DNA of 55,985 nt from Oscillospiraceae bacterium (GTDB lineage Bacteria; Bacillota; Clostridia; Oscillospirales; Acutalibacteraceae): the NCBI GenBank assembly GCA_015065845.1, contig SVPQ01000014.1, forward strand, positions 1-55,985, read 5' to 3'. Shown in pieces: positions 1 through 55,985 of this stretch. The notes under the pieces were generated by a model that was not told where the DNA came from, did not search any database, and was given only the letters and a program-made list of their open reading frames with translations. A program made the position numbers and the translations under genes. How positions within the stretch are numbered: position 1 is the stretch's first letter; each line of letters starts with the position of its first letter.

Positions 1-47
1 GGTGCTTTTTTTGCGCCCATACGGCGAAGACGAATTTTTACTGACAT
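1..47 (-). CDS. rpsP: 30S ribosomal protein S16, N-terminal fragment
   Basis: The minus strand opens with ATG at position 47 and reads MSVKIRLRRMGAKKA before leaving the window, which is the characteristic start of ribosomal protein S16, a small-subunit assembly protein. A GGAGG Shine-Dalgarno sequence lies at about 52-58. It sits directly downstream of ffh and ylxM, the usual order in Firmicutes, so it is the third gene of that operon. Only 15 residues are visible, so identity rests on the start motif and context. Confidence 0.85.
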   Translation of the reverse strand, partial: MSVKIRLRRMGAKKA

Positions 48-115
48 TTTAATTACCTCCGAATTAAAAATTATTAATTAATTATATAAATAGCTTACGC
101 TTATTTACAACGAGT

Positions 116-1492
116 TTACATCGGGAAATTTGGCATATTAGGGAAACCACCCATACCTTGCATTCCGCCCATTCTTTGCATACGCTTCATCATTTTCTTT
201 GAACCCGCGCCATTGAGTTGTTTATAAACTTTCTGAATCTGACGATATTGATTAAGAAGTCGGTTGACATCCTCAACCTTTAAGCCACAACCTGCAGCAA
301 TTCTTCTTTTTCTTGATGGATTGATTATATCAGGATTTTCGCGTTCTTTCATTGTCATTGAACGGATAATTGCCATTGTGTAATCAATCTGTTTATCATC
401 AACATCAGTATCCTTAAGTTTTTTACCAACACCAGGAATCATTGAAAGTATTTCTTTCATTGGTCCCATTTTTTTCATATCTTCAAATTGCATAAGCATA
501 TCGTTTAAATCGAGTTTATTCTCACGCAATTTCTTTTCTAATTGTTCTGCTTTCTTATCATTTAAAGTCTGTTCTGCTTTTTCAATGAGTGAAAGCATAT
601 CACCCATGCCTAAAATACGACTTGCCATTCTTTCAGGATGGAAAACATCAAGGTCCTGAAGTTTTTCACCGACACCTACAAATTTAATAGGCTTACCGGT
701 AACCGCTCTTGCTGAAAGAGCTGCACCGCCTCTTGTATCACCATCAAGTTTTGTCAAAACAAGACCGTCTATACCGAGTGCCTCATTAAATGAAGAAGCA
801 ACAGTAACTGCATCCTGACCGAGCATTGAGTCGATAACAAGTAATATTTCGTGTGGCTTAACCGCCGATTTTACATTCTTTAATTCTTGCATAAGTTCTT
901 CATCAATATGAAGACGACCAGCAGTATCAAGAAATACATAATCGTAACCCTGGTCTTTTGCAAGTTTGATTGCTTCAGTAGCAATATTAACAGGATTTTC
1001 GGTTCCCATCTCAAAAACCGGAACACCTATCTGCTCACCGACAACCTGTAACTGCTTTATAGCAGCAGGACGATAAATGTCACAAGCAACAAGTAAAGGT
1101 CTGTGCCCCTGTTCTTTAAGTCTCAATGCAATTTTTGCACTGTGAGTCGTTTTACCTGAACCCTGTAAACCACACATCATAACAACTGTTGGTGGGTGTG
1201 GTGCAGAAGCAATTCTTGACTGAGTACCACCCATAAGAGCAGTTAACTCTTCATTTACTATTTTAATAACCATCTGTGCAGGTGTAAGGCTTTCCATAAC
1301 CTTGGCACCAATTGCGCGTTCGGTAACAGTATTTGTAAAATCTTTTGCAACCTTGTAGTTAACGTCTGCTTCTAAAAGAGCAAGTCGAACTTCTCGCATC
1401 GCTTCGCGGACATCACTTTCGGTAAGACTGCCTTTGCTTTTAAGTTTTTTAAATGCAGACTCTAATTTATCTGAAAGACCTTCAAAAGCCAT
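116..1492 (-). CDS. ffh: signal recognition particle protein Ffh
   Basis: Ffh is the GTPase of the bacterial signal recognition particle. It binds 4.5S RNA and signal peptides and hands ribosomes to FtsY at the membrane. The 458-aa product has the whole architecture: an N-terminal four-helix N domain, the G domain with P-loop GLQGSGKTT near residue 108, the DTAGR motif near 190 and TKLDGD near 248, then a methionine-rich M domain ending in a GGMQGMGG-type tail. Length is normal for the family. It lies between ylxM (38 bp upstream) and rpsP, and is read from the promoter at 1946-1974. Start ATG at 1492 follows an AAAGGAG-like ribosome binding site. Nothing is missing. Confidence 0.97.
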   Translation of the reverse strand: MAFEGLSDKLESAFKKLKSKGSLTESDVREAMREVRLALLEADVNYKVAKDFTNTVTERAIGAKVMESLTPAQMVIKIVNEELTALMGGTQSRIASAPHPPTVVMMCGLQGSGKTTHSAKIALRLKEQGHRPLLVACDIYRPAAIKQLQVVGEQIGVPVFEMGTENPVNIATEAIKLAKDQGYDYVFLDTAGRLHIDEELMQELKNVKSAVKPHEILLVIDSMLGQDAVTVASSFNEALGIDGLVLTKLDGDTRGGAALSARAVTGKPIKFVGVGEKLQDLDVFHPERMASRILGMGDMLSLIEKAEQTLNDKKAEQLEKKLRENKLDLNDMLMQFEDMKKMGPMKEILSMIPGVGKKLKDTDVDDKQIDYTMAIIRSMTMKERENPDIINPSRKRRIAAGCGLKVEDVNRLLNQYRQIQKVYKQLNGAGSKKMMKRMQRMGGMQGMGGFPNMPNFPM

Positions 1493-1530
1493 CGAGTGTT
1501 CACTCCTTTAAAATCATATATAAATTGAAA

Positions 1531-1890
1531 TTATTCAAAAGAAGAAATAACAGATTTAATTTTAATAATTGCATCGTTGATTTCTTTTGACAATGCAGAA
1601 TTCATATTGAATTCACTAATCTGGTCAGCACACTGCTGAATTGTAAGTAAACTGTCTTTTGTGCGTTTAGCGCGTTCTGCTATGCCTAACTTTTTTTCCA
1701 TATCAAAAAGTTGAGTTTCCGCTCTTTTTATAGCATCACGCACACCCTGACGGGTAATGCCTTCGTTTTCTGCAATTTCTGAAAGTGAAAGGTCATCATT
1801 GTAGTAATAATCAATGAACTTTCTCTGATTTTCAGTTAACATTTCGCCATAGTAGTCTGTAAGTAAAACTACTTCGAGATTTTTCGCCAT
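1531..1890 (-). CDS. ylxM: YlxM family putative helix-turn-helix protein
   Basis: This 119-aa protein belongs to the YlxM/UPF0122 family, a sigma-factor-like helix-turn-helix protein encoded just ahead of ffh and reported to modulate SRP activity in some Firmicutes. The region LSEIAENEGITRQGVRDAIKR (residues about 36-56) is a clear helix-turn-helix like sigma region 4. The ATG at 1890 is preferred over the in-frame TTG at 1893 because GGAAGGG lies at a good distance upstream. It is the first gene of the ylxM-ffh-rpsP operon, with a strong promoter at 1946-1974. Confidence 0.9.
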   Translation of the reverse strand: MAKNLEVVLLTDYYGEMLTENQRKFIDYYYNDDLSLSEIAENEGITRQGVRDAIKRAETQLFDMEKKLGIAERAKRTKDSLLTIQQCADQISEFNMNSALSKEINDAIIKIKSVISSFE

Positions 1891-1945
1891 CAATTATCAC
1901 ACCCTTCCGCAAACATTGTAAAGACTTTAAACTTTACAGACACGC

Positions 1946-1974
1946 ATTATAGCAGACAAATACCCCATTGTCAA
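1946..1974 (-). promoter_or_regulatory. sigma-A promoter of ylxM-ffh-rpsP
   Basis: On the minus strand TTGACA (1969-1974) and TATAAT (1946-1951) are separated by exactly 17 nt, a perfect vegetative consensus. Transcription would start near 1939, about 49 nt ahead of ylxM. The leader holds a small TGTAAAG/CTTTACA hairpin. Confidence 0.85.
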
Positions 1975-2014
1975 TAGTATTTCTGAAAATTGTAAAAGTT
2001 TTTTACTTTACACC

Positions 2015-3772
2015 TTATTTCAAATCTTTAAATGCTCTCACAAGAGTTGATGCAGTTTCTTTACCAAATGAGAAAATTTCAAGATAATGGTTACCGAAAA
2101 GTTTCTGCATAAACTTATTTGAACCAAGGAACATCATTGAAAAATCGTTATCAGGAATAATATAACCACAAGCATCATTTGTAAGACCAAAAACAGTTAA
2201 ATCTTCATACTCTAAAACTTCTTTTAAAGAGCCTTCGGGAAAATCTTCACCAGAAAATGAACTTTCTTTTTTTAGGGTACTTGAACCGCTTAAAATATCA
2301 GGTTCAATTTCGCCAGGAATAAATGCAATTTTCAGAGTATTACCTAACTCTAAAACACCTATTTCAGTAACAGATTCATATTGTTTGTTATCTGATTTTG
2401 CAACCGTATAGTTACCAACTCTGCATTTTGAAATAAGTTCAAATATAGGGTTACCCACTTTAAGCGGAACTTCTTTTGTCTTAAGACTAAGCGCAGGTTC
2501 TAATTCAATTTCTTCAATTACTTCTTCCCCTTTTGCTTCAACCCATTTTTTGTAGTTACTCTCTCTGCCTTTAAAAATAATAGACTTTGATTCATAACTT
2601 TCAGGACTTAAAAGTTCATCGTTATAAATCTCTTCGTTGGATTTTGTCATGGCAAGTGTAATTCTGCCCAACTCATTACCAACTGCTTTTGCCTGATTTT
2701 CAAATGTATAAACATCTGCATAAAGTCTTGTAGGATAAACCGCAGCAATCGGACCATTAAAGAATATAGCATTTTTACCTGCACTTTCTAAATATTCACA
2801 AAGCGAATAAACAAAGTCACCTGAAATATTCTCGCCAGTACCTTTCCCTTCTTCGCTCATTGAGTTTATATATGGATGAGCACCGAAATTCACAAGCACA
2901 GTTTCTTTTGCATTTTTATCATCAGGAACAAAACGCAATCTTAAAAGTTGACAAGAGCAGTCAAAGGGTGCTCGTCTGTCCCAGACATAACCTTTAATTC
3001 CTCGCTCTTTTAATGGTGCATCTTCACTTACAGATTTTTCTGAAGAATTACCCATATACGCTTTATAAAGTTTACCGTTCTTTTTATCGGCAACTGCTTC
3101 TTTTACTGCTTCAATAACTTTCGAGTAAAGGAATTCTAAATATTCCTCATCACAGGAATTCATAAGTTCGCCTTCGCCTTTAATGAGCACTTTGCGGTTA
3201 TTTCTGAAAACTTCTATAATTCTGCCCCATATACCCATTGTATCTATTGAACTATGTGTATGAGTAGAAGAAATATTTATTGATGCAATATTATTTTCAC
3301 TACAGAAATCAGCTAATCTCTGACGAATAATTCTTATACACCTGTTAGAAAGACCAATACAGTCAACTGCTGCAAAAACTGCTGATTCGCCAGTTGTTGT
3401 ACCAAGACAAATTGCACGAACTCTTATATCGTCAAGCACACCTGTGGGAAATCTTGCAGGAAGACGGGTAACACCGCCGATACAGTATTCCTTTGTCAAA
3501 ATATCCTCAGGGAGAATACTTTTCTGTGCGTAACCAAGAACCCATTCTGAATTCTCTGTTATTTCTGATATTAAATCTTTCTGCATTGCAGATAAAACAT
3601 CATCTTCTCCGCTATTTACAACAGGCTCAGGAAGTCCGCTTGAAAATTTGCTTATAGCTTTAACAAAATTTCTTGAGAACATATCTGCTCTTTCTTTGTT
3701 AGGCATTTTATAAAGTTTCACACCTGCACCAACTGCCGCAGCACCTAATGCTAATTTTAAAAATTTGCCCAT
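2015..3772 (-). CDS. neutral/alkaline ceramidase-like protein
   Basis: This 585-aa protein resembles the catalytic part of neutral non-lysosomal ceramidases, zinc amidases that cut N-acyl sphingosine. Supporting motifs are SSTHTHSS near residue 167 (zinc-binding histidines), VNFGAHPYIN near 295, ISGDF near 313, which takes the place of the family ISADYPG, and GLTNDACGYIIP near 545. A hydrophobic segment at residues 4-21 with an AAAVGAG core suggests membrane anchoring or export without a clear cleavage site. It follows the alpha/beta hydrolase gene with a 3-bp gap, so the two are translated together. The family includes many uncharacterised bacterial members, so ceramide as substrate is an inference. 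A weak hairpin at 1992-2011 follows the stop. Confidence 0.75.
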   Translation of the reverse strand: MGKFLKLALGAAAVGAGVKLYKMPNKERADMFSRNFVKAISKFSSGLPEPVVNSGEDDVLSAMQKDLISEITENSEWVLGYAQKSILPEDILTKEYCIGGVTRLPARFPTGVLDDIRVRAICLGTTTGESAVFAAVDCIGLSNRCIRIIRQRLADFCSENNIASINISSTHTHSSIDTMGIWGRIIEVFRNNRKVLIKGEGELMNSCDEEYLEFLYSKVIEAVKEAVADKKNGKLYKAYMGNSSEKSVSEDAPLKERGIKGYVWDRRAPFDCSCQLLRLRFVPDDKNAKETVLVNFGAHPYINSMSEEGKGTGENISGDFVYSLCEYLESAGKNAIFFNGPIAAVYPTRLYADVYTFENQAKAVGNELGRITLAMTKSNEEIYNDELLSPESYESKSIIFKGRESNYKKWVEAKGEEVIEEIELEPALSLKTKEVPLKVGNPIFELISKCRVGNYTVAKSDNKQYESVTEIGVLELGNTLKIAFIPGEIEPDILSGSSTLKKESSFSGEDFPEGSLKEVLEYEDLTVFGLTNDACGYIIPDNDFSMMFLGSNKFMQKLFGNHYLEIFSFGKETASTLVRAFKDLK

Positions 3773-3775
3773 AAA

Positions 3776-5323
3776 TTAAACCTCTCTTGCCGCCTTTACT
3801 ACTTCATCAAAGCGTTTTGTTATTTCATCCGCTTCGGTACGGTCTTTTATAATAGTATTATTAAATAATGCATTTACTTCTTCAACTGATTTTAAAACTG
3901 AGTTTTTAATATCTTCCGGTAAATCTTTTTTTAGTAATTCATCCACTTCAGGAAGAAGTCTGTATTTTATTCTGAATATATCTCTTGAACCGTTGAATTG
4001 TGGGAAGCGTGGGTCTGAATATACACTTGTGAAATTCTCATTTGTAAGAATTTCTTTACAAAGAAGAAGTGCGACATCATTATAAGCAGTATCATCGTGT
4101 ACCTGATACCTGAAACAGAAAGTAGAATCAGGGAAAATTGCAGTACCTAAATCAACTGTACCCTCAGGTGAAATATGATTATGTTCTTTATTCTGACATC
4201 TGTCATAAACAGCTTTATAATCATCAGGTAATTTTTCATTTGCACCTACTGAATAGCCACCTAAAGAAGCAGACTTAAAATCTACAATCGTATCTGAATT
4301 AAGATTTTTGGTACCCGCAAATGGTAAAAGTGGCAAATCGTAACCACAGATTGAGAAAAACTTTGTGCCTTGCTTTTCTATATTTGTTAAAATCTCTCGA
4401 AGATTACTTTGTGCTTTATAAAATCTGTCTGTTTTTTCTCTTAAAACTTTGTATTCGTCACCAACTAAATATGCATCTCTCATTGATTCATATTTTTCTT
4501 TAGGCACTACCGCCCACATACCAGGACAATTTTTCAAAAAAGTTTCTAAGATACCATCCACAAACGCATTCACAATATTCTTTGCAGTATCATCCTTAAA
4601 TCTTTTTAACACTTTTGTAAATGTATCAACGGTTTTTGCATCTAAAAACATACTAAGAAGTGAAACCGGATTTGATAAATCAATATTTTTAGAAAAAACA
4701 TCTGCAATTAAAGTTGAACCATTTGTAGCAGGTACAAAATAGCAGACCCTGTTCACATCATTTTTACTGCCATAAGCATCAAAATAAGCAGTTGCTATTG
4801 AACCACCCAATGAAACAGGAATTAAATTAACTTTGTCGTGACCTGTTTCGTTTTTTACATTCTGAATGTATTCATCTAACCTTTTTGCAGTTTCATAAGG
4901 TTGTCCGAATGAATGGTAAGCAAAGAAATAAAGATGGTCTTCACCAATTACTTCTGCTAAAGTTTCCATTGGCACCATTTTATATATGTATCTTTTTTCG
5001 TCAGCATTGCATTCCTTTAATGAATGACCAGAATAATCAACTATATGAAGATTTTCTGTAGGTACACCCTCTTTATTTACTCTTAAAGGTGTTACCATTT
5101 CTGCCACTGCTTTTTTTAGTGCTTTACAGAATGACTTGTCATTTCTGGTTATTAAAAGCCCTATTGCTGATGGAATTATCATTTTTACAAAAGATTTTGT
5201 ATCAACATCCAAAGGCCAGGCACATTTAATTCTTTTATTATCTTCTGAGTACAAATCAACCTTTGACTGACCTATACCAGGAACAATAATAGTGGGGCAA
5301 TATTCACAAGTACACTTGTTCAT
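3776..5323 (-). CDS. LCAT-like alpha/beta hydrolase (putative lipase/acyltransferase)
   Basis: The 515-aa product starts with PTIIVPGIGQS (residues 10-20), the oxyanion-loop motif of lecithin:cholesterol-acyltransferase-like hydrolases. It carries a nucleophile elbow variant PVSLGG with candidate Ser171. Candidate acid and histidine residues lie in the C-terminal half (GYDLPLLP; the VHD region). There is no signal peptide; the N-terminus has Cys at positions 4, 6 and 9. The ATG at 5323 is chosen over an upstream in-frame codon because GGAGAGG sits 9 nt before it and the promoter -10 lies at 5358-5363. It is the first gene of an operon with the ceramidase-like gene, which points to lipid hydrolysis. 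Substrate is unknown. Confidence 0.65.
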   Translation of the reverse strand: MNKCTCEYCPTIIVPGIGQSKVDLYSEDNKRIKCAWPLDVDTKSFVKMIIPSAIGLLITRNDKSFCKALKKAVAEMVTPLRVNKEGVPTENLHIVDYSGHSLKECNADEKRYIYKMVPMETLAEVIGEDHLYFFAYHSFGQPYETAKRLDEYIQNVKNETGHDKVNLIPVSLGGSIATAYFDAYGSKNDVNRVCYFVPATNGSTLIADVFSKNIDLSNPVSLLSMFLDAKTVDTFTKVLKRFKDDTAKNIVNAFVDGILETFLKNCPGMWAVVPKEKYESMRDAYLVGDEYKVLREKTDRFYKAQSNLREILTNIEKQGTKFFSICGYDLPLLPFAGTKNLNSDTIVDFKSASLGGYSVGANEKLPDDYKAVYDRCQNKEHNHISPEGTVDLGTAIFPDSTFCFRYQVHDDTAYNDVALLLCKEILTNENFTSVYSDPRFPQFNGSRDIFRIKYRLLPEVDELLKKDLPEDIKNSVLKSVEEVNALFNNTIIKDRTEADEITKRFDEVVKAAREV

Positions 5324-5357
5324 AAAATAAAACCTCTCCAATTTTTTCGTACCTTTT

Positions 5358-5386
5358 ATTTTAACATAGTAGTTCTTTTTTAGCAA
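5358..5386 (-). promoter_or_regulatory. promoter of hydrolase-ceramidase operon
   Basis: Minus-strand TTGCTA (5381-5386), a 17-nt spacer and TAAAAT (5358-5363). It lies 35 bp upstream of the hydrolase start and back to back with the promoter of the GRE operon. Confidence 0.55.
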
Positions 5387-5455
5387 TATGAAACAATTAG
5401 TTATATTTACCAAAATACTACTTGTAACTTTGTAAAGTTTAAAATCATAATTTGA

Positions 5456-5484
5456 TTGAAATAGATATTTAGTTAGTGTAAAAT
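5456..5484 (+). promoter_or_regulatory. promoter of the GRE operon
   Basis: TTGAAA (5456-5461), a 17-nt spacer and TAAAAT (5479-5484). Transcription would start near 5491. This excludes the in-frame ATG at 5483 as a start, because it lies in the -10 box, and supports the ATG at 5519. Confidence 0.7.
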
Positions 5485-5518
5485 GACTTTATCTATACTA
5501 TTATATATAGAGGTTTTT

Positions 5519-6262
5519 ATGAGCGATTATATTTACACATTCCAGAAAGGTTTCAACTACTCGCAGGATGGACCGGGTAATAGACTTGTATATCACTTAT
5601 CAGGTTGCAACTTGTTCTGCCCGTGGTGTTCAAACCCCGAAGGATTAAAACGAACAGAAAAATCCAAAAAATACACAATACAGGAAATTTTCACTGAAAT
5701 AACATCTTGCAGAATGATGTTTTTTGAAAATGGCGGTGTCACCTTTACCGGCGGCGAAGTTTCTTTGCAAAGTGATTCTGTTGCAGAACTTTGTAAAATG
5801 CTAAAAAAAGAAAATATTTCAACTTGCATTGAAACAAACGCGTCTTTAAAAGAAACAGAAAAATTAATTGATATTGTAGATTTTATGATTGCAGATTTCA
5901 AATCTCCCGATAAAGAAATTTTAAAATCTGTAACCGGTGCAGATATTGAGATTATTAAAGAAAACCTTTTAAAGAGGGCTTTGACAAATAAATATTTACT
6001 TATACGAATCCCTTTGATAAATAATTTTAATACGGGTTACGAAAATGCAAGAGGTTTTGCTGAATTTTTCAGAGAACTTACAGAAAAAAGTAAAAGTGAC
6101 AATATATTTATTGAAATTCTTACCTATCACGAATATGGTAAAGATAAATATGAGAAAGAAAATTTATCTTATACATTTTCTGATGGTTTCGTAACCTTAG
6201 AACAAGTAGCTATTTTAAAAAGGGAATTAGAAAAAAACAACTTAAAAATAATTAAAACATAA
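5519..6262 (+). CDS. glycyl radical enzyme activating protein (radical SAM)
   Basis: This 247-aa radical SAM enzyme should install the glycyl radical on the enzyme encoded 9 bp downstream. The cluster-binding motif C-x3-C-x2-C is at Cys30, Cys34 and Cys37, inside the family signature SGCNLFCPWCSNPEG. A GGE motif (TFTGGEVSLQ) follows near residue 80. The protein is short, like PFL-activase (about 246 aa). It lacks the extra eight-iron ferredoxin insert found after the first motif in most activases of dehydratase-type glycyl radical enzymes. The start is set by AGAGG 5 nt upstream and the promoter at 5456-5484. It is the first gene of a five-gene operon. Confidence 0.93.
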   Translation: MSDYIYTFQKGFNYSQDGPGNRLVYHLSGCNLFCPWCSNPEGLKRTEKSKKYTIQEIFTEITSCRMMFFENGGVTFTGGEVSLQSDSVAELCKMLKKENISTCIETNASLKETEKLIDIVDFMIADFKSPDKEILKSVTGADIEIIKENLLKRALTNKYLLIRIPLINNFNTGYENARGFAEFFRELTEKSKSDNIFIEILTYHEYGKDKYEKENLSYTFSDGFVTLEQVAILKRELEKNNLKIIKT

Positions 6263-6271
6263 GGTGATAAT

Positions 6272-8638
6272 ATGTACGAATTAAATGCAAAAAAATTAAC
6301 AGACTTAGCAAACGATTTATTTAAAGAAGAAAGAGAAATAAATAACCTTACCGGTTGGTTTATAATTAAGGAAACTGAAAGTAAATTTGAAGAAGAATTT
6401 AAAGAATTCTCTCCTATGAAAAAAGCTGCTTTAAAATTCAGAGAAGCAGTAAAAGTTTTACCTCTTTCTATAAGTGATAACGCAGTTTTCGCAGGTACTC
6501 AACGCGATGCATTTGCAAGGAGTTATGCGCTCATAAATCCTACTTTTAAAGTAGAAACTTTTGCAGGTTACTGCGACCCTACTGCTGTTTACGATGATAT
6601 TACAGTAACAGAAGAGTTCACAAAAGAAAGAATTGAAACTTTAAGAGAAATTGACAAAAAGACCCCTTATGTAAAAGAACTTACTGAGGTTTACAATTCC
6701 TGTGAAAATTTGACTGGCGAAGTTGCTTTCTTTATTGAGCAGGTTACAGGTCATTTAATTCCTGATATGAGAGTGATTTTAAAATACGGAATTAAAAAAC
6801 TTCTTAATGATATTGACGAAAAATTAAGCACTTGCAGTGAAGATAAAAAAGAAAACTACGAAGCTATGAAAATATCTTTAGAAACCGCCATTTTACTCGC
6901 AGAAAGATATAAAAATCTTGCAAAGGAAAAGGCGAAAAATACCGACCATGATAAAAAAGAGCGTTTTTCTCTTATTGCAGAAACATTAGGCAAAGTACCT
7001 TTTGAACCAGCAGAAAGTTTATATGAAGCGATACAAAGTTACATTATATTATGGCAGACAATGTGTTTAGAACAAGCACCAAATCCATTTGCATTTTCTG
7101 TTGGTAACGCAGACAGAATTTTTGAACCGTACAGAAAAGCGAGTAACCTCGACAGAGATACTACTGCCGCACTTTTAAAACATTTTCTTGTATTTTTCAA
7201 TGTTGGTGACAGAAGCTGGGCAATTTCGCAAAACTTAATTGTAAGTGGTCGTGACAAAAACGGAAACGATTTAACAAACGACACTACTTACGCACTTTTA
7301 GATGCTTATTACGATATGAATTTGCCACAACCAATTCTCTCTGTTAAATTACATAAAAATACTCCTGATAAATTATATCAGGAATTAGGCAGATTTTTAT
7401 TCACACCAGGTTGCCTTACACCATCACTTTTCAATGATGATTCTCTTTATGAGGTTCTTTCTGCATCAGGCGTTGATATTGATGATATAGAAGACACATC
7501 TATTGCTGGCTGTCAGGAACCACTTATTATGGGTAAAGATAACGCAAACACAACTAACAGTTGGTTCAATTTAGGTAAAATTTTAGAACTCACTTTAAAT
7601 GATGGTGTGTCAACTGTAACCGGTAAAAAGATCTGCGATTTACCGACTGGTAACACAGATGCATTAACCCTCTTAAAAACCGTTCGTGAAAGATTTTATA
7701 AAAATGCTGAGTATTTCTGTGAAGAAATGGTAAAGGCGGCAAATGGTGCTTCACGAGCAATCTCGAACTTACCTGTACCATTTTTAAGTACTGTAATGGG
7801 TGGTATTGAAACAGGTTACGATGTAAGAGATATTAAAAATCAAGGTACAAAATATAACGGTAGCGGTTGCCTTATTCACGGCACAAGCGTTGTTGCCGAT
7901 TCTTTCGTTGCAATTGATAAATTATTAAGTGAACGACCTGAAGATGCAGAACGACTTTTAAATGCATTGAAAAATAATTTTGAAGGTGACGAAGACTTAA
8001 GAGAATTTTTACTTTCTGCACCAAAATTCGGTAATAATAATGAAACTGCAGATAATGAAGCGGTTGAAATCACTAACAAAATTGCAGATATGGTAAGAAG
8101 TAAAAAGAATTATCTTGGCAATAATTTCAGACCGGACTTCTCTACACCATCAACACATTTACTTTATGGCTACTGGGTTGGCGCTTTGCCTTGCGGTAGA
8201 AAATCAAGAGATATGTTAAATTATGGTGTTGACCCACTTTATGGTGAGGCACAGAATGGCTTAGGATTCAGAACATTATCATTAATGAAACTTCCATTCA
8301 AGAAAATGTGTGGCGGTTATGCATCTCACTTTGGTATTGACCCTAAATATTTTACATCTTCATCTTATGAAGAAAAATGTATTGAATTCAAAAACAAGGT
8401 TATGAAACCACTTTTCTTCAACGAACTCAACAACGATGTTGCTCCTTTCTATTTATATGTAAATGTTACAACAGCAGAAATTTTAAGAAAAGTTTTAGCA
8501 GAACCAAAGAAATATGCGCCAAGTGGTGTTTATATTATGAGAATTCACGGTACTTTTGTAAACTTCCTTGATTTATCACCTGCTATTCAGCAAGATATTA
8601 TTACAAGACTTGACCCACAATCAACCGCAATTTGTTAA
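6272..8638 (+). CDS. glycyl radical enzyme of unassigned substrate (PFL-like/dehydratase type)
   Basis: This 788-aa enzyme has the glycyl radical fold. The active-site loop reads IAGCQEP, giving thiyl Cys414 and candidate base Glu416, the C-x-E arrangement of diol dehydratases, choline lyase and related eliminating enzymes rather than the Cys-Cys pair of pyruvate formate-lyase. The C-terminal radical loop is MRIHGTFVNF with Gly760. A Thr follows the glycine where most families have Tyr, Phe or Trp. GHLIPD (160-165) matches the conserved GH-x2-P region, and LPCGRKS (639-645) matches the NGR/CGR loop. Length is typical. It is co-transcribed with its activase, an FGGY kinase and a phosphomannose-isomerase-like gene. 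No shell proteins are near, so no microcompartment is indicated. The substrate cannot be named from sequence. Confidence 0.88.
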   Translation: MYELNAKKLTDLANDLFKEEREINNLTGWFIIKETESKFEEEFKEFSPMKKAALKFREAVKVLPLSISDNAVFAGTQRDAFARSYALINPTFKVETFAGYCDPTAVYDDITVTEEFTKERIETLREIDKKTPYVKELTEVYNSCENLTGEVAFFIEQVTGHLIPDMRVILKYGIKKLLNDIDEKLSTCSEDKKENYEAMKISLETAILLAERYKNLAKEKAKNTDHDKKERFSLIAETLGKVPFEPAESLYEAIQSYIILWQTMCLEQAPNPFAFSVGNADRIFEPYRKASNLDRDTTAALLKHFLVFFNVGDRSWAISQNLIVSGRDKNGNDLTNDTTYALLDAYYDMNLPQPILSVKLHKNTPDKLYQELGRFLFTPGCLTPSLFNDDSLYEVLSASGVDIDDIEDTSIAGCQEPLIMGKDNANTTNSWFNLGKILELTLNDGVSTVTGKKICDLPTGNTDALTLLKTVRERFYKNAEYFCEEMVKAANGASRAISNLPVPFLSTVMGGIETGYDVRDIKNQGTKYNGSGCLIHGTSVVADSFVAIDKLLSERPEDAERLLNALKNNFEGDEDLREFLLSAPKFGNNNETADNEAVEITNKIADMVRSKKNYLGNNFRPDFSTPSTHLLYGYWVGALPCGRKSRDMLNYGVDPLYGEAQNGLGFRTLSLMKLPFKKMCGGYASHFGIDPKYFTSSSYEEKCIEFKNKVMKPLFFNELNNDVAPFYLYVNVTTAEILRKVLAEPKKYAPSGVYIMRIHGTFVNFLDLSPAIQQDIITRLDPQSTAIC

Positions 8639-8674
8639 TGGTAAAATGAGTTGCACGAAAAGGAATGAATAAAT

Positions 8675-10042
8675 ATGAGCATTTTAGGCATTGATATTGG
8701 TACAACTACAATTACTGCACTTCTTTTAGATGAAAAACACGGTAAAATTATCAAAAAATCGACATTAAAAAATGACTCTTTTATTGAAGCAAACTATGAT
8801 TTTGAAAAAATACAAGACCCTCAAATTATTATTGAAACAGTAAAAAAGGCAATAAACGAAATAACAGATGGTAGTGATATTTCTTCAATAGGTGTTACAG
8901 GTCAAATGCATGGTATTCTTTATCTTGACAATGAGAATTACCCTGTATCTCCTCTCTACACATGGCAGGATTTAAGAGGTAATGAAAATTATAAAGGTAC
9001 ATTTTCTTATGCCGATTTTTTAAATGAAACAACAGATTACAAAGCTGCTACAGGTTTCGGTCTTACAACACATTTTTATAATATCAAAAATCATCTTGTA
9101 CCTAAAAAAGCAGTGAAAATATCAACAATACACGACTATCTTGTTAGTGTTTTAACAAATCAGGCTCCAGTTACGCACACAAGTGATGCCGCAAGTCTTG
9201 GTTTCTTTGATTTAAGACATCATCACTTTGACAATGTAGCCCTTTTAGAATCAGGGATTAACCCTGAAATTCTACCGAAAGTTATAAGTAAAACTTCAAT
9301 TGCAGGTACTACAAACTGCGACTTTTTACCACAAGGTATTCCAGTTGCAGTTGCTATTGGTGACAACCAGGCAAGTTTCATAGGTTCTATGACAAACCCC
9401 GACAATTCAATATTAGTTAATGTAGGTACGGGCAGTCAGGTTTCTTTTATAACTTCACATCTCAAACCTTCCCCAACTGGTGAAATAAGACCCCTTACTG
9501 ATGACGAATACATTTTTGTTGGTTCTTCGCTTTGTGGCGGAAGAGCTTATCAGATTTTAAGAAATTTCTTCAAAGATTGTCAGGATGCATTTGGTGGCAA
9601 CAGTGAAAATCTTTACGAGAAAATGGATGAACTTTCTGAAGATATTGAAAAGATTAAAGACCCTTTAAAAGTCAATTGCGAATTTGCGGGTACACGCTCT
9701 CATCCAGAAAAGCGAGGTTCAATTGAAAACATCTCAATCAAAAACTTTACACCTACCAACTTAATCTGTGGTGTACTTATTGGTGTTGTGGATGAACTTA
9801 AAGAAATGTATGAAGATGCAAAAGATTTATTGGAATTCAGACCACGCACACTCGTCGGATCTGGTAACGGTATAAGAAAAAGCAAGGTATGGCGCTACAT
9901 TTTTACAAAAGAGTTCGAGTTGGAATTAAAATTACCAAAACACCCCGAAGAAGCGGCAGTCGGTGCTTGTATCTTCGCTTCAGTTGCGAATGGTAATTAC
10001 AGAAATATAAGAGAAGCACAAAGAATACTTTTAGGAGAATAA
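8675..10042 (+). CDS. FGGY carbohydrate kinase (sedoheptulokinase/xylulokinase-like)
   Basis: This 455-aa FGGY-family sugar kinase transfers phosphate from ATP to a sugar or polyol. The N-terminal phosphate motif GIDIGTTT is at residues 5-12, VTGQMHG at 74-80, WQD at 97-99, an AIGDNQASF segment with the probable catalytic Asp near 232, and NVGTGSQVSF following it. The GQMHG and TSDAASLGFFD segments resemble sedoheptulokinases and xylulokinases most closely, but specificity cannot be fixed. The C-terminal GSGNGIRKS segment corresponds to the second nucleotide-binding motif. The ATG at 8675 follows AAGGAATG. It starts 36 bp after the glycyl radical enzyme and 4 bp before the isomerase-like gene, so its substrate may be the enzyme's substrate or product. 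Confidence 0.85.
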   Translation: MSILGIDIGTTTITALLLDEKHGKIIKKSTLKNDSFIEANYDFEKIQDPQIIIETVKKAINEITDGSDISSIGVTGQMHGILYLDNENYPVSPLYTWQDLRGNENYKGTFSYADFLNETTDYKAATGFGLTTHFYNIKNHLVPKKAVKISTIHDYLVSVLTNQAPVTHTSDAASLGFFDLRHHHFDNVALLESGINPEILPKVISKTSIAGTTNCDFLPQGIPVAVAIGDNQASFIGSMTNPDNSILVNVGTGSQVSFITSHLKPSPTGEIRPLTDDEYIFVGSSLCGGRAYQILRNFFKDCQDAFGGNSENLYEKMDELSEDIEKIKDPLKVNCEFAGTRSHPEKRGSIENISIKNFTPTNLICGVLIGVVDELKEMYEDAKDLLEFRPRTLVGSGNGIRKSKVWRYIFTKEFELELKLPKHPEEAAVGACIFASVANGNYRNIREAQRILLGE

Positions 10043-10046
10043 ATTT

Positions 10047-11108
10047 ATGAACTATAAAGAATATGCTAAAAATCCGATTTTTTTCGAAAAAAACCGAGTT
10101 TTCAGAGTTTATTTAGGTGGTAAACTTTTTTCAGAGTTTTTCGGCGACGACAGTGACGATTGCTTCTACCCTGAAGAATGGGTGTGTTCATCGACAAAAG
10201 CCTTAAACGAAGGTAGTACCGATGAATTTGAAGGAATTTCAAAAATCAAGGATTCTGACATTTATTTCAATCAACTAATAGAAAAAGAAAAAGAATTAAT
10301 GTTAGGTGACAGAAAAGGACTTGATGTTCTTGTAAAAGCTCTTGATGCCGCTATTCGTTTGCCTGTTCAGGCGCACCCTGACAAAGAATACTCAAGAAAG
10401 CACTTCAATTCTGAATTCGGTAAAGCTGAAGCTTGGCTTATACTCGCCACAAGACCAGATGCACATATCTATTTTGGTTTTAAAGATGGTGTAACTAAAG
10501 AGGATTTTGAAAAAGCAGTAAATGATAGTGAAACTGACAAAATGGCTATGGAAGTTTTACTTAATAAAATCCCTGTTAAGCCAGGTGATGTTTATTTTAT
10601 TCCGGCAAAAGCTGTTCACGCAATTGGTGCAGGTTGTCTTATATTAGAAATTCAGGAACCGACTGATTTTACAATTCAACCAGAAAGATATTGTGGCGAT
10701 TACAAACTTTCCGATAATCAGATGTATCTTGATTTGGATAAGCAGACCGCTCTTTCAGTCTTTGATTATTCATATAATTTTGAAAGAGTGAAAAACGAAT
10801 GTCGAAAAACACCGACTATTGTCTCAGAGGAAAATAACTGTGTTAAATCTGTTCTTATCAGTAAAAAAGATACACCTTGTTTCTCACTCCATAGATATGA
10901 AATTTCAAATGGTAAAACAGAGAAACTTAAAGCACCTGTAATTTATGTTGTTACTGAAGGCACTGGTACTCTTACCAATGACGAAAAAGAGATTGCTTTA
11001 AAACAGGGTGATTATTTCTTTATGCCATATTCATGCAATAATGAGTATTATGTTAAATCAAATGATAAATTAACTCTAGCTGCCTGTATACCACCGGAGA
11101 GGATATAA
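10047..11108 (+). CDS. manA: mannose-6-phosphate isomerase-like, class I
   Basis: This 353-aa cupin metalloenzyme matches class I phosphomannose isomerases, which interconvert mannose 6-phosphate and fructose 6-phosphate. The zinc ligands are recognisable: Gln108 and His110 in QAHPDK, Glu128 in GKAEAW and His191 in PAKAVHAIG. A second cupin half follows, with EGTGTL and QGDYFFMP. The position inside a glycyl radical enzyme operon, right after an FGGY kinase, suggests it may act on another aldose or ketose phosphate produced there. That is an inference, since housekeeping manA activity remains possible. AGGAG lies just before the ATG. Confidence 0.82.
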   Translation: MNYKEYAKNPIFFEKNRVFRVYLGGKLFSEFFGDDSDDCFYPEEWVCSSTKALNEGSTDEFEGISKIKDSDIYFNQLIEKEKELMLGDRKGLDVLVKALDAAIRLPVQAHPDKEYSRKHFNSEFGKAEAWLILATRPDAHIYFGFKDGVTKEDFEKAVNDSETDKMAMEVLLNKIPVKPGDVYFIPAKAVHAIGAGCLILEIQEPTDFTIQPERYCGDYKLSDNQMYLDLDKQTALSVFDYSYNFERVKNECRKTPTIVSEENNCVKSVLISKKDTPCFSLHRYEISNGKTEKLKAPVIYVVTEGTGTLTNDEKEIALKQGDYFFMPYSCNNEYYVKSNDKLTLAACIPPERI

Positions 11109-11110
11109 CT

Positions 11111-11758
11111 ATGTTTAGTGACCTTTTATTATTAAAAGAATGGAAAACTGAAAATATAGCAGACTTTTATAACCGATTATCTGTTTTCAGTAATGAAGAT
11201 AAGTGCGATTATACTGTTTCTGTTGCTAACGAACTTATCAAGAAAAATAATATTCATTATTATAAAGTTGCAGAAGAAATATTAATTAATGCAATAAGAA
11301 ATTATTTCGAATTAGAAAACTCGAATTACAAAGCGAAAATATATTTTTGTTTAGGTTATCTTTATGAGGTTCAAAAAAAGTATATTAATAGTTTTACTTA
11401 TTACGAAAAATATAAAATAAATAATAATATTTACGAAGGTTCAAATTCAATTCTTTTAAAAATAATTATTTTAAGAGATAATTTTAAATATTCTGAAGAA
11501 TTGGAAGATCTATTTTTAAAAGCATCAGGTGAATATAATTTAGGTCTTCGCAACGACAGAATTTATGAAGATATTGCTGAATATTTAATTTTATTAAATA
11601 AAAACAAACTGGAAAAAGCAGAAGAAAAAAAGAAAGATTTAAAAGCGTTGGTCAAATATGGTCAATTACCACTTTTAGATGTAATCATCAAGAAAGATAG
11701 CGTTTTCAACGCTTTGAGCGTTCCCGATGAAGTAATTGAGTTTGTAGAAAAATTATAA
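11111..11758 (+). CDS. hypothetical TPR-like helical protein
   Basis: This 215-aa protein is not one I recognise. It is rich in Lys, Glu, Asn, Tyr and Ile, has no signal peptide or membrane segment, and the pattern around residues 50-110 (AEEILINAI, AKIYFCLGYLYEVQKKY, SFTYYEKYK) looks like two to three tetratricopeptide helical pairs. It starts 2 bp after the isomerase-like gene with GGAGAGG upstream, so it is the last gene of the GRE operon before the terminator at 11781. A scaffold role is possible but unsupported. AT content is visibly higher than in its operon partners. Confidence 0.6.
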   Translation: MFSDLLLLKEWKTENIADFYNRLSVFSNEDKCDYTVSVANELIKKNNIHYYKVAEEILINAIRNYFELENSNYKAKIYFCLGYLYEVQKKYINSFTYYEKYKINNNIYEGSNSILLKIIILRDNFKYSEELEDLFLKASGEYNLGLRNDRIYEDIAEYLILLNKNKLEKAEEKKKDLKALVKYGQLPLLDVIIKKDSVFNALSVPDEVIEFVEKL

Positions 11759-11780
11759 AAATTAATTAAAAATATCAAAA

Positions 11781-11815
11781 AAAATAAAACGATGCAAGAG
11801 CATCGTTTTATTTTT
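11781..11815 (+). terminator. terminator of the GRE operon
   Basis: A 15-bp stem AAAATAAAACGATGC pairs with its complement around an AAGA loop and runs into a T-rich tail, 22 bp after the stop of the TPR gene. Confidence 0.9.
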
Positions 11816-12253
11816 ATACAGTTAAACACTAATAAATTATTACAATTTAATTCTTATATTCTTAGTAGCTAATTTTATTATTCAAAAAATAACTTTCGTT
11901 TTTGTATTCTTATTTTTTATTTGAATGTTTTGTTTTTAATTTTATATTTATATTTTAATTTATTAAAATCTTTAACTCTCATTTTTTGAATTTTATTTTT
12001 TTAATATTTTTTTCTGTTTTCAAAATCTGATTTTCAAAATTATTTTTTTATAAAAATTGACAATCAAATAAATTAAATTGTTACATAAAAAAACAAATAA
12101 TTCAAAATTCAACTTAATTACAAAAAACAATTTAACGACTAAAATTGAAAACCAAAAATTAATCTTAAACATTTTTAAAAATCATCTAAAAAACAAATCA
12201 CAAATTTAATAAACACACAAAAACTGTCACATTTAAAATTTATTACAAAAAGC
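11816..12253. other. AT-rich intergenic spacer without a gene
   Basis: These roughly 440 bases are almost entirely A and T with repeated runs of AAAA and TTTT. I see no open frame with a ribosome binding site, no promoter pair that stands out and no structured RNA. It separates two convergent transcription units. Confidence 0.6.
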
Positions 12254-12293
12254 AAAAAAAACACACAATAAAATCTATTTGAATTTTATTGTG
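12254..12293 (-). terminator. terminator of the Nudix-glycosyltransferase operon
   Basis: On the minus strand CACAATAAAAT pairs with ATTTTATTGTG (12264-12274 and 12283-12293) and is followed by a run of eight T. The stop codon of the glycosyltransferase is 62 bp upstream. Confidence 0.75.
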
Positions 12294-12314
12294 CATTCTT
12301 TTTATAAACTTAAA

Positions 12315-12360
12315 AAATAAATTAAATTATTTTTTGTTATTTTTATAATTTAATTTATTT
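12315..12360. repeat. perfect 16-bp AT-only inverted repeat over a stop codon
   Basis: AAATAAATTAAATTAT (12315-12330) is exactly complementary to 12345-12360, with a 14-nt loop. The right arm contains the stop codon of the glycosyltransferase gene at 12355-12357. Confidence 0.7.
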
Positions 12361-13434
12361 AAGAGTTTTTAATCGTTCTCTTGCGGGAGCATAACCCTGT
12401 CTCCCAGCTAAACCGTAGTATTCACGGGCTTTCAAAGAATTTCCGGTTACTTCGTAAAACACACCTAAATTATATGCTGCTTTAAATGAGCCGCATCCAA
12501 CTACCCCATCGCTATTTTTATTTTCTCCGATTTGTAAGCATTTTAAATATGATTTTTCAATTTCTGGAAAATAATTTATATATTTATTTATATCAGACAA
12601 AACAGCTTTCATATAAAATATTCCACAAGCAAAATAAAAGTCTGCAGAATCTTTCAAATTATTTTTTTCATTTTCAATTAATTTAATTGCCTCATCATTT
12701 TTATTTAATTCTGATAAATTATAAATATAAGATGTAATTCCGATTCTGCGATAATCAGCTTTTATTTTTTTTGAACTTTTATAAAATTCAGAAAAATATT
12801 CATCTGCTTCTTCAAATCTTTTTAATAACCAAAGAGTTTTTGCAATCTGATATAAAATATACGGGTCATTTTTATTGCTTTTTAATTCTTCTAGCAAAAT
12901 GGCTAAGTTTCTCTCACCCTTACCATCCTGTAAATAACCATCGTGGTCAAAAATCAATGGAAGCTGATATCTTGACAATTCACTGTCGATTTGCTCATGA
13001 ATAGCACCTCTGTACTTTACTCCTTTAGGTATAATTCGTGGGATAAACACTTTACTTTTACTAAGTTCACCATCATCTTCTTTATAAACATCTATTCTCC
13101 CAACTACCCCTATTGCTTTTTCGCCACCTAAAAACTTTTCAATATCTTTTCTTTTACCCTCAATTAAGTACTCGTCAGCATCTAAAACCAAATTCCAATC
13201 GCACCTAGATTGTTCTAATGAAAAATTACGGGCTGCAGCAAAGTCATTTATCCATTCAAAGTATGAAATATGTGCATTAAACTTTTTGGCTATTTCTACA
13301 GTATTGTCAGTAGAACCAGTATCTGTAATATAAATTTCATCAACAAGGTTTCTTACAGCTTTTAAGCACTTTTCAAGACATCTTTCTTCGTTCTTTACTA
13401 TCATTACTAACCCTAAGGTTTTCTTGTCTGCCAT
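12355..13434 (-). CDS. family 2 glycosyltransferase with TPR tail (SunS-like)
   Basis: This 359-aa protein has a GT-A glycosyltransferase domain at residues about 6-200, with MIVKNEERCLEKCL at 11-24, TDTGSTDNT at 38-45 and the metal-binding DADEYL at 85-90. The layout matches SunS-like glycosyltransferases, several of which act on peptides or surface glycans. The C-terminal 150 residues form helical repeats (YQIAKTLW, AAYNLGVFYEVTGN) of the TPR type. The acceptor is unknown. No small precursor peptide is visible nearby, so a bacteriocin role like that of SunS itself is not supported. It starts 18 bp after the Nudix gene and shares its promoter. Confidence 0.82.
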   Translation of the reverse strand: MADKKTLGLVMIVKNEERCLEKCLKAVRNLVDEIYITDTGSTDNTVEIAKKFNAHISYFEWINDFAAARNFSLEQSRCDWNLVLDADEYLIEGKRKDIEKFLGGEKAIGVVGRIDVYKEDDGELSKSKVFIPRIIPKGVKYRGAIHEQIDSELSRYQLPLIFDHDGYLQDGKGERNLAILLEELKSNKNDPYILYQIAKTLWLLKRFEEADEYFSEFYKSSKKIKADYRRIGITSYIYNLSELNKNDEAIKLIENEKNNLKDSADFYFACGIFYMKAVLSDINKYINYFPEIEKSYLKCLQIGENKNSDGVVGCGSFKAAYNLGVFYEVTGNSLKAREYYGLAGRQGYAPARERLKTLK

Positions 13435-13452
13435 TCCAAATCTCCTCGTCGA

Positions 13453-13995
13453 TTATTTCCGACTCTCTAAATATTTTTCTGCTTTTAAAATTACAGTCTG
13501 CGTTTTAGAATCTTTTATTTCGCCATTCATAACTTTTTCCACCGCTTCAGTAAGTGGCATCTCTAAAACATTTATAAATTCGTCTTCATCTAAATCCTGC
13601 TCACCGCTCACTAAGTCAGTTGCAAGATATAAATGAATTATTTCATCAATTAAAGCAGGGGTTGTGTACATTTCGCCTAAATAAACTATATTATTCGCAC
13701 TAAGTCCCGTTTCTTCACGAAGCTCGCGCTTTGCAGCATCCAAGGGAATTTCACCCTTATCTAGCTTGCCTGCAGGCGCCTCTAATGTAACTTTATTAAA
13801 TGCATATCTGAACTGATTAACAAATATAACATTGCCATCATCTTTAATCGGCAATACACAAACCGCACCAGGATGTCTTATTACTTCTCTTACACCTTGT
13901 TTTCCATTAGGTAATAAAATTTCATCTCTGAATAGATGTATTGCCACTCCATCAAAAATTTCTTCAGATGAAAGTTTTTTCTCTGTCAATTCCAT
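13453..13995 (-). CDS. Nudix hydrolase, ADP-ribose pyrophosphatase type
   Basis: The 180-aa product carries a complete Nudix box, G-x5-E-x7-REExEE-type, in GKLDKGEIPLDAAKRELREETG (residues about 76-97, allowing for the family spacing). The surrounding sequence (PGAVCVLPI, VNQFRYAFN, LEAPAGKLD, EMYTTPALIDE) is typical of ADP-ribose pyrophosphatases, which hydrolyse ADP-ribose to AMP and ribose 5-phosphate. Length is normal. It is the first gene of a two-gene operon and is divergent from the histidine phosphatase gene, with which it shares a palindromic -35 element. Confidence 0.92.
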   Translation of the reverse strand: MELTEKKLSSEEIFDGVAIHLFRDEILLPNGKQGVREVIRHPGAVCVLPIKDDGNVIFVNQFRYAFNKVTLEAPAGKLDKGEIPLDAAKRELREETGLSANNIVYLGEMYTTPALIDEIIHLYLATDLVSGEQDLDEDEFINVLEMPLTEAVEKVMNGEIKDSKTQTVILKAEKYLESRK

Positions 13996-14025
13996 ATTAA
14001 CACAACCTTTTTTAGTATTGGAATA

Positions 14026-14077
14026 ATTGTACCATAATATAATTTTTCTTGCAACAATTATAAATACATTATATAAT
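14026..14077. promoter_or_regulatory. divergent promoters sharing one palindromic -35 hexamer
   Basis: The hexamer TTGCAA at 14049-14054 is its own reverse complement. To the right, 17 nt separate it from TATAAT (14072-14077), which serves the histidine phosphatase. To the left, 17 nt separate it from minus-strand TACAAT (14026-14031), which serves the Nudix gene. Both promoters would therefore use the same six base pairs. Confidence 0.75.
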
Positions 14078-14100
14078 AGTATTTGAAACGGGGTGTAAAA

Positions 14101-14706
14101 ATGTATTTATATATAATAAGACATGGTGAAACTTATGGCAATTTAAACGGAGATGGCTTTACCGAAACCGATTTGACTGATAATGGTTTAAAGCAGGCGT
14201 TTCTTTTAGGAGAACGCTTTAAAGATGAACGAATAGATGCTATTTATACAAGTACATTAATAAGAGCAGTCAGAACTGGTAGCGAAATTCATAAATATCA
14301 CAAAAACGCGAATTTCAACATTTTTACGACATTGATGGAAAAAGGTACTGACAAAGATTACACAGGGCTTCCAGACGATGTATTGCAGAATATTGTACCA
14401 GATGCAGTCATAAGAGAAAGAGCTCCTTTAGGTGAAGAAGACCAGCAAAAAGCCTTTGAAAGAGCTAAAAAAGTAATCAACACAATAATCTCTGAAAACG
14501 ATAATGACAGCAATATTGTTATAGTTGCTCACGGTATGTTTAATACATATCTTATTTTAGCTGCAACAGGACTTGGCTTGATTCCAGATTTTAATTTTTC
14601 GCAAAACAATACAAGCGTCACGCTTATTCGGTATTTATATGAAGATGGAGTTAAAAAGACTAAATTGACTTATGTAAATGACTGCACACATTTAATTGAA
14701 TATTGA
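14101..14706 (+). CDS. histidine phosphatase family protein (phosphoglycerate-mutase-like)
   Basis: The 201-aa product has the catalytic RHGE motif in YIIRHGETYGN near residue 5, the YTSTLIRAVRTG segment with the second phosphate-binding Arg near 59, and the second catalytic histidine in VIVAHGMFNTY near 146. It is therefore a cofactor-independent-of-metal histidine phosphatase of the cobC/gpmB type. The substrate cannot be told from sequence. The ATG at 14101 is preferred over an upstream TTG at 14083 because GGGGTG lies 5 nt ahead and transcription should begin near 14084. It is a single gene; its stop codon touches the MITE-like repeat at 14708. Confidence 0.88.
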   Translation: MYLYIIRHGETYGNLNGDGFTETDLTDNGLKQAFLLGERFKDERIDAIYTSTLIRAVRTGSEIHKYHKNANFNIFTTLMEKGTDKDYTGLPDDVLQNIVPDAVIRERAPLGEEDQQKAFERAKKVINTIISENDNDSNIVIVAHGMFNTYLILAATGLGLIPDFNFSQNNTSVTLIRYLYEDGVKKTKLTYVNDCTHLIEY

Positions 14707-14707
14707 A

Positions 14708-14887
14708 AATGTAAAATTTAAAATTTCGGAACGCTTCGCGTTGATTATATAAAGAATAAAAAATGCATCTTATTATTTATAGTTGGTGCTACAAATAACT
14801 TTAAATGATAAGGTGCACTTTCTTTTATAATATTATAATTATGTCGCAGACCCTTAATTTTCAATTTTCAACTTTCAATTTTACATT
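14708..14887. repeat. MITE-like element with 11-bp terminal inverted repeats
   Basis: AATGTAAAATT at 14708-14718 is exactly inverted at 14877-14887, bounding 180 bp with no coding capacity. Inside, TGCATCTTATTATTTA (14764-14779) pairs with 14802-14817 with only two mismatches, both of which would be G-U pairs in RNA. No target duplication is obvious at the edges. The structure suggests a small non-autonomous element. Confidence 0.55.
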
Positions 14888-14930
14888 ATAAATAAAAACA
14901 CTCCGACTATGCGGAGTGTTTTTATTTATA
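14887..14930. terminator. bidirectional terminator between histidine phosphatase and rnpB
   Basis: A 19-bp perfect stem containing ACACTCCG/CGGAGTGT flanked by A and T runs on both sides, with a 6-nt loop. It can end transcripts arriving from either direction and abuts the 3' end of RNase P RNA. Confidence 0.9.
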
Positions 14931-15551
14931 AGTCGGTAAAACTGTAAGCCGGGTTTTGTCGTTTAAGGCAATCATCTATCTAGACCTTGCGTTGCCACAA
15001 GGTTCAAGCCACCCTTCGGGGTTGCGAATAAATTCGCTGTCCGGCAAACTCCCCATTCGGTGTTGCATCAAGTAGGGTTTACATGGCAGTATTGTCTCCA
15101 ATACCCCGGTGAGCTCTTACCTCGCCTTTCCACCCTTACCGTATAGAGTGAGTGTGTTCGAACCAAATATGCCTTAAATGTCCGATTTCACGCACCTTTT
15201 GTATTTTTTTGTCTTGATATACGCCAGTATAACTTCGTCAAAGAAAATCCAAAATGCACGCAAACTCGAACATTTCAGGTTCTGCGAAGTTTAATACTTG
15301 GCAATTTTTTCTGTAACAAGGCAAAACTCGCAGGAATACTGACGTATTTCAAGAGTTTTAACGATGTTACAGGAGAAAATGACTGTATTAAACCATATAT
15401 GATTCTAACACACTCACTCTAAACGGCGGTATATCTCTGTTGCACTTTCCCTAAGGTTACCCTCGGCGGCCGTTAGCCGTTACTCTGCCGTGTGATGCCC
15501 GGACTTTCCTCGTCTATACTAAAGTATATCCGCGACTGCCCATTTTACCGA
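14930..15551 (-). ncRNA. rnpB: RNase P RNA with large insertion in helix P12
   Basis: Read on the minus strand, the RNA shows the conserved RNase P blocks in order: GAGGAAAGTCCGGGC near 15515-15500, GTGCAACAGAGA near 15445, GGTAAGGGTGGAAAGG near 15137-15122, GGTAAGAGCTCACC near 15115, and the 3' AACCCGGCTTACAG near 14950. The 5' GTCATCGGTAAAAT and 3' TTTTACCGACTT ends pair as helix P1. Without the 278-bp segment at 15144-15421 the RNA would be about 344 nt, normal for bacterial type. The segment sits exactly at the tip of P12, between CCGTTT and ATACGG. The promoter is at 15558-15586 and the terminator at 14887-14930. The RNA cleaves 5' leaders from precursor tRNAs with protein RnpA. Confidence 0.93.
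15144..15421. mobile_element. palindromic MITE-like insertion in rnpB P12
   Basis: TAGAGTGAGTGTGTT at 15144-15158 is perfectly inverted at 15407-15421. Further inside, TCTTGATATACGCCAGTAT (15212-15230) pairs with 15336-15354 at 17 of 19 positions, and the outer flanks also remain largely self-complementary. The whole segment could fold into one long hairpin extending P12. No open frame lies in it. The same 15-nt end sequence recurs at 21017-21031. Confidence 0.7.
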
Positions 15552-15557
15552 TGACTT

Positions 15558-15586
15558 ATTATATTTAATTTTTTGAATTTAGTCAA
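15558..15586 (-). promoter_or_regulatory. promoter of rnpB
   Basis: Minus-strand TTGACT (15581-15586), a 17-nt spacer and TATAAT (15558-15563). The predicted start near 15551 matches the 5' end of helix P1. Confidence 0.85.
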
Positions 15587-15637
15587 GGTCGATTTTTTTC
15601 GTCCTGAACTTTTTTAATTATGTCAGAAAGCTTTATT

Positions 15638-16474
15638 TTAAGCCATTCTCATTGAAATATCGAAAGCAGAAACCGAATGAGTCAATGCACCGATAGAAAG
15701 TATATCCACACCTAAAAGTGCTACTGAACGGAGTCTTTCTGGTGTTAAGTTTCCTGAAGCTTCAAGTAACGCTTTTTTATTTACGATTTTTACTGCCTCT
15801 GCCATAGTATCATTATCCATATTATCAAGCATAATAATATCTGCACCAGCAGAAAGTGCCTCTTTAACTTCTTCCAAGGTTCTCGTTTCAACCTCAATTT
15901 TTACTGTATGACCTATTTTTTCTCTCAATGCTTTAACTGCAGGTGTAATTCCACCCTTTGCATCAATATGATTATCCTTAAGCATAGCACAATCAGATAA
16001 ATTGTAACGATGGTTTTTACCACCACCACAAGTAACTGCATACTTCTGAAGTGAACGAAGACCTGGTAAGGTCTTTCTTGTATCAGCAATAGTAGCGTCT
16101 GTGCCCTCAATCTGCTTAACACATTCATTTGTAAGAGTTGCAATACCACTCATATGCTGAAGAAGGTTAAGTGCAGTTCTTTCTCCTTTTAAAAGATAAA
16201 TTGTTCTGCCTTCAATTTCTGCAATTATGTCACCTTTTTTGACATTTTCACCGTCTTTTTGATATAGCGTATATGTAAACTCTTCATCTAAAAGACTAAA
16301 AACTCTCATAGCGACCTCAATACCACAAAGCACACCATCTGCTTTTGCAATAAATTTTGCTTTACTTTTTTCATTTTCATCGAGCAAATAATCAGTAGCA
16401 ACATCAATATAGTTAATATCTTCGCTTATTGCTCTTTTAATAACATCATCTACATAAAACTGTGGCAATATCAT
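15638..16474 (-). CDS. nadC: nicotinate-nucleotide pyrophosphorylase (quinolinate phosphoribosyltransferase)
   Basis: NadC converts quinolinate and PRPP to nicotinate mononucleotide, the third step of de novo NAD synthesis. The 278-aa protein has the expected motifs: ERTALNLLQHMSGIAT, ADTRKTLPGLRSLQKYAV, GGGKNHRYNLSD, DNHIDAKGG and, near the C-terminus, IMLDNMDN followed by EASGNLT. Length is normal. Its start overlaps the end of nadB by 4 bp (ATGA), indicating translational coupling. It is the last gene of nadA-nadB-nadC. Confidence 0.96.
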   Translation of the reverse strand: MILPQFYVDDVIKRAISEDINYIDVATDYLLDENEKSKAKFIAKADGVLCGIEVAMRVFSLLDEEFTYTLYQKDGENVKKGDIIAEIEGRTIYLLKGERTALNLLQHMSGIATLTNECVKQIEGTDATIADTRKTLPGLRSLQKYAVTCGGGKNHRYNLSDCAMLKDNHIDAKGGITPAVKALREKIGHTVKIEVETRTLEEVKEALSAGADIIMLDNMDNDTMAEAVKIVNKKALLEASGNLTPERLRSVALLGVDILSIGALTHSVSAFDISMRMA

Positions 16475-17940
16475 CTGTCTGCCTCCCTTAAAATAATATA
16501 AGCAACTGTTGCGAGAGAAAGCGCTTCACAATAGTCTGCCGTAATAGCAAATTTACCATTTCTTAATCTGTTAAGAATTGCTTCAATTCTCTTTTTGCCC
16601 TCGTGAATAGCTCCCTCGTCAGGTATTACAAAATATGCTTTTTGCATTATTTCTCTTATTTCTGTTCTTGTGCCTTTTGGTAACGGAGCACCATTGTAAT
16701 CGATTTCCTCCGACTGTTGTTCTTTTACCGGATAAAAGTTTGCATTTATACATCTAACAATATCTTCTGCTGCACGCCTGCCAAAAACAAGTGCTTCTAA
16801 AAGCGAATTACTCGCAAGTCTGTTTTTACCATGAACACCCGTACAAGCACATTCACCCGCTGCATAAAGCCTTGGTAATGTCGTTTTTGCATTAAGGTCA
16901 GTTTCAATACCCCCCATAAGATAATGCTGACAAGGGAAAATCGGTATTAAATCTTTACTTATATCTACGCCCTGTGCTAAACATCCGGCATAAATACCAG
17001 GAAACCGTTTTTTCAGATATTCTTCGCCTTTATAACGAATATCAAGATAAAAGTTATTACTACCAAGTCTTCTTGATTCCATAATTATTGAGCGGGAAAC
17101 AACATCTCTTGGTGCTAACTCAAGACGCTCATCATACCTGTCCATAAATCTTTCTTTATTACAGTTTAAAAGGTAGGCACCCTCACCACGAACCGCTTCA
17201 CTTATTAAGAATTGTTCACGATTAGCACCGTTGAATGCAGTAGGGTGAAATTGCACATAACTTAAATTTTTAATTGACGCACCCATTTCGTAGGCAAGTC
17301 TTATACCATCACCTGTTGCAACAGATGGGTTTGTTGTATATTTATAAACCCTACCTATGCCACCTGATGCCAAAAGACAAAATGAAGCAAAAACTGTTTT
17401 GAATTCTCCTTCTGACATAATTGTCGCTTTAAATCCATTAGTGATTCGTGACATTGTTGTTACCATTGTATTATCACAAAGTGTAACATTTGGTAAATTC
17501 TGTACCGCTAAAACTAATTTGTCTACCATTTCCTTACCAGAAGTATCTTTATGGTGTAAAATTCTTCTTTTTGAGTGTCCGCCCTCAAGAGTTTTTATAA
17601 GTTCACCATTTTCATTTCTGTCATACTCTACACCATACTCAATTGTACGAAGCACATCAGAAGGACCCTCTTCAACAAGAGTTCTTACTGCATCCGGGTC
17701 ATTTTTTCTGCCACCCGCAATTAAAGTATCTTCAAAATGGAAATCATAACTGTCATTTTCCAAATCAAGTACACAAGCAACTCCGCCTTGTGCTAATGAA
17801 CTGTTCGAAATATGCCTTTCTTTTTTTGAGAGCATAAGAACATTTACTGTAGGTGGAAAGTTAAGTGCAGCATAAAGTCCCGCAATACCACTGCCTACAA
17901 TTACAACATCGTATGAATTTTTTAGTTCAGAAAGTTTCAT
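16471..17940 (-). CDS. nadB: L-aspartate oxidase
   Basis: NadB oxidises L-aspartate to iminoaspartate with FAD, the first step of de novo NAD synthesis; in anaerobes fumarate is the likely electron acceptor. The 489-aa product opens with the dinucleotide fold VVIVGSGIAGLYAAL near residue 13 and has SSLAQGGVACV, the HTSD/HKDTSGKEM region, QFHPTAFNG, REQFLISEAVRGEGAYL and GECACTGVHGKNRLASNSLLE, all typical of L-aspartate oxidases. It is a little shorter than the Escherichia coli enzyme because the C-terminal helical domain is reduced. It lies 6 bp downstream of nadA. Confidence 0.96.
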   Translation of the reverse strand: MKLSELKNSYDVVIVGSGIAGLYAALNFPPTVNVLMLSKKERHISNSSLAQGGVACVLDLENDSYDFHFEDTLIAGGRKNDPDAVRTLVEEGPSDVLRTIEYGVEYDRNENGELIKTLEGGHSKRRILHHKDTSGKEMVDKLVLAVQNLPNVTLCDNTMVTTMSRITNGFKATIMSEGEFKTVFASFCLLASGGIGRVYKYTTNPSVATGDGIRLAYEMGASIKNLSYVQFHPTAFNGANREQFLISEAVRGEGAYLLNCNKERFMDRYDERLELAPRDVVSRSIIMESRRLGSNNFYLDIRYKGEEYLKKRFPGIYAGCLAQGVDISKDLIPIFPCQHYLMGGIETDLNAKTTLPRLYAAGECACTGVHGKNRLASNSLLEALVFGRRAAEDIVRCINANFYPVKEQQSEEIDYNGAPLPKGTRTEIREIMQKAYFVIPDEGAIHEGKKRIEAILNRLRNGKFAITADYCEALSLATVAYIILREADR

Positions 17941-17946
17941 ATTTCA

Positions 17947-18864
17947 TCAACCTAATTCTAACATTTTTTCAATGCTTTTGAGTGCTTTTTGTCTTAAATC
18001 TTCGTCTAATTGGATATTTTCGCCTTGTTCACCGATTACTGCTTTATAAACATCCTCTAAAGTTGTGATTTTCATATCTTCACAAACAAGTTTTTCACTT
18101 GAAAGTTGAATGAATCTTTCTCCATTTTCTTCGTGAGTTGAAAGGTAATCGACAACACCACGCTCTGTACCTATAATAACTTTACCATTATGAGCCTTGG
18201 CATATTTTATGATTTCAGAAGTAGCACCAATCATATCGGCGTGCTCTAAAACCTCTTCTGGTGATTCAGGATGCACTGCAAATACTGCGTCAGGATGTTC
18301 TTGTTTGAGATTTATAATATCTTCTTTTGTAAGTTTGTCATGCACAGGACAGAAACCATCCCAGAGAATTATATTTTTTTGGGGAATCTGCTTTTTAATA
18401 TAAGAACCTAAATTTTTATCAGGAATAAAAAGAATATTCTTATTAGGTAATGCTCTCACAATCTTTAAAGCAGAAGAACTTGTAACGCACACATCACATT
18501 CCGCTTTTAATGCTGCCGTTGTGTTTATATAAGCAACAACTGCTGTACCAGGGTTTTCCTTTTTAAATTCTCTCACACTTTCAGGTGAAATCTGTTCCGC
18601 CATAAGACAAGTAGCAGAAGGAACCGGTAATATAACTTCTGTTTCGGGAGAAAGAATTTTTACACTTTCTGCCATAAATCTTACACCGCACATAACAGCT
18701 CTTTTACCTTTTAACTCTTTTGCTTTCTGACTTAAAAAGAAACTGTCACCTGTAACAGAAGCAATATCTATAATATCAGGATTCTGATAAGTGTGTGCAA
18801 GTATAATCGTATCGCGTTTTTTTGCTTCTTCTACTATTTTTGTTTTCAATTCATTTACTGTCAT
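17947..18864 (-). CDS. nadA: quinolinate synthase
   Basis: NadA condenses iminoaspartate with dihydroxyacetone phosphate to quinolinate using a [4Fe-4S] cluster. The 305-aa protein carries the three expected cysteine positions in MCGVRFMAE near residue 83, CDVCVTSSSA near 170, and LVCEDMKITTLEDV near 257, plus the HTYQNPDI and HPESPEEVLEHAD motifs. It is the short NadA form common in Firmicutes and archaea. It is the first gene of the nad operon, with GAGGGG 8 nt before ATG and a candidate promoter at 18915-18942. Confidence 0.96.
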   Translation of the reverse strand: MTVNELKTKIVEEAKKRDTIILAHTYQNPDIIDIASVTGDSFFLSQKAKELKGKRAVMCGVRFMAESVKILSPETEVILPVPSATCLMAEQISPESVREFKKENPGTAVVAYINTTAALKAECDVCVTSSSALKIVRALPNKNILFIPDKNLGSYIKKQIPQKNIILWDGFCPVHDKLTKEDIINLKQEHPDAVFAVHPESPEEVLEHADMIGATSEIIKYAKAHNGKVIIGTERGVVDYLSTHEENGERFIQLSSEKLVCEDMKITTLEDVYKAVIGEQGENIQLDEDLRQKALKSIEKMLELG

Positions 18865-18914
18865 ATTAGCTACCCCTCAGGTACAATTATCAAGCATTAG
18901 ATTTTCCTATTATA

Positions 18915-18942
18915 ATTATATCATTATTTTTATATAACACAA
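18915..18942 (-). promoter_or_regulatory. candidate promoter of nadABC
   Basis: Minus-strand TTGTGT (18937-18942), a 16-nt spacer and TATAAT (18915-18920). The region is very AT-rich, so alternatives exist. No operator for an NAD repressor was recognised. Confidence 0.45.
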
Positions 18943-19035
18943 TATTAAATTTTCCAAAAAAAAGTTATTATACTTATTTCTTTTTGTTAATTCCTTAAAA
19001 CTTTCACAAAATAAGTAAATACTGATTCATAACTC

Positions 19036-19064
19036 TTGAAATAAATACCGTTATGATGTAAAAT
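19036..19064 (+). promoter_or_regulatory. promoter of glyA
   Basis: TTGAAA (19036-19041), a 17-nt spacer and TAAAAT (19059-19064). The ATG follows about 34 nt after the predicted start. Confidence 0.65.
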
Positions 19065-19104
19065 ATATGAGATTTTAAGTTTAAATTTTATAGGAGAACA
19101 GACA

Positions 19105-20358
19105 ATGAACGAGTACATTTCACAAAATCTTGAGCTTTTAAGTTCTGCTGACAGTGAATTATTCGCCTCTTTTGAGAGTGAACTTACCCGTCAGACAAGA
19201 AATATTGAACTCATAGCAAGCGAAAACTATACTTCCCCTGCAGTTATGGCGGCAAGTGGTAGTATTCTTACAAACAAGTACGCAGAAGGATATCCAGGTA
19301 AAAGATATTACGGTGGTTGCGAATGTGTTGATATCGCAGAAAACATTGCAATTGAAAGAGCAAAGAAACTTTTTGGTTGTGAATTTGCAAATGTTCAGCC
19401 ACACTCAGGTTCTCAGGCAAACTTTGCAGTTTACTTTGCACTTTTAAATCCTGGTGACACTGTTTTAGGTATGAGTCTCGCTGATGGCGGTCATTTAACA
19501 CATGGTTCACCTGTAAATGTGAGTGGTAAATACTTCAATTTTCAGAGTTATGGTGTAGATGAAAACGGATATTTAGATTATGATGCTCTTGAAAAAAAAG
19601 CAAAAGAGTGCAACCCGAAACTCATCGTTGCAGGTGCTTCTGCATACCCAAGAACTATAGATTTTAAAAGAATAAAAGAAATTGCTGACAGTGTAAATGC
19701 TCTCTTTATGGTTGATATGGCTCATATTGCAGGTCTTGTTGCAAGTGACAGACACCCTTCGCCATTTCCTTATGCAGATATAGTTACTTCTACAACTCAC
19801 AAAACTCTCCGTGGTCCTCGCGGTGGTCTTATTTTGACAAACAACGAAGAACTTGCCACTAAGGTGAATAAATCTATATTCCCTGGCATTCAGGGAGGTC
19901 CTTTAATGCATATAATTGCTGCAAAGGCTATTTGCTTTGGTGAAGCACTTAAACCTGAATTCAAGGAATACGGCAAACGCGTTATTTCGAACTGCAAAGC
20001 ACTTGAAAATGCTCTTTGTGCTCAGGGGATTGATATGGTATCCGGCGGTTCAGACAACCATTTGCTTTTACTTGACTTGCGTTCACTTGATATTACAGGT
20101 AAAGAATTAGAACATAGACTTGATAATGTTTATATAACAGTAAATAAAAACTCTATTCCTAATGACCCGCAGAAACCGTTTGTTACAAGCGGTGTAAGAA
20201 TTGGTACTGCAGCAACTTCCACAAGAGGTTTTGGTGCTCACGAAATGTTAAAAATTGCAGAGTTCATTAAACTCGCAGCAACAGATTACGAAAACAATAT
20301 TGAATATATCCGTAATGGTGTTACTGAAATTTGTGATAAATATCCGTTATATAAATAA
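19105..20358 (+). CDS. glyA: serine hydroxymethyltransferase
   Basis: GlyA is a cytosolic PLP enzyme that interconverts serine and glycine with tetrahydrofolate, feeding one-carbon metabolism. The 417-aa product shows [16 protein letters not shown] near residue 31, [17 protein letters not shown] near 54, the PLP-lysine motif [14 protein letters not shown] near 225, and the C-terminal [16 protein letters not shown]. Length is standard. It is a single gene with its own promoter and a strong terminator 20 bp after the stop region. AGGAGAA precedes the ATG. Confidence 0.98.
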
Positions 20359-20401
20359 AAACGAATGGCGACAAGTATAAAACTTGTCGCCATTCGTTTT
20401 T
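20357..20401. terminator. bidirectional terminator between glyA and hpf
   Basis: A 20-bp perfect stem (20357-20376 with 20382-20401) with a 5-nt loop and A/T flanks on both sides. It lies between two convergent genes. Confidence 0.93.
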
Positions 20402-20438
20402 AAAAGAAAGGAAAAATGAAAAAAACTCAAAGTAAAAC

Positions 20439-20966
20439 TCAATCATCATAATCAGGAACAATCAACCCATAGCCTGAATCTTTACGACCATAAACTACAT
20501 TTATAATTCCTGTGTCTGCATTAAGGAACATATAAAACTGATGTCCTAATAAATTCATCTGCAAAATTGCTTCTTCAACACTCTGTGGTTTTAAAGCAAC
20601 TGTCTTCTCACGAATCAAATCAAATTCTGATTCTTCTTCAATATCTGTATCAACAAAGTCTTCAAAAGCAGTTGCTCTCAACTTCTTCTCAAGTCTTGTT
20701 TTATTTTTTCTAATCTGACGAATGAGTGAATCAACACACTCATCAAGGGCATCATTAATATTGTCGGCTCTCTCCTCTGCGCGGAAAATCATTCCGCCTT
20801 TATTAACTGTTACTTCAACAGACTGATAATTTTTTTCTACAGTTGCTGTAACTTTTGCCACTGCATCTTCGCCAAAAAGTTTTTCGACTTTTAAAAGTCT
20901 CTTTTCAGTTCTTGAGCGAAAATCCTCGCGTGGATTACATTTACGACCGATAACAGTAATATTCAT
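20439..20966 (-). CDS. hpf: ribosome hibernation promoting factor, long form
   Basis: The 175-aa product is a long-form HPF, which binds 30S subunits and drives 100S dimer formation in stationary phase. Residues 1-100 form the ribosome-binding domain (MNITVIGRKCNPREDFRSRTEKRLLKVEK start), and residues about 118-175 form the dimerisation domain (VALKPQSVEEAILQMNLLGHQFYMF). The ATG at 20966 is selected over an upstream frame because GGGGATG lies 8 nt before it and a strong promoter is further upstream. The 5' leader carries a hairpin related to the rnpB insertion. Confidence 0.95.
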   Translation of the reverse strand: MNITVIGRKCNPREDFRSRTEKRLLKVEKLFGEDAVAKVTATVEKNYQSVEVTVNKGGMIFRAEERADNINDALDECVDSLIRQIRKNKTRLEKKLRATAFEDFVDTDIEEESEFDLIREKTVALKPQSVEEAILQMNLLGHQFYMFLNADTGIINVVYGRKDSGYGLIVPDYDD

Positions 20967-20978
20967 AGAAACATCCCC

Positions 20979-21031
20979 TTTGCTTAGTGTGAATGTACAA
21001 AATCGATTTTGATTAAAACACACTCACTCTA
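20979..21031. repeat. short hairpin in hpf leader sharing the rnpB insertion end
   Basis: AACACACTCACTCTA at 21017-21031 is identical to the right end of the insertion in rnpB. Together with AGTGTG near 20984 and the 14-bp palindrome CAAAATCGATTTTG at 20998-21011, it makes a hairpin of about 50 bp. It may be a deleted copy of the same element. Confidence 0.5.
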
Positions 21032-21045
21032 TAGTTTCTATAACA

Positions 21046-21074
21046 ATAATACCATTTTTCAGCTTAATTGTCAA
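21046..21074 (-). promoter_or_regulatory. promoter of hpf
   Basis: Minus-strand TTGACA (21069-21074), a 17-nt spacer and TATTAT (21046-21051). Transcription would begin near 21039, just ahead of the repeat-derived hairpin. Confidence 0.75.
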
Positions 21075-21099
21075 CAACTTTTGTGTATCTTGTACAGTT

Positions 21100-21939
21100 T
21101 TATTGTTTCGTTTCATCAAGATTGCGTCTCCAATGGAACAGATACTGTTGTGCAATGCCTTCTGTTCCTTTAATGCACTCTGGCAAACCGTCAGGATACA
21201 ACTCGCTTACAATTCGCTTTACCCAGACATCTTGCGGAAATGCTTCAATTCTCCCGAAACCATAAAGAAGCGAACACTGGGCAACCTTTTCACCTACACC
21301 TTTGATTTTAAGAAGTTCTGCTTTCGCATCATCAAATTTCATAGTTTTAATTTTTTCTATATCTACTTCTTTTGCAGAAACTTTTTTTGCAGCATCAAGA
21401 ATATATTTCGCTCTGAACCCAGCCCTTAAAACTGCTAAATCATCAAGGGTTTTATCTGCAAGAATATCAGCAGCAGGAAAAGAGTAGCTTTCTCCAGTCC
21501 TTTCGCCAAAATTTTCACATAATCTTTCAATAATACCTTTTATTCTGGGAATATTGTTATTCTGAGATATAATAAAAGAACATATTGCTTCCCATTCATC
21601 CTGCTTCAAAATTCTTATACCATTATATTTTTTACAAGCGGTAGCTAAATTTAATTCGTCATATTTATTTAAAATTGAATTATAATCTCTTTCTAAATCA
21701 AAATATTCTTTCCATATTAAATTAAAATCTTCTTCGGTTGTATCATAAAAAATAATTTCATTATTAATTTGTTTTAATTTTAAATATTTATTTTTTGCTA
21801 CACCCGACCAAATATTTTCTTCATTTTTTCTCCAACGGAAAGCCTGACCACAATCAAGCGAAAGCGAGATATCAAAACACTCGCAATTTTTTAAAATAAT
21901 ATTTTTATTTTCTTTAATTATTTGCAAAATCCACACCAC
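21100..21939 (-). CDS. ogg: 8-oxoguanine DNA glycosylase (OGG1-like)
   Basis: This 279-aa bifunctional-type DNA glycosylase should excise 8-oxoguanine and nick the DNA backbone. The helix-hairpin-helix motif LKIKGVGEKVAQCSLL contains the Schiff-base Lys218, and the catalytic aspartate is Asp237 in AFPQDVWVKRI. The N-terminal CGQAFRWRK segment is the OGG_N signature. The start is a GTG at 21939 with a weak ribosome binding site, and a later start cannot be excluded. The gene stands alone between hpf and a long spacer. Confidence 0.88.
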   Translation of the reverse strand: MVWILQIIKENKNIILKNCECFDISLSLDCGQAFRWRKNEENIWSGVAKNKYLKLKQINNEIIFYDTTEEDFNLIWKEYFDLERDYNSILNKYDELNLATACKKYNGIRILKQDEWEAICSFIISQNNNIPRIKGIIERLCENFGERTGESYSFPAADILADKTLDDLAVLRAGFRAKYILDAAKKVSAKEVDIEKIKTMKFDDAKAELLKIKGVGEKVAQCSLLYGFGRIEAFPQDVWVKRIVSELYPDGLPECIKGTEGIAQQYLFHWRRNLDETKQ

Positions 21940-22457
21940 TCAAAAAAATTATAATCGTTTTTATTTTTAAATAATTATAACATTAAAATCATACTAATTC
22001 AACACATAAAAAACTGTACAATTTTAACAGTATTCTGATGTAATTTTCAGTATGATTTTGCATTGGTAAAACTATACAATTTTTATATAAAGTTTATTTA
22101 AATTTATTTTTCCATTCTGTATAATCGATTAAACAAGCATAACTAAGTGTATATTTCTATTTTTTATTAAAATTGTCAATATGTTTGAAGAAAATGTCGA
22201 AAACCTTTAAATACCACCATTTACACGCTTAGTTATAAACATTGTGAACAGAGTTATGAACATTTTTATAGGTATTTTTACAATATTTGTATTATACTAA
22301 AAGTATAATTTTCTTGCTAGTCATTTTGACAACCATCAAATTTGACAAGTATTTTTTCCAAGATTTTTAATTTTGTAAATTTATTTTTTATGAATATTCC
22401 AGTTATTTTATCACATTATATTTTTACAAAAAATTACGCGCTCAAGGGGGTATTTTT
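21940..22457. other. 500-bp regulatory-looking spacer
   Basis: No gene is seen. The stretch holds an inverted repeat at 22139-22236, a palindrome ATTATACT/AGTATAAT at 22291-22309, three similar blocks ending in AACA near 22233-22262 (TTATAAACA, TTGTGAACA, TTATGAACA) spaced about one helical turn apart, and two TTGACA hexamers near 22327-22350. No clear -10 partner could be chosen. Confidence 0.4.
22139..22236. repeat. inverted repeat bounding about 100 bp
   Basis: ATAACTAAG at 22139-22147 is exactly inverted at 22228-22236. Including one bulge, the match extends to ATAACTAAGTGTA against TACACGCTTAGTTAT. There is no coding content inside. Confidence 0.4.
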
Positions 22458-22481
22458 ACGATAAAAGGAATCAATAAACAA

Positions 22482-22727
22482 GTGCTTGAAATACTCGAAA
22501 CAAATAACGGATATTTTGAGAAAGCATTATTTTTTATTAAACCGGAATTTTCCGGATATTCAGAAAATAAATTAAGAGACTTAGCCCAGGCAGAAATTAA
22601 ATCTGCAATTAATCCACCAAAACAAAAATATAAATATAAAACAAATAAATTATTATCTTTTATCTGTTTTGCAGGAGTATTTATTTTGGGAGTTGCTATT
22701 GGAATTTTAATATCTTTTTTTATTTGA
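22482..22727 (+). CDS. small membrane protein with C-terminal anchor
   Basis: The 81-aa product is predicted from a GTG at 22482. It has a hydrophilic part with ENKLRDLAQAEIKSAINPP, then a Lys-rich linker and one transmembrane helix at residues about 58-80 (LLSFICFAGVFILGVAIGILISFF). It is not a family I can name. In the same frame the sequence continues upstream as IKGINKQ to an ACG codon at 22458 that lies 7 nt after GGGGG, a far better ribosome binding site than the one before the GTG. The true start may therefore be ACG. It is followed directly by the HAD-PHP gene. Confidence 0.6.
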   Translation: MLEILETNNGYFEKALFFIKPEFSGYSENKLRDLAQAEIKSAINPPKQKYKYKTNKLLSFICFAGVFILGVAIGILISFFI

Positions 22728-22752
22728 ATTTCAATTGTTTTTATGTTAAAAT
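22724..22752 (+). promoter_or_regulatory. promoter of the HAD-PHP gene
   Basis: TTGAAT (22724-22729), a 17-nt spacer and TAAAAT (22747-22752). It overlaps the stop codon of the preceding small gene. Confidence 0.55.
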
Positions 22753-22787
22753 AATTAACAATATCAAATATTTAATCAGGAGTTTTT

Positions 22788-24269
22788 ATGAGATACCATA
22801 ATATTTTATGGGACTGGAACGGCACACTTATAGATGATGCCGTAACCTCCCTTGATTGTGTTAACGATATGCTGACTGAAATGAGCAAACCGCTCATTAC
22901 TCTGGAACAGTACTATACATATGTAGAAACGCCTATAATAGGCTTTTACAAGCATATTTTAACCGAAGATGAATTAGACTTCCCTACAATATCAAAATCG
23001 TTCCACGAGTCTTACAATAAAAGATTAAGTACGACAAATCTGGCAGATAACGCGCTTAATGTTTTGAAAACACTAAAAAATAATGGCGCAAAGCAATATA
23101 TTATAACTGCAACAAAAGAAGAAAGTGCCAGAAATCTCACTATTAAATATGGTGTAAATGAATATTTTGACGGAATATTTGGTGCGGATAACACCCTTGC
23201 TGAAAGCAAAGTCGAAAGAGCATTAAAATTTTTCAATGACAATAATATAAATCCGAGTGATACGGTATTTATCGGAGATACGCTTCATGACCTCGAAACT
23301 GCCAATGCCTTGGGTGTTGACTGCATTCTTGTTACTTTTGGTCATCAGGGTAAAACAATTGTTGAAAACAGTGGTACTGTCACTGCTGATTCTTTAGATG
23401 AGATTCTCAGTATAATTCTTGATGAACGAGCAGTCGATTTTCATACACACTCAACTTTTTCTGATGGTACATTTACGCCTACTGATCTTATAAATCATGC
23501 TGTGGAAGTTGGGCTTTCTGCAATTGCACTTACTGACCACGATACTGTTAATGGTATAAATGAAGCAATTGAAGCGAGTAAAGATAAAAATATAGAATTT
23601 ATACCAGGAATTGAATTTTCAGTTGCAGACGGCACAGAAATCCATATTATAGGTTTGTTTATAGACCACGAAAACAAAACACTTCTTGATGTAATCAACA
23701 AAACACGCTCACAAAGAGAAGCAAGAATGAAAGGTGTAATTGAAAAACTTCAGAATACAGGATTTGATATTACCTATAGGGAAGCACAGGAGCTTGCAGG
23801 GGGCGATTTTGTCGGCAGAGCACACATAGCACATATTTTAATGGATAAAGGTTATGTATCAACTGTAAAAGAAGCATTCGACAAATATATAGGTCTCAAT
23901 AAGCCTTGTTATGTTGAAAAGAAAGAAATCACGCCAAAAGACGCAATTACCGCAATAAGAAGTGCTGGTGGTTTAGCATTTTTAGCGCATCTGCACCAGA
24001 CTAAATTTGACTTTAACCAATTAGACAAACTTTTAGGCGAACTTAAAAGTTATGGTCTTAACGGAATTGAGGGTTACTACACCGAATATACAGATGAACA
24101 TATTAAAGAGTTCAGGACACTTGCACAAAAACATAATTTATTCTATTCAGGTGGTTCTGATTTCCATGGTTCAATGAAACCTACTGTAAAATTAAAGTCG
24201 GGGTATTCCGACTTACACATACCATACAGCATTTTTACCACATTAAAGCGTTTAAAATCCAAAAACTAG
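22788..24269 (+). CDS. fused HAD phosphatase and PHP-domain phosphoesterase
   Basis: This 493-aa protein joins two phosphatase domains. Residues 1-210 are a HAD hydrolase with nucleophile Asp9 in WDWNGTL (Asn replaces the usual second Asp), a cap domain, and FIGDTLHDLE at 161-170. Residues 214-493 are a PHP domain with metal motifs DFHTHSTFSDG (218-228), LTDHDTVNG (249-257), EFSVADGTEIHIIGLF and, near the end, SGGSDFHG. The PHP half looks like RNase AM/YciV-type nucleotide phosphoesterases. No frame break separates the halves, so this is a true fusion or a translational fusion of two neighbours. A terminator follows immediately. Substrates are unknown. Confidence 0.85.
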   Translation: MRYHNILWDWNGTLIDDAVTSLDCVNDMLTEMSKPLITLEQYYTYVETPIIGFYKHILTEDELDFPTISKSFHESYNKRLSTTNLADNALNVLKTLKNNGAKQYIITATKEESARNLTIKYGVNEYFDGIFGADNTLAESKVERALKFFNDNNINPSDTVFIGDTLHDLETANALGVDCILVTFGHQGKTIVENSGTVTADSLDEILSIILDERAVDFHTHSTFSDGTFTPTDLINHAVEVGLSAIALTDHDTVNGINEAIEASKDKNIEFIPGIEFSVADGTEIHIIGLFIDHENKTLLDVINKTRSQREARMKGVIEKLQNTGFDITYREAQELAGGDFVGRAHIAHILMDKGYVSTVKEAFDKYIGLNKPCYVEKKEITPKDAITAIRSAGGLAFLAHLHQTKFDFNQLDKLLGELKSYGLNGIEGYYTEYTDEHIKEFRTLAQKHNLFYSGGSDFHGSMKPTVKLKSGYSDLHIPYSIFTTLKRLKSKN

Positions 24270-24271
24270 TC

Positions 24272-24308
24272 AAAAATAGGATTGCAACTATTTGCAATCC
24301 TATTTTTT
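24272..24308 (+). terminator. terminator after the HAD-PHP gene
   Basis: AAAAATAGGATTGCAA pairs with TTGCAATCCTATTTTT around a 4-nt loop, directly after the stop codon. Confidence 0.9.
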
Positions 24309-24320
24309 GGTGGTTAAATT

Positions 24321-25166
24321 ATGAGTGGTTTTATTAAAATTAAAAGCAAAGCACTACTTCTTAATAATACATTCAAATTATTCTTTGTTACTTTTATTTC
24401 ATTCACATTGAAATCTGCTGCAACTGCTTGTACACTTCTTTCTATGCACTTTATTTTAGTAAGCAAATTTTTTCAATTATTATTAGTTGAATACAACAGT
24501 CTTATTGTTTATTTTGTTTACAGTCTTTTAGTTATAATTTCATACTTCCTGCTATTTTTGTTTATCAGTGGATTGAAAACAGGTGAAAAAGCAATTTATT
24601 TTATGCAATCTAAAGGAAGCAAAGCTAAACTAAAATATCTATTTATATTTTTAAGACCATCACAAAGTTTCAGAAGTTTTTGCCTTTATACCAGAATTTC
24701 CATTTTAAAGTTTCTTTGGGGAGCATTTTTATATTTACCGCCTTGCTTTTGCCTTGTTCTGACACTATACCTTTATTTTTCAACTGTTATTTATACAACT
24801 GTATTCCTGACTTTGATTATCGGAACCGTTTTTTTAACATCAATATCGCGTTTTTATTACAATTGCATTTCTGTACGCTATTCTTTCGCACCTTATTATC
24901 TCTGTACCGATTTAAATATATCAGTAAAAGAGGCAATTAATAAAAGCACTATTAATACAGATGGCTTTATTAAAGATGGCGTCTATCTGAAATCTTCTAT
25001 GCTACTCTGGATTTTAAGTTGTATTTTAATTATCCCTATCATTTATGTAATCCCCTTCAATAAACTCTCAAAAGCAAAATTTGTTACATTTTGTGATGGA
25101 TTGCATTATGCATTACCGCAAGGGGTTAAACCAGAAACATTTATAAGAAATAATGGAATTATATAA
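24321..25166 (+). CDS. hypothetical multi-pass membrane protein
   Basis: The 281-aa protein is strongly hydrophobic, with about six predicted transmembrane segments (for example LLLVEYNSLIVYFVYSLLVIISYF and LLWILSCILIIPIIYVIPF) and basic loops. I recognise no catalytic or transport motif. It starts only 13 bp after the terminator of the previous gene, so it either depends on read-through or on a promoter inside that region. A bidirectional terminator follows at 25170. Function is unknown. Confidence 0.65.
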   Translation: MSGFIKIKSKALLLNNTFKLFFVTFISFTLKSAATACTLLSMHFILVSKFFQLLLVEYNSLIVYFVYSLLVIISYFLLFLFISGLKTGEKAIYFMQSKGSKAKLKYLFIFLRPSQSFRSFCLYTRISILKFLWGAFLYLPPCFCLVLTLYLYFSTVIYTTVFLTLIIGTVFLTSISRFYYNCISVRYSFAPYYLCTDLNISVKEAINKSTINTDGFIKDGVYLKSSMLLWILSCILIIPIIYVIPFNKLSKAKFVTFCDGLHYALPQGVKPETFIRNNGII

Positions 25167-25169
25167 TAA

Positions 25170-25198
25170 AAAAGGCTATGGTTTAACCATAGCCTTTT
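25170..25198. terminator. bidirectional terminator between convergent genes
   Basis: AAAAGGCTATGG pairs with CCATAGCCTTTT around a short loop. It lies between the membrane protein and the minus-strand surface protein gene. Confidence 0.85.
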
Positions 25199-25201
25199 AA
25201 A

Positions 25202-26260
25202 TTATTGGTCTAAATTGATATTACCTGTCTTATTAATTTTTCTGATTTCTGCTTCGTTCATAATATCAATATCGTCAAATTGATTCTGACCATTCTTCTG
25301 ATTAAGTTTATTTCTTACAAAGTCATCATGACGAATAGCAGGTTGATTTGCCATAGGTTCAACAAAGAATAATTCATCTTCTTCCTCTTCAGGTAAGAAT
25401 CTGTATCTGTTTACAATTAACCATATAACAATTGCAATTACCACAATAGCAATAGCACCGATTGTAACAAATTTACCAATATTATCTTTTAATTCGTTTT
25501 TATCCGCATCAATAACATCAGCATCTACATTTTCAAACTGAGCTTCAACAATTACATTGTTAGCAGGCATTGTGAATGAATATTCTTCAATAAATTTACC
25601 GTTTACACTGAGTGAATTTTCAACAAGTTTTTTACCCTCATCCGCTTTTACAGTAATAGTTACAGTTTCACCTGCTTTTGCTTTAGTTGGTTTTACAGTA
25701 ATAACGCCACCTAAATTTGTGCTTACGCTTATTGTATATAATGAATCATCCGGAAGAGCTTCCCACTTAGCATAAAGAATTGTATCTTCATCTGCTTCTG
25801 AAGTTAAGAAATCCCATTTTTCAGTTAATTCACTATCTGCATACCAACCGTCAAACTTAAACCCTTCTTTTTCCGGTGCTTCAGGAATTTCTACTTTACC
25901 ATCTTTAACTTCTACTTCAATTGCCTCTTCACCATTATTAAGTTCAAGCTTTATTTTGAAATCGAAAGCTTCTGTTTCTGGTTCATCAGTTTCAACAGAT
26001 GGTGTCCATACAGGAGTCTGATTTCTCGTAGTTGTAGGTCTGCGTGTTGTTGTAGGTTTTTTTGTAGTTGTTTGTTTTTCTGTTGTATCAATAACTGTTT
26101 CTTCCTCTGTTGCATCCATACCCTCATTATCAGTAGGTACTTCTGTAATAACAAAATCTAACTCATCATCCGGCTCTGCAGATACAACAAAATTAAAAGA
26201 AAGTGCTGAAATAATTACTAAAACAGCTGCCATCAATACTTTGATTTTTCTAAAGTTCAT
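25202..26260 (-). CDS. membrane-anchored surface protein with InlB B-repeat
   Basis: The 352-aa product has a signal peptide (residues 1-28, KVLMAAVLVIISALSFNFVVSA), a Thr-rich linker at about 60-95 (TTTKKPTTTRRPTTTR) that could be glycosylated, an InlB B-repeat-like domain at about 105-172 (FKFDGWYADSELTEKWDF, TILYAKW), a second beta domain at about 176-250 (GGVITVKPTKAKAGETVTI, FTMPANNVIVEAQF), a transmembrane helix at about 265-288 and a cytoplasmic acidic tail. It is probably displayed on the cell surface. ATG at 26260 with GGAG upstream is preferred. It starts 13 bp after the Gfo/Idh/MocA gene and is likely third in that operon. Confidence 0.78.
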   Translation of the reverse strand: MNFRKIKVLMAAVLVIISALSFNFVVSAEPDDELDFVITEVPTDNEGMDATEEETVIDTTEKQTTTKKPTTTRRPTTTRNQTPVWTPSVETDEPETEAFDFKIKLELNNGEEAIEVEVKDGKVEIPEAPEKEGFKFDGWYADSELTEKWDFLTSEADEDTILYAKWEALPDDSLYTISVSTNLGGVITVKPTKAKAGETVTITVKADEGKKLVENSLSVNGKFIEEYSFTMPANNVIVEAQFENVDADVIDADKNELKDNIGKFVTIGAIAIVVIAIVIWLIVNRYRFLPEEEEDELFFVEPMANQPAIRHDDFVRNKLNQKNGQNQFDDIDIMNEAEIRKINKTGNINLDQ

Positions 26261-26273
26261 CACAATACTCCAA

Positions 26274-27431
26274 TCAATAAGTAGAACTCATATCTTCGTT
26301 TATTTTTTCTTCGACTGTCTTTACATATGTAGAGTTTTTAATTTTTTCCTGAAGCATATTATAGAATAAATCTTCATCAACAGGGAGAGTAACTGTTTTA
26401 CCAAGCCAACTAGAAAGAAATGCCGCATTAGAAATGGTAAGACCATTTATTCCTTCTTCACCGGACGCAGTAAGTTCTTCCCCTCGAAGAATCGCAGCCG
26501 CGAATTTATTCATAACTTCAACATGCTGCTCATTTCTGCCATCAAGTTCAGCTTCATAAGTTTTATACTCAATATCAGTAAAACCATCGCCACAACCTTT
26601 TAAATTCTCTGACACACACTGAGACAATTCCGTTACTGTCAATGTACTATTTTCGCATATAATCTTTGCTTTGTCAAGTGTTATTTCTAATCTGTTAGTA
26701 CCCGGGTAGTCACCGGTTGTTGTTATGAATGTTCCTGTTGCACCATTTTTATATTGTGCATAAATCATAACATCGTCTTCCACTTCAATATCGTGCCATT
26801 TACCTTCGTGACAAACTGCAGTAATTTTTTCAGGCATTCCACAAATCCATTGCCACAAATCAAGTTGGTGCGGACATTGATTAAGAAGAACTCCGCCACC
26901 TTCACCAGACCATGTTGCACGCCATCCGCCTGAATTATAATAAGCCTGTGTTCTGTACCAGTCAGTAATAATCCAGGTAACTCGCTTCATTTCGCCGAAT
27001 TTGCCACTGTGTACAATTTCGTGAGCTTTTCTGTAGAGGCAGTTTGTTCTCTGATTGAACATAATACCAAATACTTTGCCACTTTTTTCTGCAACTTCAT
27101 TCATTTCACGAACTTGTTTTGTGTAAACACCTGCAGGTTTTTCACTCATAACATGAAGACCCTTGTTAAGACCTTCAATAGCCATTGGTGGATGGAAATA
27201 GTGTGGAGTCGCAATCAAAATTGCATCTACTTCACCTGAATCCATAAGTGCTGAAGCATCACTGAATGTTTTTACATCAGGTAACTTTTCTTTTGCCCAC
27301 TGTAATCTGTCTTCTTTAATATCACAAACCGCAGTAACAATAAATTCAGGCATTTTGTTTTCTAAATAATTTCTGATATGGCTTGACCCCATATTACCTA
27401 TACCGATAATACCTAAACGAACTTTTTCCAT
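26274..27431 (-). CDS. Gfo/Idh/MocA family oxidoreductase
   Basis: This 385-aa NAD(P)-dependent sugar dehydrogenase has a Rossmann fold at the N-terminus (LGIIGIGNMGSSHIRNYLE), the EKPAGVY motif near residue 97 that holds the catalytic Lys, and a C-terminal domain with GGVLLNQCPHQLDLWQWICG near 185 containing the conserved His. Such enzymes oxidise or epimerise sugars and cyclitols. ATG at 27431 follows AAGGAG at ideal distance. It lies 21 bp downstream of the GH3 gene, so it may process the sugar released there. The specific substrate is unknown. Confidence 0.88.
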   Translation of the reverse strand: MEKVRLGIIGIGNMGSSHIRNYLENKMPEFIVTAVCDIKEDRLQWAKEKLPDVKTFSDASALMDSGEVDAILIATPHYFHPPMAIEGLNKGLHVMSEKPAGVYTKQVREMNEVAEKSGKVFGIMFNQRTNCLYRKAHEIVHSGKFGEMKRVTWIITDWYRTQAYYNSGGWRATWSGEGGGVLLNQCPHQLDLWQWICGMPEKITAVCHEGKWHDIEVEDDVMIYAQYKNGATGTFITTTGDYPGTNRLEITLDKAKIICENSTLTVTELSQCVSENLKGCGDGFTDIEYKTYEAELDGRNEQHVEVMNKFAAAILRGEELTASGEEGINGLTISNAAFLSSWLGKTVTLPVDEDLFYNMLQEKIKNSTYVKTVEEKINEDMSSTY

Positions 27432-27452
27432 AATCAAAACTCCTTCTCTTTA

Positions 27453-29903
27453 TTACATTGATTTAAACAAATCCGGCAACTTCATCAAAGCAGACGGAAT
27501 ATTCTTTATAAGTTTCACAGCACTTGGTGTGAGTGGCTTATCGTTTAATACATCACAAAGAGCATCACACATTTCATCATTGAATACGCCTGAACTCATT
27601 GTTACAAAACAACGAAGAGGTATCTGGAACGCGGTATTTTTCATCATTTCGCTGTTTATACCGCCACCACCGATTTTTTCAACAACCGCAGTAATGAGTT
27701 TTGTTATTTTTTCACCGCGTGAAGTTCCTGAAGCATATTCAAGAGTACAATTTTTATCAATAGGCAGTGACATATCCCTGTCTCTTTCAGGAATTTCGCT
27801 ACCCAAAACTACTGCAAACTCATCATCAGTAGCAAATGCCATATCACCATTATAATAGACAGGCGCTTTTTCACTATAATCAGGTACTTCTGCTTCAACA
27901 GAAGAATTAACTTTTACAGACTCTGTAAGGAGAATTTCTCTCGAAGAAGCACCAACAAGAATTTTGTATTCTCCACTTTCTACATGCCAGTCGTGAATAT
28001 TAACATTATAGAAGGCAAATGAGCGCTTGTTAAGCTGGAGTTCTACTTCTTTTTCTTCACCCGCTTTTAAGAATACCTTTTTAAAACCTTTTAACTCTTT
28101 AGGTGCTTTAAAAATTTTACTCTTTGGTGGTGCAACATAAAGTTGACAAACTTCTGCACCATCAACTGTACCTGTATTTTTCACTTTGAACGAAACTGTT
28201 AAAATCTCATTATCATTTATTTCTTTACTACTGAGTTTAATATCTGAATACTTAAAAGTAGTATAAGAAAGACCAAAACCAAATGGGAATAATACTTCTT
28301 TTTCCGTCTTGTCGTAATATCTGTAACCAATAAATATACTTTCTCTGTACTCAACAGAAAGAAGTGTACCAGGGAAGTTATATCTTGATGGTGTGTCATC
28401 TAAATTAAGCGGATAAGTTTCTGAAAGTTTACCTGACGGATTTACTTTACCTGATAATATATCATAAATTGCTCCGCCACCTGCCTGACCAGATAAAAGA
28501 CCATTTACTACTGCTTTTACATCATAAAGCCAAGGCATAGAAACTGCTGAACCACCAGAAAGAACAACTACGACATTTTTATTTTTTTCTAAAACTGCTT
28601 TTACAAGCTCGTTGTGTGATGGTGGTAAATCTATATGTTTTCTGTCAAATCCTTCAGATTCGTAAACCTCAGTAAGACCAATAAATACAACTGCTACATC
28701 TGCTTTAGATGCTAAATCCGCCGCTTGTGCAATAAGTTTTTCCTGAGGTACATCAGTCGCTTTATCGTAACCACGCGCATAAGCTGCCTTGTACCCATTT
28801 TTAAGAAATTCCTGATACGCAGAGTCTAATTCGGTAGGATTTATGAGTGAACTACCCGCACCCTGATACCTCGGATTTTTAGCCATTTCGCCAATGAACG
28901 CAATTTTCTTTGATTTATCGAGCGGAAGAATGTTATCTTCATTTTTTAGTAATACCATAGATTCACTTGCTATTTTTCTTGCAAGTAGATGGTGTGCTTT
29001 CATATCGCAATTATAATCTGCGTGTAAGTTTTCAGCACCTTTAAAAATAAGTGCTATAATTTTATCAACATTTTCATCAAGTATATTTATATCAAGTTCG
29101 CCTGACTCAACTGCTTTAATAAGTTTTTGTGGACCCAAGCCACCAGAACTTGGCATTTCAAGATTTTTACCCGCCTTAATGCCGTCAACAATCTCGTTTT
29201 CAGCACCCCAGTCAGTAACAACAACGCCATCGTAGCCCCATTCATCTCTTAAAACATCTGTAAGAAGCCATTTATTTTCTGCACAATAAGTACCATTTAA
29301 TTTGTTATAAGCATTCATAACTGTCCATGGTTTTGACTCTTTAACAGCAATTTCAAACGCAGTTAAATAAATCTCTCTTAACGCTCTTTCGTCAGCAACA
29401 GTATTTATAGTCATTCTTCTGCATTCCTGATTATTTGCCGCAAAATGTTTTAATGAAGTACCAACGCCCTTGCTCTGAACACCATTTATAAAAGAAGCCG
29501 CCATTTTACCCGCTAAAAACGGGTCTTCTGAAAAATATTCGAAGTTTCTGCCACAAAGTGGTGAACGCTTCATATTTACACCAGGTCCTAAAAGAACAGA
29601 AACATTTTCTTTAAGACATTCTTCGCCCAACGCAACACCCATTTTTTCTATTAACTCTGTGTCCCACGAAGAGGCAGTTGCACTTGCAGTCGGGAAACAA
29701 GTTGCAGGAGCACTGTTGCCTAACACATCACCTGCTGCAGTTTTCTCCTGATTTTGTTTTCTCAAACCGTGAGGTCCGTCAGTTACCATAATTGATGGAA
29801 TAGAAAGCCGACTGACATCTACAAGATGCCAGAAATCTTTACCTGAACAAAGAGCCGCTTTTTCTTCTAATGTGAGTTTTGAAATAATATCTTTGTATTT
29901 CAT
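27453..29903 (-). CDS. glycoside hydrolase family 3 beta-glucosidase-like
   Basis: This 816-aa glycosidase has the standard GH3 order. The (beta/alpha)8 domain contains TDGPHGLR, GRNFEYFSEDP, KHFAANNQE and the nucleophile Asp in VVTDWGAE near residue 235. The alpha/beta sandwich contains RQGAGSS-like and FIGLTEVYESEGFDR segments, followed by a fibronectin-like domain (GAEVCQLYVAPP, LKGFKKVFLKAGE). About 130 extra C-terminal residues follow. No signal peptide is present, so it probably acts on imported oligosaccharides. ATG at 29903 with GCGAGG upstream is preferred over 29918. It leads an operon with the Gfo/Idh/MocA and surface protein genes. Confidence 0.92.
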   Translation of the reverse strand: MKYKDIISKLTLEEKAALCSGKDFWHLVDVSRLSIPSIMVTDGPHGLRKQNQEKTAAGDVLGNSAPATCFPTASATASSWDTELIEKMGVALGEECLKENVSVLLGPGVNMKRSPLCGRNFEYFSEDPFLAGKMAASFINGVQSKGVGTSLKHFAANNQECRRMTINTVADERALREIYLTAFEIAVKESKPWTVMNAYNKLNGTYCAENKWLLTDVLRDEWGYDGVVVTDWGAENEIVDGIKAGKNLEMPSSGGLGPQKLIKAVESGELDINILDENVDKIIALIFKGAENLHADYNCDMKAHHLLARKIASESMVLLKNEDNILPLDKSKKIAFIGEMAKNPRYQGAGSSLINPTELDSAYQEFLKNGYKAAYARGYDKATDVPQEKLIAQAADLASKADVAVVFIGLTEVYESEGFDRKHIDLPPSHNELVKAVLEKNKNVVVVLSGGSAVSMPWLYDVKAVVNGLLSGQAGGGAIYDILSGKVNPSGKLSETYPLNLDDTPSRYNFPGTLLSVEYRESIFIGYRYYDKTEKEVLFPFGFGLSYTTFKYSDIKLSSKEINDNEILTVSFKVKNTGTVDGAEVCQLYVAPPKSKIFKAPKELKGFKKVFLKAGEEKEVELQLNKRSFAFYNVNIHDWHVESGEYKILVGASSREILLTESVKVNSSVEAEVPDYSEKAPVYYNGDMAFATDDEFAVVLGSEIPERDRDMSLPIDKNCTLEYASGTSRGEKITKLITAVVEKIGGGGINSEMMKNTAFQIPLRCFVTMSSGVFNDEMCDALCDVLNDKPLTPSAVKLIKNIPSALMKLPDLFKSM

Positions 29904-29908
29904 AAAAT
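29879..29908 (+). promoter_or_regulatory. candidate promoter of the 51-aa gene
   Basis: TTGAAA (29879-29884), an 18-nt spacer and TAAAAT (29903-29908). It lies over the start codon of the divergent GH3 gene, so the two units may interfere. Confidence 0.4.
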
Positions 29909-29968
29909 CGCCTCGCATTTTTTTAGAATTTCAGGGAAAAATACTTTCAACAGAAAGTGGTGATAAAA

Positions 29969-30124
29969 ATGAAAAATAACAAAAAGAAAAATCTTTCTAA
30001 AGACGAAGAAGTTATTAATGCTTATAAAGGTGACAACGAAAACATCAAAAGTGATGTTAACGGTTCTTACACAGGACTTACTGAAAACTATGAAGTTCCT
30101 GAGCAAGATGCTGACGACCTTTAA
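29969..30124 (+). CDS. small acidic hypothetical protein, 51 aa
   Basis: This small frame starts at ATG 29969 behind an AAAGTGGTG-like binding site and ends at 30124. The peptide begins MKNNKKKNLSKDEEV, contains NGSYTGLTENYE and ends EQDADDL, so it has a basic start and an acidic, soluble rest with no membrane segment. A canonical terminator 15 bp after the stop and a candidate promoter upstream argue that it is a real gene. The closing DADDL pattern resembles small uncharacterised clostridial proteins, but I cannot name the family. Confidence 0.6.
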   Translation: MKNNKKKNLSKDEEVINAYKGDNENIKSDVNGSYTGLTENYEVPEQDADDL

Positions 30125-30139
30125 ATTTTTGTTACGCGT

Positions 30140-30179
30140 GTATCCGTTATCACAAAATAACGGATACTTATTATTTTTA
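30140..30179 (+). terminator. terminator of the 51-aa gene
   Basis: GTATCCGTTAT pairs with ATAACGGATAC around a 6-nt loop, followed by a T-rich tail. It reaches the stop codon of the convergent P-type ATPase-like gene. Confidence 0.88.
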
Positions 30180-32630
30180 TCGTGTTTTCATCCTAGTGTT
30201 TATAATAGCTATTACAGAGAAAACAAGTTGTGTAATAATAAGTGGTATAATTGACAGTTCTGCACCACCAGCAATAAATGAGAAAGTGGCAGCAAACGCA
30301 ACACCTACTGCTATTGCACCTGTCTGAAGTACTAACGAAGAACGCTTGATTTTACCTAATGAAAGTGCAGAGGCAACTGCATGTAAATAAGAAGAACTTT
30401 TACCATTATGCATTAAAACAGAATCAGCTGCGGTGCGTTTTTCATTAACATAACTATTCAGAATATCACCTGAAACAGCACTTATAACTTTAATTCCGCT
30501 ATTAGGAATTGAAAGGCTTGAAGCAACCATATTATCAGTTATATTTGCGTCATCATTTCTTAAAAGAAGAGATATACTTTCTCGTTCAATAAGTTTAAGA
30601 AGTTTTGCATTTTCCTGATTTACATCGTAACTCACAATAAACATAGCACCAAGTTTACCTTCTATTGCAAGGAATAACGGATATCTGCCATCGTGAGTAT
30701 ATTTTTCTACAAAGGTTTTGTCAGGTACTTCTACATTATGATTTCTCAACAAATCGTAACTACCGACAAGGACTCTTCTGTTCTGAATCCATGCAGAAAG
30801 ACCTAATTTATCTTCATAAGCCAATGTATCAACTGGTGGGAGTAACTCTACTCTGTCCATAACTACTCTTCTGAACAAGTTACCTAATGCACCGCCTGAT
30901 GCTACAACCATTGCAGCAGTGTAGAGAATTGCATCGTCAACTTTCATAGAATGGAAAGTTTTAATACCGAAAACATTACCACCATCTTTATCAAAAACAT
31001 CAGTTGAATCAACTGTAATACCGTTGGCAACTGCACACATTCTGTTTGCTTCCCAACCTGTGATTACACTACCCTTTTTACGAAGTTTCGCTGAAAGTTT
31101 ATTTATTGCAAGATTATCGCAAAGGAATACAAAACAAGGGGCTGAAATTGCTAAAACTGCGGTAAATGAACTTAACCCATTAAAAGCATTTCTTGAAATA
31201 ACAGTTGTTATTACACCAACTACTAACGCTACGAGAAATGTAATCGGAACTGTTCTTTTGTTAAGTTCATCTGAAGGGTAATATTTTTTAGAAAGCTCTA
31301 AAAATCTGCCTGGAAAATTGGTTTTTTGTGACGCCAATATTATTGGTTCATCAAGTAAAAGACCTCTGCCTATTTCAAATGCAGTTTCTTTTCTTTCGAT
31401 ATGTGAAATAGAATAAAGTTCGTTTTCTGTTACTATCTGGAAGTTTTTTCTTAATCTTCTTGCTTCTAAAAGACCGGAGAAGCAGTTAAAAACAAGTGGC
31501 AAAACTGCAACCGCTGAATATAAAGAAAGACTGTTTTCAAACGGGAGCACTGCAAAAAAGAATGAAATATTCTGCAAAAGCACCGCAACAAGTGCAACTG
31601 CACAACCTGAGTTTCTGTTAAATTTCAAACCTTTAAAAGATGCAAAGCCATCTACAATAATATCTTTGCTTACAGAACATGCAACTAGTGTTACAAGGAA
31701 ATTGAGAAGTATCACAGGAAATTCATTCTTGTGAACAAGTGAATTAGGCGCATAAACTGCACTTGCTACTAATGAAAGTACAACAAGTAAAACAAAACAC
31801 ACAGAGCATATCACCGTATTTATAAGTGCCTTTTTCTCCTGTTTCTTTAAATTGAACTCAACCTTGAATTTATCGTTTACATTTCTGTATTCATCAAGGC
31901 CGAATTTTATACCGTTATCATCGTCCTGAAATTCTTCTTCAGGCTCGGTACTTACAACGAATTCTGCCGCTTTTTTGCGTCTTTTCTTAATGAGTTCTCT
32001 TTCAACTTCTTCTTCATCAACAATCTGAACTTCTTCCTCAGTATTAAACCCTTCAAAAGAAAGCTGCATATCGTCTTCTTCAATAAGCTCGGTTTCTTCG
32101 GCACTACCGTCAGTAACCGCCAATGAACGAAGCCCTATTGTTCTGCTATTTTTAATTTCTTTTGTTGATTCTTCTCTTTTTTGTTCTTCACGAAGAATAT
32201 CTTCTGAAACTAAAATAGGAATAGGCTCTAATTCTTTTGTACTTTTAAAATTACTTGTTTTTTTTACAAAACCACCGCGTTCATAAGGTTGTTCGCCTGC
32301 GGGAATAAACTTATGCTCAGCAGTCTTTTGTAAATTGTGCATCGGCTTATTAAGAAAACGGTCTCGATATTTATCGCTTTCAAGTGCAGTAAATGCTCTT
32401 GTTGCACCATCAACACCAGATTTCTCAACCGATGTGGTTTTTATTTTATGTTCAATATCTTCATTATAAACAGGTCTTGGGTCAACAGATTCCGACTTAT
32501 TTATTACAGGAGCAACCTGTTCGGGTTCAAAATCCTTTTCAGAAGAAATACCACTATCCTGTAAAAGCTCATCTATTTCTTCAAATGTCCATTTTCTGTT
32601 ACTACCATTACCATAAAAATCATCGTACAA
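30177..32630 (-). CDS. degenerate P1B-type ATPase-like membrane protein
   Basis: The 817-aa protein has a disordered acidic N-terminal part (1-255) and a core laid out like a heavy-metal P-type ATPase with about eight transmembrane helices. The intramembrane CPC is SAPC at residues 496-499. The segment that normally ends in DKTGT reads NGITVDSTDVF with Asp541 but not the rest of the motif. The usual TGD is replaced by RNDDAN near 691, and GDGxND is absent. It is therefore unlikely to pump by the classical cycle and may be a regulator or structural protein. The start is a TTG at 32630 with GGTGAG 4 nt ahead. It is the last gene of the parA-parB-serS-rlmB unit. Confidence 0.7.
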   Translation of the reverse strand: MYDDFYGNGSNRKWTFEEIDELLQDSGISSEKDFEPEQVAPVINKSESVDPRPVYNEDIEHKIKTTSVEKSGVDGATRAFTALESDKYRDRFLNKPMHNLQKTAEHKFIPAGEQPYERGGFVKKTSNFKSTKELEPIPILVSEDILREEQKREESTKEIKNSRTIGLRSLAVTDGSAEETELIEEDDMQLSFEGFNTEEEVQIVDEEEVERELIKKRRKKAAEFVVSTEPEEEFQDDDNGIKFGLDEYRNVNDKFKVEFNLKKQEKKALINTVICSVCFVLLVVLSLVASAVYAPNSLVHKNEFPVILLNFLVTLVACSVSKDIIVDGFASFKGLKFNRNSGCAVALVAVLLQNISFFFAVLPFENSLSLYSAVAVLPLVFNCFSGLLEARRLRKNFQIVTENELYSISHIERKETAFEIGRGLLLDEPIILASQKTNFPGRFLELSKKYYPSDELNKRTVPITFLVALVVGVITTVISRNAFNGLSSFTAVLAISAPCFVFLCDNLAINKLSAKLRKKGSVITGWEANRMCAVANGITVDSTDVFDKDGGNVFGIKTFHSMKVDDAILYTAAMVVASGGALGNLFRRVVMDRVELLPPVDTLAYEDKLGLSAWIQNRRVLVGSYDLLRNHNVEVPDKTFVEKYTHDGRYPLFLAIEGKLGAMFIVSYDVNQENAKLLKLIERESISLLLRNDDANITDNMVASSLSIPNSGIKVISAVSGDILNSYVNEKRTAADSVLMHNGKSSSYLHAVASALSLGKIKRSSLVLQTGAIAVGVAFAATFSFIAGGAELSIIPLIITQLVFSVIAIINTRMKTR

Positions 32631-32670
32631 ATCTGCTCACCTACCTTTTTAATTCTTTTAAATTTCTTTT

Positions 32671-33441
32671 TTAATCTCTCTGACGGGATACTTCATACAT
32701 CAAAATACCCGCCGCAACTGACGCATTGAGAGAATTAATTTTGCCTTTCATTGGCATTGAAAGTGTTACATCACACTTTTCTTTAACGAGTCTACCGACA
32801 CCGTTACCTTCTGAACCGATTACAAGTGCAATAGCACCTTTTAAATTGCTTTTATAGAAAGGTTCTCCGTCCATATCTGCACAGTAAACCCATACACCGC
32901 GTTTTTTGAGTTCATCAATAGTCTGTGGAATATTTGTCACTCTTGCAACATGCATAAATTCAACTGCACCAGCAGAAGTTTTAGCAACTGTAAAACTTAA
33001 AGATGCACTTCTGCGTTTAGGAATAATAACACCGTGGGCACCCGCCGCTTCTGCAGTACGGATAATTGCACCTAAGTTATGCGGGTCTTCGATTTCATCA
33101 CAGATAATTATAAACGGTGGTTCGTTTCTTTCTTCTGCAGTTGCGAAAATATCCTCAACAGAAGAATATTCTTTAACTGCACCCATAGCGGCAATTCCCT
33201 GGTGATTATTGTGACCACATATAAAGTCGAGCTTTTTAGAATCAACTTCCTTTATAACAATTCCTGCTTTTTTTGCATCTGCAACAATTTTAGGAATAGA
33301 ACCACTTCTGTCACCACGGGCAACCATTACACTGTCAAGCGGTCTGCCACTTTTTATTGCTTCGGCAACTGAATTTCTGCCGAATATAACATCTTTTTCA
33401 TTTTCTCTCTCATTGTTAAGAGAATTGTCATTTTTTATCAT
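32671..33441 (-). CDS. rlmB: 23S rRNA (guanosine-2'-O-)-methyltransferase RlmB
   Basis: RlmB is a SPOUT (TrmH-family) methyltransferase that methylates a guanosine ribose in 23S rRNA. The 256-aa protein has an N-terminal substrate-binding domain (IFGRNSVAEAIKSGRPLDSV near residue 19) and the knotted catalytic domain with EDPHNLGAIIRTAEAAGAHGV near 116, IALVIGSEGNGVGRLV near 208 and LSMPMKGKINSLNASVAAGILMYE at the C-terminus. All three SPOUT motifs are present. A short basic and Asn-rich lead precedes the domain. It starts 18 bp downstream of serS. Confidence 0.95.
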   Translation of the reverse strand: MIKNDNSLNNERENEKDVIFGRNSVAEAIKSGRPLDSVMVARGDRSGSIPKIVADAKKAGIVIKEVDSKKLDFICGHNNHQGIAAMGAVKEYSSVEDIFATAEERNEPPFIIICDEIEDPHNLGAIIRTAEAAGAHGVIIPKRRSASLSFTVAKTSAGAVEFMHVARVTNIPQTIDELKKRGVWVYCADMDGEPFYKSNLKGAIALVIGSEGNGVGRLVKEKCDVTLSMPMKGKINSLNASVAAGILMYEVSRQRD

Positions 33442-33458
33442 ACATAAATCCTTGAATT

Positions 33459-34748
33459 TTATTTGTTATTAGGAATAAGTTTTTCTTTACCACCCATATA
33501 TGGTCTTAATGCTACAGGAATATCAACTGTACCATCTTCATTAAGATTGTTTTCAAGGAATGCAATTAACATTCTTGGTGGTGCTACTACTGTATTATTG
33601 AGTGTATGCGGGAAATATTTACCATCTTTACCATTTACACGGATTTTAAGTCTTCTTGCCTGTGCATCTGAAAGATTTGAGCAAGAACCAACTTCAAAAT
33701 ATTTCTTCTGACGAGGGCTCCAGGCTTCAACATCTATTGACTTAACTTTTAAGTCTGCAAGGTCACCTGAACAACATTCAAGAGTTCTTACAGGAATGTC
33801 GAGTGAACGGAAAAGGTCAACTGTATTTTTCCAGAGATTAGTAAACCACATTGGGCTTTCTTCTGGCTTACAAACAACAACCATTTCTTGTTTTTCAAAC
33901 TGGTGAATTCTGTAAACACCGCGTTCTTCTATACCGTGAGCACCTTTTTCTTTTCTGAAACAAGGTGAATAACTTGTGAGTGTCTGTGGAAGTTTTTCTT
34001 CAGGAACAATCTGGTCAATGAATTTACCAATCATTGAATGTTCACTTGTACCGATAAGGTAAAGGTCTTCACCTTCGATTTTGTACATCATAGCTTCCAT
34101 TTCTGCAAAGCTCATAACGCCTGTTACAACATCACTTCTAATCATAAATGGTGGAATGTAATATGTGAAACCACGATCAATCATAAAATCTCTTGCATAA
34201 GAAATAACTGCAGAATGAAGTCTTGCAATATCACCACAGAGATAATAGAAACCATTACCTGCAACACGGGCAGCACTATCTAAATCGATACCATCAAAAC
34301 TTTCCATAATTTCTCTGTGGTAAGGAATTTCAAAATCAGGTACTACAGGTTCACCGAATTTTTCGAGTTCAACATTTTCGCTGTCATCTTTACCAATCGG
34401 AACGCTCTCATCAATGATGTTAGGAATAACCATCATAATATCGTTAACTTTTTTAGAGTATTCTGCTTCTTTTGCTTCTAATTCTGCAAGTTTCTGGGCA
34501 TCTTCAGAAACTTTCTTTTTCATTTCTTCCGCTTCTTCTTTTTTGCCTTGTGCCATAAGAGCACCAATCATTTTGCTGTTTTTATTTCTAGACGCTCTTA
34601 AATTGTCTGCTTCGCCTTTAATAGCTCTGCTTTCTTTATCAAGCTCAATAACTTCATCTACTAAAGGAAGTTTCTTGTCCTGAAATTTCTTTTTGATATT
34701 TTCTTTTACTACTTCTGGATTTTCTCTTAAAAATTTAATGTCTATCAT
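33459..34748 (-). CDS. serS: serine-tRNA ligase
   Basis: SerRS charges tRNA-Ser. The 429-aa class II synthetase has a long N-terminal coiled coil (residues 1-110, charged heptads such as LDKESRAIKGEADNLRASRNK) that grips tRNA. The catalytic core contains motif 2 FRKEKGAHGIEERGVYRIHQFEKQE near residue 265 and motif 3 VALRPYMGGKE near 415. Length is normal. It lies 29 bp downstream of parB, too short for a T-box leader, so it is expressed with parAB. AAGGGG precedes the ATG. Confidence 0.97.
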   Translation of the reverse strand: MIDIKFLRENPEVVKENIKKKFQDKKLPLVDEVIELDKESRAIKGEADNLRASRNKNSKMIGALMAQGKKEEAEEMKKKVSEDAQKLAELEAKEAEYSKKVNDIMMVIPNIIDESVPIGKDDSENVELEKFGEPVVPDFEIPYHREIMESFDGIDLDSAARVAGNGFYYLCGDIARLHSAVISYARDFMIDRGFTYYIPPFMIRSDVVTGVMSFAEMEAMMYKIEGEDLYLIGTSEHSMIGKFIDQIVPEEKLPQTLTSYSPCFRKEKGAHGIEERGVYRIHQFEKQEMVVVCKPEESPMWFTNLWKNTVDLFRSLDIPVRTLECCSGDLADLKVKSIDVEAWSPRQKKYFEVGSCSNLSDAQARRLKIRVNGKDGKYFPHTLNNTVVAPPRMLIAFLENNLNEDGTVDIPVALRPYMGGKEKLIPNNK

Positions 34749-34777
34749 AAATATACCCCTTATCTTTTATCTGAGAA

Positions 34778-35632
34778 TTATTCGTTATCAAAAATTTTAA
34801 TAAGCTTCTTTAAATCTTCATCATCAAAGAATTCAATTTCAATAGCACCTTTTTTAGTTGATTTTGTAACTCTTACTTTTCTTTGTAAAACATCACTTAA
34901 AGCGAGTTCAACTTCATCATAATAAGGATTTCTCTTTTTTGTCTTTTTACCCGTAGGTTCTGTTTTTATTTGTTTTCTTGCAAGTCTTTCGGTTTCTCTT
35001 ACAGAAATATCTTCTTTAATAACTAACTTTGCAAGTTCAATTTTTGCTTTATCGTCTTCTAAAGTAAGTAATGCTCTTGCGTGACCAGCAGAAAGTTCTT
35101 TTCCTGACACCATTTTTATAATTTCTTCAGGTAATGTAAGAAGTCTTAATGCGTTAGCAATTGCAGGACGGGAAGCACCAACAAGGTTTGAAATTTCTTC
35201 TTGTGTGTAGTCATACTTTTCAGAAAGTTCTTTATAACCTAACGCTTCTTCAATAGGGTCTAAATCTTCTCGTTGTAAGTTTTCTACAAGAGCAAGTTCT
35301 GCTACCTGTGCATCAGTTAATTCTTTTATAACAACAGGAACTTCTGTAAGACCTGCCATTCTTGATGCTCTCCAGCGTCTTTCACCTGCTACTAACTGAT
35401 AACTGCCATCTGGCATCGGGCGTACTAAAAGCGGTTGAATAACACCGTGAAGTTCAATACTGTGTGAAAGTTCTGCCAGTGCTTCTTCATCAAAGTTTTT
35501 TCGCGGTTGATTTTTATTAGGTTCAATTTCTGAAAGTTTTAATTTCACTGCACTTGAAGAACCAAGTTCTTCAGTTGAGTTATCAATAAGAAGTGCTTCT
35601 AAACCCTTGCCTAAACCTTTTTTCTTTGCCAT
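34778..35632 (-). CDS. parB: chromosome partitioning protein ParB (Spo0J)
   Basis: ParB is a CTP-binding clamp that loads at parS sites and organises origin DNA. The 284-aa protein has the N-terminal CTPase domain with LSEIEPNKNQPRKNFDEEAL near residue 33 and VAGERRWRASRMAGL near 80, a central helix-turn-helix (YDTQEEISNLVGASRPAIANALRLL-type region near 145-170) and a C-terminal dimerisation domain. It follows parA by 12 bp, with AAGGAG before the ATG. No parS palindrome was recognised in this window. Confidence 0.95.
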   Translation of the reverse strand: MAKKKGLGKGLEALLIDNSTEELGSSSAVKLKLSEIEPNKNQPRKNFDEEALAELSHSIELHGVIQPLLVRPMPDGSYQLVAGERRWRASRMAGLTEVPVVIKELTDAQVAELALVENLQREDLDPIEEALGYKELSEKYDYTQEEISNLVGASRPAIANALRLLTLPEEIIKMVSGKELSAGHARALLTLEDDKAKIELAKLVIKEDISVRETERLARKQIKTEPTGKKTKKRNPYYDEVELALSDVLQRKVRVTKSTKKGAIEIEFFDDEDLKKLIKIFDNE

Positions 35633-35644
35633 ATATAATACTCC

Positions 35645-36409
35645 TTATTTCTGCATCTTTAAAAATTCTTCTGCTAAATTGTTGTAACTTTCTGCACCTT
35701 TTGAACCACGGTCATAATAAAGAACAGGTTCACCGAAAGATGGTGCTTCAGAAAGACGGACATTTCTTGGAATAACTGTTGCGTAAACTTTTTTAGGGAA
35801 GAAGTTTTTAACCTCATCAACAACTTGTTGAGTTAAGTTAAGTCTTCCGTCATACATTGTAAGTAAAACGCCTTCTAATTCGAGGTATTCGTTATAAAGT
35901 CTTTTAACAGTTCTCACTGTTGCCATAAGTTGTGAAAGACCTTCAAGTGCATAATATTCACACTGAATAGGCACAATAAATGAATCAGAAGCATTAAGTG
36001 CGTTTATAGTAATTAACCCTAAAGATGGTGGACAATCAAAGAAAACAAAATCGTAATTTTCCTGAATAGGTGCAATTGCCTTTTTTAATAAAGACTCTCT
36101 ACCTTCTAAGGTTGCCATTTCAAGTTCAGCACCCGCTAAATTCATATTTGACGGAATAACATCAACGCCCTGATATTTAGTTTTGATTACTGCATTTTTA
36201 GCTTCTTCTGAATTTATTAATAGTTCATAAGATGTAGCGGTAAGACCTTTTCGCTGAATACCGTAACCACTTGTTGTGTTACCCTGTGGGTCAATATCTA
36301 TAAGCAAAACTTTTTTGCCCATAGCACCTAAAGCGGCAACTAAGTTTACGGCACTTGTTGTCTTACCAACGCCACCTTTCTGATTAACAATAGAAATAAT
36401 TTTTGCCAT
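35645..36409 (-). CDS. parA: chromosome partitioning ATPase ParA (Soj)
   Basis: The 254-aa protein is a deviant-Walker ATPase that binds DNA and moves ParB-parS complexes. The P-loop KGGVGKTT is at residues 11-18 with the signature Lys, the Walker B segment FVFFDCPPSLG lies near 118, and PIQCEYYALEGLSQL near 140. ATG at 36409 with GGAGAATT just before is selected; the open frame extends 49 codons further upstream but through AT-rich promoter-like DNA. It heads the parA-parB-serS-rlmB unit, an order common close to oriC in Clostridia. Confidence 0.96.
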   Translation of the reverse strand: MAKIISIVNQKGGVGKTTSAVNLVAALGAMGKKVLLIDIDPQGNTTSGYGIQRKGLTATSYELLINSEEAKNAVIKTKYQGVDVIPSNMNLAGAELEMATLEGRESLLKKAIAPIQENYDFVFFDCPPSLGLITINALNASDSFIVPIQCEYYALEGLSQLMATVRTVKRLYNEYLELEGVLLTMYDGRLNLTQQVVDEVKNFFPKKVYATVIPRNVRLSEAPSFGEPVLYYDRGSKGAESYNNLAEEFLKMQK

Positions 36410-36598
36410 TTTAATTCTCCTTCCAAAAAGAATTAACACATAATTTTCCATATTACTATAATTAAAATATATTATAACATAAGAGTAACGAAAATGGAAT
36501 AGAATAAAACAAAAAATTCGATGTTTTTTTGCAAAATATTCAACAAATTTTATCACATTTCAGGATTTATATTTTTACATTCCAAATCAACAAAACTC

Positions 36599-36627
36599 TT
36601 GACAATAAAGATAGTTATATGTATAAT
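36599..36627 (+). promoter_or_regulatory. consensus promoter of tRNA-Thr
   Basis: TTGACA (36599-36604), a 17-nt spacer and TATAAT (36622-36627), both perfect hexamers. Transcription starts about 15 nt before the tRNA. Confidence 0.92.
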
Positions 36628-36648
36628 AACTGTGCAATTAAATATTGT

Positions 36649-36724
<76 letters not shown>

Positions 36725-36758
36725 AAAAATTCCGTACACGCAAGTGTGCGGAATTTTT
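36725..36758 (+). terminator. terminator of tRNA-Thr
   Basis: AAAAATTCCG pairs with CGGAATTTTT, with an inner ACAC/GTGT pair around GCAA, directly after the CCA end. Confidence 0.88.
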
Positions 36759-36818
36759 CGTGTATTATTTATCAAATCTCCCTTCAACTTTATATAATAT
36801 AAAAGTTATACCTTCTTC

Positions 36819-36847
36819 TTGCACAATCCGCATTTTCATGCTAAAAT
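36819..36847 (+). promoter_or_regulatory. promoter of the 184-aa membrane protein gene
   Basis: TTGCAC (36819-36824), a 17-nt spacer and TAAAAT (36842-36847), 30 bp before the ATG. Confidence 0.6.
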
Positions 36848-36876
36848 AGTAATAACTCAAGAGGGAGATTGGCGAT

Positions 36877-37431
36877 ATGCTTAACATCAAACGAAACGAC
36901 GAGCAAATAATTATAAAAGGCAACAATTCACGCAACATAATCTGTATCATTATGGCATCTATTATGTCCATTACCGGAATTTTTGTTATTGCTGGTTTAC
37001 TTCCCTTAGAAAACAATCACACATCAGAAGATATTTTCGTTTTAGTTTTTGTGATAATATGGGAAGTATTATCAGTCTTCGCAGTTTTTAAATGGATAAA
37101 CGAATACAGCAAATATATCACTATAACAGATAAAACTATTTCTTGTTTTGCTTTATTCAAAAAAGAAGTAGTACAATGGTGTGATGTTAAGGATTGGGGA
37201 TTATCTTATCATGGTAATGGCACTCCAGGTAGTAATATCTATCATTTATATTTTTCAAAAAGTGTTTTTGAAGAAAAAAATGAATGCAAGAAAAAACTTA
37301 AAGGTAAATATCTGAAATTTGATGTATATGAACCCGATTACGAAAAAGTTGTCAATGAAATCATGGCTTTTTGTGAGAAACAAACTTCAGTAACTCCGTT
37401 TATCGGTAAAAATAAATTTCACATAATATAA
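36877..37431 (+). CDS. hypothetical two-TM protein with PH-like domain
   Basis: The 184-aa product has two transmembrane helices at residues about 22-44 and 52-73. A soluble part follows in which YITITDKTISCFALFKKEVVQWCDV looks like the strand pattern of bacterial PH-type (DUF-level) membrane proteins. I cannot assign a function. GAGGGAG precedes the ATG, and the gene has its own promoter and a terminator right after the stop. It is convergent with the next gene. Confidence 0.65.
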   Translation: MLNIKRNDEQIIIKGNNSRNIICIIMASIMSITGIFVIAGLLPLENNHTSEDIFVLVFVIIWEVLSVFAVFKWINEYSKYITITDKTISCFALFKKEVVQWCDVKDWGLSYHGNGTPGSNIYHLYFSKSVFEEKNECKKKLKGKYLKFDVYEPDYEKVVNEIMAFCEKQTSVTPFIGKNKFHII

Positions 37432-37438
37432 AACCAAC

Positions 37439-37474
37439 AAAAACGGTCACTCCTCTTACAGAGTGACCGTTTTT
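37439..37474. terminator. bidirectional terminator between convergent membrane protein genes
   Basis: AAAAACGGTCACTC pairs with GAGTGACCGTTTTT around an 8-nt loop, with A/T runs on both sides. Confidence 0.9.
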
Positions 37475-37479
37475 ATAAA

Positions 37480-38514
37480 TCATTCAATAACTTTTGAAAC
37501 TTTCATTGATTCAAGATTCTGGTTTACATATTTTCTTAAAAAAGCATACGGACCTGTTAGTAACGAAACTGTCGCAATACACACTACAAAAAACCAGAAG
37601 AAGCTTTCCATATACATTGATTTTTCTACTAAAAGAACCTTCGCAACAACCATAAATTTCTCTGAAAATGCTTGCAACTCAAATTCCAAACCCTTTTTAA
37701 TAAAATATCTTATAACCAAAACAATACAAGAAAAAAACGCCATCAAAGGGTAACCGACTACATAACCAATTGGTTGACAAACGCAAAGAGAAACCACACC
37801 TGATTTACACAACTTACCACCAAACCAATTATAGCATCTCTCAGAAAACAATCCTACAAAAACGGGTGCAAGAGCACAACACGACGCTATTATCACTATT
37901 CCATCCAAGGAAAGTAAACTAGCACCCCAAAACAATCCGTTCCACAAACAAAACGCTCCAAATGTTGTCCCCAACAAACCACCTACAGTACCACGAACAA
38001 GATTGTTTTTTGGCTTCGGTGTAGCTTCTGTTTTTTCTGCATCTGTGTCTGATAAATCTTGAACACAATCACTATGCACTTTATGTACAAATCCATTTCT
38101 CATTACAATTTTAGTTTCACTCTCATTGTTTATAGACTCTGAACATTCCGCACAATTTTCTAAACCGATAACACAATTTTCTTTCAATTTCGGAAGAATA
38201 ATCTCCAAGAAACTTTTTATTTTAGACATAGCTGCAATCGGAATTATACCGCGAATTTCTTTGAAAGTGAGTTGTATTCCATCTTCGAAAATTTCATAAT
38301 CTGAAACACTAAATTTTTTCTTCAAATCAAGAGTTTTTAAAATTTCAGCAACTTTTTCATCTCCGTATGCCTTACAAGATACAGAGAGAATTTTTATATC
38401 AAAACCCTCAACAACAGTCACCATATAACCATCAATTTCCCCGTAAACAAAATCTTTTGAGATTTTCATTCCCTTTTCTTTCGCATACTTTTTCAAGCTT
38501 GGTCCAACAAACAT
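37480..38514 (-). CDS. hypothetical membrane protein with Cys/His cluster
   Basis: The 344-aa protein is not one I recognise. Residues 1-165 are soluble. A C-x2-C pair in ENCAECSE and a later HKVHSDC segment suggest a small zinc-binding ribbon near residues 118-150. The C-terminal half has about four hydrophobic segments rich in Gly, Cys and Leu (GTVGGLLGTTFGAFCLWNGLFWG, IVIIASCCALAPVFVGLF), then FFWFFVVCIATVSLLTG. ATG at 38514 follows GGGGAG at 6 nt and replaces a longer frame whose extension covers AT-rich leader. A 12-bp hairpin lies in the leader at 38569-38610. Confidence 0.65.
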   Translation of the reverse strand: MFVGPSLKKYAKEKGMKISKDFVYGEIDGYMVTVVEGFDIKILSVSCKAYGDEKVAEILKTLDLKKKFSVSDYEIFEDGIQLTFKEIRGIIPIAAMSKIKSFLEIILPKLKENCVIGLENCAECSESINNESETKIVMRNGFVHKVHSDCVQDLSDTDAEKTEATPKPKNNLVRGTVGGLLGTTFGAFCLWNGLFWGASLLSLDGIVIIASCCALAPVFVGLFSERCYNWFGGKLCKSGVVSLCVCQPIGYVVGYPLMAFFSCIVLVIRYFIKKGLEFELQAFSEKFMVVAKVLLVEKSMYMESFFWFFVVCIATVSLLTGPYAFLRKYVNQNLESMKVSKVIE

Positions 38515-38568
38515 AAAAAACTCCCCTTTTTCTTTTATTCTACCATAACAAACAATCCCTGACAATAA

Positions 38569-38610
38569 AAAACAACTTGTCAATTTACTTGAAAATCAAC
38601 AAGTTGTTTT
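38569..38610 (-). promoter_or_regulatory. inverted repeat in a divergent promoter region
   Basis: AAAACAACTTGT (38569-38580) is exactly inverted at 38599-38610. Read on the minus strand, the hairpin is followed by a T run, so it could act as an attenuator ahead of the 344-aa membrane protein gene, or be an operator between the two divergent genes. Confidence 0.4.
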
Positions 38611-38648
38611 AGATATTTTAAACAATCACTCAAGTATTTTCAAAACCA

Positions 38649-38677
38649 TTGACCATTTCTCAATTTCACAGTATAAT
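38649..38677 (+). promoter_or_regulatory. promoter of the permuted GH3 gene
   Basis: TTGACC (38649-38654), a 17-nt spacer and TATAAT (38672-38677), 30 bp before the ATG. Confidence 0.8.
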
Positions 38678-38707
38678 AATATAAGCAACCAAAAGGGGTG
38701 TAAAACA

Positions 38708-41131
38708 ATGAACTCAGAACAGATAAAAAGAAAACTTTTCAATCTCGTCGGCAAAGCAATCAACAGTATTGCACAAAATGAAGCGGGCAACACAAGCGAC
38801 ATTCCAAAAACTATTACAGATGGTGCACCAGAACTTATTTGTAAAGCAGCAATTGAAGGTTCTGTGCTTTTAAGGAATGATGATGTTTTACCATTTAAAA
38901 AGTCAGACAAAATTTCTGTTTTTGGCAGATGTCAGTACGACTGGTTTTATGTTGGCTACGGCTCAGGTGGCGATGTTATAAAACCATACACTGTAAGTTT
39001 AATTGAAGGTCTTGAGAATTCAGGAGCAAATTTAAACAAGCCTTTAAAAGAAAAATACAAAGAATGGTGTCACAAAAACCCACCTGACCACGGTTTCTGG
39101 GGACATTGGCCACATTATTATAACGAAATGCCGATTACAGAAGATGAAATTAAAAATTTCAGCAACGATTCAGAATGTGCAGTAGTTATAATTGGTCGTT
39201 CCGCAGGTGAAGACAGAGAAAACTACTTAAAAGAAGGCAGTTACTTACTTACACAAGATGAAAAAAATCTTATAAACAATGTAACAAAACACTTTAAAAA
39301 GACTGCAATTTTACTCAACACTGGTAATGTTATAAGCCTTTATGACATCAATTTAATAGATAGTGACATAGCAATTCTTATGTGCTGGCAAGGCGGTATG
39401 GAAAGTGGTAATTCAGTTGCCAAAATGCTTTTAGGCGAAGAGTCTCCAAGCGGTAAATTAACTGATACTATTGCTTACAATTATGAAGATTACCCATGCA
39501 GTGAAAACTTTGGTTACAAAGAATACACAAACTATGTAGAAGATATTTTTGTCGGTTACCGCTACTTTGAAACATTCCAGAAAGAAAAGGTTTTATATCC
39601 TTTCGGCTTTGGTCTTACTTACACTACATTCAAACAAGAATTTTTAAGTGCAGAGTTAATTAACGATGAAATCACTTTACAAGTTAAAGTTACAAACACA
39701 GGTAATTTTAAATGTAAAGATATTGTACAGGTTTATGTTAATGCACCCCAAGGTAAATTAGGCAAAGCAGAAAAGGCACTTGTTGGTTTTAACAAAACCA
39801 AAGAATTAGCACCCGATGAAAGTGATATAGTAACAATTAAGTTCCCTCTTTACTACTGTTCATCTTACGATGATAGTGGTAAAACAGGAAATAAATCGTG
39901 TTATGTGTTAGAAAGCGGAATTTACAATCTTTCTGTAGGAAACAATGTCCGTGATACTGTAAATGTTTGGAACTTTACAGTTGAAAACCTTAAGATTATC
40001 GACACTTTAAGCGAGGTTTGCGCTCCTAAAAATAAGTTCCAGAGAATGATTGCTACAACAAATGAGAATGGGGAACTCGTTGAAGATTTCGAAAACACAC
40101 CACTCTCCACAACAAATTTACGAGATATTATACTAAAAAAACTGCCTGATGAAATCGCGTACACAGGCGACAAAGGTATAAAATTAACAGATGTAAAATC
40201 AGGTAAAAACACGCTTGATGAATTTATTGCTCAACTTAACACAACAGAATTAGAAGCAATTTCCCGTGGGCATTATACAATGGATAGTCCTTTGGGTAAT
40301 AAAGGTAATGCGGGTGCATTCGGTGGAGTAACACAGAGTTTAAGGGCAAAAAAAGTACCTGCAATAGTTACAACAGACGGGCCTTCAGGTATAAGAATCC
40401 GTTCTTGCTGTTCACTTCTTCCTAATGGTACTGCCTTAGCTTGTACCTGGAACACGAAGTTAATAACAGAACTTTACACTCTTATTGGTAACGAAATGAA
40501 AGAAAAAGGTTCAGATGTTCTTTTAGCACCCGGTATGAATATTCACAGAAGTATGCTCTGTGGCAGAAACTTTGAATATTTTTCAGAAGACCCTATTATA
40601 AGCGGTAAAATTGCAAGTGCGGTTGTCAGCGGTGTTCAGAGTGCCGGTGTTTCAGCCTGTCCTAAACATTTTGCCTGTAACAATCAGGAAACTAACAGAA
40701 CATATAACGATTCACGCGTTTCCGAAAGAGCATTAAGAGAGATTTATTTAAAAGGTTTTGAAATCTGTGTAAAAGAAGCGAAACCACTTAATATAATGAC
40801 TTCTTACAACAAAATCAACGGTGTATGGGGACATTACCATTACGAACTCTGCACTATGATTTTAAGAAATGAATGGGGTTATGAAGGCAACATTATGACT
40901 GACTGGTGGATGAGAAGTGCAAACAGTCACGAATTCCCACAACTAAGAGATAACGCGTACAGAGTACGAGCAGGTGTTGATGTTTTAATGCCCGGTGGCA
41001 AACGAACAGGCAGAAAGAAACCTGACGGAACATTACTTGAAACTTACAAAAAAGAAAATGGAATCACTTTGGGTGAAATGCAGAAAACTGCAAAGAATGT
41101 TTTAAATTTTTGTCTGAAGTTGAATAAATAA
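38708..41131 (+). CDS. circularly permuted GH3 beta-glucosidase
   Basis: This 807-aa GH3 enzyme has its domains in reversed order. Residues about 40-240 are the alpha/beta sandwich that is normally second (EGSVLLRNDDVLPF, VVIIGRSAGEDREN). The FVGYRYFET and YPFGFGLTYTTF region and the fibronectin-like domain (DIVQVYVNAPQGKLGKAEKALVGF) come next. The (beta/alpha)8 catalytic domain follows at about 510-807, with TTDGPSGIRIR, GRNFEYFSEDP, KHFACNNQE and nucleophile Asp in IMTDWWMRS. This permutation is known from ruminal clostridia such as Ruminococcus albus. There is no signal peptide. It is a single gene with its own promoter and terminator. GGGGTG precedes the ATG. Confidence 0.93.
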   Translation: MNSEQIKRKLFNLVGKAINSIAQNEAGNTSDIPKTITDGAPELICKAAIEGSVLLRNDDVLPFKKSDKISVFGRCQYDWFYVGYGSGGDVIKPYTVSLIEGLENSGANLNKPLKEKYKEWCHKNPPDHGFWGHWPHYYNEMPITEDEIKNFSNDSECAVVIIGRSAGEDRENYLKEGSYLLTQDEKNLINNVTKHFKKTAILLNTGNVISLYDINLIDSDIAILMCWQGGMESGNSVAKMLLGEESPSGKLTDTIAYNYEDYPCSENFGYKEYTNYVEDIFVGYRYFETFQKEKVLYPFGFGLTYTTFKQEFLSAELINDEITLQVKVTNTGNFKCKDIVQVYVNAPQGKLGKAEKALVGFNKTKELAPDESDIVTIKFPLYYCSSYDDSGKTGNKSCYVLESGIYNLSVGNNVRDTVNVWNFTVENLKIIDTLSEVCAPKNKFQRMIATTNENGELVEDFENTPLSTTNLRDIILKKLPDEIAYTGDKGIKLTDVKSGKNTLDEFIAQLNTTELEAISRGHYTMDSPLGNKGNAGAFGGVTQSLRAKKVPAIVTTDGPSGIRIRSCCSLLPNGTALACTWNTKLITELYTLIGNEMKEKGSDVLLAPGMNIHRSMLCGRNFEYFSEDPIISGKIASAVVSGVQSAGVSACPKHFACNNQETNRTYNDSRVSERALREIYLKGFEICVKEAKPLNIMTSYNKINGVWGHYHYELCTMILRNEWGYEGNIMTDWWMRSANSHEFPQLRDNAYRVRAGVDVLMPGGKRTGRKKPDGTLLETYKKENGITLGEMQKTAKNVLNFCLKLNK

Positions 41132-41132
41132 C

Positions 41133-41166
41133 AAAAAACCGATAACTTTCGAGTTATCGGTTTTTT
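41133..41166. terminator. bidirectional terminator after permuted GH3
   Basis: AAAAAACCGATAACT pairs with AGTTATCGGTTTTTT around a 4-nt loop. It also lies just past the end of the convergent transporter gene. Confidence 0.92.
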
Positions 41167-41180
41167 GTTATTTACATCGT

Positions 41181-42650
41181 TTAATTATAATTAATATTAA
41201 CCATCAGAAGCATCATAAGTACCGAGAAAATAAACTCACCTACGAACAACTTCCAACTCCATTTAAGCCATTTTGTGTAAGATACACCCACTAAACCAAT
41301 TGCAATAATCATTATACCGCTTGTAGGATATAAAAGGTTAGTAAAACCATCTGCAAAGCAGAAAGTTGTTACAATCGACTGACGGGTAATACCGACTAAA
41401 TCTGAAAGTGGTGCAACGAGTGGCATAATTAAAAATGCTTTTGCAGTACCACTACCAATGAAAAATTCAAGGAAAGCAATAAGTAAGAACAAAAGAATTA
41501 TTGCAACAGCTGGAGAAACGCCCTGAATTAAATTATAAACATAAAAGAGAATTGTGTGCATTATTTTTGCTTCTGCAAGAATATAAGAAATTGCAATAAC
41601 AAATATAACAACCGGAATTACCGGTGCAATAGTTTTAGTGCCTTGTAAGAAACTTTTAAAAAGTTCTTTACCTTTAAGCCCTGTAAAATAACCTGAAAGA
41701 ATACCACCAAGAGTAAAAAGAATAGCCATTGCCGGAAGTGAAAGCCCACCACCTAAATCAAGTGCAAAATCTACTGCTACTGCAACAAGGTCAATAAGCA
41801 TACAAATTAAAAAAGCCTTTGCACCCTTTTTAGTTTCCTGATTATTGAGCACTGCTTCCATATCTTCAATTTTATATTTTTCTCTTAAAGCTTTGTCAGA
41901 TTCATAAACCAACGATTTTTTAGGATTTTTCTCGATTTTTTTCGCATACAAGAAAAGGAATGCAAAAAGAATAAGATAAACTCCTATAAACACTACAAGT
42001 CTTAATGAAAGACCTGAAAATACTTCTAAACCCGCAAGTTTCTGAACAGTTGCAACATTAAACGGGTTAAATGTTGCAGCAGTAAAACCCCACGCAATTG
42101 AAACAAGACTTAGCCCTAAACCAACTAAAGAATCCCACCCTAAAGCAAGTGACACAGCAACCGCAATCGGCACCAGCGTTACAGACTCTTCTAAAATACC
42201 TGCAATAGAACTAAGAGCCATACAAAAGAAAATAATAATTGCCATTAAAGTATATTTTCTTTTACTGAACTTGTTTATTAAAACTGCCATTATGTATTTT
42301 AAAACGCCGCATTTATCCAAAATCAAAAATGCACCGCCAATTAAAACAACCATAACGATTATTAAAATACCTGTACCTGCGTTAGTGCTTGTAAAACAAA
42401 GCAATGGTGCTAAAAGAATTTTCCATATCGGCATTTTGTAATCGTTTAATTCTTTGTAAGTACCCTCTACAATCTGCTCGTAACCATTTTTTTCAATAAC
42501 ATCATATTCACCACGAGGTAACACCTGCGTAAGAACACCGACAAATGCCATAATTATCACAAGTGCAGAAATAATAGCAATAACCGTCTTTTTATCAAGC
42601 GAAATACCTAGTTCTTTATTTTCAGTACTCATATTTTCTTTATCACTCAT
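41181..42650 (-). CDS. YfcC family basic amino acid/dicarboxylate-type transporter
   Basis: The 489-aa integral membrane protein has about twelve hydrophobic segments and the LPRGEYD segment near residue 47, followed by FTSTNAGTGILIIVMVVLIGGAFLILDKCG, GILEESVTLVPIAVAVSLALGWDSLVGLG and GSGTAKAFLIMPLVAPLSDLVGITRQ. These are typical of YfcC/DcuC-like carriers, some of which are annotated as arginine or ornithine antiporters. Its start overlaps the stop of the cyclodeaminase gene by one base (TAATG), so the pair is translated together. The partner suggests an ornithine or arginine substrate. Confidence 0.83.
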   Translation of the reverse strand: MSDKENMSTENKELGISLDKKTVIAIISALVIIMAFVGVLTQVLPRGEYDVIEKNGYEQIVEGTYKELNDYKMPIWKILLAPLLCFTSTNAGTGILIIVMVVLIGGAFLILDKCGVLKYIMAVLINKFSKRKYTLMAIIIFFCMALSSIAGILEESVTLVPIAVAVSLALGWDSLVGLGLSLVSIAWGFTAATFNPFNVATVQKLAGLEVFSGLSLRLVVFIGVYLILFAFLFLYAKKIEKNPKKSLVYESDKALREKYKIEDMEAVLNNQETKKGAKAFLICMLIDLVAVAVDFALDLGGGLSLPAMAILFTLGGILSGYFTGLKGKELFKSFLQGTKTIAPVIPVVIFVIAISYILAEAKIMHTILFYVYNLIQGVSPAVAIILLFLLIAFLEFFIGSGTAKAFLIMPLVAPLSDLVGITRQSIVTTFCFADGFTNLLYPTSGIMIIAIGLVGVSYTKWLKWSWKLFVGEFIFSVLMMLLMVNINYN

Positions 42651-43732
42651 TATTTTAAATTCCTTTCAAGATGCACTAAAAAGTCCTGAATATTTGTAAC
42701 AAGTCCTTTAACAGAGAGCGAACCTCTGTCGTGCAACTTATTAACTGCGAATTCTGAAATATCTACGCTATAAATATACACTGGTCGGATTTCTCCGCCT
42801 ACGACACAATAAGATGGTGTCATATTACCCGTAGCGATTGTGTGAAGTTGTGTAGCAAGTGCAATAACAGTTGTTGCTTTTTTTGTATGTTCACGCATTT
42901 TATCCTGTGAATCATAAACACTGTGAACAACTTCAGGAAGAGGACCATCATCACGGATAGAACCTGCTAAAACAAACGGCACATCATTTTTTACGAGTGC
43001 TGACATAATACCGTCTTCAATTTTATTCTCTTCAATAAATTTCTTGATTGAACCTGCTTTTCTTACAAGATTTATAGTATGAAGATGATTATAATGACCA
43101 TCTTTCATAAGTTTCTTAGTGTAAATATCCTGACCTAAGCCTGTGTGAAATACAGAAGCCTCAAGGTCGTGAGTTGCAAGAGCATTCCCTGCAAAAAGAG
43201 CATGACAATAACCCCTTTTTATAAGATTTGCCATTGCATTTCTGCTATCGTTATCAAAAGCACACGCAGGGCCTAACACCCAGACGATATGACCATTATC
43301 TCTGTCATTTTTTAAAATCTCGTAAAGATTGTCATATTCGCGGGAGAATGATGTTTCTCTTGACTGACCAGTTCTGAATGCAAAAGTTGAGTCGTGTTTT
43401 TCATCATCTTCAACTGCTTTAAAACAATCAGCATTCACAAAAACACCTGTGCTACCATCATCATGACGACCAACTACAACTTCATCGCCCTCTTGTACCC
43501 TTCTTGGTTCGGTAACAACAGGTTCACCATCTTTAATAACAATTACAGAATCCATACGGCTTTCCTTTATCATTTTCCATTCGCCGTTGATTTTGAAATA
43601 TTCAGGGTAAATTGTTGTTGCATAAAAATTAATTGGTAAATAATTTTTACCCGCTTTTTCTGTCTTTACATCTGGTGCTGAAATAAAAGGTTCTTTTGTA
43701 AAATCAGGTTCTATGTATTTTGGAAACTTCAT
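42650..43732 (-). CDS. archaeal-type ornithine cyclodeaminase (LOR/SDH domain family)
   Basis: The 360-aa product matches the LOR/SDH family (TIGR00300 type), characterised in archaea as an NAD-dependent ornithine cyclodeaminase that turns ornithine into proline and ammonia. Key segments are RRVQEGDEVVVGRHDDG in the N-terminal domain, and the Rossmann-like stretch VWVLGPACAFDNDSRNAMANLIKRGYCHALFAGNALATHDLEA, in which GNALATHDLE is diagnostic, followed by SVFHTGLGQD and VLAGSIRDDGPLPEV. It is unrelated to the mu-crystallin-type enzyme. It is co-translated with the YfcC-type carrier and has its own promoter at 43785-43813. Ornithine fermentation is an inference from the pair. Confidence 0.78.
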   Translation of the reverse strand: MKFPKYIEPDFTKEPFISAPDVKTEKAGKNYLPINFYATTIYPEYFKINGEWKMIKESRMDSVIVIKDGEPVVTEPRRVQEGDEVVVGRHDDGSTGVFVNADCFKAVEDDEKHDSTFAFRTGQSRETSFSREYDNLYEILKNDRDNGHIVWVLGPACAFDNDSRNAMANLIKRGYCHALFAGNALATHDLEASVFHTGLGQDIYTKKLMKDGHYNHLHTINLVRKAGSIKKFIEENKIEDGIMSALVKNDVPFVLAGSIRDDGPLPEVVHSVYDSQDKMREHTKKATTVIALATQLHTIATGNMTPSYCVVGGEIRPVYIYSVDISEFAVNKLHDRGSLSVKGLVTNIQDFLVHLERNLK

Positions 43733-43784
43733 TTTCTACTCCTTTGGAATTTTTATTAATATATAACATCAAACAATCTTTGTC

Positions 43785-43813
43785 ATTATAACATAACTAA
43801 AGCTTTTTTACAA
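43785..43813 (-). promoter_or_regulatory. promoter of the cyclodeaminase-transporter operon
   Basis: Minus-strand TTGTAA (43808-43813), a 17-nt spacer and TATAAT (43785-43790). The -35 lies only 6 bp from that of the divergent trmB promoter. Confidence 0.65.
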
Positions 43814-43819
43814 TATTAA

Positions 43820-43848
43820 TTGACAAATGCTTTTCAGATATCTATAAT
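43820..43848 (+). promoter_or_regulatory. promoter of trmB
   Basis: TTGACA (43820-43825), a 17-nt spacer and TATAAT (43843-43848), perfect hexamers. Transcription starts near 43855, so the ATG at 43820 cannot be used. Confidence 0.88.
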
Positions 43849-43879
43849 ATCTATATATTTTATATTTCGTGAGGTAATT

Positions 43880-44524
43880 ATGAGAGTTAAGAAGAAAAAA
43901 CACGGTGCCGAAAGAATGGCTGCTTGTGGTGACATTGTTATAAGCGATTTAAAAATTGCAGAGAGAAACCCCAAAAACTTATTTCAGAATGACAGCGAAG
44001 TGAGAATTGAAATTGGTTGTGGTAAAGGTGATTTTATTGTAGGTACTGCTGAAAAAAATCCCGATGTAAATTTCCTTGCAATAGAAAGAGTACACGATGT
44101 TTTGGTTATGGCGGCAGAAAAAATCAAAGCATCAGGTCTTACAAATGTCAAGGTTTGTTGTTGTGATGCAAAAGAATTGACTGAGCTTTTCGATGCCAAA
44201 TCTATAGACAGAATTTACCTTAACTTCTCTGATCCTTGGCCAAAATCAAGACATGAAAAAAGAAGACTCACCCATCGCAATTTTTTAGATATTTATAAGA
44301 CATTTTTGAAAGACGATGGCGAAATTCATTTTAAAACCGACAATCGCGGTCTTTTCGACTTTTCTTTGGAAGAGTTTAAAGAGTGCAACTGGGAATTGGA
44401 TAAATTAACTTTTGATTTACATAATTCTGAATATATGGAAAACAATGTTATGACAGAGTATGAAAGAAGATTTTCAGGAATGGGTGTTCCTATTAACAGA
44501 GTCGAAGCAAAGAAACCTTTATAA
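43880..44524 (+). CDS. trmB: tRNA (guanine-N7-)-methyltransferase
   Basis: TrmB methylates G46 in the variable loop of tRNAs. The 214-aa protein has the SAM-binding segment VRIEIGCGKGDFIVGTA near residue 40, NFLAIERVHDVLVMAAEK near 62, and the family signature YLNFSDPWPKSRHEKRRLTHRNFL near 120, followed by IHFKTDN. Length is standard. The ATG at 43880 is chosen because GTGAGG lies 5 nt upstream and the promoter overlaps the earlier ATG. It is a single gene. Confidence 0.96.
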   Translation: MRVKKKKHGAERMAACGDIVISDLKIAERNPKNLFQNDSEVRIEIGCGKGDFIVGTAEKNPDVNFLAIERVHDVLVMAAEKIKASGLTNVKVCCCDAKELTELFDAKSIDRIYLNFSDPWPKSRHEKRRLTHRNFLDIYKTFLKDDGEIHFKTDNRGLFDFSLEEFKECNWELDKLTFDLHNSEYMENNVMTEYERRFSGMGVPINRVEAKKPL

Positions 44525-44540
44525 TTATTCCGCGATATAT

Positions 44541-44579
44541 AACAAAAACTCGAGATGTTAAGTGTCTCGAGTTTTTGTT
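44541..44579. terminator. bidirectional terminator between trmB and mltG
   Basis: AACAAAAACTCGAGA pairs with TCTCGAGTTTTTGTT around a 9-nt loop and extends into TATAT on both sides. Confidence 0.9.
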
Positions 44580-44592
44580 ATATATTCGTTTT

Positions 44593-45426
44593 TTATAAAC
44601 CCGCTTTTTTACAATTCTCCAGGTGCCCTGAATAACTTGTAGCATAATAAGTATTACCCTCTCTGTCATGGCAGAAATAATAGTATTCCGTTTCTTCAGG
44701 ATAAAGTGCCGCATTTATTGCGAACATACCTGGGTTACAAACAGGCCCCTGCGGTAAAGAAAAACATTCATAGGTATTGTAAATTTCTTTATATTTTTCA
44801 ATATTTTCTTCACCGACTAAAGATGCAATATCGTCTTCAACATAAAAATAAGTTGAATCCATCTCAAGACGCATACCATCATCTAATCTGTTATAAATAA
44901 TACCCGCAATAGTTGCCGCATCATCTGGAAAAGCACCCTCTGCCTGAATAATAGATGCAATTGTAATAATTTCATCCATTGTGTAGCCGAGCTCACTTGC
45001 TCTTGCTCTCATTTCATCAGTTATTTTAACATCAGCATTACTTAAAAATCTGCCTATTACACTCTCTGGTGCTTCATCTAAAAAGAAATCGTAAGTATCA
45101 GGGAAAAGATACCCCTCTAATTTAAAACATCTGTTTTCATCAACTGGAATATCACTATAAACTTTGTAATCAGTAAATCCGTAATCCTGTGCAGTATTCA
45201 TTAACTCATCATAAGAACAAACCTCATTTTGTTCCAGTAATTTAAACGCTTCTGTAAGTGTAATTCCTTCAATAAAAGTAATTTTTGTAGTAGCAAGGGT
45301 AACTGGTTCGGTGGTTGTTTCTTCCTCAAAAACACCTGATTTATCGGCTACCAATACACCACAAATCAGAACCGCAACTACAACAATTGCAATTATTATA
45401 AATTTTATATTCCTGACATTTTTCAT
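44593..45426 (-). CDS. mltG: endolytic peptidoglycan transglycosylase MltG
   Basis: MltG (YceG) is a membrane-anchored lytic transglycosylase that cuts nascent glycan strands. The 277-aa protein has one N-terminal transmembrane helix at residues about 8-28, a short LysM-like region (FIEGITLTEAFKLLEQN) and the catalytic domain with LEGYLFPDTYDF, the active-site region ASIIQAEGAFPDDAATIAGIIYNRL with its conserved Glu, RLEMDSTYFYV and SLPQGPVCNPGMFAINAALYPE. It is shorter than the Escherichia coli protein but complete. ATG at 45426 is preferred. TATAAT-like boxes lie only 8-20 bp ahead, so the leader may be very short. Confidence 0.92.
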   Translation of the reverse strand: MKNVRNIKFIIIAIVVVAVLICGVLVADKSGVFEEETTTEPVTLATTKITFIEGITLTEAFKLLEQNEVCSYDELMNTAQDYGFTDYKVYSDIPVDENRCFKLEGYLFPDTYDFFLDEAPESVIGRFLSNADVKITDEMRARASELGYTMDEIITIASIIQAEGAFPDDAATIAGIIYNRLDDGMRLEMDSTYFYVEDDIASLVGEENIEKYKEIYNTYECFSLPQGPVCNPGMFAINAALYPEETEYYYFCHDREGNTYYATSYSGHLENCKKAGL

Positions 45427-45456
45427 AAAATTATTATATCCTATTATATAAATTTT

Positions 45457-45485
45457 AAAACGGGGATTGACACGCAACCCCCGTT
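45457..45485 (-). terminator. terminator of the chemoreceptor gene
   Basis: On the minus strand AACGGGGGTTG pairs with CAATCCCCGTTTT around a short loop and runs into TTTTAAAATTT, 8 bp after the stop. Confidence 0.78.
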
Positions 45486-45492
45486 AGTTTAC

Positions 45493-47064
45493 TTATTCGC
45501 CATCAATTTCTGAAGAAATTGAATCTGTCAATGACTTGATACTATCCGCACTCTTTGAAAGTATCTGCATACTGTCATTAAAGAGAACAATTTGTTCGAA
45601 CAAGCCATCAGCATCTGTTTTACCGTTAACACAGTCAGTATCAACCTTTTTCATCTTTTCAACTAAATCAGAGCCGATTTGTTGCATTCTCTGAATTGCA
45701 AATGTCTGTTCATCAATAGCCTGTTCAACCTGGTCAATCTGGTCTTTGAGAGTTGTAAAACTATCATTCAAGATGCCAAGTTGTTTCTGTGATTCTGTAA
45801 CAGCAGTTACACCGATTTGTGACTGTTCTTTAGTAGAAACCATCATAGAATCAAGTTCAGCAATAACCGCATTGATTGCATTTGAACATTCTTTACTCTG
45901 TGCCGCAAGAGTTCTTACTTCACCAGCAACAACCGCGAAACCTGCACCCGCTTTACCTGAACGAGCAGCCTCAACTGCTGCATTAAGTGAAAGGATATTT
46001 GTCTGACGAGCAATATTATCAATCTCGTTAGAGAATGTTTTAATTCTTTCCATTGCTTCCTGAAGATTGTTAATAAGTCCATCAAGATGAACCATACTAT
46101 TATCAACGGAGCTAAGGTGTGTTGCAGTCGCTTCAATATTATCGTGGTTTGTAACAACCATTGTATTAACACTTGAAACAACACCTGAAATTTTATCAGA
46201 AGATGTTACACACTGTGCAATATCTGAGAAGAGTGTGTGAACTGCGTCAGTAGTTTCAGCAACTGTATAGCCAATATCTTCATTTGTTGTCTGAAGATTG
46301 TCACCTGCTTGCTGAATTGATTCACCAGCAGCAGTAAGACTGATAATTTCGTGATATGTATCTGAAACATTTGAAGAAAGTTGCGAATGAATATTAGCAA
46401 GTTCTTCAATAAGTTTTGTGCTTTCTTCAGCTTCTTTTTCTGCTCTTTCAATATGTGTTTTACCACGATTAACCATCATATAACAAACAATCATTGAAGC
46501 ATTTGAACAAATCCAGCACATTGGAATATCCTTCGGATTGAAACCGAACATATCAGGGTTCAATGTATAAACACCTAACAAGAAAGCATTTAAAAGAACT
46601 GCCTGAATAATTACATAAGATGGTCTGAAATAAATACCTGTCATAACAGCACTTACTGCATATAAAATAAAGTCATCGGTAAGGCTTGTTCCAAAGAAGG
46701 ATATACCGAAAATCAACAACAGTTGTGCAGAGGTAATCAGGGCACCACGAGCATAAATTTTAACTTTGAGTTTTTTAAGAACAAAGAACACTGCAATAAC
46801 CACAACTATTGCAACTGCAATTATAATACCCTCTTTTACCAGGCCGTTTGTAGCCTTGTTAATTGCATAATACATAGCAATAATTGCAATGATAATCATA
46901 TTTTTAACAAGAAGACCTTCTTCTTGTTGTTCACGGGTTTGTTTTGACTTGTCTTTTTTCTGGAATAAATTAATCTTTTTTAAGTTATCGGTATTTGCTT
47001 TTTTAAAGTCAAATTTCTTGCCTGTAGTTTCAGGTTTTGACTTTTTTAGAGTTTTAGTCTTCAT
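45493..47064 (-). CDS. methyl-accepting chemotaxis protein without extracellular sensor
   Basis: The 523-aa protein has a basic N-terminus, about six transmembrane segments between residues 50 and 205, and no sizeable extracellular domain. A coiled coil leads into the signalling hairpin with NAAVEAARSGKAGAGFAVVAGEVRTLAAQSK near residue 352, the CheA/CheW-binding tip. It should relay a membrane or intracellular cue to a chemotaxis pathway, but no che or flagellar gene is present in this window. ATG at 47064 follows GAGGTG; the in-frame GTG at 47070 is less likely. It has its own promoter at 47139-47167 and terminator at 45457. Confidence 0.9.
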   Translation of the reverse strand: MKTKTLKKSKPETTGKKFDFKKANTDNLKKINLFQKKDKSKQTREQQEEGLLVKNMIIIAIIAMYYAINKATNGLVKEGIIIAVAIVVVIAVFFVLKKLKVKIYARGALITSAQLLLIFGISFFGTSLTDDFILYAVSAVMTGIYFRPSYVIIQAVLLNAFLLGVYTLNPDMFGFNPKDIPMCWICSNASMIVCYMMVNRGKTHIERAEKEAEESTKLIEELANIHSQLSSNVSDTYHEIISLTAAGESIQQAGDNLQTTNEDIGYTVAETTDAVHTLFSDIAQCVTSSDKISGVVSSVNTMVVTNHDNIEATATHLSSVDNSMVHLDGLINNLQEAMERIKTFSNEIDNIARQTNILSLNAAVEAARSGKAGAGFAVVAGEVRTLAAQSKECSNAINAVIAELDSMMVSTKEQSQIGVTAVTESQKQLGILNDSFTTLKDQIDQVEQAIDEQTFAIQRMQQIGSDLVEKMKKVDTDCVNGKTDADGLFEQIVLFNDSMQILSKSADSIKSLTDSISSEIDGE

Positions 47065-47138
47065 AAACACACCTCAACAAATAAGCTTTCATATAATAAT
47101 AAAGTACATCAAGGGATAATATACCTATTTCAATATAC

Positions 47139-47167
47139 ATTGTAACAAAAAAACAACAACTTGTCTA
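47139..47167 (-). promoter_or_regulatory. promoter of the chemoreceptor gene
   Basis: Minus-strand TAGACA (47162-47167), a 17-nt spacer and TACAAT (47139-47144), about 75 bp before the start codon. It is of vegetative type; no sigma-28 motif was found. Confidence 0.6.
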
Positions 47168-47310
47168 TATTTTTTAATTAAAAATTCAAAATTCATACAT
47201 TTTAGTTGATTATTTGCACAATATTTAGCAGTTTTCACCAACAAAATTAGTTTATAATGCTATAAAAGAATAAAAAACAAATGAATAAATATAAATTATA
47301 AAAAAATATT

Positions 47311-47424
47311 ATAAAAAAGCGAAAACGATGAGAAGTTGGGAGTTCTTCTCATCGCTTCGCTTAGTTTTTGGGGGAGAATTATAATGAAATAAAAAGGAGA
47401 TTTCGAAATCCTCTCGGATTTCTT
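47311..47424 (-). ncRNA. candidate small RNA with C-rich loops
   Basis: Between a promoter at 47431-47459 and a canonical terminator at 47313-47360 lies a transcript of about 114 nt without a reading frame of note. Read on the minus strand it has a first hairpin AAATCC-GAGA-GGATTT, an unpaired stretch with TTCTCCCCC, then the terminator hairpin CGATGAGAAG/CTTCTCATCG with loop AACTCCCAA. Two exposed C-rich segments, one in a terminator loop, are typical of Gram-positive regulatory RNAs that pair with Shine-Dalgarno sequences. It could instead be an attenuated leader, but the chemoreceptor gene has its own later promoter. Confidence 0.5.
47313..47360 (-). terminator. terminator of the candidate small RNA
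   Basis: On the minus strand GCGAAGCGATGAGAAG pairs with CTTCTCATCGTTTTCGC around a 9-nt loop, followed by six T. Confidence 0.82.
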
Positions 47425-47430
47425 GTTAAT

Positions 47431-47459
47431 AATATAACACACCTTTTTTGATTTGTAAA
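47431..47459 (-). promoter_or_regulatory. promoter of the candidate small RNA
   Basis: Minus-strand TTTACA (47454-47459), a 17-nt spacer and TATATT (47431-47436). Transcription would begin near 47424. Confidence 0.55.
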
Positions 47460-47704
47460 GTACTTTTTGTAATTTTTTTCAATATTTTTTCAAAAAATGT
47501 TATGTTTTCCAATAAAAATAGTACTTTTTGTCGGATTTCAATCATTTTCTGCGTATTATGTAGCATTATTCAACTAAAAAAATGCTTTTTGATTGATATT
47601 TCTTTTAAATTTTGAGTTTAATTTTCCAAGATAGCAAATTAATTGTTTCTACATCCATTTTTTTATCCAAACAGATTCCCTACTCACCTTTTTTATTAAA
47701 GCAC
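47460..47704. other. AT-rich spacer, nothing recognised
   Basis: No gene, structured RNA or repeat is seen between the small RNA promoter and the tRNA-Pro promoter. The bases are mostly A and T with several T runs. Confidence 0.5.
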
Positions 47705-47733
47705 TTGAATTTTTTCTGCCTATATGGTAATAT
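47705..47733 (+). promoter_or_regulatory. candidate promoter of tRNA-Pro
   Basis: TTGAAT (47705-47710), a 17-nt spacer and TAATAT (47728-47733), with a leader of about 54 nt to the tRNA. Confidence 0.5.
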
Positions 47734-47793
47734 ACATCAAAGTAAATGTATTAGATCTTATCTGATTACATACATATACTATACATCCTAATA

Positions 47794-47870
47794 TCCGGGT
47801 GTGGCGCAGTTGGTAGCGCGCTTGACTGGGGGTCAAGAGGTCGTGAGTTCAAGTCTCGTCACTCGGACCA
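47794..47870 (+). tRNA. tRNA-Pro (anticodon GGG)
   Basis: The 77-nt cloverleaf has acceptor stem TCCGGGT/ACTCGGA, an anticodon stem CTTGA/TCAAG enclosing CTGGGGG (anticodon GGG, reading CCC and CCU), T-arm GTGAGTTCAAGTCTCGT and an encoded CCA end. It stands alone. Confidence 0.95.
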
Positions 47871-47872
47871 TC

Positions 47873-47916
47873 GAAAACCGTTGATACCATTGGGTTTCAG
47901 CGGTTTTCACTTTTTT
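47873..47916 (+). terminator. terminator of tRNA-Pro
   Basis: GAAAACCGTTGA pairs with TCAGCGGTTTTC with one mismatch and is followed by ACTTTTTT. Confidence 0.8.
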
Positions 47917-48076
47917 CTGAAATCGTAATTTAACCATTTTGACCACAAATTTGCCCACTTATAGAAATTTTACAGATATTTTTTATTTCTATTTTTCAGG
48001 GCGAATTTCGTGCTTAAAACCTTGTTCAAAAACCAATTGAGAAAGATGCTTAAACAAGCTCTGGAAAATAAATTAA
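47917..48076. other. spacer after tRNA-Pro with possible gene debris
   Basis: A short frame reading LFKNQLRKMLKQALENK lies near 48015-48070 without a start signal. It might be debris of an element once inserted at the tRNA, but nothing here can be identified. Confidence 0.25.
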
Positions 48077-48115
48077 CAGGTGACTCGAATCTATGATTCA
48101 AGTCACCTGCTTTTC
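48077..48115. terminator. terminator of the ANL ligase array
   Basis: CAGGTGACTCGAAT pairs with ATTCAAGTCACCTG around a 5-nt loop. On the minus strand it follows the last ligase gene by about 30 bp; the T-rich tail is better on the plus strand. Confidence 0.7.
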
Positions 48116-48142
48116 TTTGCTTGTGGAGAAATATTTAGTTCC

Positions 48143-49864
48143 TTATAACTTCTCCGCTTCTTTTTCGAGGGCGCGGTAGTCGACTTTACCTATTGTAGTA
48201 AGAGGTAATTTTTCAACGAAGACAAATTTTGATGGTTGCTCATAAGTTTCAAACTTCTCTTTTGTAAAAGAAATTAACTCAGAATTTAATTTTTCCTTGT
48301 CAATACCGTTTTCTGCAACTACAAAAGCTATTAAATCATTTGTTTTCTCAAGATTTGTTTTACCTACAACTGCAATTGATTTAACAAATTTGTTTTTTAA
48401 ATATTCATCTTCCAACAGCTTAGGAAAAACTTTATGGAAAACACCATTTTCAAATGTAGTTATCATCCGTTTTATTCTTCCCGAAATTGTAATAAACCCA
48501 TTTTCGTCAACACTACCTATGTCACCTGTGTGCACCCATATTTTACCGTCATTATGCTTTCTTAAAATATTTTTTGTTTCCTCTTCGTTCTTAAAGTAAC
48601 CCATCATAGTACAAGGTGTTTCAACACAAATCTCACCATCTTTGTTATAGGTTAACTCCTCGTTTGTTTCTGTATCTACAATTTTAATATTTGTATAAAC
48701 AAGCGGTATACCTGCAGATCCTTTTTTATAAATTACTGTATCGGGTGTATATTTTAAACAAGCCGTAGCTGCTGCAGTTTCTGACATTGCATAACCTTGA
48801 CCTGTTTTAATTTTAGCTTTATGCTGTTTTAAAAACTCATTTACCATGTTTTCTAATTTAGGTGTAACAACATCGCCACCTATACTAAAACAAATTAAAG
48901 AAGATAGATCCTTCTTCGCGGATAAATTCATACACATTTTTTCTGCCTGCATAGTACCAAAAACAATATAATTTATATCATTTTTTTCAATAAAACCTAC
49001 AATATCTGTTGGGTCAGCACAAATTGCTAAAACTGTTTGTATTCCAAAGGCTAATGACATATGCATTGAGCAAGTAACACCAAAAGCTATAAATGGTGGT
49101 AGTGACGCCAAAGACGTTTTACCTCTTTCAAAGCCAAACCAAAAATATTGCAAAGCCGCAACATTCAAATTATAGTTCGAAAGCATTACGCCCTTTGATT
49201 TACCTGTTGTTCCGCCTGTGTAAACCATCACAACCAAATCTTCGTTTTTTCCGTTTACAGGTGCTTCTTTATTCACACCGCAATTCAAAAATGCTTTCCA
49301 AGAAAGTTCACCGTTAGTTAATTTTGGTGATTTGTTTTTAAGATTAAATCCAAACTTTAACAAAGACGACATTTCATCTGCAACTGAAAGAATAATTGTT
49401 TTTGTTAAATATGGTGTTTTAAACTGTGTTTTTAATTTTTCATAAATTGAATCAATTGTTACATATATTTTTGATTTTGTTTCGTTCAGATTTTCTGTTA
49501 CCTCTGCCGGTGTTGATGTTGCATATATAAGATTTGCTACTGCACCAATTTTGCTCAATGCATAAATCATATATATAACCTGCGGAAGCGAAAGTGATTG
49601 AATTGTAACAAAATCACCTTTTTTTACACCTAACCCGACAAAAGCCTTTGCAGTTTTTTCAATATTTTCAAACAGTTCTTTATATGTAATTTTTCTGTTG
49701 AAATATATGAGTGCAACATCGTCTAAATGGTTTTTGTTGTTTTCCCAAAGATACTCATAAATTGTGCACTCCGGCATTTTTGCATTTTTTGCTTCTTCGC
49801 TGTAATACTTAAGCCACGGCTTGTCTATACTTGGGTAGCCTGTCAATTCTTTTTCTGTTGTCAT
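48143..49864 (-). CDS. ANL superfamily acyl/aryl-CoA ligase-like protein, copy 1
   Basis: This 573-aa adenylate-forming enzyme would activate a carboxylic acid as an acyl-AMP and probably transfer it to CoA or a carrier. The phosphate loop is VYTGGTTGKSKGVML near residue 210, the GYAMSETAAA motif lies near 363, the ribose-binding HTGDIG near 450, GRIKRMI near 465, and the catalytic Lys in TTIGKVDYR near the C-terminus. It shares its first 17 residues, MTTEKELTGYPSIDKPW, with the other three full copies, and its C-terminus EKEAEKL with copies 4 and 5. It is last in the array, followed by the terminator at 48077. The substrate is unknown. Confidence 0.85.
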   Translation of the reverse strand: MTTEKELTGYPSIDKPWLKYYSEEAKNAKMPECTIYEYLWENNKNHLDDVALIYFNRKITYKELFENIEKTAKAFVGLGVKKGDFVTIQSLSLPQVIYMIYALSKIGAVANLIYATSTPAEVTENLNETKSKIYVTIDSIYEKLKTQFKTPYLTKTIILSVADEMSSLLKFGFNLKNKSPKLTNGELSWKAFLNCGVNKEAPVNGKNEDLVVMVYTGGTTGKSKGVMLSNYNLNVAALQYFWFGFERGKTSLASLPPFIAFGVTCSMHMSLAFGIQTVLAICADPTDIVGFIEKNDINYIVFGTMQAEKMCMNLSAKKDLSSLICFSIGGDVVTPKLENMVNEFLKQHKAKIKTGQGYAMSETAAATACLKYTPDTVIYKKGSAGIPLVYTNIKIVDTETNEELTYNKDGEICVETPCTMMGYFKNEEETKNILRKHNDGKIWVHTGDIGSVDENGFITISGRIKRMITTFENGVFHKVFPKLLEDEYLKNKFVKSIAVVGKTNLEKTNDLIAFVVAENGIDKEKLNSELISFTKEKFETYEQPSKFVFVEKLPLTTIGKVDYRALEKEAEKL

Positions 49865-49878
49865 ATTTTTGCTCCTTA
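49814..49878 (-). repeat. conserved 5' repeat of ligase copy 1
   Basis: About 65 bp covering the ribosome binding site AAGGAGC, the start codon and the first 17 codons are almost identical in all four full copies. This copy ends in TTTAAGGAGC and differs at few sites. Confidence 0.75.
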
Positions 49879-51621
49879 AATTTCTATTAAATCTTCGATG
49901 TGTTCTTTAATAAACTTAATATCTCTTTTTCCTGAATGAGCACTTGGGAAATTTTCCCACACACAGAAACCATAAGGTATAGCTTCAGGAATATTCATAA
50001 TTTTCAAGACAATTTTTTGTATTTCTTCAAAAAGTTGGGGTTGTTTTTCTGGGTGCTGTTTTATCAAAGATTCAACTTCATTTTCCCAAACAATATGTGC
50101 TACTAAATAATTATCATTTTTGGGATGAGTTTGAATTTCGCATAATTTAACTTTATCAAAGTTCAAAATTGCTCTTTCAATATCAAAGTTGTAAATTTTA
50201 CTACCTTTTATAACCGAATAATCTGATTTTCTTCCAAGAACAACAAGACTACCATCCTCATTCATATAACCAATATCTCCAGTTTTACTCCATCGTTCTC
50301 CATTTTTATCAACATAGAAAAACTCATTGGTGGCAACAGGGTTATTATAATATTCAATCATACCGATTTCAGTTCTTACTAAAATATTTCCTCGTTCTCC
50401 ATATTTCAGTTCATTAAAGTTATCATCAAAAATTGATACTGTTGTAATATCTGGAAGGGGTATTCCCGAAGCACTATTTGAAAACTTATGTGATGTAATG
50501 TCTGTTGTTACTGTTGCACCACACTCACACTCACCATAGCCATTTAACAAGCGTGCATCTGAACCGTGACTTTTAAAGACATTTTCAATATTTCTAATAT
50601 CTTTTTCAGTTAGCGGTTCACCACCCTCAACAGGATATTTTAAGAATGATAAAGACTTGCCTTTAAGTAATTTTAAACTTTTTTCAAATGTAAATCCCTG
50701 ATACATTGAGGTATTTGTCAAAATATACTCAGGTTTAAATTTTAAAACATTCTTTATAAACACCGCATGATCAAATCTTGGGTCTATACACACCCTTACA
50801 CCAAATGATAATGGAAAATTAATTCCTAAACTCAAACCAGTAGAGTGCCATGGTGGAATATTTTGATACACCTTTTGTTTTCTTGAGGTATCAAAACCTG
50901 AATTTCCATAAGCATTTATTAGTTTCTGAAAACTATCTACAGATAGAACTATACCTTTAGAAGCACCTGTTGTACCACTTGAATAAACCATTGCCTGCGG
51001 TTTTTGTGGTTCATAATCATCGACCATAGTATCGTTACAATTTATGCCATTTTTCATAAATGTCTTCCAATCAATTTCGTTTGTAGTTTTGTCAATTTTA
51101 TATTTAGGAGATATAAATCTCAAAATTGAAGAATTCATCATTGGTAATACTACAACTATTTTATCAGTAGATTTATTAAGCAACTCCTTAAATTTTGCCA
51201 AAAACTTATCAACAACAATAACTAATTTACTGCTACATTCGTTTATACGAGCCATAAGCTCTTCTGGTGTGTAAAATGGTGATATAACATTAGCAACAGC
51301 ACCTATTTTACTGATTGCATAAAAAGTGCAAATAACCTCTGGCGTAGTAGTAGAGCAGATAGTTACATAATCGCCTTTTTTAACACCATATGATTTCAAC
51401 GATTTTGCAACAATATCAGTATTTCTAATAAGCTCACCAAAGGTAACTTTAGCACCAAAATATTCAAGGGCGATTTCATCAAGATAACCTGCATTATTTT
51501 TAACTAACCCTTGATATGGTGTTGTATTTAAGAATATACTTCGCTTTTCTACATTTTCGTAGAACTTTTCCCACGGTTTGTCTATACTCGGGTAGCCTGT
51601 TAATTCTTTTTCTGTTGTCAT
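49876..51621 (-). CDS. ANL superfamily ligase-like protein, copy 2
   Basis: The 581-aa protein has the same fold and N-terminal 17 residues as its neighbours but belongs to a second subtype with copy 3. The phosphate loop is VYSSGTTGASKGIVL near residue 217, the next motif NGYGECECGAT near 362, KTGDIGYM near 450, GRKSDYSVIKG near 467 and the catalytic Lys in AHSGKRDIKF near 562. The C-terminus ends EDLIEI rather than EKEAEKL. It lies 11 bp downstream of copy 3. A CoA or carrier acceptor is expected by family, but neither acid nor acceptor can be named. Confidence 0.83.
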   Translation of the reverse strand: MTTEKELTGYPSIDKPWEKFYENVEKRSIFLNTTPYQGLVKNNAGYLDEIALEYFGAKVTFGELIRNTDIVAKSLKSYGVKKGDYVTICSTTTPEVICTFYAISKIGAVANVISPFYTPEELMARINECSSKLVIVVDKFLAKFKELLNKSTDKIVVVLPMMNSSILRFISPKYKIDKTTNEIDWKTFMKNGINCNDTMVDDYEPQKPQAMVYSSGTTGASKGIVLSVDSFQKLINAYGNSGFDTSRKQKVYQNIPPWHSTGLSLGINFPLSFGVRVCIDPRFDHAVFIKNVLKFKPEYILTNTSMYQGFTFEKSLKLLKGKSLSFLKYPVEGGEPLTEKDIRNIENVFKSHGSDARLLNGYGECECGATVTTDITSHKFSNSASGIPLPDITTVSIFDDNFNELKYGERGNILVRTEIGMIEYYNNPVATNEFFYVDKNGERWSKTGDIGYMNEDGSLVVLGRKSDYSVIKGSKIYNFDIERAILNFDKVKLCEIQTHPKNDNYLVAHIVWENEVESLIKQHPEKQPQLFEEIQKIVLKIMNIPEAIPYGFCVWENFPSAHSGKRDIKFIKEHIEDLIEI

Positions 51622-51637
51622 AATTTTTGCTCCTTAT
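51570..51637 (-). repeat. conserved 5' repeat of ligase copy 2
   Basis: Same unit as at 49814, with the binding site ATAAGGAGC and the 17-codon start. Confidence 0.75.
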
Positions 51638-53376
51638 ATTTCAACCAAATCTTCCACATCGTTTTTTAATGCTCCGTTATCTCTTTTTCCGTTGCTATGC
51701 ACGGGGAAAGAATCACGAATTTTATAATGTGTTGGAATAGCAAAGTTTTCAAGTTTATCGGTACAATTTTTATGTATATTGGCAATGATTTGTCTTTCGC
51801 TTTGTTCGCAACCATTTTTTAGAATGATGTGTGCAACTAACATACTCTTGTCTGTGGTTTGTACCACCTTACAATCGCTTACAGAATCATCCTGCAAAAT
51901 CACTTTTTCAATATCAAACTGGAACACTCGCTTACCATCATCTGTATAATAACAGTCTGTTGCACGGCCAAGAATAAAAACTTCGCCATCTTCGTCCACA
52001 TATCCAATATCACCTGTGCAACCCCAAACGATTCCGTTTCTGTCTGTATAGAAGTATTCATTTGTTGCTTGCTCGTTTTTAAAGTATCCTTTCATACAAG
52101 CAGGCGAATCAACTCTAATTTCGCCGCGCTCTCCGTATTTCATTTCTTCGTTGGTGTCGACATCAAAAGCAGAAACAGTAACACCCTTAATGGGGTAACC
52201 AACGCCATTTAATTTGCTATGCTTAAATGATGATACAGTTGCAGAGCCGCCCAGTTCGCACATACCATATCCTTTCATCAAAGGGACTGTCATATTATGT
52301 GCCTTAAAGAAGTCATTGATTGCAATTTCCTGTGCTTTCAAAATCTTCTCTCCACCTGTAATGGGATATCTCATACTGGAAAGGTCTATTTTTTCACATT
52401 CTTTCGCCTTTATCAAACCTAACCAAAGACTTGTGGCAACAACCGTCATATTGGGCTTGTATTTGACCATATCCTTTACAAAGGAATCCACGGAAAATAC
52501 AGGTTCTAAAACCAACGTCATTCCGTGTGCAACAGGATTAAGCATTGATAAAACATTGCCTGTTGAGAACCAAATAGGAATCATCGCAAGGAAAGTGTTT
52601 CCTCTTTCGTGGGGAAAATCTTTGCTTTGGAAATGTGTAAAAATTGCATTAACACCATCGTTCGTTAATACAATTCCTTTTGAAGCACCTGTTGTTCCCG
52701 ATGAGTAGACCATAACCACGGGTCTGTTTGGCTCATACTCAATTTCTGTATCGCCAACATATGTATTACCCGATTTTACAAAAGAATCCCAAGAACAATA
52801 CCGCTTGTCATTAGCACAGAACTCCATCAACTCTGCGCTCTGCTTTGATTTGAGTTCAACAAGTTTTTTGACAAGAATAGGCAAGGAAGAAATAGCAGGC
52901 AAAATAACGATTTTGTTTGTGTCGATAGTTTTAATTGCATCTTTCATATAGGGGAACATAGCATCTAAAACTATTGTTACTTTAGATGCTGCTTCATTTA
53001 ATCGTGCAATCTTTTGTTCTGTTGTAAACAAGGGATTGATAAAGTTTGCCAATGCACCAATTTTGCTACACGCAAGCACTAAACACAGAGCTTCGGGTGT
53101 GTAGGACAAGCACATACTGACACAATCGCCTTTTTCAATCCCATTTGATTTTAAGGCTTTAGCATATTTATCGGTCATTTCAAATATCTTTTTATACGAT
53201 GTCTTAAACCCATTAAACATAACAGCAATATCGTTTTTATAGGCAATATTGTTGTCATAGATATTGCGGTACACAGTTTTCTTTGGAATCAACTCTTTTG
53301 TCCATTCTTCCGTGTAGTGCTTTAACCACGGCTTGTCTATAGAAGGGTAGCCGGTTAATTCTTTTTCTGTTGTCAT
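51634..53376 (-). CDS. ANL superfamily ligase-like protein, copy 3
   Basis: The 580-aa protein is of the same subtype as copy 2. Motifs are VYSSGTTGASKGIVLT near residue 225, KGYGMCELGGS near 371, CTGDIGYV near 458, GRATDCYYTDDG near 474 and the catalytic Lys in HSNGKRDNGAL near 567. The C-terminus ends EDLVEI. Its coding sequence looks slightly richer in G and C than its neighbours, which may mean a different origin or simply divergence. It is separated from copy 4 by 12 bp. The binding site is AAGGAGC. Confidence 0.83.
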   Translation of the reverse strand: MTTEKELTGYPSIDKPWLKHYTEEWTKELIPKKTVYRNIYDNNIAYKNDIAVMFNGFKTSYKKIFEMTDKYAKALKSNGIEKGDCVSMCLSYTPEALCLVLACSKIGALANFINPLFTTEQKIARLNEAASKVTIVLDAMFPYMKDAIKTIDTNKIVILPAISSLPILVKKLVELKSKQSAELMEFCANDKRYCSWDSFVKSGNTYVGDTEIEYEPNRPVVMVYSSGTTGASKGIVLTNDGVNAIFTHFQSKDFPHERGNTFLAMIPIWFSTGNVLSMLNPVAHGMTLVLEPVFSVDSFVKDMVKYKPNMTVVATSLWLGLIKAKECEKIDLSSMRYPITGGEKILKAQEIAINDFFKAHNMTVPLMKGYGMCELGGSATVSSFKHSKLNGVGYPIKGVTVSAFDVDTNEEMKYGERGEIRVDSPACMKGYFKNEQATNEYFYTDRNGIVWGCTGDIGYVDEDGEVFILGRATDCYYTDDGKRVFQFDIEKVILQDDSVSDCKVVQTTDKSMLVAHIILKNGCEQSERQIIANIHKNCTDKLENFAIPTHYKIRDSFPVHSNGKRDNGALKNDVEDLVEI

Positions 53377-53392
53377 AATTTTTGCTCCTTAT
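53326..53392 (-). repeat. conserved 5' repeat of ligase copy 3
   Basis: Same unit as at 49814. Here the similarity continues upstream into the last codons of copy 4 (GAGAAGTTATAAGGAGC). Confidence 0.75.
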
Positions 53393-55116
53393 AACTTCTC
53401 TGCTTCTTTTTCGAGTGCTCTAAAATCTACTTTTCCAACGGGCGTATGCGGTAATTCATCAACGAAGCAATATTCTGCAGGAATCATATATGTAGGCACG
53501 TTTTCGTCACATTGTTTAGAAATGTCTTCAAGAATTACATTAGTATCAGTTGTATCACTGTTTTTGACAATAAAAGCGACTGCTTCATAATAATCACTAT
53601 TTTTTCGCTTTCTTCCAACAACACTACACTCGCTAACATATTGAGATTTTTTGAGGGCTCCCTCTACTAACATCGGGAAAATTTTTGCAGGTTGTCCTTC
53701 GTGTGCAGTCATATAGATTCTGCGGATTCGACCTTCATGGAACAACAAGCCGTCCTCGGTAATGTGACCTAAATCGCCTGTGCGGACCCAACGAACACCT
53801 TTTTCATCAGTAATAATAATTTCGGAAGTCTCTTGGGGTTTATTATAATATCCCAACATTATAGACGGACTGCTAATCCATATTTCTCCTGTTTCATTAT
53901 ATCCTAACTCTTGTGAGGTTTCCGTATCTACGATTTTTATAGTATTTGAAATCAACGGAATTCCGACGCTACCAATTGCATTTGCCCCCTTAAATGTAAT
54001 AACGGCGGTTGCACTGAGTTCTGTCATTCCGTAACCTTTACATACTTCGTACTGGCAGTTGTGTTCTGCGAGGAACTTATTGACATCCTGTTCTAATTTG
54101 CATTCAACTGCATCACCACCAACACCAGGAGAAATGAGAAAGCTCATATCGATTTTTTCAGTCTTTTTATCAATTGTTAAATATTTTAAGTGGTCAACAA
54201 GAGCAGAGAAATGATGTGGTTTGTATTTAACAAATTGCTTTGGGAACCCTTTTGAATCAAATATTGGATAAAGTATTACTTCCAATCCATAAGAAAGTGT
54301 TGTGTGAGTTGCTAAACAAAGTCCGTACATAATGAACGGAGGCAAATCATTAAAATAGCGATGCTTTCTTTCAAAGGGAATACCTAAATATTGATATCCA
54401 AAAGCAACAGCATTGATGTTATCGTTTGATAGCATAACACCTTTCGGTGAACCCGTCGTGCCACCTGTATGAGCCATTACGCAACAGGCATTTTTTTCAT
54501 AAGCCACACATTCGGGGTTTGCATCTTTTCCAATTGAAATAAACTTCTTCCAATCAAGCACTTCATCGCCAAATTGAGGCGATTTGTTTTTCATTTTATA
54601 TATTGCCTTTACTAAAGACGGAAGAGAATCGGAAGGCGAAACAACAATTACATTTTTAACAGAGGTTCCTTGAGCTGCCTTTTTGATAGCAGGATATGCA
54701 AGGTCAATAGTCAAAACGAATTGTGCATTTGATTCCGCTATATATTCATGTATTCCATCAATGTTGGTTCGCGGGTCAACCATATTTGCGATTGCTCCCA
54801 AACGATTTAGTGCATACAAGGTATATATCATTTCAGGTGTATTAACCGTGCATACTATTACAATATCGCCTTTCTTTACTCCTAATGCAGAAAAGGATTT
54901 TGTCGCCTTATCAATACCTTCAAAAACTTGTTTGTATGTGAATTTGCGACCATAATAATTTAGCGCAACATCGTTTAAATGGTCTTTATTGTTTTCCCAA
55001 AGGTACTCATAAATTGTACATTCAGGGAGTTTTGCGTTTATCGCTTCTTCGCTGTAATATTTAAGCCACGGCTTGTCTATACTCGGGTAGCCTGTCAATT
55101 CTTTTTCTGTTGTCAT
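53389..55116 (-). CDS. ANL superfamily ligase-like protein, copy 4
   Basis: The 575-aa protein is of the copy 1 subtype. Residues 18-60 (LKYYSEEAINAKLPECTIYEYLWENN and following) nearly match copy 1. Motifs are AHTGGTTGSPKGVML near residue 212, KGYGMTELSAT near 362, RTGDLGHI near 450, GRIRRIYMT near 465 and the catalytic Lys in TPVGKVDFR near 559. The C-terminus is EKEAEKL. It lies 11 bp downstream of the truncated copy 5. Function beyond acid activation is unknown. Confidence 0.84.
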   Translation of the reverse strand: MTTEKELTGYPSIDKPWLKYYSEEAINAKLPECTIYEYLWENNKDHLNDVALNYYGRKFTYKQVFEGIDKATKSFSALGVKKGDIVIVCTVNTPEMIYTLYALNRLGAIANMVDPRTNIDGIHEYIAESNAQFVLTIDLAYPAIKKAAQGTSVKNVIVVSPSDSLPSLVKAIYKMKNKSPQFGDEVLDWKKFISIGKDANPECVAYEKNACCVMAHTGGTTGSPKGVMLSNDNINAVAFGYQYLGIPFERKHRYFNDLPPFIMYGLCLATHTTLSYGLEVILYPIFDSKGFPKQFVKYKPHHFSALVDHLKYLTIDKKTEKIDMSFLISPGVGGDAVECKLEQDVNKFLAEHNCQYEVCKGYGMTELSATAVITFKGANAIGSVGIPLISNTIKIVDTETSQELGYNETGEIWISSPSIMLGYYNKPQETSEIIITDEKGVRWVRTGDLGHITEDGLLFHEGRIRRIYMTAHEGQPAKIFPMLVEGALKKSQYVSECSVVGRKRKNSDYYEAVAFIVKNSDTTDTNVILEDISKQCDENVPTYMIPAEYCFVDELPHTPVGKVDFRALEKEAEKL

Positions 55117-55131
55117 AATTTTGCTCCTTAT
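55066..55131 (-). repeat. conserved 5' repeat of ligase copy 4
   Basis: Same unit as at 49814. It extends upstream into the EKEAEKL end of copy 5, so the gene-to-gene junction itself is repeated. Confidence 0.75.
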
Positions 55132-55694
55132 AACTTCTCCGCTTCTTTTTCAAGTGTTCGGTAATCTACTTTGCCACGTTGTGTTCTTGGTAAAGACTCT
55201 TTGAAAATTATTTTTTCAGGCAACATATAGTCTGGTAAATTTTCTTTACAATAATTCATTAAATCATCTATCAATTTCGAGCTTTCTTCAACATCATTAA
55301 CTAATACAACAAAAGCAATTGCCACATTCACCCTTACATCATCTGGAAGTGTTGCCACACAACAAAGCTCAACCGATGGATGCTTCATAATTAAGTTCTC
55401 AATTCTTGCTGGGAACAACTTTGTTGGTGTTCCATCATCTCCCTTTGTAATCAAAATTCGTTTAATTCGTCCACTTACAAATAAAACCCCGTCATCATTT
55501 AAATATCCAAGGTCGCCTGTATGAAGCCACCTTTCGCCATCGGAATGAATTTTAATAATATTATCAGTTTCAATTTGATTTTCATAATATCCAAGCATTA
55601 ACTGCAGACCAGAGAAACAAATTTCACCCTCTTGTTCTTTCGTATTCAACATCAAGTTTCGGATATTCTTCCAGTCTGTCTTTTGTATATTCAA
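55128..55694 (-). pseudogene. truncated fifth ANL ligase copy
   Basis: Only the C-terminal part of a ligase remains. Similarity to copies 1 and 4 starts near position 55631 (EGEICFSGLQLMLGYY) and runs through HTGDLGYL, GRIKRILITKG and the catalytic Lys in TQRGKVDYR to EKEAEKL. The roughly 390 N-terminal residues, including the phosphate loop and the MTTEKELTGYP start, are missing. Upstream of 55631 the frame is the out-of-phase tail of the acyltransferase fragment. It lacks the ATP-binding half and should be inactive unless translated as a stand-alone C-terminal domain. Confidence 0.75.
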
Positions 55695-55959
55695 AATAAT
55701 CCTGCTGTGTTATTTCTTTTCTTGTGGCTTGATTTAACTCTTCCCACATTTCCCAACGCATTGTCGCCATAGCATCTCGTAATAGATTTGTCGCTTCTCG
55801 TTTATCCTCTAATTTGTATAAATGCATTGGTTTACCAATTGAATAAAAACACTCGTTATTGCGAAATACGTCCGAATCACCCCGAAATATCACCACACTC
55901 TGACAAACATCTGCTTTCTCATATTTGGTCAAATTCGTGCCAAATTTCGTCTTTTTCTC
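55624..55959 (-). pseudogene. C-terminal fragment of a PlsC-like acyltransferase
   Basis: The open frame ends at 55624 and is closed upstream by a TAG at 55960-55962. The part from CFYSIGKPMHLYKLEDKREATNLLRDAMATMRWEMWE to EEYPKLDVEYE resembles the C-terminus of clostridial 1-acylglycerol-3-phosphate acyltransferase-type proteins. The catalytic HX4D region is not present. The last bases of the window are open in another frame, so a frameshift or a cut gene is likely, and the full state cannot be judged at the edge. Confidence 0.5.
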
Positions 55960-55985
55960 CTATCCTGGTCTGTATTCTATTTTCA

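Follow-up and report, generated by a model that had tools for sequence, protein, structure and literature searches.

On its minus strand, the window (the whole stretch of 55,985 nucleotides analysed) carries an rnpB gene, which belongs to the class A RNase P RNAs according to a covariance-model match across the whole RF00010 model (15551-14929 minus, model positions 1-367, E 4e-81). The alignment contained one large insertion, which fell in helix P12. The earlier note had described a palindromic segment flanked by RNase P RNA blocks, and the full-model match, with its insertion in P12, agrees with this description. The features of the locus were as follows.

14886..14931, minus strand: likely terminator at the rnpB 3' end, a 20-bp perfect hairpin with a T-rich 3' arm (inverted repeat I2)
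14929..15551, minus strand: rnpB, class A RNase P RNA, 623 nt with the insert (RF00010, 252.4 bits)
15137..15143, minus strand: original P12 stem, 3' side (TACGGTA), from the Rfam alignment and relatives' P12
15144..15145, no strand: TA, target-site duplication on the right (RNase P RNA sense), from the flanks of copies and the empty site in relatives
15146..15158, plus strand: terminal inverted repeat, 13 bp perfect (15 with TA), from the sequence
15146..15419, minus strand: palindromic MITE-like mobile element, 274 bp, at the P12 tip, from dispersed copies in genome and genus
15407..15419, minus strand: terminal inverted repeat, 13 bp perfect (15 with TA), from the sequence
15420..15421, no strand: TA, target-site duplication on the left (RNase P RNA sense), from the flanks of copies and the empty site in relatives
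15422..15429, minus strand: original P12 stem, 5' side (CCGCCGTT), from the Rfam alignment and relatives' P12 such as CCGCCGTTTTTACGG
15558..15586, minus strand: promoter-like site TTGACT-17-TATAAT upstream of rnpB, 11/12 consensus matches

The promoter-like site is suggestive at most, because the scan found three sites against a mean of 2.0 in shuffles. The hairpin at 14886-14931 was absent from the output of the terminator scan of the window.

The segment 15144-15421 consists of TA, 274 bp and TA. Its two ends are perfect inverse copies over 15 bp (TAGAGTGAGTGTGTT), as had been noticed earlier, or over 13 bp without the flanking TA, and an imperfect inverted repeat of 39 nt (85% complementary) extends these perfect ends. 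Self-complementarity, also claimed before, was pronounced: the element together with the P12 base (15130-15435) folded at -111.6 kcal/mol, versus -64.6 ± 4.6 kcal/mol for 100 dinucleotide shuffles (z -10.2). On the plus strand, one frame of the window element is open over the full length, and with the TA duplication the insertion adds 276 bp, a multiple of three. Any frame was open in 36 of 5000 mononucleotide shuffles of the window element. Among the 22 full copies described below, one frame was open in just eight and the remaining five frames in none; a coding element was rejected, as the open frame is not conserved. Elsewhere in the window, positions 21008-21033 resemble an element end (88% over 26 bases) and may be a remnant of an end-only copy.

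A dispersed palindromic family in the genome and the genus

Copies of the insert were found dispersed at unrelated sites. Its own genome contains four further full copies (91-93% identical) and related partial ones, which makes five full copies with that in rnpB. Within the genus, an element match (E 0.001) was obtained in 16 of the 22 genomes, and full or near-full copies were present in 11 of the 22, the window genome included. The matches in G010 and G020 were confined to an inner part that is common to a second family.

Ends and flanks were inspected in 22 full copies, of which those in G000:C43 and G018:C31 occupy one common site and are non-independent; two more copies, truncated by contig ends, were excluded. 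TA was observed on both sides in 12 of the 22 and on the left only in five more, with other left flanks in five. A TA target-site duplication is recognisable in the family in this way, with TA missing on one or both sides in 10 of the 22 copies. The terminal inverted repeats (columns 1-26 and 249-274) were paired in 97.6% of cells across the 22 copies, and the element, of only 274 bp, contains no internal transposase gene. No long open frame hosts any of the 22 full copies, the sole spanning frame (L076, 115 codons) being hardly longer than the element. Shorter forms were also observed, of about 157 bp (G014:C5 and G007:C27) and of about 44 bp, the latter reaching scarcely beyond the end repeats.

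Among the named genomes of the GTDB collection, 23 stretches contained one exact 20-base form of the end, all from Clostridia or Oscillospiraceae bacterium; where the samples were named, they were of deer, buffalo, sheep, goat or yak gut. The exact end pattern gave no stretch in IMG/VR, and no match to plasmids or phages was obtained (blastn, E 0.01). When 19 of the 23 other full or near-full loci and the G002 contig were searched against Rfam, no copy lay inside another structured RNA family; one copy among the 19 loci was located 28 bp from a T-box. ARAGORN found no tRNA genes within copies at 12 loci.

The second palindromic family, of about 273 bp (L006, L007, L008; about 1443-1715), has a 165-bp core in common with the window element (73-80%) and different ends. 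At L006 and L007, both end types hold TCGAACC, which resembles the reverse complement of a tRNA T-arm and acceptor stem; ARAGORN found no tRNA at these tRNA-like ends.

Duplication of TA is typical of IS630-type transposases, and the TA flanks of the element presumably point to an IS630/mariner-like enzyme. An IS630-type partner was nevertheless rejected, as the DDE_3 transposase domain (PF13358) was detected in none of the 22 genus genomes versus 3 of 14 control genomes. Moreover, no pairs of element ends lay 0.9-3 kb apart in the 22 draft genomes. The autonomous partners of MITEs are often missing. As no partner with the same ends was found, the element is named MITE-like only; its partner may have been lost, may lie in unassembled DNA, or may be of another type.

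Empty P12 sites and folding of the enlarged RNA

The RF00010 model matched in 18 of the 22 genus genomes, that of the window included, and P12 was short in all 17 of the other members where it could be read. The closest rnpB, in G021 (94.5% identical over 559 columns), has the P12 sequence CCGCCGTTTTTTACGG, and that of G018 (93.5% identical over 557 columns) has CCGCCGTTTTTACGG; the P12 of the window, minus the insert and one TA, reads CCGCCGTTTATACGG. The TA duplication in the window is consistent with these empty sites. P12 was short too in one further genome, G539, which bears an element end. The window junction was found in no stretch of the named genomes, a set that possibly does not include the window's own genome.

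The earlier note had named, as the finding that would overturn its reading, an identical insertion at this position throughout the relatives. That outcome was not observed: P12 was short in 17 of the 17 other genus members with a readable helix. The note's proposal of a non-autonomous mobile element in P12 is upheld by these empty sites, by the dispersed copies and their TA flanks, and by the lack of a frame open in all copies.

Compared with the family consensus, the rnpB copy differed at 10 positions, four of which are private (element positions 14, 18, 21 and 41). Three of the changes break pairs (two of them private) and none compensates. The nearest of the 21 other full copies was in G001 (96.0% identical), and copies in the same genome were at most 93.1% identical. 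The predicted fold of the rnpB copy (-97.6 kcal/mol) was the second weakest of the 22 (range -94.5 to -125.1 kcal/mol). Nothing shows that the arm has been selected for a function, because the rnpB copy has pair-breaking and no compensating changes; selection for the arm was rejected on these grounds and on the weakness of its fold. The rnpB insert is a recent insertion rather than an ancestral extension of P12.

A DNA search with the G018 gene, aimed at genomes with no RF00010 match, covered 20 genomes, and seven matched. In G011 the rnpB gene was divided between two contigs that break at P12 and immediately behind it; in G009 a contig ended where P12 starts. These breaks (L150 and L156 in G011, L153 in G009) may hide further inserts or strain variation. 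Partial rnpB genes were found at contig ends in G163, G208 and G220, which belong to other genera, and G003 and G004 gave no rnpB match in this search or in a permissive model search (matches in 3 of 26 genomes). No insert was seen in any of these genomes.

The insert was predicted to fold by itself. Minimum-energy folding, a rough guide, gave 105 pairs within the insert and none between insert and core in the 623-nt RNA. The earlier note had suggested comparing folds of the gene in the presence and absence of the insert. Of the 105 pairs that the empty RNA is predicted to form, 98 survived when the insert was present. On this prediction, the catalytic and tRNA-binding core of the window RNA should fold as before.

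The palindrome was also compared across the 22 full copies, with a structure derived from the consensus of these same copies and with shuffles that keep their relatedness. Twelve pairs were changed on both sides, and paired changes occupied 43 cells versus 13.0 ± 3.1 in 500 shuffles; the count fell to 0-5 when the partners were slid. This suggests that the element family as such remains a hairpin at the DNA or RNA level.

A second insertion in helix P3

Another family member, of 198 bp, was found inside rnpB of G002 (L118, G002:C19, 2879-3427), in this case in helix P3, with P12 empty. The element (GAGTGGGTGTGC...GCACACTCACTC, -88.4 kcal/mol) is flanked by TA on the right and AA on the left. 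The gene runs from P1 to P3, through the element, and then into P3 again and the remaining gene; a search of G002 with the G018 gene returned the same two pieces (2879-2909 and 3112-3424). P3 was short in the window, as it was in every other genus member matched by the P3 pattern (10 in number), and gene lengths were normal in the rest. The covariance model had reported the G002 gene as a match of normal length (344 nt), with the real 5' end lying about 200 nt upstream, a warning that surveys by covariance model can misplace such genes.

In the rnpB tree, which has some open forks outside the two clades concerned, G002 and the window species fell in separate clades (each 100/100). As each clade holds members with empty sites, the P3 and P12 insertions are independent.

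A hand tally from end matches gave 55 element loci; tRNA-like matches were dropped, and halves at contig ends and the common site of G000 and G018 were perhaps counted twice. On the assumption that, in each genome, only non-coding DNA of about 250 kb can harbour an insertion that survives, the chance of at least one further rnpB hit was p about 0.07, and that of at least two among the 55 was p about 0.003. A second rnpB insertion by chance is thus only mildly surprising. Targeting of rnpB by the element, for which the case is weak and post hoc under the same survival assumption, was rejected.

Interpretation, alternatives and other long RNase P RNAs

We consider it very probable that a MITE-like element inserted at a TA in the P12 loop and was tolerated as a self-folding arm, that the result is neutral or slightly costly, and that the element was moved in trans. 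The course of events begins with a non-autonomous, palindromic, MITE-like element of a family found in this genus inserting at TA in the P12 loop of rnpB and duplicating this TA, as shown by the dispersed copies, the TA flanks and the empty sites. The moving enzyme would act in trans. The insertion would be tolerated because P12 is a peripheral stem of variable length and because the element forms a self-contained arm, long, branched and mostly double-stranded. The core would fold as before, judging from folding, and would presumably function in the cell. The outcome would be an RNase P RNA of about 620 nt, probably neutral or slightly costly to the cell, whose arm may be trimmed or nicked by RNase III-type enzymes. 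The independent insertion in P3 of the sister species G002 would fit selection that spares only insertions at hairpin tips. A mobile element has been caught inside the catalytic RNA of an essential enzyme, nearly doubling its length. With the empty site found in sister species and an independent hit in another hairpin, the tolerance of an essential ribozyme to large insertions becomes directly testable.

RUP and Correia elements duplicate TA. STRR repeats were reportedly described by Vioque in 1997 within the RNase P RNA of heterocyst-forming cyanobacteria, and they are said to sit in P12. Like the window element, they are repetitive sequence inside an RNase P RNA gene, but they are short tandem repeats by name, with no transposable palindrome bearing terminal repeats. 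According to the available excerpt of PMC2229807, which reports Ogata et al. 2002, Rickettsia palindromic elements (RPE) occur in tmRNA and RNase P RNA genes. They resemble the window insert in being a dispersed bacterial palindrome within an RNase P (M1) RNA gene, where they are possibly neutral, but they are 105-146 bp long, belong to Rickettsia and lie in frame in protein genes as well, whereas the window element is 274 bp long, belongs to Clostridia, has TA flanks and has its 22 full copies outside long open frames. The type of event, a repeat inside RNase P RNA, is therefore already known from RPE and STRR. Correia/NEMIS, RUP and ERIC elements, as excerpted in the same source, are likewise short, with terminal inverted repeats and a long RNA stem-loop; the window element differs from them in its sequence family, in having two copies in RNase P RNA hairpins, and in that no partner transposase was found. 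In the passages returned from open-access PMC full texts, no report described this element family, a clostridial RNase P RNA containing a MITE, or a single family occupying two hairpins of RNase P RNA.

Regarding the sites themselves, an alignment of plastid and related RNAs omits several helices that lack sequence conservation, P3 and P12 among them (PMC4264200, in excerpt), and the designers of an engineered ribozyme picked P12 and P3 as sites for added elements (PMC9740620, in excerpt). P12 is not functionless in every class, since a P12 loop mutation in Geobacillus RNase P RNA misplaces P10/P12 and prevents the substrate-binding part from folding properly (PMC13254310, in the part available).

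One alternative is another fate of the same insertion. A long RNA duplex is a likely substrate of RNase III, and about 105 base pairs are predicted in the insert. Less probably than under the main reading, an RNase III-type cut might remove most of it as an excised intervening sequence and leave an RNase P RNA in two pieces, joined through P12 and the contacts of the core, much like fragmented 23S rRNA. The RNA stem-loops of NEMIS, a Neisseria MITE, have been proposed as RNase III targets (PMC2229807, excerpt), and 23S rRNA intervening sequences occupy the same kind of place (PMC4990558, excerpt). The one described there is a 428-nt selfish element in helix 45 of the precursor 23S rRNA and, similarly, is selfish DNA lodged in a helix of a catalytic RNA that the cell needs; the present case differs in its host, RNase P RNA, and in having no conserved open frame. 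Engineered RNase P with separate S- and C-domain strands and with elements at P12 and P3 formed active units, but this split ribozyme was not cut in P12 (PMC9740620, as far as excerpted). The wider proposal, that in these Clostridia small palindromic transposons repeatedly find a safe harbour in the P12 and P3 tips, and that RNase III cuts the duplex so that some living bacteria depend on an RNase P ribozyme split naturally by a transposon, is in our judgement unlikely. The possible birth of a fragmented ribozyme is made directly testable by this locus.

It is very unlikely that the window rnpB is disabled and that its task falls to a different RNase P RNA or to a protein-only enzyme. The assembly (82% complete, 51 contigs) could miss a second rnpB copy, but it gave a single RF00010 match, as did each of the other 89 matching genomes (99 searched), and the core of the window gene aligns across the full model. 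An assembly artefact, in which a repeat was misjoined into rnpB, is highly improbable. The family is repetitive, the assembly is a draft, and the contigs of some relatives end within copies; against this, the flanks are consecutive halves of one gene with TA on either side, the private bases at element positions 14, 18, 21 and 41 adjoin the rnpB flank, with the nearest other copy at 96.0%, and the same kind of event occurred independently in a second genome, G002. A reading in which P12 was extended in an ancestor or throughout the lineage, and in which the extension co-evolves with RNase P and plays a part in it, can practically be dismissed: P12 does vary in length and long arms elsewhere in the order match only rnpB, but the empty sites in G021 and G018 refute it for the window insert, the helix was short wherever it was read in the rest of the genus (17 of 17), the insert sequence recurs at unrelated sites, and the rnpB copy carries pair-breaking changes.

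These other long arms were found in G066 and G089 (L064, L066) and in G029 (L067), and match only rnpB in their own genomes; the arm of G066 is made of repeated units and that of G029 is palindromic, of about 90 nt. A different situation was observed in G026, from the same family and another genus (L065, G026:C90:7562-8196), whose RNase P RNA measures 635 nt. Two copies of an 87-nt palindromic unit (88% over 75 columns) lie in its P12. When the genome was searched with a 396-base query across this P12 stretch, 78 matches were obtained, counting the query's own locus, and the 87-nt unit was present in 10 of the 10 loci fetched. The P12 repeat of G026 is a dispersed palindrome unrelated to the window element, and, with the independent P3 insertion in G002, adds to the interest of the locus. 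Of 150 genomes sampled from the family, 138 matched, and a length above 480 nt was found in the window and G026 only, in a survey that undercounts, as the case of G002 illustrates. Among the best matches listed by an order-wide search, RNase P RNAs of 483-495 nt were observed in three species of one genus of the order (G139:C31:8215-8709, G106:C68:10638-11132 and G165:C131:26561-27043).
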